Shown: positions 1 through 26,860 of the stretch, in pieces | Layout: each line of letters starts with the position of its first letter | Numbering within the stretch: the stretch's first letter is position 1 | Virus record (IMG/VR): IMGVR_UViG_3300008448_000514 | Span: 1 to 26,860 of that record | Origin: a virus | Direction: 5' to 3' (one strand) | Length of the DNA stretch: 26,860 nt | The notes under the pieces: generated by a model | Seen by the model: the letters and a program-made list of their open reading frames with translations, nothing else | Databases searched by the model: none | Told to the model about the DNA's origin: nothing | Position numbers and translations under genes: made by a program

Positions 1-6
1 AAAATA

Positions 7-235
7 TAAATCTGATCCACCAGATTTAGAATTTTAAACTCATGAGCGAGGTGAGTTTTAAATAAAAGGATAGCAGTCTTGCGACTGTTAGCTGGATTTC
101 TCCGCTAATTTACTTCGTTTATCGCAGTTGTATCTTATCGAACCGCTTCGGCTTTTCACTATCCAATTCTATCAGTGTAGCAACCAAAAACACTAATAGA
201 ATAAGAGAGTAAACGGGGGGTTAACTACTCCCCCC
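7..235 (-). ncRNA. Candidate structured RNA (multi-helix junction)
   Basis: No protein gene lies here, but almost the whole stretch can pair. Read leftward the helices are: GGGGGG/CCCCCC (230-235 with 215-220); a 13-bp hairpin with one mismatch (190-202 with 166-178); then a junction closed by GGATAG/CTATCC (159-164 with 68-73). Inside the junction are GCGGTT/AACTGC with an 11-nt loop, TTAGC-GGA/TCC-a-GCTAA with loop GAAA (88-108), and CAGTC/GACTG with loop GCAA (74-87). The last two and the closing helix abut without linkers. TTTTATTT follows the closing helix. Further hairpins lie at 36-58 (AAACTCA/TGAGTTT) and 7-28 (TAAATCTG/CAGATTTA). Both GNRA tetraloops exist only on the minus strand, which sets the orientation. 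It is not a tRNA: there is no T-loop and the core is 97 nt. No known RNA family was recognised; function unknown. Confidence 0.5.
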
Positions 236-292
236 AAACTATGAAAAAAACAATATTTAAAATATATTACCAAAAAAAATAAAGTTTGTTTC

Positions 293-320
293 AATCTAAT
301 CCCTATTTTTTAGTTGTCAA
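293..320 (-). promoter_or_regulatory. Candidate leftward promoter before the structured RNA
   Basis: On the minus strand TTGACA (315-320) is followed after 16 bp by TAGATT (293-298), a perfect -35 and a 4/6 match to the -10. It overlaps the end of the last leftward gene and would start transcription near 287, just upstream of the hairpin series. The -10 is weak and the region is AT-rich, so a chance match is possible. Confidence 0.3.
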
Positions 321-474
321 TATTCTTTTTAATTTCCAATATTTCTTTTACCAAAGTTGGAATCAAATAAAGCACTAAAAAAGCAAGAATAATAAGCCCG
401 CCAAGTATTGGACTTGTGATTGTAATCGCAATGCTTATCAATAATACAATGACAGTTAAAAATAATTGTTCCAT
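310..474 (-). CDS. Small two-helix membrane protein
   Basis: A 54-residue protein starting MEQLFLTVIV and ending KKNIDN. Two hydrophobic stretches, about residues 4-20 and 23-40, are separated by a short SPILGG turn; a charged tail (KEILEIKKNID) follows. This suggests a hairpin inner-membrane protein with a cytoplasmic tail. It is the last gene of the leftward unit, starting 5 nt after the previous stop. The start shares the leader pattern of its neighbours (TTAAAACTTATG) and has no Shine-Dalgarno sequence. Function is unknown; small proteins of this shape include holin-like and superinfection-exclusion proteins, but nothing here decides between them. Confidence 0.6.
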   Translation of the reverse strand: MEQLFLTVIVLLISIAITITSPILGGLIILAFLVLYLIPTLVKEILEIKKNIDN

Positions 475-479
475 AAGTT

Positions 480-737
480 TTAATAAGTTGGATAAAGTTT
501 AAATTTTACAATTGTCTCACGACAATTTTTGCAAGATTTCCAATGTTGAATTATCCCATCTTCTACTTGAGTTTGATTGACATAATTCTCGCCTTTAATT
601 ATTCCTTTGCAAAGTTGAATTTGTTGTTTAATTTCAAGATTATCATCAACATAATCAACAAAAGTTAACAGTTGTTCTCGACCGTCGCAAATATAATTTT
701 TCCTTGCTTTCGGATTTGTTTCCTTTATAAAGCTCAT
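480..737 (-). CDS. Small Cys-cluster (zinc-knuckle-like) protein
   Basis: An 85-residue protein beginning MSFIKETNPKARK. An in-frame ATG exists 75 nt further upstream, but it would overlap the preceding gene. The ATG at 737 has the leader pattern seen across this unit (TTAAAACTTATG), so it was chosen. The layout KARKNYIC (C17), then C43-KGIIKGENY, then C69-x-x-C72 resembles small phage proteins in which a CxxC-G-x-I-x-x-GE-x-Y knuckle is followed by a second metal-binding pair. Here the first pair would be split by about 25 residues (18-42). Metal binding is inferred from the cysteine layout only; the target is unknown. Confidence 0.65.
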   Translation of the reverse strand: MSFIKETNPKARKNYICDGREQLLTFVDYVDDNLEIKQQIQLCKGIIKGENYVNQTQVEDGIIQHWKSCKNCRETIVKFKLYPTY

Positions 738-754
738 AAGTTTTAATTTAAATT

Positions 755-1054
755 TTAATTTTCGTAATTTCCCGATAAATGATAAGTACAAGTTTTGCAT
801 TTCGCACGGCATAGATTAAGCTCAGTGCTAGTGTTTTTAATTGCGTTCTCATTATGAATTAATTGACTTTCCATTTGCTCGACTTTGTTTTGCAAATTAT
901 CGACTTGGATTTCAAGTTCAATTATTTCATCGTTTTTAAGCTCGTTGAAGCGTGTTTTATACTTTAGCAAGTCAAAGACATATAAAGCGAATAAAAGTGC
1001 TAAGAAAGCTATTAAAGCGATTATTAATTTTTTATTATTAGGTGATATTTTCAT
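755..1054 (-). CDS. Membrane-anchored coiled-coil protein
   Basis: A 99-residue protein with a short basic N-terminus, one hydrophobic segment at about residues 10-27, and a long acidic/heptad-like helix (about 34-78, rich in E, Q, N and L). The C-terminus has a Cys cluster (CRAKCKTC). The shape is a single-pass anchor with a coiled coil, as in inner-membrane spanins, but it sits in the leftward unit far from the lysis block, and a better spanin candidate exists at 25839-26144. It starts 10 nt after the upstream stop behind a TTAAATAACTATG leader. Function unknown. Confidence 0.6.
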   Translation of the reverse strand: MKISPNNKKLIIALIAFLALLFALYVFDLLKYKTRFNELKNDEIIELEIQVDNLQNKVEQMESQLIHNENAIKNTSTELNLCRAKCKTCTYHLSGNYEN

Positions 1055-1064
1055 AGTTATTTAA

Positions 1065-1214
1065 TTAAAGTTTGTTGCGAAAAATAATCATTATTATGAT
1101 TGACATAATGCCCACTTCTAGCACAGACAACCAAAATGATAAATCAAAAAAGCTAAGAATTGCCCCGTTTATTAATCCAAGTGTAAAAAGTAATATATAT
1201 TTTTTAAGTTTCAT
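1065..1214 (-). CDS. Small membrane protein, two predicted helices
   Basis: A 49-residue protein starting MKLKKYILLFTLG and ending FRNKL. Hydrophobic stretches at about residues 6-21 and 27-44 are separated by a short polar turn. It fits the unit: its ATG lies 3 nt after the upstream stop, in a TTAAATAACTTATG context shared by several neighbours, and it ends 10 nt before the next start. A rightward reading frame overlaps here, but it lacks this context and runs against the operon, so it was rejected. Function unknown. Confidence 0.55.
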   Translation of the reverse strand: MKLKKYILLFTLGLINGAILSFFDLSFWLSVLEVGIMSIIIMIIFRNKL

Positions 1215-1217
1215 AAG

Positions 1218-1406
1218 TTATTTAATTTTAATTTTATCGCAAGAAACATCAAAATGTTTCGTGCAGAATTTGTCATAATAGTCTTGTTCTGTAGGCTCTT
1301 CACGCTTAAATTCGTGGACGCAAAGCGAAAAAAGGATTATAAAAGCAACAATTAAAATTATAATTGGAACCATTAAAATCGGATCTTCTTTAAAGTCTTT
1401 AAACAT
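1218..1406 (-). CDS. Small single-pass membrane protein
   Basis: A 62-residue protein with a strongly hydrophobic segment at about residues 10-30 and a polar, acidic C-terminus containing three cysteines in all (one at the membrane end, two near the C-terminus). It overlaps the end of the upstream gene by 8 nt (ATGTTTAA). A GGGGAGG ribosome site lies inside the upstream gene, about 4 nt before the ATG, which supports this start. This is one of the few leftward genes with a clear Shine-Dalgarno sequence. No family recognised. Confidence 0.6.
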   Translation of the reverse strand: MFKDFKEDPILMVPIIILIVAFIILFSLCVHEFKREEPTEQDYYDKFCTKHFDVSCDKIKIK

Positions 1407-1590
1407 TTTCCTCCCCTTCTTCGCCTTCGGTTATTTCAAGATATTTTTTACAAAGACCGCGCAAGTATAAAGCATGGTGTTTTTCAATTTTGGACAAATC
1501 TTTAAGATCCGTGTCGTATTTTAAAGACACGATGCAATCTTTTAAAGCTTTAAAAGTATTTTCAAAGCGACAGTATGACATATTAGCCAT
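1399..1590 (-). CDS. Conserved phage protein of the MSYCRFENT type
   Basis: A 63-residue protein whose start, MANMSYCRFENTFKALKDC, matches a small protein type found in many phages: SYCRFxNT, then LxDC, then an acidic helix with a conserved LC near the end (here LRGLCKKY). It may fold as a short helical pair. Function is unknown for the family as far as I know. The ATG overlaps the upstream stop by 8 nt (ATGGCTAA) and is preceded by GGAGG at good spacing. The C-terminus (EGEEGEENV) is acidic. Confidence 0.8.
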   Translation of the reverse strand: MANMSYCRFENTFKALKDCIVSLKYDTDLKDLSKIEKHHALYLRGLCKKYLEITEGEEGEENV

Positions 1591-1972
1591 TTTTAACCTC
1601 CGTAATTAATTCTGGATTTTCGTAAATGTTGCCAACAATTTCACAAGAAGTAAAAACGCAATTATCCAAAGCATCCCATCTGCCTTTGTTAACACGGTCA
1701 TTTAGCCATTTTACTTTCTTTAAATATGATCTTTGGTTGCCTTCATAGTAAATTTTTAAAACATGGTCATCAAAAATTTCCTTGTCGTTTTTGTCAAGTA
1801 AAGTCGTTGACTGCAATCTTGCAATAACTCTATAGTCTCTAAAAAATGGTTGATTATCCAAAACCATAAATTGGTCGCCATGTTCAATTTGATCAAGCGT
1901 AAAAATTTCAGTAAGAAAATTTGTTTTTGTTGGATTAGACCAGATATATTTAAATTTAATTTCTTTACTCAC
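1583..1972 (-). CDS. YopX-family protein
   Basis: A 129-residue protein. It begins MSKEIKFKYIW, has the central run of the family at about 52-71 (QSTTLLDKNDKEIFDDHVLKI-like, normally 'GLxDKNGKEIYEGDIV'), and ends with CEIVGNIYENPEL at 110-122, the family's hallmark C-terminus. Length is usual for the family. YopX proteins are widespread in phages and prophages; no reaction is established. The start is GTG, 8 nt inside the upstream gene (GTGAGTAA), with a GGGGGG ribosome-site-like run just before it. The central motif has drifted (FDDH for YEGD). Confidence 0.88.
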   Translation of the reverse strand: MSKEIKFKYIWSNPTKTNFLTEIFTLDQIEHGDQFMVLDNQPFFRDYRVIARLQSTTLLDKNDKEIFDDHVLKIYYEGNQRSYLKKVKWLNDRVNKGRWDALDNCVFTSCEIVGNIYENPELITEVKNG

Positions 1973-2177
1973 GATTCCCCCCTTTTTTTGTTTCGATATT
2001 ATTTTTTTCTAAAATCAAGCGTATTTGCTTTAAAGTAATAAAAAAATTATGGTTGTGTTCGTCAATGTATGACTTAGTGCCACCAATTGTTTTTCGTAAT
2101 TTAAAGGCTTCGATTACTTCAAAAGCAATTTGTCGCTCTAGTGTTGAATTTGGTTTTGTTTTTATAATTATATTCAT
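1965..2177 (-). CDS. Unknown 70-residue basic protein
   Basis: Not recognised. The sequence is moderately basic with a predicted beta start (MNIIIKTK), a helix around 13-27 and a longer helix around 46-60 (NFFITLKQIRLILEKNN), which could be a winged-helix-like small DNA-binding fold, but no signature proves this. It starts 5 nt after the preceding stop with an AT-rich leader containing TTAACTTTAA and no ribosome-site sequence. Its stop overlaps the YopX-family gene by 8 nt, suggesting coupled translation. Confidence 0.55.
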   Translation of the reverse strand: MNIIIKTKPNSTLERQIAFEVIEAFKLRKTIGGTKSYIDEHNHNFFITLKQIRLILEKNNIETKKGGNRE

Positions 2178-2182
2178 GTTAT

Positions 2183-2512
2183 TTATTGGTTAAAGTTAAT
2201 ATTTTTAATAATTTGTATTGCGTCGTAAAGCTTTCTTTGAAAATCTTCAGATTGTCCAAAAATCTTCAAAGCTTGTTGTTGGTCATTGAGTAAAATAAAA
2301 TGTTGGTCAAAGATACATTTTGTTGATTTTGTCCATTTTAATTTAAGCGTTTTTAATGTACTCCTTTTTGAATCTGTTATGTAATAGACATAAGTAATTG
2401 CTTCAGATACTCTTAAAAAACTGCTATAATGAAGTAAATGATTCAAGCTCGCCCCGCCTAATTCTTTCTTTATTTCGATTTGTATTTCTTGCAAATCTTT
2501 AATTTGTTCCAT
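2183..2512 (-). CDS. Unknown 109-residue protein
   Basis: Not recognised. The N-terminal third looks helical (IKDLQEIQIEIKKELGG), followed by an amphipathic stretch with several aromatic residues (HLLHYSSFLRVSEAITYVYYI) and a beta-rich middle with KSTKCIFDQHFILLND. No signal peptide or clear membrane segment. It starts 5 nt after the upstream stop, in a leader with TTAATATTAACT and no Shine-Dalgarno. Cytoplasmic location is inferred only from composition. Confidence 0.55.
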   Translation of the reverse strand: MEQIKDLQEIQIEIKKELGGASLNHLLHYSSFLRVSEAITYVYYITDSKRSTLKTLKLKWTKSTKCIFDQHFILLNDQQQALKIFGQSEDFQRKLYDAIQIIKNINFNQ

Positions 2513-2517
2513 GATTA

Positions 2518-2730
2518 TTAAATTTTAGTTAATATTAAATTGACCACGCCCGCCGTTAGTAAAAGCCAAAAGCCGTATTTATAAAGTTTTTGTTCGGTTT
2601 GGTCCCGCTCTTTTTGGCGTTTGTCCAACTCCCGCTTGCATTTGTTATTTTCTTTTATTTTAAGCTGGTTTTTTTGGTAATATTCCTTTTGTTTTTGTTT
2701 GATTTCTTGTTTAGTTTTTTTAATTTTCAT
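2518..2730 (-). CDS. Tail-anchored coiled-coil protein
   Basis: A 70-residue protein. Residues 1-50 are a highly charged helix rich in K, Q and E (heptad-like, probably coiled coil), and residues 53-69 are hydrophobic (WLLLTAGVVNLIL), giving a C-terminal membrane anchor with a cytoplasmic coiled coil. This topology is the reverse of the 755-1054 protein. It lies 17 nt after the upstream stop behind TTAATTTAAAAACTATG. No family recognised; it could organise other phage proteins at the membrane. Confidence 0.6.
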   Translation of the reverse strand: MKIKKTKQEIKQKQKEYYQKNQLKIKENNKCKRELDKRQKERDQTEQKLYKYGFWLLLTAGVVNLILTKI

Positions 2731-2747
2731 AGTTTTTAAATTAATTG

Positions 2748-3023
2748 TTAATTTTTGTGAAAATAATAATGCAATTCGTCCGCTCCGTGTTTTTTTAAAG
2801 CGTTGGAAATAGCTTCAAAATAAGGATTCCAAGAAGCCTGATCTTTACTAATTATAAAACGACCGCCATTTTCATTTTCAAGCAAATAAAAAGCTTCGTT
2901 AAATTGATTTCCTTCCCCTTTTTGAACTACAATATTGCGATAATGATTGATTTCTTTTTTAATGTTTATTGATTCGTCATCTCCACTTCTTGAGCTGATC
3001 TGAATTATTTTTAAAATTTCCAT
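2748..3023 (-). CDS. Unknown 91-residue protein
   Basis: Not recognised. The middle has a beta-hairpin look with EAFYLLENENGGRFIISKDQ at about residues 43-62; the C-terminal part is an amphipathic helix (PYFEAISNALKKHGADELHYYF). It is probably a soluble alpha/beta protein. It begins 11 nt after the upstream stop, with an AT-rich leader (TTAACAATTAAATAAAAA) and no ribosome-site sequence. Reading frame use and the fit into the operon support it as real. Confidence 0.55.
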   Translation of the reverse strand: MEILKIIQISSRSGDDESINIKKEINHYRNIVVQKGEGNQFNEAFYLLENENGGRFIISKDQASWNPYFEAISNALKKHGADELHYYFHKN

Positions 3024-3034
3024 AATATTTTTAT

Positions 3035-3193
3035 TTAATTGTTAATATTCCAAACATCAGCGATTACCGCTTGAAGCTTGTGAGCGTTAAACTCTAGTTT
3101 ATTTTCTAGTTTAACTTTGTAAGTTTTTGAATCATGCGATTGCTTGAACAAAAAGATTGCTATTAAAGCAATTGTTAAAAATATTTTATACAT
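3035..3193 (-). CDS. Small protein with N-terminal membrane segment
   Basis: A 52-residue protein starting MYKIFLTIALIAIFLFKQ. The hydrophobic segment (about 4-16) after a single Lys could be a signal anchor or an uncleaved signal peptide; there is no lipobox cysteine. A longer frame starting 36 nt upstream exists but would lie further inside the preceding gene. The ATG at 3193 gives the 8-nt overlap (ATGTATAA) used repeatedly in this operon, so it was chosen. The remaining 35 residues are polar. Function unknown. Confidence 0.55.
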   Translation of the reverse strand: MYKIFLTIALIAIFLFKQSHDSKTYKVKLENKLEFNAHKLQAVIADVWNINN

Positions 3194-3488
3194 TTTGGAA
3201 AGCCCCCGTTTGTTTTTTGAATGCATCATTAAATTTAAATTCAGCTCTTAATTTAATTAAAGCATTTTCGTTGCCATCTCTTGCATCAAAGAGTAAGTTA
3301 AACCAGATTTCTTTTTCTTCTTCATTACTAGCCCAATCATTATTTAAAGCATTTTCAACGGCTTTAAAAAAAGCTCCGTGCTTGATTAAAATTCCTTGGA
3401 TTCTAAATTTTTCCTCATTTATTTTTGTAATGCGATTTTCAAGAATTTTCTCGATTGCCGTTAGTTTTTGTAATTTTGTTTTTTTCAT
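3186..3488 (-). CDS. Unknown 100-residue helical protein
   Basis: Not recognised. The N-terminal 35 residues are a basic amphipathic helix (KLQKLTAIEKILENRITKI); the rest appears helical with WASNEEEKEIWFNLL and DARDGNENALIKLRAEF. No membrane segment or cysteines. It starts behind TTATTAACTTAAAATAAAACATATG, without a ribosome site, and overlaps the next gene by 8 nt. A long rightward frame covers the same bases but is the antisense shadow: it is full of Phe/Ser runs and has no supporting start context. Confidence 0.55.
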   Translation of the reverse strand: MKKTKLQKLTAIEKILENRITKINEEKFRIQGILIKHGAFFKAVENALNNDWASNEEEKEIWFNLLFDARDGNENALIKLRAEFKFNDAFKKQTGAFQNV

Positions 3489-3550
3489 ATGTTTTATTTT
3501 AAGTTAATAATTAGGCTTTGTGGTGTCGCCGTTAGTAATTATAAATCTTT

Positions 3551-3937
3551 TTAATCGTCGTAATGTTTACTTTTATTTTTGTTAAATTCCGCTTTTATGT
3601 CGTCGTGCGTAATACCATAACCGCTTAATTTAGCGACTGCGTCGCTTATGTCGTATGTATAATAACATTCATAATTCATTAATTCCCTTTCAATTATTGC
3701 CTCTTTGCCATTCTCTTTTAAATCTTGTTCAATGGCTTCTTTAACCATCAATTCATAATCTGCATCAAATTCTTTTGATTTGCCCGCTTCATGATATAAC
3801 CCGCCCCCGCGTGAAACATAGTTTATATTTTCTTTTTTCGCTTCCTCAAATTGCTTTTGAGAAAATGCAAAAAACCCGTTATATTTTGCGAATAAATGAT
3901 TAATTTTTTCTTCGGTGTATGTTGATAAAGTTTTCAT
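3551..3937 (-). CDS. Conserved-looking phage/plasmid protein
   Basis: A 128-residue acidic protein. GFFAFSQKQFEEAK (about 21-34), YVSRGGGLYHE (about 40-50) and IERELMNYECYYTYDISDA (about 81-99) recall a small protein type seen in phages and mobile elements, in which FFAFSxxQFxE is followed by a Gly-rich turn, then NxExYYTxD and a final helix. I believe it belongs there, but this is from memory and the family has no known function. It starts behind TTATTAACTTTAAAAA and is followed by a 62-nt gap before the next gene. Confidence 0.65.
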   Translation of the reverse strand: MKTLSTYTEEKINHLFAKYNGFFAFSQKQFEEAKKENINYVSRGGGLYHEAGKSKEFDADYELMVKEAIEQDLKENGKEAIIERELMNYECYYTYDISDAVAKLSGYGITHDDIKAEFNKNKSKHYDD

Positions 3938-3987
3938 AGTTTAAGTTTTTAAAGTTAATAAAGCGGGTTTTTTTTGGTGATATTTAA

Positions 3988-4362
3988 TTAAGCTTTTAAC
4001 GGCTCAACTTGATTTTTTGTAAATAAATAACACTTACAAAAACGATTAAAAGCAGTGTCTACCTCTTCGCCCGCAATATCTTTACCTTTTATTTTTATAG
4101 ATTTCGGAGACGAAAAGAAAATAAATGCTTTTTCGCCTTTTTTAACAACAAAACCCCTTTTTTTCCAATCGTTAAAAGTTGATAACTCTTCATTTTCTAA
4201 ACCATAGATTTTTTTAATAAAATGATTTAGCGGTAATGATGCCGCCAAAATATCTTTTTCGGATTCGGCTTGTCTCATTGATCTTGCTTGCGACGCTATT
4301 CTTAATAAATTTGAATAAGCTTGATCTTTTTTAAGTTCTGTTTTTAAATTTTCGTTTTTCAT
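3988..4362 (-). CDS. ArdC-like N-terminal domain, stand-alone
   Basis: A 124-residue protein matching the N-terminal single-stranded-DNA-binding domain of ArdC antirestriction proteins (older name DUF1738). The family pattern is W-x-x-x-G-x-x-V-x-KGEK followed by a beta strand; here it is WKKRGFVVKKGEKA at 66-79, and the second signature (hydrophobic strand, 'xxVFxxxQ-E') is FNRFCKCYLFTKNQVEP at about 105-121. The first 45 residues are a helical lead. The metalloprotease half of full ArdC is absent, so it would bind DNA only. In phages and plasmids this domain is associated with protecting incoming DNA; that role here is inference. Leader contains TTAATATTAACTTTAAAAAAAA. Confidence 0.7.
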   Translation of the reverse strand: MKNENLKTELKKDQAYSNLLRIASQARSMRQAESEKDILAASLPLNHFIKKIYGLENEELSTFNDWKKRGFVVKKGEKAFIFFSSPKSIKIKGKDIAGEEVDTAFNRFCKCYLFTKNQVEPLKA

Positions 4363-4375
4363 AGAGTTTTTTTTA

Positions 4376-4728
4376 AAGTTAATATTAATTATTTAGAAAT
4401 TTTTTTTTTAAAGCGATAAAAATTGAAAGGCACCAAGTCTTTGCGCGATAGCGTGAAACTCAATTAATTTTTTTTCGGTCAATCTTACTATTCCGTGATT
4501 TATAGAACTAAATTTTTTTGATTCATCTTGATTAAGTGAACTTAAATTTTTATTAATTCTTTTGTAAATAGCAAAAGAACTTTTTACGCTTTTATCGTAT
4601 CTTTTGCAAGTCGTAATTAATAAATAAGAATCATTTTCTAAATTAATTTCAGTTTTTGCGGTTTTGCCGTAGCATGTATTTTCAATAATAGTTTTCATAG
4701 TTAGTTTTTTAAGTTAATATTAATTATT
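4376..4728 (-). repeat. 18-bp direct repeat in two gene leaders
   Basis: AAGTTAATATTAATTATT (plus strand) occurs at 4376-4393 and again at 4711-4728, each just upstream of a leftward start codon. Both are followed towards the gene by an A-rich run and CTATGAAAA. Shorter forms of the same leader (TTAACTT then A-rich) precede most non-overlapping genes of this unit. It probably serves translation initiation without Shine-Dalgarno pairing, or RNA processing. Confidence 0.6.
4408..4698 (-). CDS. Unknown 96-residue protein
   Basis: Not recognised. The first half looks beta-rich with alternating residues (KTEINLENDSYLLITTCKRYD, SSFAIYKRINK); the C-terminal part is helical (RLTEKKLIEFHAIAQRLGAF). 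Probably a small soluble alpha/beta protein. It follows the first gene of the unit after 21 nt of spacer carrying the repeated TTAATATTAACTT leader, with start ACTATGAAAA and no ribosome site. Confidence 0.55.
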   Translation of the reverse strand: MKTIIENTCYGKTAKTEINLENDSYLLITTCKRYDKSVKSSFAIYKRINKNLSSLNQDESKKFSSINHGIVRLTEKKLIEFHAIAQRLGAFQFLSL

Positions 4729-4950
4729 AAAAAATTCTCTGAATTTAACAAAGTCTCTCATTTCGTTGAATATTCCAAGCGACTCAAAATAAGAGTCGCA
4801 ATTTTCTAAAAATTTATCAAGTTTTGCTTGAGTTGTTTTTACTAATTTGTTGTTGATGTCGAGAGTTATATTTTTAGATTTTTTAAAACTTTTAACTAAA
4901 ATTAAATTCTCGTTTTTATTAAATAAAATTTGTGTGTGTGCGTATTTCAT
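4720..4950 (-). CDS. First gene of leftward unit, unknown 76-residue protein
   Basis: Not recognised. It begins MKYAHTQILFNKNENLILVK, with a beta-hairpin-like start, then a helical second half (KLDKFLENCDSYFESLGIFNEMRDF). It is the promoter-proximal gene, about 53 nt after the predicted start point of the strong leftward promoter at 5010-5038. Its leader repeats TTAACTTAACTTAAAAAATAAC directly before CTATG. Being first under a host-type promoter, it is likely made early after infection; this is inference. Confidence 0.55.
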   Translation of the reverse strand: MKYAHTQILFNKNENLILVKSFKKSKNITLDINNKLVKTTQAKLDKFLENCDSYFESLGIFNEMRDFVKFREFFNN

Positions 4951-5009
4951 AGAGTTATTTTTTAAGTTAAGTTAAATTAAGTAATTTAATAAATCACTTT
5001 GTTAAACAC

Positions 5010-5038
5010 ATTATGAATCATATAATTATCAATGTCAA
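5010..5038 (-). promoter_or_regulatory. Strong sigma70-type leftward promoter
   Basis: Read leftward: TTGACA (5033-5038), 17-bp spacer, CATAAT (5010-5015), i.e. 6/6 and 5/6 at ideal spacing. Transcription would begin near 5003 and run into the 17 leftward genes. The imperfect dyad TATGA-a-TCATA overlaps the -10 and spacer and could be an operator. The pattern is that of proteobacterial housekeeping promoters. Confidence 0.75.
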
Positions 5039-5278
5039 GCACTATTTTAATTTATTTTAAAGATTATTCAAAATGGGATAAGCTTAGAAACTCAAGGGTT
5101 AAAAAGTATATTAAGAAATAATAACAAAAAAAAGATTAAAAATAATTGAAAATAATTTGTGAATAAAATGATTTAGAAAGTGATTGAATTGATGGATTAT
5201 TAGGAGTTAATAAAATATATATAAGCTAAGAAAATAGGAAATAATTATGTCAAGAGAAATAATAAAAAAAATAAAGTG

Positions 5279-5307
5279 TTGATAATGTTGATTCAAATTG
5301 ATATAAA
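5279..5307 (+). promoter_or_regulatory. Candidate rightward promoter 1
   Basis: TTGATA (5279-5284), 17-bp spacer, TATAAA (5302-5307): 5/6 matches in both boxes at ideal spacing. It points to the terminase and virion genes, with a leader of about 425 nt. The AT-richness of the region raises the chance of random matches. Confidence 0.5.
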
Positions 5308-5346
5308 TGCTTATGAAGTCAACAAAGAGTAAGAGAAAAAAATAAC

Positions 5347-5374
5347 TTGACAAAGTGAAATCATGTGGTAGGAT
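5347..5374 (+). promoter_or_regulatory. Candidate rightward promoter 2
   Basis: TTGACA (5347-5352), 16-bp spacer, TAGGAT (5369-5374). The -35 is perfect; the -10 matches 4/6. It lies 68 bp after candidate 1 in the same orientation, so the rightward unit may have tandem promoters. Confidence 0.5.
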
Positions 5375-5401
5375 ACAAAAAAACAAAAAACAAAATAAAT
5401 A

Positions 5402-5423
5402 AACTAACTAAAACAAGTTAGTT
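5402..5423 (-). terminator. Hairpin with U-rich tail when read leftward
   Basis: AACTAACT (5402-5409) and AGTTAGTT (5416-5423) form a perfect 8-bp stem with a 6-nt loop. Read leftward, the stem is followed by a long T-rich run (TATTTATTTTG and more), the shape of an intrinsic terminator, though the stem has only two G-C pairs. It could stop stray leftward transcription. Read rightward it has no U-tail. Confidence 0.3.
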
Positions 5424-5540
5424 AAACAAAAGAAAAAAATAAAAAGCTCTTTCTTAAATAGTGATAGTGTTTCTTTTTTTTGCTTACTTTTTTTTCTTTA
5501 AATCAATATATTTTAGCAATATTAGCATTTGCTATAAAAT

Positions 5541-5593
5541 TAAGTTTACATAATCTTTTTATAAAAATAATCTATTGACAAAATAAGTTTACA
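5541..5593. repeat. Direct repeat TAAGTTTACA flanking promoter 3
   Basis: TAAGTTTACA occurs at 5541-5550 and 5584-5593, 43 bp apart start to start (about four helical turns). The second copy falls in the spacer of candidate promoter 3 and the first lies upstream, so the pair may bind a regulator on one DNA face. Function is inferred from position. Confidence 0.4.
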
Positions 5594-5603
5594 AAATTAA
5601 TTT
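5575..5603 (+). promoter_or_regulatory. Candidate rightward promoter 3 (weak -10)
   Basis: TTGACA (5575-5580) is a perfect -35; at 17 bp lies TAATTT (5598-5603), a poor -10. It is the rightward promoter nearest the terminase genes (about 130 nt). A poor -10 together with flanking repeats would suit activator dependence, but this is speculative. Confidence 0.35.
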
Positions 5604-5624
5604 AAAAATTATTGTGTTCGAAAT

Positions 5625-5665
5625 GATTTGATTGATTAGATTAGATTGATTTATGATTGATTGAT
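5625..5665. repeat. GATT repeat tract
   Basis: Eight copies of GATT occur within about 40 bp (starts at 5625, 5630, 5634, 5639, 5644, 5648, 5655, 5659), mostly 4-5 bp apart. The spacing is irregular, so this may be a simple-sequence expansion or a cluster of protein sites. Confidence 0.5.
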
Positions 5666-5709
5666 AAATATGAGAGAATAATTAAAAGTTCAATCATCGT
5701 CTAAATATC

Positions 5710-5721
5710 ACGCGCACGCGT
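5710..5721. promoter_or_regulatory. GC-rich inverted repeat before the terminase genes
   Basis: ACGCG-CA-CGCGT is a perfect 5-bp inverted repeat in an otherwise AT-rich region, 18 bp before the first rightward start codon. It may be a protein-binding site such as an operator or a terminase recognition site; the sequence cannot tell which. Confidence 0.4.
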
Positions 5722-5739
5722 TCAAATAATGTAAAAAAA

Positions 5740-6177
5740 ATGCACGATTTAAAAGAAATAAAGAAAAAAGAATTATCTAAACAAGATTCATTTGAATTAC
5801 TTCAAAACAATCTAGATTATGTATTAAACAAAATAAGCAATAATACAAGCTACGCAACAATAGCTAAAGAATTTAATGTAAATATTGCTAATCTTTGTTT
5901 CTTTCTCAATCAAGAATCTATCAAAGAAAAAAAAGAGGTCGCTTTACAATTAGCGTCTTACATGCAAATAGAAGAAGCAAGAAATCATCTTGAATCTATA
6001 GAAGCTGATGACACAAACGCAAGTCTGCGAAAAAAGTGCGAGCTTTCACAATTCGCAACATATCTTGCGAAAGTAAAGAATCGTAAAGAGTTTGATTTAA
6101 ACTACAAGCAAAACGAAACAAATAACAATCAACAAATTATAGTTATTCCCGCCACTTTTAACAATAATGATAAATAA
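5740..6177 (+). CDS. Terminase small subunit
   Basis: A 145-residue protein that would recognise phage DNA and present it to the large terminase. Residues 36-57 (TSYATIAKEFNVNIANLCFFLN) fit a helix-turn-helix. The middle has a helix ending EEARNHLESI, and about 94-118 reads SLRKKCELSQFATYLAKVKNRKEF, the 'R..hh.H/S...W..A..NP..Y' helix seen in many small terminases. The C-terminal tail (IIVIPATF) is the type of strand that often contacts the large subunit. It precedes the large terminase with an 11-nt overlap. Assignment rests on position and these partial signatures. Confidence 0.8.
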   Translation: MHDLKEIKKKELSKQDSFELLQNNLDYVLNKISNNTSYATIAKEFNVNIANLCFFLNQESIKEKKEVALQLASYMQIEEARNHLESIEADDTNASLRKKCELSQFATYLAKVKNRKEFDLNYKQNETNNNQQIIVIPATFNNNDK

Positions 6178-7489
6178 ACAAGAGATAATAATTCCACACA
6201 ATTACAAGCCCCGACCTTATCAAATGGGCCTCTGGGATGCTATGATTGAAAGTAAAAAGAAGCGTGCTATTTACGTCTGGCATCGTCGCGCTGGTAAAGA
6301 TTTATTAGCATTGAATCGCATTCTCTACAGTGCAATGTTCGAAGCTGTCGGCACATATTGGCACATATTCCCGAGCTATGCACAAGGGGCAAAATCAGTT
6401 TGGCAAGAAACGAATAGCGAGGGGAGGAAATATATTGATTACATACCTCAAGAATTGATTGCTAAAAAAAATGAGAAAGAACTTAAGATAACATTAAAAA
6501 ACGGCTCTATTTATCAGATTGTAGGCTCGGATAATCCCGACAGTTTAAGGGGTGCAGGAATTAAAGGGGCTGTATTCTCGGAATATGCAGAACAAGACCC
6601 AAGAGCTTGGGGCACAATTCAACCAATGCTTTTGGAAAATAACGGCTGGGCAATGTTTAACTTTACGCCAAAAGGGCAAAATCACGCCTACGAGCTTTAT
6701 AAGATGGCTCAAAAGATGCCCGAAGTTTGGCACAGTGAGATTAAAACGGCAGAAGAAACGGGAGTATTTACGCAAGAGCAATTAGAGCAGGTGAAAGCTG
6801 AGATATTAAGCGAAGGTAAAACATTAGATTTCTTCAATCAAGAGTTTCTTTGTTCATTTAATAACCCAATCGAGGGGGCTTATTACTCTAAAATCATTGA
6901 TGATATTGACAAGCAGGGACGCATTGGCAATTATCCCTATAATCCAGCTTTGCCCGTTTATACTTTTTGGGACTTGGGAGTAGGCGACGCAACAACAATT
7001 TGGTTTGCTCAGTTCATAGGTAATGAAGTTAGAATCATTGATTACATTGAGGACAACAATAGGGGCATGAATACTTACATTAAAGAAGTAAAAGACAAGC
7101 CTTATATCTACGAACAACATTACGCCCCCCATGATATCCAAATAAGAGAATTTACTAACGGCAAATCAAGACTAGAAACGGCATTAGAACTAGGCTTGAG
7201 GTTTATGATTGCCCCTAAGCTATCAATTGAGGATGGTATTGATGCGGTTAGGGCTATTCTCCCAAAATGCTTCTTTAATGAAGCAACAACAAGACGGGGA
7301 TTATTAACTATTAAGAATTACAAAAAAGAGTTTGACAATAAAAATAATACATTTAAATTGCAACCAAAGCACGACTGGGCATCGCATGGAGCAGACGCTT
7401 TTAGATATTTAGCCGTCTCTTATCGTGAGAACATAGGGCAAACAAAACAACGATGGGATACTGCATTAAGTAGCCCGATAACTTATTAA
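6167..7489 (+). CDS. terL: Terminase large subunit
   Basis: A 440-residue DNA-packaging motor: N-terminal ATPase and C-terminal RNase H-like nuclease. The adenine-binding PYQ is at 17-19 and Walker A is WHRRAGKD at 38-45. Walker B is GAVFSEYAE at 134-142, with catalytic E139 and Ser at the usual Asp position, as in related terminases. The coupling motif FNFTPKG is at 164-170. The nuclease has candidate metal-binding aspartates D269 (FWDLG), D323 (PHDIQ) and D410 (GADAFRYL). Length is normal for a compact TerL and all core motifs are intact. It overlaps the small subunit gene by 11 nt, implying coupled translation. Confidence 0.97.
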   Translation: MINKQEIIIPHNYKPRPYQMGLWDAMIESKKKRAIYVWHRRAGKDLLALNRILYSAMFEAVGTYWHIFPSYAQGAKSVWQETNSEGRKYIDYIPQELIAKKNEKELKITLKNGSIYQIVGSDNPDSLRGAGIKGAVFSEYAEQDPRAWGTIQPMLLENNGWAMFNFTPKGQNHAYELYKMAQKMPEVWHSEIKTAEETGVFTQEQLEQVKAEILSEGKTLDFFNQEFLCSFNNPIEGAYYSKIIDDIDKQGRIGNYPYNPALPVYTFWDLGVGDATTIWFAQFIGNEVRIIDYIEDNNRGMNTYIKEVKDKPYIYEQHYAPHDIQIREFTNGKSRLETALELGLRFMIAPKLSIEDGIDAVRAILPKCFFNEATTRRGLLTIKNYKKEFDNKNNTFKLQPKHDWASHGADAFRYLAVSYRENIGQTKQRWDTALSSPITY

Positions 7490-7506
7490 CATTTAATATT
7501 TATTTT

Positions 7507-7887
7507 ATGGGACTTGGTAAAAAATTTAAGCGTGCAGTAGGCGGAGTCGCAAAAGTAGCACAAGATTTGACAGGAAGTAAAACAGTTGGTAAGGCAGTAG
7601 CAATAGGAATGGGTGCGGGAGCTGGTCCTATTGGGGCAATAGCAGGAGCAAAAGGGCTTTCTGATATTAACAGAGAGCAAACTGGCATGAACAACGCACT
7701 AGCAATTGCTGACCAGCAAGCACAACAAACAGGTGCATTAAATGCACAAATTGCGGAACAAACAAGACTTAAATTACTCAGTGAAGCTGATTTAAAAGCA
7801 CAAGAAGAGGAATTGAAGAAACGAACAACTTTTGCGGGTTCATCTATGCAAGGCGTAATGGAACGAAAAAAACTATTAGGTATTTAA
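7507..7887 (+). CDS. Small pre-portal virion-associated protein
   Basis: A 126-residue protein between large terminase and portal. The first 60 residues are basic, then Gly/Ala-rich and hydrophobic (AVAIGMGAGAGPIGAIAGAKG); the rest is a charged helix ending in TFAGSSMQGVMERKKLLGI. Similar small proteins with a 'GSSxxGVxxxKxxLLG' tail occur before the portal gene in other short-tailed phages, which suggests a structural or head-completion role; function unknown. It starts 17 nt after terL in an AT-rich leader without a ribosome site, and the portal gene starts 1 nt after its stop. Confidence 0.7.
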   Translation: MGLGKKFKRAVGGVAKVAQDLTGSKTVGKAVAIGMGAGAGPIGAIAGAKGLSDINREQTGMNNALAIADQQAQQTGALNAQIAEQTRLKLLSEADLKAQEEELKKRTTFAGSSMQGVMERKKLLGI

Positions 7888-7888
7888 A

Positions 7889-9574
7889 ATGGCTGATAAA
7901 AGAATTGAAGAGCTTAACAATCTTTATGGTGATTTGCAATTAACTCGCAAAAACTACGAAACTAACTGGCAAGATACCGCAAAGTATTTTCGACCAATTA
8001 AAACTGATATAACAAGCGAAAAGACTCAAGGTGATAAAAAAGATTTATTTGTTGCTAATGATTCAACTATGGTTATTGCATTAGAAAACTTTGCATCAAT
8101 TCTCAACGGGACTCTTACAAACAAAGCAACCCCATGGTTTACAATAAAAATTGAAGATGAAGAGTTAAAAACCGATGATAAAGTTTTAGAATATCTTAAA
8201 GCTGTAGCTGATAAGATGTGGAATGTTCTCTATGACACTAAAGGCAATTTTGAAGATGCCCATCATGAAAATCTAAAAGACTTTGCTACATTTGGAACAA
8301 TCGCAATGAAGATTGAAGAGGGAAAATCATCGCTAATCAACTTTAAAGCAATTCACATTAAAAACATTTTAATTACTGAAAATGACGAGGGCAAAGTTGA
8401 CACTTGCATTTTATTAATGAAAATGACCGCTAAAGATATTGTAAATAAGTTTGCTGGCAATGATAATAAACAGAAAGGCAACATTGATGAGAAAATAAAA
8501 AAAGCTTCAATTGAGAAGCCTAACACTAGTTTTGATATTAGATTATACATAATGCCACGAACTGAAAGGGACGCAAGCAAAATTGACGCTATAAATATGC
8601 CATTTCAAGGTATTTGGTTAGATCCAACACATGGCAAAATTATTGCTGAAACTGGCTTTAATAGTTTTCCTGTTCCTGTCGGAAGGGGAGCAAAAGGCAC
8701 GGGCGAAGTTTACGGAACGGGTCAAGCAATGTATGCCCTAGCTGATGCAAGAAGTTTGAATCGTATGTGGTATGATTACTTTGAATCAATACAAAAAATA
8801 TTAAATCCCCCTCTTATCGTTAATGCTCAATTTGAAAAACAATTGAACTTGCAACCTAGAGCCTTAAATATGGTTAAATCACCTGTCGGCAATGGTAGAG
8901 CAGTAGAGCCAATAAACGATAGCAAAGGAATTAATCCAGCAGTTGAATTGATAACGCAAAAGCAAGAATCAATTAGAAAAATATTTTTCTTAGATAAATT
9001 ATCAGTTTTAGACGACCCAAGAGCCACCGCAACGCAAATATTAGAGTTAAGAGCTGAAAGCTATAGAATTATGGGAAGTTTAGCCTCATCATTACAACAA
9101 TATCTTGAAGCAATCCTTGATAGAGTTTATGATATTCTTTTTAAATTATCTTACGCTCAAGATGGAAATTTTACATTATTACCCGATGCTCCATTTCCTA
9201 AGATGCCCGATAAAATGATGGGAACAACTGACGAAATTACAGGGAAAAAAACTTTTCCTAAAATGAAAATCGAGTTTATCAATCCAGTTAATCAAGCCAA
9301 TCAATTAGGCAAAAATAACTCGGTTGATGTTTTCTTAATGTCAGTTATGAATTTAGCACAAGCCAACCCTTCAATTTTAGACACAATAGATTTTGATGAA
9401 ATAGCCCGATACAAAGCGGATATTTTACAAATTGACCCTAAATTAATTAAAGATGCTAGTAGAGTTGATGAAGAGCGACAAGCAAGACAGCAACAAATGG
9501 CGCAACAACAAGAAATGATTGATGCCAACACTGAGGCAAATACATTAGCAACAATGAAACAAGCGGGAGTTTAA
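7889..9574 (+). CDS. Portal (head-to-tail connector) protein
   Basis: A 561-residue protein of the podovirus head-to-tail connecting family (T7 gp8 type; the usual length is about 500-560). It forms the dodecameric ring through which DNA enters and leaves. Seen features: N-terminal helix with NYETNWQDTAKYFRP (23-37), FASILNGTLTNKATPWFTIKI (about 68-88), a middle with GTGEVYGTGQAMYALADARSL, and the C-terminal Gln-rich barrel helix (EERQARQQQMAQQQEM) near 525-540. It is followed by a Bbp19-like gene with a TAATG junction. The family assignment is by overall pattern. Confidence 0.93.
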   Translation: MADKRIEELNNLYGDLQLTRKNYETNWQDTAKYFRPIKTDITSEKTQGDKKDLFVANDSTMVIALENFASILNGTLTNKATPWFTIKIEDEELKTDDKVLEYLKAVADKMWNVLYDTKGNFEDAHHENLKDFATFGTIAMKIEEGKSSLINFKAIHIKNILITENDEGKVDTCILLMKMTAKDIVNKFAGNDNKQKGNIDEKIKKASIEKPNTSFDIRLYIMPRTERDASKIDAINMPFQGIWLDPTHGKIIAETGFNSFPVPVGRGAKGTGEVYGTGQAMYALADARSLNRMWYDYFESIQKILNPPLIVNAQFEKQLNLQPRALNMVKSPVGNGRAVEPINDSKGINPAVELITQKQESIRKIFFLDKLSVLDDPRATATQILELRAESYRIMGSLASSLQQYLEAILDRVYDILFKLSYAQDGNFTLLPDAPFPKMPDKMMGTTDEITGKKTFPKMKIEFINPVNQANQLGKNNSVDVFLMSVMNLAQANPSILDTIDFDEIARYKADILQIDPKLIKDASRVDEERQARQQQMAQQQEMIDANTEANTLATMKQAGV

Positions 9575-9819
9575 TGGAGTTAGAAAAAAAATTACAAGAA
9601 AAGCTTTTAGAAAGAAAGCAAATTTTTAATAATGTATTTGGCACGGCAGATGGTTTAGTAGTTTACAAAGATTTAAGAAACGCTTTAGTTATTAATCCTG
9701 AATTGATTTCTAGAGAATATACTAGCGATGATGTTTTATCCTCACATATACAAGTGGGAATGAGATTAGCATTTCAATATATTGATGATTTCTTAGATTT
9801 AAACACTATTAACAAATAA
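9574..9819 (+). CDS. Bbp19-like small structural protein
   Basis: An 81-residue protein matching the Bbp19 family pattern: an aromatic start of 'YxxVFxTxxGxxVLxDL' (here IFNNVFGTADGLVVYKDLRNAL, about 18-39), a variable turn and a C-terminal helix of 'GxRxxxxxI' (VGMRLAFQYIDDFL, about 63-76). Such genes lie between portal and scaffold in many short-tailed phages; they are assumed to be minor virion or assembly proteins. The start overlaps the portal stop (TAATG), with GGGAG shortly upstream. Confidence 0.75.
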   Translation: MELEKKLQEKLLERKQIFNNVFGTADGLVVYKDLRNALVINPELISREYTSDDVLSSHIQVGMRLAFQYIDDFLDLNTINK

Positions 9820-9826
9820 AAAAAAT

Positions 9827-10642
9827 ATGACAATAGAAAATCAAGTCGCACCAACCGCACCAACACAAGCAACCCCAGTTAATGAAACTAATATTTCTCA
9901 AAATACGGCACCAACAACGCCAAGTTTTGATTTTAATTCATTTTTTCCTGAGGATATTAGAAAAGATGCGGATTATGAAAGGTTATCAAAAAACTTTCCT
10001 AAAGATTTATCCGCAATTGCTAAGGATTATTACCATAAAAATAAACATTTTGGCAAAGCTCGTGATGTTGTAGAGGCAGAATTAAAAGCACAAGTGAGTG
10101 AGCCAGCATCTTTTAAAGCAGAAGATTATCAAATTAATCTACCCGAAGGCTATTCTATTGAAGATAATATCGTTAATACAGCTAAAACCAAAGCTTTAGA
10201 ACTTGGAATTAAGCCAGAAGTAGCCCAACAATTTCTTAATAGCATTTTTGAAGCCGATAGAACGCAAGAAATTGAATTAGAAAGACAAGCTTACGAAGCA
10301 AACAAGCAATCATTGGAAAATATTAAAAAAGAATGGGGTTTTGACTACGAAAGAAGAGCAGATATTGCCGAAAAAACTCTAATGAATTATGTTTCTCCCG
10401 ACGAAATGGAAAATATTCATAAATTACCACTAGATCAAAAAGTGCTTTTATCTAAAATTATGGATAAAGTAGCTTCTAAAGTTAGCGAAGGTTCGATTGG
10501 TAATAATTTAAAGCCAATTGTAGCAAAATCACCCGAGGAAACTTTCAATGATATTTTAAAAGATAAAACTCACCCTTATCATAGAGGAGACACAAAAGCG
10601 GTTAATGAAATTTTTGAAATGTTAAAAAAACCATATTTATAA
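9827..10642 (+). CDS. Capsid assembly scaffolding protein
   Basis: A 271-residue acidic protein. The first 35 residues are low complexity (Ala/Pro/Thr/Gln-rich). The middle is predicted mostly helical, with DIRKDADYERLSKNFPKDLSAIAKDY, YQINLPEGYSIEDN and LGIKPEVAQQFLNSI. It ends with a 'THPYHRGDTKAVNEIFEML' motif typical of scaffolds in these phages ('HPxxxGxxxAVxxVxxL'). Scaffold guides capsid assembly and leaves before packaging. Its place after the portal and before the capsid gene supports the call. Confidence 0.85.
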   Translation: MTIENQVAPTAPTQATPVNETNISQNTAPTTPSFDFNSFFPEDIRKDADYERLSKNFPKDLSAIAKDYYHKNKHFGKARDVVEAELKAQVSEPASFKAEDYQINLPEGYSIEDNIVNTAKTKALELGIKPEVAQQFLNSIFEADRTQEIELERQAYEANKQSLENIKKEWGFDYERRADIAEKTLMNYVSPDEMENIHKLPLDQKVLLSKIMDKVASKVSEGSIGNNLKPIVAKSPEETFNDILKDKTHPYHRGDTKAVNEIFEMLKKPYL

Positions 10643-10645
10643 TAA

Positions 10646-10981
10646 ATGCTTGCAATAAATGATAATTTAGGGATAATTGTTGATAATGATTATCTTAATG
10701 CTAAAGCTTGTATATTTAATAAAAAAGATTTAAAAAATTTTTCTTTTTTTGAATTATTACAACAAAACAAATATAGTCTTAGCAATGCTGTTTTTAAAAA
10801 TAAAGAACAAATTTTAAAGGGAGCAAGATTTGTTAATGATTCTCAACACGAAATAGAAGAAGCTAAATTGTCAGTTAAAATTGCAAAACTTAATTGTAAG
10901 TTAAACATATCTAATAATTATTATTTACAAGAATTGGAAAAAGCAGAACATAAATTAAAAATACTTAAAACTAAATGTTAA
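10646..10981 (+). CDS. Unknown 111-residue protein inserted before capsid gene
   Basis: Not recognised. It is Lys/Asn-rich with a helical C-terminal half (EEAKLSVKIAKLNCKLN, LQELEKAEHKLKIL). Codon choice is more AT-rich than in the flanking scaffold and capsid genes. Most phages with this gene order have the capsid gene directly after the scaffold, so this gene and the next look like an insertion. It starts 3 nt after the scaffold stop and overlaps the next gene by 7 nt (ATGTTAA). No membrane segment. Confidence 0.6.
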   Translation: MLAINDNLGIIVDNDYLNAKACIFNKKDLKNFSFFELLQQNKYSLSNAVFKNKEQILKGARFVNDSQHEIEEAKLSVKIAKLNCKLNISNNYYLQELEKAEHKLKILKTKC

Positions 10982-11268
10982 TTTTTATTCCATCAATAGC
11001 AGATTTCCAAAATCTTGCCAAAAACAAAAATATTAATTCTTTTGAAATAGAAACAAAAGATTTTGAAAATTTGCATCAAGAATATTCAAATTGTAATAAA
11101 ATAACTGATAAAATAAACGGCGCTATAGAAAGAGTTATAAAAAAAATAGTCAATATAGATAAAAATAAAGTTTATGCCCATGCGGATTTTTCAGTCTTTG
11201 AAAATTGCGATAAAGAAAAAAAGATTATTACTTTTAAAACTAAATTAAATTTTTTTGTTGACTTATAA
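10975..11268 (+). CDS. Unknown 97-residue protein, partner of the preceding gene
   Basis: Not recognised. A short hydrophobic start (MLIFIPSIADFQNL) is followed by a Lys/Asn-rich body with two cysteines and a helix (DKINGAIERVIKKIVNI), and a beta-rich end (KKIITFKTKLNFFVDL). Its 7-nt overlap with the upstream gene suggests coupled expression. Codon use is again more AT-rich than in the virion genes. A candidate promoter for the capsid gene overlaps its last codons. Confidence 0.6.
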   Translation: MLIFIPSIADFQNLAKNKNINSFEIETKDFENLHQEYSNCNKITDKINGAIERVIKKIVNIDKNKVYAHADFSVFENCDKEKKIITFKTKLNFFVDL

Positions 11269-11285
11269 TTTTACTTTTGTATTTT
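11258..11285 (+). promoter_or_regulatory. Candidate capsid-gene promoter
   Basis: TTGACT (11258-11263, 5/6) is followed after 16 bp by TATTTT (11280-11285, 4/6), giving a start near 11292, about 118 nt before the capsid ATG. It overlaps the 3' end of the upstream gene. A separate promoter would help the high output capsid needs. The -10 is imperfect. Confidence 0.35.
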
Positions 11286-11409
11286 ATAGTTTAACATTGT
11301 CCGATGTAAAGTAAAAGGGAGCTTATATATAAGTCTTTGAAATTAAGGGTAGCAATTAGGAGGGAATTATCCCCGATTTTTATTATTTTTTAATTCAAAT
11401 ATTTATTTT
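11269..11409 (+). promoter_or_regulatory. Structured leader of the major capsid gene
   Basis: This 141-nt gap is the longest inside the rightward cluster. It contains TTTTACTTT (11269-11277) paired with AAAGTAAAA (11308-11316), an inner ACAT/ATGT pair (11294-11297 with 11304-11307), and the 12-bp palindrome CTTATATATAAG (11322-11333). It also has an AGGAGG (11358-11363) with no start codon within reach, partly inside GGGA-atta-TCCC (11362-11373), which is followed by a T-rich run. The real ATG is 46 nt further on. A regulatory leader or RNA-stability element is likely; an attenuator is possible. Confidence 0.5.
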
Positions 11410-12315
11410 ATGACTCAAACAGCCGATCTTTTGGCAGCAACAATTGCGTTTAATACTAATTTACGCGAGCTTACCCAAAAAACTACTTCTCTTCTTGAAA
11501 GTACCCTTGATAATACTACAATGAACACCAATTTTGAATATTTTGACAGAATTGGAAGCGTTGAATTGTTAGTTAGACAAGGAAGACATTCTGATGTTCA
11601 ATACACACCTACTGAATTTTCTAGACGCTCTATCACTTGCGTTGATTACGAAGGTATGGATTATATTGACCCGCAAGATTTGCAAAGACAAATGGTAAAT
11701 CCTCAATCTGCACAATTAGCTAATTTTGTTAAAGCTGCTAACAGAAAAAAAGACCAAATTATTATTAATAGTTTACTTGGTGCTTCTAAATCTGTAGATA
11801 AATCAGGAACTTTAACCGATGTGCCTTTTGATACTGCTAATCAATTAATTGCTCACGGTTCAAAAGATTTAACAACTAAAAAACTTAAAGATGCAATTAA
11901 AATCTTTGAAGACAATGATGTTGATTTAGCAACTGAAGAAGTTTATTGCGTGTTATCAACAGCTTCTTATAGATATTTATTGGGTCAAACTGAATTTATT
12001 AACAAAGATTATAAACTTAGTGCAAATGCTGAAATGAAATATGCTAAAGCTGAAGAGTTTTATGGTATTAAATTTTTAAGATTTAATCCTTCTTATCTTC
12101 CTGCTGGAGCTGCTTCAGATACTAAAAGAGCATTTCTTTATGTTAAAAAAGCTGGTCTTTTTGCTAAACATAAAGATATTACAACTATTGCTGAGAAAAA
12201 TGTTCAAAAACAAAACATTCAATTATCAGCTTCTGCTTCTTATGGAGCAACTCGTATGGAAGAAAAATTGGTTGTAGCTATTGATTGCTTAACAACTGAT
12301 TTACCAACTTCTTAA
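11410..12315 (+). CDS. Major capsid protein
   Basis: A 301-residue protein, the likely shell subunit (HK97-like fold inferred, not shown). It starts MTQTADLLAATIAFNTNLREL. It carries segments common to capsid proteins of short-tailed phages with this gene order, such as FDRIGSVELLVRQGRHSDVQY (about 46-66), YIDPQDLQRQMVNPQSAQL (about 86-104), an E-loop-like segment, and a C-terminal end with MEEKLVVAIDCLTT. Position after scaffold, and with its own leader, supports the call. It has no ribosome site: TTTATTTT precedes the ATG. Confidence 0.9.
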   Translation: MTQTADLLAATIAFNTNLRELTQKTTSLLESTLDNTTMNTNFEYFDRIGSVELLVRQGRHSDVQYTPTEFSRRSITCVDYEGMDYIDPQDLQRQMVNPQSAQLANFVKAANRKKDQIIINSLLGASKSVDKSGTLTDVPFDTANQLIAHGSKDLTTKKLKDAIKIFEDNDVDLATEEVYCVLSTASYRYLLGQTEFINKDYKLSANAEMKYAKAEEFYGIKFLRFNPSYLPAGAASDTKRAFLYVKKAGLFAKHKDITTIAEKNVQKQNIQLSASASYGATRMEEKLVVAIDCLTTDLPTS

Positions 12316-12340
12316 TTTTAATTTTAATATATAATATTTT

Positions 12341-12805
12341 ATGGCTAATAAAACAGGAACTCTTGACAAAAATAACTTTCAGCTCAACGGAGCTAAAAGT
12401 CGAATTATTGTCGATACTATTGCAAAAGAAGCTGCTGACGGCAACGGCTCAGTATTTTATTTAGGCGATCCACTTCCAAGCAATGCAGTTATTCATCGCA
12501 TTGACTTAGATTTTGATGCTATTACTAGTGCAACTGATGTTGACTTAGGTTTTTATGAAACCGTTTCAGCTGGTGCAGCGGTAATTGTTAAAGATTGTTT
12601 ACTAGATGGACAAAGTTTAGCAACTGCATCAAAAGGAGTTGACGCTTACATTAAACCTGCTATCGAAAACAAACATAAACCAATTTATGAAATTGCAGGC
12701 TTAACAGCTGATCCAAAAAAACTTATGCAAACTGCTCTTACTCTTAATACCGCTGGCGCTTCTGTCGGAGATATTAGAATTTTAATTGAATATTCTATAT
12801 TGTAA
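12341..12805 (+). CDS. Head auxiliary (decoration-like) protein
   Basis: A 154-residue, mainly beta protein with SVFYLGDPLPSNAVIHRIDLDFDAITSATDVDLGFYE-type segments at about 37-75, a pattern seen in small proteins following the capsid gene in podoviruses ('lPsnAvI..i.l...a...at.vdvGlY'). It ends with a DIRILIEYSIL strand. Probably decorates or cements the head; this is inferred from position and pattern. It begins 26 nt after the capsid stop, and its stop overlaps the next start (TAATG). Confidence 0.75.
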   Translation: MANKTGTLDKNNFQLNGAKSRIIVDTIAKEAADGNGSVFYLGDPLPSNAVIHRIDLDFDAITSATDVDLGFYETVSAGAAVIVKDCLLDGQSLATASKGVDAYIKPAIENKHKPIYEIAGLTADPKKLMQTALTLNTAGASVGDIRILIEYSIL

Positions 12806-13374
12806 TGACTTCAAAAACTGAATTATGTAATCTTGCATTGTTAAAGTTAGGTAAAAGTCGTGTTCAAGATATTGACACTGACCCAAGCCAACAAGCTACT
12901 GACTTAAAACTTGCTTATGATTTTGCATTAAATCAGATTTTGAACGAAGCCGAATGGAGTTTTGCGGTGCGTAGGCAAGCCTTAAACAAGCTTACCGAAA
13001 CACCGCTTTATCAGTGGAGTTATAAATTTGCATTACCAACTAACCCCGAATATTTAAAATTAATATCTATTGAAAATGACCCAGATTACACAATAGAAGG
13101 AAAATATATATTAACAAATGCAAGTGCTTTAAATATCACTTATGTTGCTAGAATTACTGACCCTAGCGAATATACTATGGGTTTTAAAAATGCTTTTGTA
13201 TTATTGCTTGCTACAAAAATATGTTATAATTTGACTGGCTCGGACAGTCGAGAAAAAACATTATTATCAGAATACGAAAATGCTTTGTATCAAGCTATGA
13301 CACAATTTAAAGCAATAAGAAACGAAACACCTTTAACATCTAACGAATGGATTGATATAAGACAAAATGGCTAG
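12805..13374 (+). CDS. Tail tubular protein A (T7 gp11 type)
   Basis: A 189-residue protein of the gp11 adaptor family that forms the ring between portal and nozzle. It has the classic start (LCNLALLKLGKSRVQDIDTD, about 7-26), then FALNQILNEAEWSFAVRRQAL (about 41-61), where 'L..hpW.FA..R..L' is typical, then WSYKFALPTNPEYLKLISI, and a helical end. Length is usual (about 190). Its ATG overlaps the upstream stop, and its own stop lies 8 nt inside the next gene (ATGGCTAG), implying coupling with the nozzle gene. Confidence 0.95.
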   Translation: MTSKTELCNLALLKLGKSRVQDIDTDPSQQATDLKLAYDFALNQILNEAEWSFAVRRQALNKLTETPLYQWSYKFALPTNPEYLKLISIENDPDYTIEGKYILTNASALNITYVARITDPSEYTMGFKNAFVLLLATKICYNLTGSDSREKTLLSEYENALYQAMTQFKAIRNETPLTSNEWIDIRQNG

Positions 13375-15580
13375 TGTTAATGAAATACAAACACGATTTA
13401 ATGCTGGCGAGCTATCGCCTACTATTGACGGCTTAGTTGATTTTGAGCCTTTTTTTAATGGTGGTTCTATTGTTGAAAATTTCGATATTCACCCTCAAGG
13501 CTGGTTATTTAGAAGAAAAGGCACTAGATTTGTAAACGAAGTTAAAGACTCAACCAAAAAAACTAGAATTATTAGATTTAAGTATAATGTTGACCAAGTT
13601 TTGATTATAGAATTAGGAGCTGGTTATTTTAGATTTTATTCACAACAAGCCTTAGTTCTAAGCGGTGGAAGTGCTTATGAAATAGCAAATAGTTTTACCG
13701 AAAGCGATTTAGATTATATTCGTTATGTGCAAAAAGATGATGTTATTTGGATAGTGCACCCATTGAAAGGATTTTATAAATTAATTCGATTTAGCAATTC
13801 TGATTGGACTTTTAATACATTTGATTTAATTGCTGGACCATATCAAAAAGAAAATATTTTACAAACTAGAACAGTTGCAATAAGCACTCATGGTGCAATA
13901 GGAACAACAGGCACGCTGACCGCAAGTGGACACACTCCATTTACCGCAAATCATGTTGGTAGCTTATGGCTTGTTAGAGATGGAACTAATTACGCTTATC
14001 TTAAAATTACAGCCTTTGCTTCTTCAACTTCTGTAAGCTATGTATCGCAAAATATTATTGTATCGGGAATGGTAAATAAAAATGTATACACTTGGTCCGA
14101 AGGAGAATTTGGATTAAATAGAAGCTTTCCAAGAGCAATATCTTTTCACGAACAAAGACTTGTTTTAGCTGGTTCAATCAATGAAACTCAAAAAATATGG
14201 TTTAGTAAATCCGCTGACTACGAAAATTTTGATATAGATTATACAAGTCAAACCGCTGATGATAGCTTTAATAGAACAATTGCCAGCTCAACAAATGATT
14301 CTATTTTATGGTTATTTAGCGATGAAGTATTATTTATTGGCTGTAGTGATAGTATTTGGCGAGCAAAACCATCGAATAATTCTGCTGGTATGTCAAATAC
14401 TGACATTGATTTAAAAAGACAAATTGCTTTTGGTTCTGAATGGGTTGACCCTGTTTATTGCGACTCTACGCCTTTTTATTTGCAAAGAGGAAAACAAAAA
14501 GTAAGGGCAATAAATTATACAAATACCGAAGCAAAATTTAAAGCTCAAGATGTTTCAATTAGAAGTAATCATATCACGGGAACGGGTTTAAAAAGATTTG
14601 ATTACCAACAAAATCCAGTTTCAACAATTTGGGCTATCCGTGAAGACGGGCAAGTTGCAAAATTTGTTTTTGAAAGCGACCAAGAAGTTAATTGCTGGAC
14701 TAGATTCACAACAAATGGAATTGTCGAGGATTTAGCAATTATCCCATCAAGCAAAGAATATGACGAAGTTTATGTTTTAGTTAAAAGGACAATTAACGGC
14801 ACCGTAAAACGATTTATTGAAGTTTTAGAGCCTAATTTTAGTTATGACAACTTAAATTATATCTATGTTGATTCTTGCTTGACTTACAATGGAACACAAA
14901 ACACAACTTTAACTATTGGAAGTGGTATAGCAACCGCAGGCAGTGCAATATTTTCCGCTTCAAGTGTTGGTAAAGAAATAAGAAATTTAAACGGCACGGG
15001 TAAAGCTAAAATTACCGCCTATACTTCCTCAACTCAAGTCTCTATAACAATAATTAGAGATTTTAGCACAAATTCCTTGACCGCCAATAATTGGGCAATT
15101 GCAATTCAAGAAGTAAGCGGGCTGACTCATTTAATTGGGGCAAGTGTAGAAGCTAACGGCGATGGAGCAACTGACCCTAAAAGTAAAACTGTAAATGCAG
15201 AAGGTAAAATTACACTTGAAAATTTTGCCTCAATAATTCATGTTGGATTAAAATATAAATCAACTTTTACTACTTATCCAATCGAAAGTAAAAAATTATT
15301 ACAAACAATCGGATCACAACAAAATAAACAGTTGCGAATTACTGAATTAGCTATAAAGTTTTTTACATCAAGGGCGGGTTCTATTGTAATTGATGGAAAA
15401 ACATTGCCAATAATTTCAAGAGATTTAAACGACAATATGAATGAAGCCCCGACTTTTAAAGATGGAGTAAAATTAATAAGTGTTGCAGGCGATTGGGGTT
15501 ATGATAGAAAATATTCGATTATACAAGAAGAGCCACAAGCCATGAATATTAAAAATATAACTTACGAGGTAAATATCTAA
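13367..15580 (+). CDS. Tail tubular protein B / nozzle (T7 gp12 type)
   Basis: A 737-residue tail nozzle protein. It begins with the family motif (EIQTRFNAGELSPTIDGLVD, 6-25), followed by PQGWLFRRKGTRFV, and has FPRAISFHEQRLVLAGS (about 255-271) and IWFSKSADYENF (about 276-287), all typical. Two similar beta segments occur at about 197-240 and 534-575: both run VG, then aromatic/hydrophobic residues, then KITAxxSSTxVS. They look like an internal duplication. Length is near the T7 protein (about 790). Its stop overlaps the next start by one base. Confidence 0.95.
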   Translation: MASVNEIQTRFNAGELSPTIDGLVDFEPFFNGGSIVENFDIHPQGWLFRRKGTRFVNEVKDSTKKTRIIRFKYNVDQVLIIELGAGYFRFYSQQALVLSGGSAYEIANSFTESDLDYIRYVQKDDVIWIVHPLKGFYKLIRFSNSDWTFNTFDLIAGPYQKENILQTRTVAISTHGAIGTTGTLTASGHTPFTANHVGSLWLVRDGTNYAYLKITAFASSTSVSYVSQNIIVSGMVNKNVYTWSEGEFGLNRSFPRAISFHEQRLVLAGSINETQKIWFSKSADYENFDIDYTSQTADDSFNRTIASSTNDSILWLFSDEVLFIGCSDSIWRAKPSNNSAGMSNTDIDLKRQIAFGSEWVDPVYCDSTPFYLQRGKQKVRAINYTNTEAKFKAQDVSIRSNHITGTGLKRFDYQQNPVSTIWAIREDGQVAKFVFESDQEVNCWTRFTTNGIVEDLAIIPSSKEYDEVYVLVKRTINGTVKRFIEVLEPNFSYDNLNYIYVDSCLTYNGTQNTTLTIGSGIATAGSAIFSASSVGKEIRNLNGTGKAKITAYTSSTQVSITIIRDFSTNSLTANNWAIAIQEVSGLTHLIGASVEANGDGATDPKSKTVNAEGKITLENFASIIHVGLKYKSTFTTYPIESKKLLQTIGSQQNKQLRITELAIKFFTSRAGSIVIDGKTLPIISRDLNDNMNEAPTFKDGVKLISVAGDWGYDRKYSIIQEEPQAMNIKNITYEVNI

Positions 15581-16053
15581 TGGTAGCACCTTATATTTTT
15601 GCAGCAGGAGCGGTTTTAAACATGGCTAGTAGCATTTATGGTGCTAATATGGCTAAAAAAGATTTAAAACGCCAAGCAATGGCTTTAGAAGACCAAGCTA
15701 GATTAGTTGAAGAGCAAGGGCAATTTCAAGCTATACAAACCGCAAAACAATTTGAAGGATTACTCGGCGAACAAAAACTTTCTGTAGCTACAAGTGGGGC
15801 GGAAATGGAAGGTTCAGTTTTAAATATTTTTGATAAAACTATTGCCGACAAAGAACAAAATATTGCAATTATAAAAAGAAATGCTCAAATGGAAGCAAAT
15901 GTTTTAAGACAACAAGCACAACAAGCTAGAAAACAAAGAAAAAGATTACTGCCTATGGCTATAGCTTCAAGTCTTGGAAATATTGCACAATCTTCTGCTA
16001 ATTTTATGAATATAGATAATAAAAATGATAATAAAACTAAGACACAACAATAA
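15580..16053 (+). CDS. Internal virion protein (T7 gp14-like)
   Basis: A 157-residue protein with a hydrophobic start (VAPYIFAAGAVLNMASSIYGANMA), a long charged helix (KKDLKRQAMALEDQARLVEEQ), and the recurrent pattern EQKLSVATSGAEMEGSVLNIF (about 69-89). A Gln/Arg-rich helix and an Asn-rich tail follow. It resembles the small internal core protein (T7 gp14 class) that is ejected and forms a channel in the outer membrane. Position directly after the nozzle gene and before two large internal proteins is the T7 order. Confidence 0.85.
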   Translation: MVAPYIFAAGAVLNMASSIYGANMAKKDLKRQAMALEDQARLVEEQGQFQAIQTAKQFEGLLGEQKLSVATSGAEMEGSVLNIFDKTIADKEQNIAIIKRNAQMEANVLRQQAQQARKQRKRLLPMAIASSLGNIAQSSANFMNIDNKNDNKTKTQQ

Positions 16054-16055
16054 TT

Positions 16056-17795
16056 ATGCCAAAAATACCTGATTCATACGGAATTATAACAGCACCATCG
16101 GCAAAAACTGATATTGCTATGCCAGACACGCAATCATCACAAATGCTTGCTAATCTTGGTAATCAATTATCAGGTAATTTAATTAATATTGCTGGACAAA
16201 TGCAATATCAATCTATTAAAGAAGATGAGGCTTTTAACGCCGCTCAAGTTATTGATTTTAAGACAAAACTTGCAACTTTTGAGAATGATAAAAGAATTGC
16301 AATTAGCGAATTGCCAGCAAATGACCCTTTGCTTTTTGATAAAACAAAAAAAACTTTCCAATCCGAAAGGGATTCATTTATTAATAATTATGCTAGCCAA
16401 TACAAAGACAATCAACGATTATCAAGCTTAATAAAAAGGCAAGCTGATGTTGAGGCGGTAGATTTTAATTTTGATGTTGATAGAACACTTTCTAGTAAAA
16501 AAAGAGAATATGGAACAAATAAAATCTATGAAGGTATTTATTCCGTAAATGAAAGGCTTGGAAAAGGCGGTAATCCTACAAAATTATCAAATGAATTAAA
16601 TACAATTTTACAAACTGGTTTAAAATCAGGTTTAATTGACCAAAATGACATTAATAGAGAAAAGGATAAACAAAAATCCATTATTGAAGAGCTACAAAAA
16701 CAATATGAGAAAACTAGGCAAGCAAACTTAGTTGCAAGTGGACAAGTATTTTTAGACGCTAGCAATTCTGATGATAAAAAAATTGGTGAGTTAGCTTATC
16801 AAAATCAACTTCAAGAAACTTTAAAAAAAGGCGGAGATGCGAACGCCGCAACATTAAACTTTGTAAATAAAACGGGCTTTTTACCTCAACAAGTTAAATC
16901 AATTTGGAGTTCTCAACTTAACATGGGAAATCCAAAACAAAAAATCGAAGCCGCTGAACAAATAACGCAAATCATAGAATCAAATCCAAGATTGCAAAAT
17001 CAATTTAATTCTGATGATATAAATTTTGTAAATTCAATTAAAACAAGAGTTGGATTAGGTTTGCCACCTGAGCAAATATTAACTTATGCCGAAAAAGAAA
17101 TTAGCAAATATCAATCAATGGATAGAATTGCAAAAGGGCAAATTATTAACAATAAAGATACAAAAAAAATTATAGATAATTCTTTTGATGATTTAAAAGA
17201 AAGTTTGACTGATAGGGGGTTTTTTTCTATATTTAAATCCGATCCAATTATCGAAGAGGGAATAAAAACCAAATACGAAACTTTAGTAAAAGATGCTTTC
17301 TTAAATGGTAATACAACTCCTGAAAGTGCTGTTGAATTTGCAAAAACTAAATTGCAAAGCGAATATCGAGTTAGCACAGTTGGAAAACCAAGGGTAATGC
17401 AATATGCTCCTGAAGTTTTTTATGATAAATATAATAATGGAGATACTTCTTGGATTAACAAACAACTTAAAGTTGAAATTTCTAAACATACTTTAGTTCC
17501 AAGCTTAGATAATTTAGAAAATCAATATATTTTACAAGCAACACAGGAAACAATAAAAGGCAAAAAACCCAGCTACAACATTGTCAATATAGACAATTAC
17601 GGAGGCTATTCTTTATTATTAGATAACCAAAATCAACCTGTTGTTTTTAAACCCGAAATTGAAAAAACTGATTTTTACAAAGAGGCTCAAAAAGAATATA
17701 ATAAAGAGCGTCAATATACAAAAGAGGATATACTTAATCTTTTAAATGATAAAGTAGTCGCTGAAAAAAACAAAAAATATCGTAATTGGAAATAA
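16056..17795 (+). CDS. Internal virion protein (T7 gp15-like position)
   Basis: A 579-residue, mostly helical, charged and Gln/Asn-rich protein with no clear enzymatic motif. The N-terminus (KIPDSYGIITAPSAKTDIAMP) is like those of internal core proteins in related phages, followed by a helical body with many Lys/Asp/Glu residues and a basic end (KNKKYRNWK). By position it corresponds to T7 gp15, part of the ejected core and trans-periplasmic channel. It starts 2 nt after the upstream stop, behind AATTATG without a ribosome site. Assignment is mainly by order. Confidence 0.75.
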   Translation: MPKIPDSYGIITAPSAKTDIAMPDTQSSQMLANLGNQLSGNLINIAGQMQYQSIKEDEAFNAAQVIDFKTKLATFENDKRIAISELPANDPLLFDKTKKTFQSERDSFINNYASQYKDNQRLSSLIKRQADVEAVDFNFDVDRTLSSKKREYGTNKIYEGIYSVNERLGKGGNPTKLSNELNTILQTGLKSGLIDQNDINREKDKQKSIIEELQKQYEKTRQANLVASGQVFLDASNSDDKKIGELAYQNQLQETLKKGGDANAATLNFVNKTGFLPQQVKSIWSSQLNMGNPKQKIEAAEQITQIIESNPRLQNQFNSDDINFVNSIKTRVGLGLPPEQILTYAEKEISKYQSMDRIAKGQIINNKDTKKIIDNSFDDLKESLTDRGFFSIFKSDPIIEEGIKTKYETLVKDAFLNGNTTPESAVEFAKTKLQSEYRVSTVGKPRVMQYAPEVFYDKYNNGDTSWINKQLKVEISKHTLVPSLDNLENQYILQATQETIKGKKPSYNIVNIDNYGGYSLLLDNQNQPVVFKPEIEKTDFYKEAQKEYNKERQYTKEDILNLLNDKVVAEKNKKYRNWK

Positions 17796-17797
17796 AA

Positions 17798-20700
17798 ATG
17801 CCTGTATCAAAAGACTTAATAAATCCAAAGCCAATTGACCCATTATTTGGGGAAAAAATAATTGAAAGTTCTAAAGCTATTGCAAATATACAAGGCATGG
17901 ATTTTAATTATAAAGCTCCGCAATATAGTCAAGGCGAAATAGCATTATCAGCATTTGAAAGAGAAAACACTATTGTTTCGTCAATTATGGAAGGTTCATT
18001 TCAAGCAAATATTGATGACGCTTCCGATCCTGAATTTGATGTTGTTGATTATGTTGACACTGACATAAAGAATAGTGATTATGCTCCTTACTGGCAAGAT
18101 TTTGTGGAAGTAAAAAATTATAGACAAGCTAACGCTTTAAAAGCCAAAATTGATAGGCAAAATGAAAATGAAAGAATCATTAGCGAAGGTGGCGGTGCTG
18201 GTATAGCATGGAGTTTAGCCGCTGGAATATTAGACCCTATTAATCTTTTTCCTATTCTTGGTGGAGTTTCAAAAGCTTACAAAGCTGGTAAATATGCCAA
18301 AGGCATTGGTTTAACTGCTGGCGCTGGTGCGCTTGGTATGACCGCTAGCGAAGGAATTTTACAAGCAACTCAAGAAACTAGAACATTAGAAGAAAGTGCT
18401 ATAAATATTGGTGCTGGAACGCTTTTGGCTGGGGCTTTGGGTGGCGTAGGGGCAATGATTTCAAAAAAACAATTTAATAATTTAGCCGATAAATTTAAAA
18501 AAGATTTAGAAACTGAAAATGCTGATGTTTTTATAAATCCCGACACGCAAAAAATGGAAATAAGACCAGATTCTGCAAGTGCCGCTAATGTTGCTGAATT
18601 TCAAGCTATAAGAAAATATTATGATGATGTTTTAACACCACAATTAAAAGCTGAAGGTAAAGAAATTCCTGCCTTTGCGGATTTTAAAAAACAACAACAA
18701 AGTTTAGCATCGACTATAACGCAAGATATAGCTGGAGCGGTAAATGTTGGCAATGTAATTCAAGGGCAAAAATTACTAAAAAAAATAAATTTAATTGATA
18801 ATCTAAACCCGATACAAAGATTAACACAAACTCAATTTGCTGTATCGCCTAGAGAAACTGCTGAAAAGCTTATGAAAACGGGCTTAATGTGGCAAAAAAA
18901 CAAAATTGGAATTGCTTCTGCTCAAAGTGCCGAAATAGCTAAAAAAACCTTACAAGCTCCATATTTTAACAATTATAAACCAATTGAAAATAAAGCCTAT
19001 TATAATTTTAAAAAAAGAATAAAAAAGGAAGGCGCTTTAAACGAAACAGAAAATAATATTAAAAATGATATCCAGTTTTTTGAAGAGTTATCTAGGGCGA
19101 ATAGAAACGGCGATAAAAGCACTATTCCAGAAATAAACGAATTGGCAAAATCCTCTAGAAATGATGTTTTAAACCATCTTGGGAGAGAAGCCGTAAATGT
19201 TGGCTTATTAAGTGAAAAAGTTTTAACTACTAAACCTAAAACATCAGAGTCTTATTTTCCTAGATTGTTTAATAGATTAAAAGTAATAGCTAGAGAAAAT
19301 GAATTAAGGCAATTTTTAAATACAGCAATAAAAGAAAGATTATTGCCGAATATTAAAAAAGCCGAAGCACAAAAAGAATTAAATTTAAATTCACAAATCC
19401 TAGATTTACAAACTCGCAAAGCTGAATTACAAGCCAATCTTGATAAAGCTGCAAACGAAAAATTTCAAAAAGCACAAGTCGATGCGGTTTTTAATAAAGA
19501 AAATATATCTAATACACAAATAACTCTTAATAATTTAAACCCGACTGGGACAATTTTCGATAATTACACTCCTGAAGTTAGAGCAAATGCAAATTTAGCA
19601 AACAATATAACTACCTTAGATAAAACTATGGAAGTTTCTCCAGATAAAATAATAACTATTTATAGAGGAGCACCTAAAAATCAAAAAGAAATTGTTGCTG
19701 GAGATTTTATTACAACAAACAAACAACTTGCCAAAGATTATGCAGGAGATGGAGTTGTTTTATCTGAAAAGGTTAAAGCAAGTGAAATTTTAGATGATAT
19801 AAATGAGCCTCTTGGAGAAGAATATATATATAAACCTAAAAATACAAATATAAATACATCGGATATTGTAATAAATGAAGCCGATATTTCTACTGAAAAT
19901 AAGTTTATTTTTCAAAGAAATATATCTTGGGCAAAGGGTGGTGAAAAAAGTTTTGATGAGTTTTTAGAAAAAATGGCGGAAGATTTACCCGATAGTTTAG
20001 ATTTTCCAGCAGATAAAATTGAAAAAGTTTATAATAAATATGTAAAGAATGATAATTTAATTTATACAAATGAAGAGTTAGCTGAAATTTTAGATAAATA
20101 TAAAAATGCTATTAAAACTGTAAAATCTATTAAACCTAAATCTTTGTTAATTTTTTTAAGAGATAGAGGTGGTGTTGTTGATTTTGGCGGAAATTTAAAA
20201 GCAATGGGAATTACAAATAAAACTTTACCAGGGTTGATAAGAAAAGGTAAAGAATCTGGTAATTTATTCGGAGCGGGTAAAAAAGAATATATTGACCTTG
20301 ATGATGCAAGATTTGTTGCACAGGAGCAAGGATATTTTAGTGATTTTCCTCAAGATGGAAGTGGGGGGCAACCTAGCATTAATGATTTGTTAGATTTAAT
20401 GAGAAGAGAAGTCGGGGGCGAGAAAATATATTCATTGGAAGACGTTGATAAAATAGAAATAAAAAATAACGCTGAAAGATTAATTGAAGAATTAAACGAA
20501 ATGGGTATTGATATTGACAAAATTAATGAAGCAGTTTTATTAGAAAAAGGAAAAATTAAGAAAAAATTTAAATATTTAAGCGGTGAAAATGTTGATAAAA
20601 AGACAATTAGCAAAATGGATAAAGTTTTAGCTAAATCCGAAATTGATTTATTAGAAAAAAAAGTTAATAAACTAAAAAACAAATATAATGAAAATCAGGT

Positions 20701-22333
20701 TAATTTCCGTTCTAAATTTGAAGAAATGGGCGATGAAGATTCTTATGTTAACGAAATTACATCTGACATAATCAACCAATTGAAAGGTGATGATAGATTA
20801 GGTTTGATTGATGATTTGGGGATTAAAGTTGCAAAAAGAGGACCATTAAAAGAAAGAACGCTAAATTTTGTGCAAGATAATGAATTAGAGCCATGGTTAG
20901 AAAATGACGCAAGAAAAGTTTTAAATTATTATCAAAATACTTTATCAACTGATATTGAAATTTCTAGGGCTTTTGATGGTGATTTAACTTTAGATGATGC
21001 AATTACAACAATTCAAGAAGAGTATGCGGAAGTTATAGCAAAAACAACCGACCCTAAAATACTAAAACAAATTGATAAAGAAAAAAAGACTGCAATTAAT
21101 GACCTTACCTCAGTTGCTAAGATAATGCGTGGAATGTATGCCCGCCCCGATAATCCTGATTCAATGATTGTTAGAGGTGGCAGAATAGCAAGACAATATA
21201 ACTATGTAACTAAAATGGGGCAAGTTGCTATAGCTTCGATTACTGATATTTCAAATCCCATCAGAAAACATGGTTTAAAAACTTGGGCAAAAACATTACC
21301 AAATTTAATCACAAATTTAGAAGGTATAAAATTAAATGTTAAAGAAGCTAAGTTGGCAGGAAATATAACTGATATTGTTTTACCTGAAAGGATGGCTAGT
21401 TTCTCAGGTTTAAACGATCCATTTGCAAGCAATCTTTCTAGTTTTGAAAAATATCTAGAGAATATTTCAAAAGCATTATCAAAAACAAACTTAATGCCAG
21501 TTTGGAATGATGCACAAAAAGGTTGGAGTTCTGTATTAAGTCAACAAAGAATGATTGATGCAATTAAAAAATTTGATAAAATTAATGAAAAAGAAACCGC
21601 TTATTTAGGTTATTTAGGAATAGGTAGAGATAATTATAAAATTATTGCTGATGAATTAAGTCAACACGCATATAAAGAAGGTAGATTATTAATTGCTAAT
21701 ACTGAAAAATGGAATAATCCTGAGGCGGTTAGAATATATAGAAATGCTTTAAATACTGATATTGATAGCACAATAGTAACCGTTGGTGCTGGCGATTTAC
21801 CTTTATGGATGCAAACCGAAGCGGGCAAAGTTGTTGGACAATTTAAATCATTTGTTTTTGGAGCAACGCAACAAGTTTTAGTTTCAAGTTTACAGCAAAA
21901 AGATATGGCGGCTTTAAATGGCTTAATTTCCGCAGTAGGTTTGGGAATGATGGCTTATTATTTTAAAGCTAAACTAGCTGGAAGAGAAGTATCAAAAGAC
22001 CCTAGTGTTTGGATAGCGGAAGGTATAGATAGAAGCGGATATTTTGCTGTATTAGCCGATTTTTCACACATTGCCGACAAAGTTGGTTTAGGAGCTTCTA
22101 GTCTTCTTGGGACGGGTCAGTTATCAAGATATCAATCAAGAAATATTGGAGCTTCTTTATTAGGTCCTAGTGTTGGACTTCTTGGAGATGCCGCTATTTC
22201 AATAGGAGCTTTAAAATCAGGCGAGATAAGCGAAGCTGATGCAAAAGCTATAAGAAGAATGATTTGGTTTAATAACCATTTTCTTTTGACTAAGGCAATG
22301 GATAATTTTGAAAAAGCTATTGCAAATCAATAA
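17798..22333 (+). CDS. Large internal virion (ejection) protein with ART-like module
   Basis: A 1,511-residue protein at the T7 gp16 position. A TTG 12 nt upstream is in frame, but the ATG at 17798, 2 nt after the previous stop, is the better start. Residues about 130-220 contain hydrophobic, Gly-rich segments (AGILDPINLFPILGG, GIGLTAGAGALGMT) that may insert in membranes. About 617-682 resembles the ADP-ribosyltransferase-like module of polyvalent phage proteins: IYRGAP (R623), GDFITTNKQLAKDYA (T639-T640), KVKASEILDD, then LGEEYIY (E674, E675). About 780-885 is another polyvalent-type module (PKSLLIFLRDRGGVVDFGG, AMGI, ARFVAQEQGYF). The C-terminus (VGQFKSFVFGATQQVLVSSL, GIDRSGYFAVLADF) matches ends of large phage ejection proteins. 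No transglycosylase motif was seen. Confidence 0.88.
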   Translation: MPVSKDLINPKPIDPLFGEKIIESSKAIANIQGMDFNYKAPQYSQGEIALSAFERENTIVSSIMEGSFQANIDDASDPEFDVVDYVDTDIKNSDYAPYWQDFVEVKNYRQANALKAKIDRQNENERIISEGGGAGIAWSLAAGILDPINLFPILGGVSKAYKAGKYAKGIGLTAGAGALGMTASEGILQATQETRTLEESAINIGAGTLLAGALGGVGAMISKKQFNNLADKFKKDLETENADVFINPDTQKMEIRPDSASAANVAEFQAIRKYYDDVLTPQLKAEGKEIPAFADFKKQQQSLASTITQDIAGAVNVGNVIQGQKLLKKINLIDNLNPIQRLTQTQFAVSPRETAEKLMKTGLMWQKNKIGIASAQSAEIAKKTLQAPYFNNYKPIENKAYYNFKKRIKKEGALNETENNIKNDIQFFEELSRANRNGDKSTIPEINELAKSSRNDVLNHLGREAVNVGLLSEKVLTTKPKTSESYFPRLFNRLKVIARENELRQFLNTAIKERLLPNIKKAEAQKELNLNSQILDLQTRKAELQANLDKAANEKFQKAQVDAVFNKENISNTQITLNNLNPTGTIFDNYTPEVRANANLANNITTLDKTMEVSPDKIITIYRGAPKNQKEIVAGDFITTNKQLAKDYAGDGVVLSEKVKASEILDDINEPLGEEYIYKPKNTNINTSDIVINEADISTENKFIFQRNISWAKGGEKSFDEFLEKMAEDLPDSLDFPADKIEKVYNKYVKNDNLIYTNEELAEILDKYKNAIKTVKSIKPKSLLIFLRDRGGVVDFGGNLKAMGITNKTLPGLIRKGKESGNLFGAGKKEYIDLDDARFVAQEQGYFSDFPQDGSGGQPSINDLLDLMRREVGGEKIYSLEDVDKIEIKNNAERLIEELNEMGIDIDKINEAVLLEKGKIKKKFKYLSGENVDKKTISKMDKVLAKSEIDLLEKKVNKLKNKYNENQVNFRSKFEEMGDEDSYVNEITSDIINQLKGDDRLGLIDDLGIKVAKRGPLKERTLNFVQDNELEPWLENDARKVLNYYQNTLSTDIEISRAFDGDLTLDDAITTIQEEYAEVIAKTTDPKILKQIDKEKKTAINDLTSVAKIMRGMYARPDNPDSMIVRGGRIARQYNYVTKMGQVAIASITDISNPIRKHGLKTWAKTLPNLITNLEGIKLNVKEAKLAGNITDIVLPERMASFSGLNDPFASNLSSFEKYLENISKALSKTNLMPVWNDAQKGWSSVLSQQRMIDAIKKFDKINEKETAYLGYLGIGRDNYKIIADELSQHAYKEGRLLIANTEKWNNPEAVRIYRNALNTDIDSTIVTVGAGDLPLWMQTEAGKVVGQFKSFVFGATQQVLVSSLQQKDMAALNGLISAVGLGMMAYYFKAKLAGREVSKDPSVWIAEGIDRSGYFAVLADFSHIADKVGLGASSLLGTGQLSRYQSRNIGASLLGPSVGLLGDAAISIGALKSGEISEADAKAIRRMIWFNNHFLLTKAMDNFEKAIANQ

Positions 22334-22368
22334 AATATAGGTATTTTTAACAAAAAAAATTTAAAAAA

Positions 22369-23847
22369 ATGACAATAACATCAAATATTTTAAGGAGAGA
22401 TTATACAGCAAATGGGGTAAATACTACCTATGCTTTCGATTTCCCTATTTTTTACGAATCAAATACAACTCCCAAATTCTCTTTAGAAGTTATTGTTGCC
22501 GATACTACTGGTGCAGAAAGTATCAAAATTGAAACAACTGACTATACAATAACTTACAACACAACGGATTATGTAAACGGCGTAATAAATCAAGGTAATG
22601 TTGTATTTGGCACCGCTCCATTAAATAATTATAAGGTTAGTTTATTAAGAAAAGTTAATTTCACACAAAATAACGATATTACAACCTCAGGAAGTGATGC
22701 TTTACCAGGGACGGCTTTAGAAGGTTCTTTAGACAAATTAACTTTAATGTTGTTAGAGCAAAAAGAAAACCTAAACCGGGTTTTTAAATTGCCTAAATCA
22801 TCATCATTAAGTAATATCGAATTTCCTATTGGTGCAAATCAAGCTAATCAAGTAATCGCAGTTAATAACGCTGGCGATAACCTGACTACCAAAGATTTAG
22901 CTGATGTTGGATTAGCTCCAGTTTCTACTTTCGCTAAAACATTACTTGACGATACGACAGCTTCCGAAGCCCGAACTACTCTTGATGCACAACAATTAAA
23001 CGCTAACTTAACTGCCTTAGCAGGTTTATTGGGAGCTAGCAATAAATTGCCTTATTTTACTGGGTCTGGGGCAATGGCTTTAAGAGATTTGTTAGCCACC
23101 ACCACAACTCAAGGCATAGCATTTTTATCGAATCCAATCACTATTTCCAACAATGCAACAGATGCAAATAATGACATTGATTTTAGTGCAGGGAATTTCC
23201 AATTTAGCGATGGCTCGGGTCAAGCCGTAGCAACCGCATTGACTAAAAGACTTGATGCTTCGTGGACTGCTGGCAATAATCAAGGTGGGCTAGATACTGG
23301 CACTATAGCTAATAGCACTTGGTATCATTGCTATGCTATTCACAACCTTACTAGCGGTGTAAGCGATGCAATATTTTCTGCAAATGCTACAACTCCAACT
23401 TTGCCTAGTGGTTATACAAAATACAAATATTTAGGCTCTGTTTTAACGAATGTAAGTGGCAATATAATTGCTTTTACTCAAAATAATAATGAATTTAAAT
23501 GGACCGTTCCATTTAGTGAAAATTTTGATGCCACTATAACAACTTCAAATAAAACATTAACATTAACTGTCCCGCCCGTCTTGATAAAACCAAATGTATC
23601 TTGCTATTGGCAAGGAGGAAGTGTTGGAACTAGGGTAGAAAGATTAGAATTTACTTCAAATTTAACTGGAGTATATTATATGCAAGCCATAACCTTTGGG
23701 AGTAACACTGCTTTTCCTCATTATTTCGACACTGTAATTAATAAAATGATTATTAATAATAAAAATATACTTTATAAAGCAACTGTTGGCGGTGCTGGCG
23801 GAACGGGCTTTTGTTATACAAACGGTTATCACAATTTATCCTTATAA
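22369..23847 (+). CDS. Tail fibre / receptor-binding protein
   Basis: A 492-residue protein. Residues 1-150 match the virion-binding domain of T7 gp17-type fibres (start MTITSNILRRDYTANGVNTTYAFDF-like, then a SLLRKVNFTQ-like strand and LEGSLDKLTLMLLEQKENLNR). About 165-260 forms shaft-like repeats (LDDTTASEARTTLDAQ, LLATTTTQG). From about 265 there is a C-terminal module common in phage fibres, with LDTGTIANSTWYHCYAI, FSANATTPTLPSGY and KYKYLGSVL, probably the receptor-binding head. It lies 35 nt after the ejection protein gene in an A/T-rich leader. Confidence 0.92.
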   Translation: MTITSNILRRDYTANGVNTTYAFDFPIFYESNTTPKFSLEVIVADTTGAESIKIETTDYTITYNTTDYVNGVINQGNVVFGTAPLNNYKVSLLRKVNFTQNNDITTSGSDALPGTALEGSLDKLTLMLLEQKENLNRVFKLPKSSSLSNIEFPIGANQANQVIAVNNAGDNLTTKDLADVGLAPVSTFAKTLLDDTTASEARTTLDAQQLNANLTALAGLLGASNKLPYFTGSGAMALRDLLATTTTQGIAFLSNPITISNNATDANNDIDFSAGNFQFSDGSGQAVATALTKRLDASWTAGNNQGGLDTGTIANSTWYHCYAIHNLTSGVSDAIFSANATTPTLPSGYTKYKYLGSVLTNVSGNIIAFTQNNNEFKWTVPFSENFDATITTSNKTLTLTVPPVLIKPNVSCYWQGGSVGTRVERLEFTSNLTGVYYMQAITFGSNTAFPHYFDTVINKMIINNKNILYKATVGGAGGTGFCYTNGYHNLSL

Positions 23848-23849
23848 TT

Positions 23850-23956
23850 ATGAAAATATACTTACAAAACCCTGAAAAAACTGAAATAAAAGTTTTTGAT
23901 GTGGAAGTTATGAAATTTTTACTTTAGGATTTTTCGATACAAACATTAAAAATTAA
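23850..23956 (+). pseudogene. Small ORF broken by a one-base frameshift
   Basis: An ATG 2 nt after the fibre stop encodes MKIYLQNPEKTEIKVFDVEV and then stops at TAG (23925-23927), giving only 25 residues. If one T is added in GTTATGAAATTTTTACTTT (about 23908-23911), the frame continues as VYEIFTLGFFDTNIKN and stops at TAA (23954-23956), 4 nt before the next start. The restored 36-residue peptide looks gene-like. Either a sequencing or assembly indel or a real lesion; the intact family is not recognised. Confidence 0.45.
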
Positions 23957-23960
23957 ATTT

Positions 23961-24605
23961 ATGATTCTTTTAAAAAACAACAAAGATGGAAATATTAAAA
24001 AATTTGACAATATTTCTGAAATCGGAATGGGCTTCGCTGATTGGGAAGATATTACAAATAAACCCGAAGGCGTAGAGTATCTTTTATCTCAAGCAAAATC
24101 ACAAAAAATAAATGAGTTAAAAGCTAATTTTGAAATTGCTTCAAAAAAGCCTCACGAATTAAAAGGCGTAAAACAAATTGATAAAAATGGTAAAGTTATT
24201 GGCACTGTTGATGCTTATTATAATATCGCTGATGTTAATTCTTTAAATGATTCCGTAAATATCATTTTTGCGGGAACTTTTATTAAAATGCAAGCTTTCT
24301 TAAAAGTTTTGTGTGCAAATCTCAAAATAGATTATAATGCTATTTTAACGCAAGTTAACGCTCTTTCTGATAATCCAGCAACTACAAATGTGGCAAATAT
24401 ACCTTATACTACAAAAGACACTAAAGGCAATGAAATTAGGGTTTTTTTAAGCTTTGCTAAAATTGAAGAAATATTTGCTCATATTTTTCTTAGAGTTGCT
24501 AATGTAGCATATTTTTATAATATTATTGAAGAGCAAATTAAAAAAGCTTCAACTATTGAAGAGCTTGAAGCTGTTGACATAGATATTAATAAACGATTAA
24601 AATAA
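23961..24605 (+). CDS. DUF4376-like fibre-associated protein
   Basis: A 214-residue protein. The N-terminal third (ILLKNNKDGNIKKFDNISEIGMG) looks like the small tail-fibre accessory proteins found after phage fibre genes, and the rest begins with an AKSQKINELKANFE helix (about 46-59), as in DUF4376 proteins, where an 'A...Ki.ei...' helix is followed by beta and helical segments. Such proteins are thought to help fibre folding or attachment. It sits 113 nt after the fibre stop, directly behind the broken ORF. Assignment is tentative. Confidence 0.5.
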   Translation: MILLKNNKDGNIKKFDNISEIGMGFADWEDITNKPEGVEYLLSQAKSQKINELKANFEIASKKPHELKGVKQIDKNGKVIGTVDAYYNIADVNSLNDSVNIIFAGTFIKMQAFLKVLCANLKIDYNAILTQVNALSDNPATTNVANIPYTTKDTKGNEIRVFLSFAKIEEIFAHIFLRVANVAYFYNIIEEQIKKASTIEELEAVDIDINKRLK

Positions 24606-24606
24606 T

Positions 24607-25005
24607 ATGAAATCAGGATTTGAATTTATAGACGAAGCCGTTTATACGCCAAAAAAAGATAAAAAAGATAAAATCGTTCTTAAAGAAGATTTAAGATTTT
24701 ATATCAATTTTGCGGGTCAAAGATTGCCAGATATGTATATTATCCCAGCAGGCTTTGAATCTAATGGTTTCACTATCCCGACTTTATTCAAGCCTTTATT
24801 TAGCAACTTCGATGTTGGCGTTGAAAATGCAATTGCGCATGATTTTTTATATTCAGAGTTAAGAACTTTTGATATGTTTCGCCGAGATGCTGATATGGCT
24901 TTTTATAACGGCTTACGCAATAGTAGTTTAGAAGTGTGGAAAGCTAAGGCTTTCTATGTCGCTGTTCTACTTTGGGGCGGTAGCAAATGGAGGAAAAAGA
25001 AATGA
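24607..25005 (+). CDS. DUF1353-family protein
   Basis: A 132-residue protein with the full DUF1353 pattern: IIPAGFESNGFTIP at 45-58, AIAHDFLYSELR at about 75-86 (conserved H78-D79), RRDADMAFYNGLR at about 92-104, and WKAKAFYVAVLLWGGSKW near the C-terminus. The family occurs in many tailed phages near fibre or lysis genes; no reaction is established. It starts 1 nt after the upstream stop. Its 3' end contains GGAGG, which serves the next gene, and its TGA lies inside ATGA. Confidence 0.9.
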   Translation: MKSGFEFIDEAVYTPKKDKKDKIVLKEDLRFYINFAGQRLPDMYIIPAGFESNGFTIPTLFKPLFSNFDVGVENAIAHDFLYSELRTFDMFRRDADMAFYNGLRNSSLEVWKAKAFYVAVLLWGGSKWRKKK

Positions 25006-25289
25006 ATGAAATAATTCAGATTATGAAATTAATGGAGCAAGCTCCTAATTTCTCTACAGTAGCATTTGCCGTGTTTGCTTATTGTGCATTTAAAACTATT
25101 AAAAGTTTTGCAAAAGAGCAAGTTGATGAAAAAGTTAAAAATAGCATGAATGAATTTAAAAATGAGTTTAAAAAAGATTTTAACAACAACATGGACGAAA
25201 GATTGAAACCAATGGAAAAAAAAGTTGAAAATATAGAAAAAAATGTTTATTTGTTAATTTCAAATATTTGCCCAAAAAATGGACTTTAA
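25002..25289 (+). CDS. Membrane/coiled-coil protein 1 of the lysis region
   Basis: A 95-residue protein. A further in-frame ATG lies 15 nt upstream, but the ATG at 25002 forms a 4-nt ATGA overlap with the previous stop and has GGAGG 8 nt before it, so it is the better start. Residues about 12-35 (APNFSTVAFAVFAYCAFKTI) form one weakly hydrophobic segment; the rest is a charged coiled-coil helix (KEQVDEKVKNSMNEFKNEFK) typical of pore-adjacent or spanin-like proteins. No family recognised. Its stop overlaps the next gene by 11 nt. Confidence 0.6.
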   Translation: MNEIIQIMKLMEQAPNFSTVAFAVFAYCAFKTIKSFAKEQVDEKVKNSMNEFKNEFKKDFNNNMDERLKPMEKKVENIEKNVYLLISNICPKNGL

Positions 25290-25635
25290 ATTTATAGAAT
25301 TCTTAAAAGAAATAATTGACGATGCGCTTTATGCAAGCATTGCTAAGCTTGCCATTGCTTTTTATTTGGGTAAAAAGTTTATTGAATTTCTTATTTCGGG
25401 ATTTAATATTGCGTATAAAGAAAAAGAAAGACGAAAAGAATATATCGAATTAAAAAAAGATGTTGCTGATTTTAAGATAGAGCAAAAAAAAACAAATGAA
25501 AAACTTGAAGCATTTGGAATTGATTTAAATGCTTATAAAAAGCGAACTCATAAGATAGAAAGTCAGGATATTGCAAATATAAAAATAATAGAAAGAAGCA
25601 ATGATTTAATGGAAAAACTAAACAATAAATTATAA
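25279..25635 (+). CDS. Membrane/coiled-coil protein 2 of the lysis region
   Basis: A 118-residue protein with a hydrophobic segment at about residues 17-41 (ALYASIAKLAIAFYLGKKF), then a long charged coiled coil (KEKERRKEYIELKKDVADFK and onward). The layout repeats that of the preceding protein (membrane segment then coiled coil), so the two may be partners or distant paralogues; identity between them is low by eye. It overlaps the upstream gene by 11 nt. Function unknown. Confidence 0.6.
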   Translation: MDFKFIEFLKEIIDDALYASIAKLAIAFYLGKKFIEFLISGFNIAYKEKERRKEYIELKKDVADFKIEQKKTNEKLEAFGIDLNAYKKRTHKIESQDIANIKIIERSNDLMEKLNNKL

Positions 25636-25638
25636 CTT

Positions 25639-25842
25639 ATGTTGACAAAAGAATGGGGAGCCAAAATTTACGGAATTATTTATTTAATTGCTTTTTTCTT
25701 TTATTTAATTTTTATTGGAATCGACATTTTTACACCACTACCAGATAAAACATTTGACTTATTAGGAAAGTTCTTGTTTTATGCTGGCGGTGGTTTCTTT
25801 GCGATAATTGGATTTGGAAATTTAACTTTATTTAGAAAATGA
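25639..25842 (+). CDS. Putative holin (two membrane helices)
   Basis: A 67-residue protein with hydrophobic segments at about 10-31 (YGIIYLIAFFFYLIFIGIDIF) and 42-63 (LLGKFLFYAGGGFFAIIGFG), and a positively charged end (LTLFRK). Size, two helices, and its place just before the spanin and endolysin genes suit a small holin that opens the inner membrane at lysis. No specific family was recognised, so the name is inferred from context. Its stop overlaps the next gene by 4 nt (ATGA). Confidence 0.6.
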   Translation: MLTKEWGAKIYGIIYLIAFFFYLIFIGIDIFTPLPDKTFDLLGKFLFYAGGGFFAIIGFGNLTLFRK

Positions 25843-26144
25843 TTAGTTTTATAAAATTTTTTATAAAAATGAGCGTACCTGATAACATGTCCCCAAAAAA
25901 ATTTATAATTTATTTAATTGTTGGACTTACAATATTTTGGATCTTTATTTTTTATATTTCTTACATTGGTAAAAAACAAAAAATTGAAGAATATAAAAGA
26001 ATCGAGCAAGAGACAAAAGTCTTTCACGAGGAAAATATCCAAAAACTAAAAACAACCTTAAATAATGCTAAAAATGCCAAGAAAAGTGATTTTAATGATA
26101 CTGGTAATCTTGATGACGACTACTTGCTCGAAGCCCTCGAATAA
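25839..26144 (+). CDS. Putative inner-membrane spanin (Rz-like)
   Basis: A 101-residue protein: one membrane segment at about 22-43 (FIIYLIVGLTIFWIFIFYISYI), followed by a charged coiled-coil helix (KKQKIEEYKRIEQETKVFHEE) and an acidic tail. This is the layout of i-spanins, which pair with an outer-membrane lipoprotein to fuse the two membranes at lysis. A second gene, encoding a lipoprotein-like protein, starts inside it in another frame (26065 or 26074), as in Rz/Rz1 pairs. Position next to the endolysin supports the call. No direct sequence match to a known Rz was made. Confidence 0.7.
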   Translation: MISFIKFFIKMSVPDNMSPKKFIIYLIVGLTIFWIFIFYISYIGKKQKIEEYKRIEQETKVFHEENIQKLKTTLNNAKNAKKSDFNDTGNLDDDYLLEALE

Positions 26145-26340
26145 AAGTTTATCACAAGCACAGCTTCAAGAATATGTTAAGTTATTGCCTGATTATCCCA
26201 AAAGAGATACTTTTACAAAACAAGAGCAAAAAAGAATTGCCATGATACCAAAACGATTAAAAGATTGGTTAGTTGAAGTAGTTAAATATTCCAATTGCGT
26301 TAAATACTCAATTTGCAACACTAAAAATAATAATGAATAA
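26065..26340 (+). CDS. Putative outer-membrane spanin lipoprotein (Rz1-like)
   Basis: A 91-residue protein beginning in another frame inside the i-spanin gene (overlap 80 nt) and ending after it. Start options are 26065 and 26074; the latter (MPRK) gives a compact signal. VILMILVILMTTTCS is a hydrophobic run ending in Cys (C21, or C18 from the later start). The residues before Cys (TTT) differ from the usual LAGC lipobox, so lipidation is uncertain. The rest is a Lys-rich, polar domain. The embedded arrangement is the strongest evidence. The next gene starts 2 nt after its stop. Confidence 0.65.
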   Translation: MLKMPRKVILMILVILMTTTCSKPSNKSLSQAQLQEYVKLLPDYPKRDTFTKQEQKRIAMIPKRLKDWLVEVVKYSNCVKYSICNTKNNNE

Positions 26341-26342
26341 AT

Positions 26343-26849
26343 ATGTTTAATTTTTTAAATTTTAAAAAGAAAAAAGAAGTCGAAATTAATACTTCAATAA
26401 TTACTCTTGATGATTTAGAAACTAAAAATTTTAAAAAAGAAGAGTGGCTTAAAACAAATACTGGATTAGATAATACCCCTGCACTTGGTGTTTTAAATTG
26501 TTTATTGCACACTTCTCGCAAAATGCAACAAATAAGAGATGCTATTAATTTACCAATTGAAATTACTAGCGGTTATCGTTCAAAACTTGTTAATTTAAAA
26601 GTTAATGGAAGTCCAACATCAAAACATATGCAAGGATTAGCTTGTGATTTCAATGTAATAAATAAATCACCAGAAGAAGGGGCAAAAATAGTTTTAAAAG
26701 CTTGTAAAAAAAATGAGATTAGTTTTGATAAAATACTTATTGAAAAAGGGTGCATTCACATTCAATTTCAATTGACAGAAAAACTAAACCAAAATTTTGT
26801 AGGATTCGCAAAATTAGTAAATGGTAAATGGATCGTAAACAAAGCATAA
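26343..26849 (+). CDS. M15-type peptidase endolysin
   Basis: A 168-residue protein of the peptidase M15 superfamily (M15_3 type), a zinc peptidase that cuts peptide bonds in peptidoglycan cross-links. ITSGYRS (74-80) and NGSPTSKHMQGLACDF (88-103) supply the first metal ligands H95 and D102; ILIEKGCIHI (131-140) holds the catalytic E134 and ligand H139. All key residues are present, and the length is usual for a single-domain endolysin. There is no signal peptide, so it needs a holin to reach the periplasm. It ends the lysis block at the window edge. Confidence 0.92.
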   Translation: MFNFLNFKKKKEVEINTSIITLDDLETKNFKKEEWLKTNTGLDNTPALGVLNCLLHTSRKMQQIRDAINLPIEITSGYRSKLVNLKVNGSPTSKHMQGLACDFNVINKSPEEGAKIVLKACKKNEISFDKILIEKGCIHIQFQLTEKLNQNFVGFAKLVNGKWIVNKA

Positions 26850-26860
26850 ATATATGATAA

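Follow-up and report, generated by a model that had tools for sequence, protein, structure and literature searches.

The left end of the window (the whole stretch of DNA analyzed, 26,860 nt of IMG/VR record IMGVR_UViG_3300008448_000514) carries a folded RNA whose helices belong to the minus strand and which is read leftward. Judged from sequence comparison, this RNA is probably a cis-acting 5′ leader of a phage replication operon that acts as a translational switch. A regulatory RNA was among the possibilities raised in a preliminary description of this DNA, and it is supported by covarying helices, by a promoter-like site upstream and by a downstream hairpin (HB) complementary to the start region.

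The folding energy of positions 1-310 was about 5 standard deviations below that of dinucleotide shuffles on both strands, with none of 100 shuffles as good, and no open reading frame of at least 60 aa was found in 1-310, in agreement with the earlier observation that the left end holds no protein gene. The dense multi-helix structure reported at 7-235 was recovered, with its named helices in the minus-strand RNA: the junction closed by GGATAG/CTATCC is present as P2 (159-164 with 68-73), as are the GAAA arm (88-108) and the GCAA arm (74-87), followed by TTTTATTT. The reported extent contains these helices but is too short, as the feature runs from near a promoter-like site at about 293-320 to beyond base 1. 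Base 1 of the window truncates the leader ahead of the second hairpin, HB, and the start codon; the missing part is supplied by L004, a longer contig of the same phage that matches the window at 100% identity across 13,310 nt. From 5′ to 3′ on the minus strand, the order is promoter-like site, P-1, P0 5′ strand, P1, P2 5′ strand (overlapping the P0 3′ strand) and P3, followed by the optional P4/P5, the P2 3′ strand, HA, HB, a linker starting GCCA and the start codon (Table 1). The folded domain ends about 100 nt or more ahead of the start codon.

Table 1. Features of the leader and its surroundings (window coordinates unless a contig is named) and the HA/HB/start sequence trios.
Feature	Position	Strand	Remark
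Upstream genes	480..4950	-	mostly of unknown function; leader's direction
Promoter-like site TTGACA-16-TAGATT	293..320	-	ahead of leader
P-1 hairpin GGGGGG/CCCCCC	215..235	-	stem sequence varies by family, pairing retained
P0 5′ strand TTACT	208..212	-	pairs with 156-160; rivals P2 for the same segment
P0 3′ strand AGTGA	156..160	-	shares two bases with P2 5′ strand
P1 5′ strand	191..202	-	double compensatory changes in 7/8 first pairs, between families
P1 3′ strand	166..177	-	covariation
P2 5′ strand GGATAG, closing helix	159..164	-	100% paired; compensatory changes in 3/6 pairs
P2 3′ strand CTATCC	68..73	-	covariation
P3 5′ strand GCGGTT, loop CGATAAGATAC	141..146	-	
P3 3′ strand AACTGC	124..129	-	
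P4 arm, GAAA loop	88..108	-	optional insert
P5 arm CAGTC-GCAA-GACTG	74..87	-	optional insert; L167 has GTAA loop
Extra hairpin AAACTCA/TGAGTTT	36..58	-	some F1 leaders only
HA hairpin AAATCTG[GTGGAT]CAGATTT	8..27	-	loop complementary to HB loop beyond window
Leader cut by window edge	1..7	-	continues in L004
HB hairpin GGTCAAG[AATCCACG]CTTGACC	L004:13315-13336		outside window
Start region GCGTGGAG	L004:13351-13358		complementary to HB loop; ATG at L004:13361
HA/HB/start trio			GTGGAT/ATCCAC/GCGTGGAG
HA/HB/start trio			GTGGAG/CTCCAC/GCGTGGAG
HA/HB/start trio			GTGCG/CGCAC/GTGCGG
HA/HB/start trio			GTGCG/CGCAC/CGTGCGG
HA/HB/start trio			GGGGGG/CCCCCC/GGGG
HA/HB/start trio			CTTGCTC/GAGCAAG/TTGCT

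The same architecture was found in about 30 related contigs, which form four sequence families (F1-F4) and share the layout P-1, P0, P1, P2, P3, HA, HB and start codon, with dnaB about 2-3 kb downstream in the same direction (G006, G007 and G008, the distance in G007 being read across a contig end). An exact 20-base core pattern matched eight IMG/VR contigs, and a downstream start-region pattern matched six further contigs with a folded core of different sequence; because the start-region pattern did not contain the core, the co-occurrence of the two is informative. The DnaB-type helicase protein of L001, used as a query, led to more loci with the leader upstream, and inspection of gaps yielded the diverged leaders L131, L132 and L157 (F3) and L156 (F4), F4 consisting of two close relatives only. 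Several candidates were set aside: a 15-base pattern matched mostly unrelated contigs, L159 and L160 carry the P-1 loop pattern but are unrelated, and a match to model R2 in G084 (L193), on the strand opposite a protein gene, was taken as chance. In two members (L001:2661-2870 and L007:1044-1190), the P-1 loop has ATCCACG, a stretch that also occurs within the HB loop elsewhere in the family.

Covariation was assessed in fixed register on the 12 distinct sequences of alignment A6, with the partner strand slid as the control. P1 and P2 together were paired in 99.4% of cells compared to 32-54% when slid, with a covariation of 0.715 compared to at most 0.132, and double changes were present in 10 of 14 pairs; the compensatory changes on which the preliminary description had staked its structure do occur across related contigs. 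P1 with P0, also in fixed register, gave 98.0% pairing and a covariation of 0.556 (at most 0.161 when slid), the share of P0 in this support being one compensatory column plus conserved pairs. Over all helices, standard pairs occupied 528 of 530 cells, a figure inflated by the hand choice of registers, and the occurrence of 27 G-U versus one A-C pair is suggestive of RNA on the minus strand. These alignments show that the predicted leader structure has been kept through near-complete turnover of stem sequences.

The two GNRA arms that were stressed initially are not part of this conserved structure, and that emphasis was misplaced. P4/P5 is an optional 36-nt insert (window 74-108) with almost no covariation, and the GAAA loop of P4 itself varies (ATAAAA in L002). 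Since most F1 leaders and a single F2 leader (L167) carry the insert, and L092, all other F2 leaders and the F3 and F4 leaders lack it, it appears to move as a mobile module exchanged between otherwise similar leaders, and its apparent swapping is evidence of modular recombination in these leaders. The constant core, as aligned here, consists of P0/P1/P2/P3 together with the HA and HB hairpins, partly beyond the window.

Downstream of the folded domain, the loop of HA (6-7 nt in most leaders, longer in F3) was complementary to the loop of HB in all six loop-sequence types. This complementarity survives even the swaps from GTGGAG/CTCCAC to GGGGGG/CCCCCC and to CTTGCTC/GAGCAAG, and in a duplex matrix the HB loop of its own type was the best partner for each HA loop. 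Complementarity also links the HB loop to the bases directly ahead of the start codon, clearly in F1-F3 and weakly in F4. In the window's phage, the competing HA-HB and HB-start duplexes were predicted at -8.8 and -8.8 kcal/mol; both were strong throughout F1-F3, while the HB-start duplex of F4 was weak (-5.3 kcal/mol, shuffle p 0.42; -4.0 kcal/mol, p 0.65 in L174). Outside these weak F4 cases, single short loops gave modest shuffle p values (0.0025-0.21), so the case for the trio rests on covariation between families. A generic HA-HB-start descriptor gave 282 matches in 3.18 Mb, mostly AT-rich chance, and was excluded as evidence.

Start-site sequestration calls for a loop upstream to pair with the ribosome-binding site, and complementarity of this kind is conserved in F1-F3 and weak in F4. 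In L142 and L137, the start segment GCGTGGAG is changed to CGTGCGG, so that the Shine-Dalgarno motif gives way to GCGG while complementarity to HB is retained; because such start regions lack a good Shine-Dalgarno, what is blocked would be the site and not the motif. The HB-start layout is that of an H-type pseudoknot; in F1 and F2, its first loop is short and its third loop A-rich. An ATG also stands directly 5′ of HB in F1-F3 (L004:13311-13334 and equivalents; ACG in F4), opening short ORFs such as MGSRIHA* and MTLSLHA*, and is in frame with the first gene in L146, L140 and L131. It could mark a short upstream ORF on which a translating ribosome would open HB, or be due to chance.

In the switch that we propose, transcription would run leftward from the promoter-like site at about 320-293, through the leader and into the replication operon. 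The pairings of HB with HA and with the ribosome site would be mutually exclusive: HB kissing HA would leave the ribosome site open, and HB paired to the ribosome site would form the H-type pseudoknot with its A-rich linker and close it. Competition between P0 and P2 may be the sensing part, biasing which state wins in response to a protein, a metabolite or an infection state. The further proposal that P0/P2 strand exchange and HA/HB/start competition together make up a sensor RNA of a new class, carried by phages to gauge the state of the infected cell and set the timing of the replication operon, is possible but distinctly more tentative.

P0 and P2 could also coexist as a pseudoknot rather than switch, which would favor a constitutive element that only stabilizes the mRNA 5′ end or fixes the level of translation, its alternative pairings being no switch. 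No candidate ligand or protein emerged from the analysis, and HA-HB kissing is clearly stronger than start pairing in F3 and F4, as such an element would allow. However, two separate conserved, mutually exclusive pairing sets would be unusual in a static fold, and we consider a constitutive role unlikely.

The surroundings of the leader are those of an operon head. The candidate leftward promoter noted earlier just upstream was recovered as a promoter-like TTGACA/TAGATT site at 320-293, and TTGACa...TAnATT-like sequences precede most homologous leaders. Genes on both sides run in the leader's direction; among the small upstream genes is one for a protein with a YopX domain match (window 1583-1972). 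The first gene after the leader falls into 14 unrelated clusters among 26 leaders, so it is the leader, and not the first gene, that is conserved. This speaks against the first gene's product controlling its own synthesis, and the one conserved first gene expected of a phage repressor site that works autogenously, as for T4 gene 32, was not found among these 26 leaders. The portal protein shares 31% identity with its best relative, the portal of Pelagibacter phage HTVC010P; HTVC010P searched with model R2 gave no significant match. F3 leaders were found on phage-like contigs in two MAGs of one bacterial family, one being 'Proteobacteria bacterium WB5_3A_111'. On the strength of the portal protein and these two MAGs, a proteobacterial host is likely, but not established.

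A leader that opens a long operon close behind a promoter-like site, does not depend on which gene comes first and has its conserved fold about 100 nt or more before the start codon could instead be a processive antitermination element. The put RNAs of phage HK022 bind RNA polymerase as they emerge and cause antitermination, and a folded RNA of this kind would let the replication operon be read through terminators. This would leave the HB-start pairing and the HB-HA covariation unexplained, and the leader had no match to the antitermination RNAs in Rfam. Such a role seems improbable, to about the same degree as a constitutive one.

Kissing between molecules, as in the pRNA rings of phi29, would be expected if the RNA were instead a trans-acting small RNA or a packaging RNA. 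The fold is compact, kissing loops also function intermolecularly, and a weak terminator-like site lies at 87-74, but that site sits in the optional insert missing from most families, and the leader continues straight into a coding start with which HB pairs. It heads the replication operon and is not at the terminase, which leaves the earlier suggestion of a packaging-related RNA unsupported and makes this role very unlikely. A self-cleaving ribozyme or a DNA-level element (single-strand origin hairpins) is the least probable reading of all despite the many helices and the nearby replication operon, as the excess of G-U over A-C pairs points to RNA and no Rfam ribozyme family matches across the four leader families, so that the unrecognized ribozyme suggested at the outset finds no support.

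The whole window searched against Rfam release 15 gave no family at the gathering threshold, in line with the first impression of an RNA that could not be named, and positions 1-700 with the F2, F3 and F4 leaders gave only chance matches far under threshold, including recurrent BTnc231 matches (16-23 bits compared to 80.4) that were set aside. ARAGORN found no tRNA or tmRNA, consistent with the earlier judgment that the structure is unlike tRNA. Nucleotide searches of 50,697 phage records with the window leader and the F2, F3 and F4 leaders found nothing, and the limited literature turned up contained no description of the leader. The element therefore appears to be undescribed; it covaries strongly, occurs in freshwater and other metagenomic phage contigs and heads the replication operon of phages without a close relative in those deposited records. 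If the proposed switch is true, it would be a stand-alone RNA device that times phage replication whatever the first gene under its control, and the leader offers a small, testable set of base pairs.

Among known systems, the leader of T4 gene 32 contains a pseudoknot through which translation is controlled autogenously by the product of the first gene. The phage leader would likewise have a pseudoknot ahead of replication genes, but its first gene varies. In the repZ leader of plasmid ColIb-P9 (IncI-alpha), translation of a replication gene is governed by a pseudoknot that a loop forms with a distant sequence near the start; this pseudoknot has an activating role, and is opposed by an antisense RNA together with a leader peptide. 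Start pairing in the phage leader should instead block, and is without a known antisense RNA. PreQ1-I riboswitches are H-type pseudoknots whose third loop is A-rich and whose second helix includes the Shine-Dalgarno region (PMC11625349). The HB-start layout of F1 and F2 resembles them, although these riboswitches are much smaller and without an HA competitor, no queuosine gene context was seen at the phage leader, and the preQ1 models in Rfam did not match leader stretches including HB. The structured RNAs manA and wcaG were found by covariation in phage genomes from marine metagenomes and cyanophages, manA in 5′ UTRs and wcaG apparently regulating genes (PMC2864571); in contrast to the phage leader, they are attached to metabolic genes, and both are Rfam families that do not match it. 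The leader appears to form a new family within a known kind of RNA, the translational leader, with an unusual three-way competition between loops.
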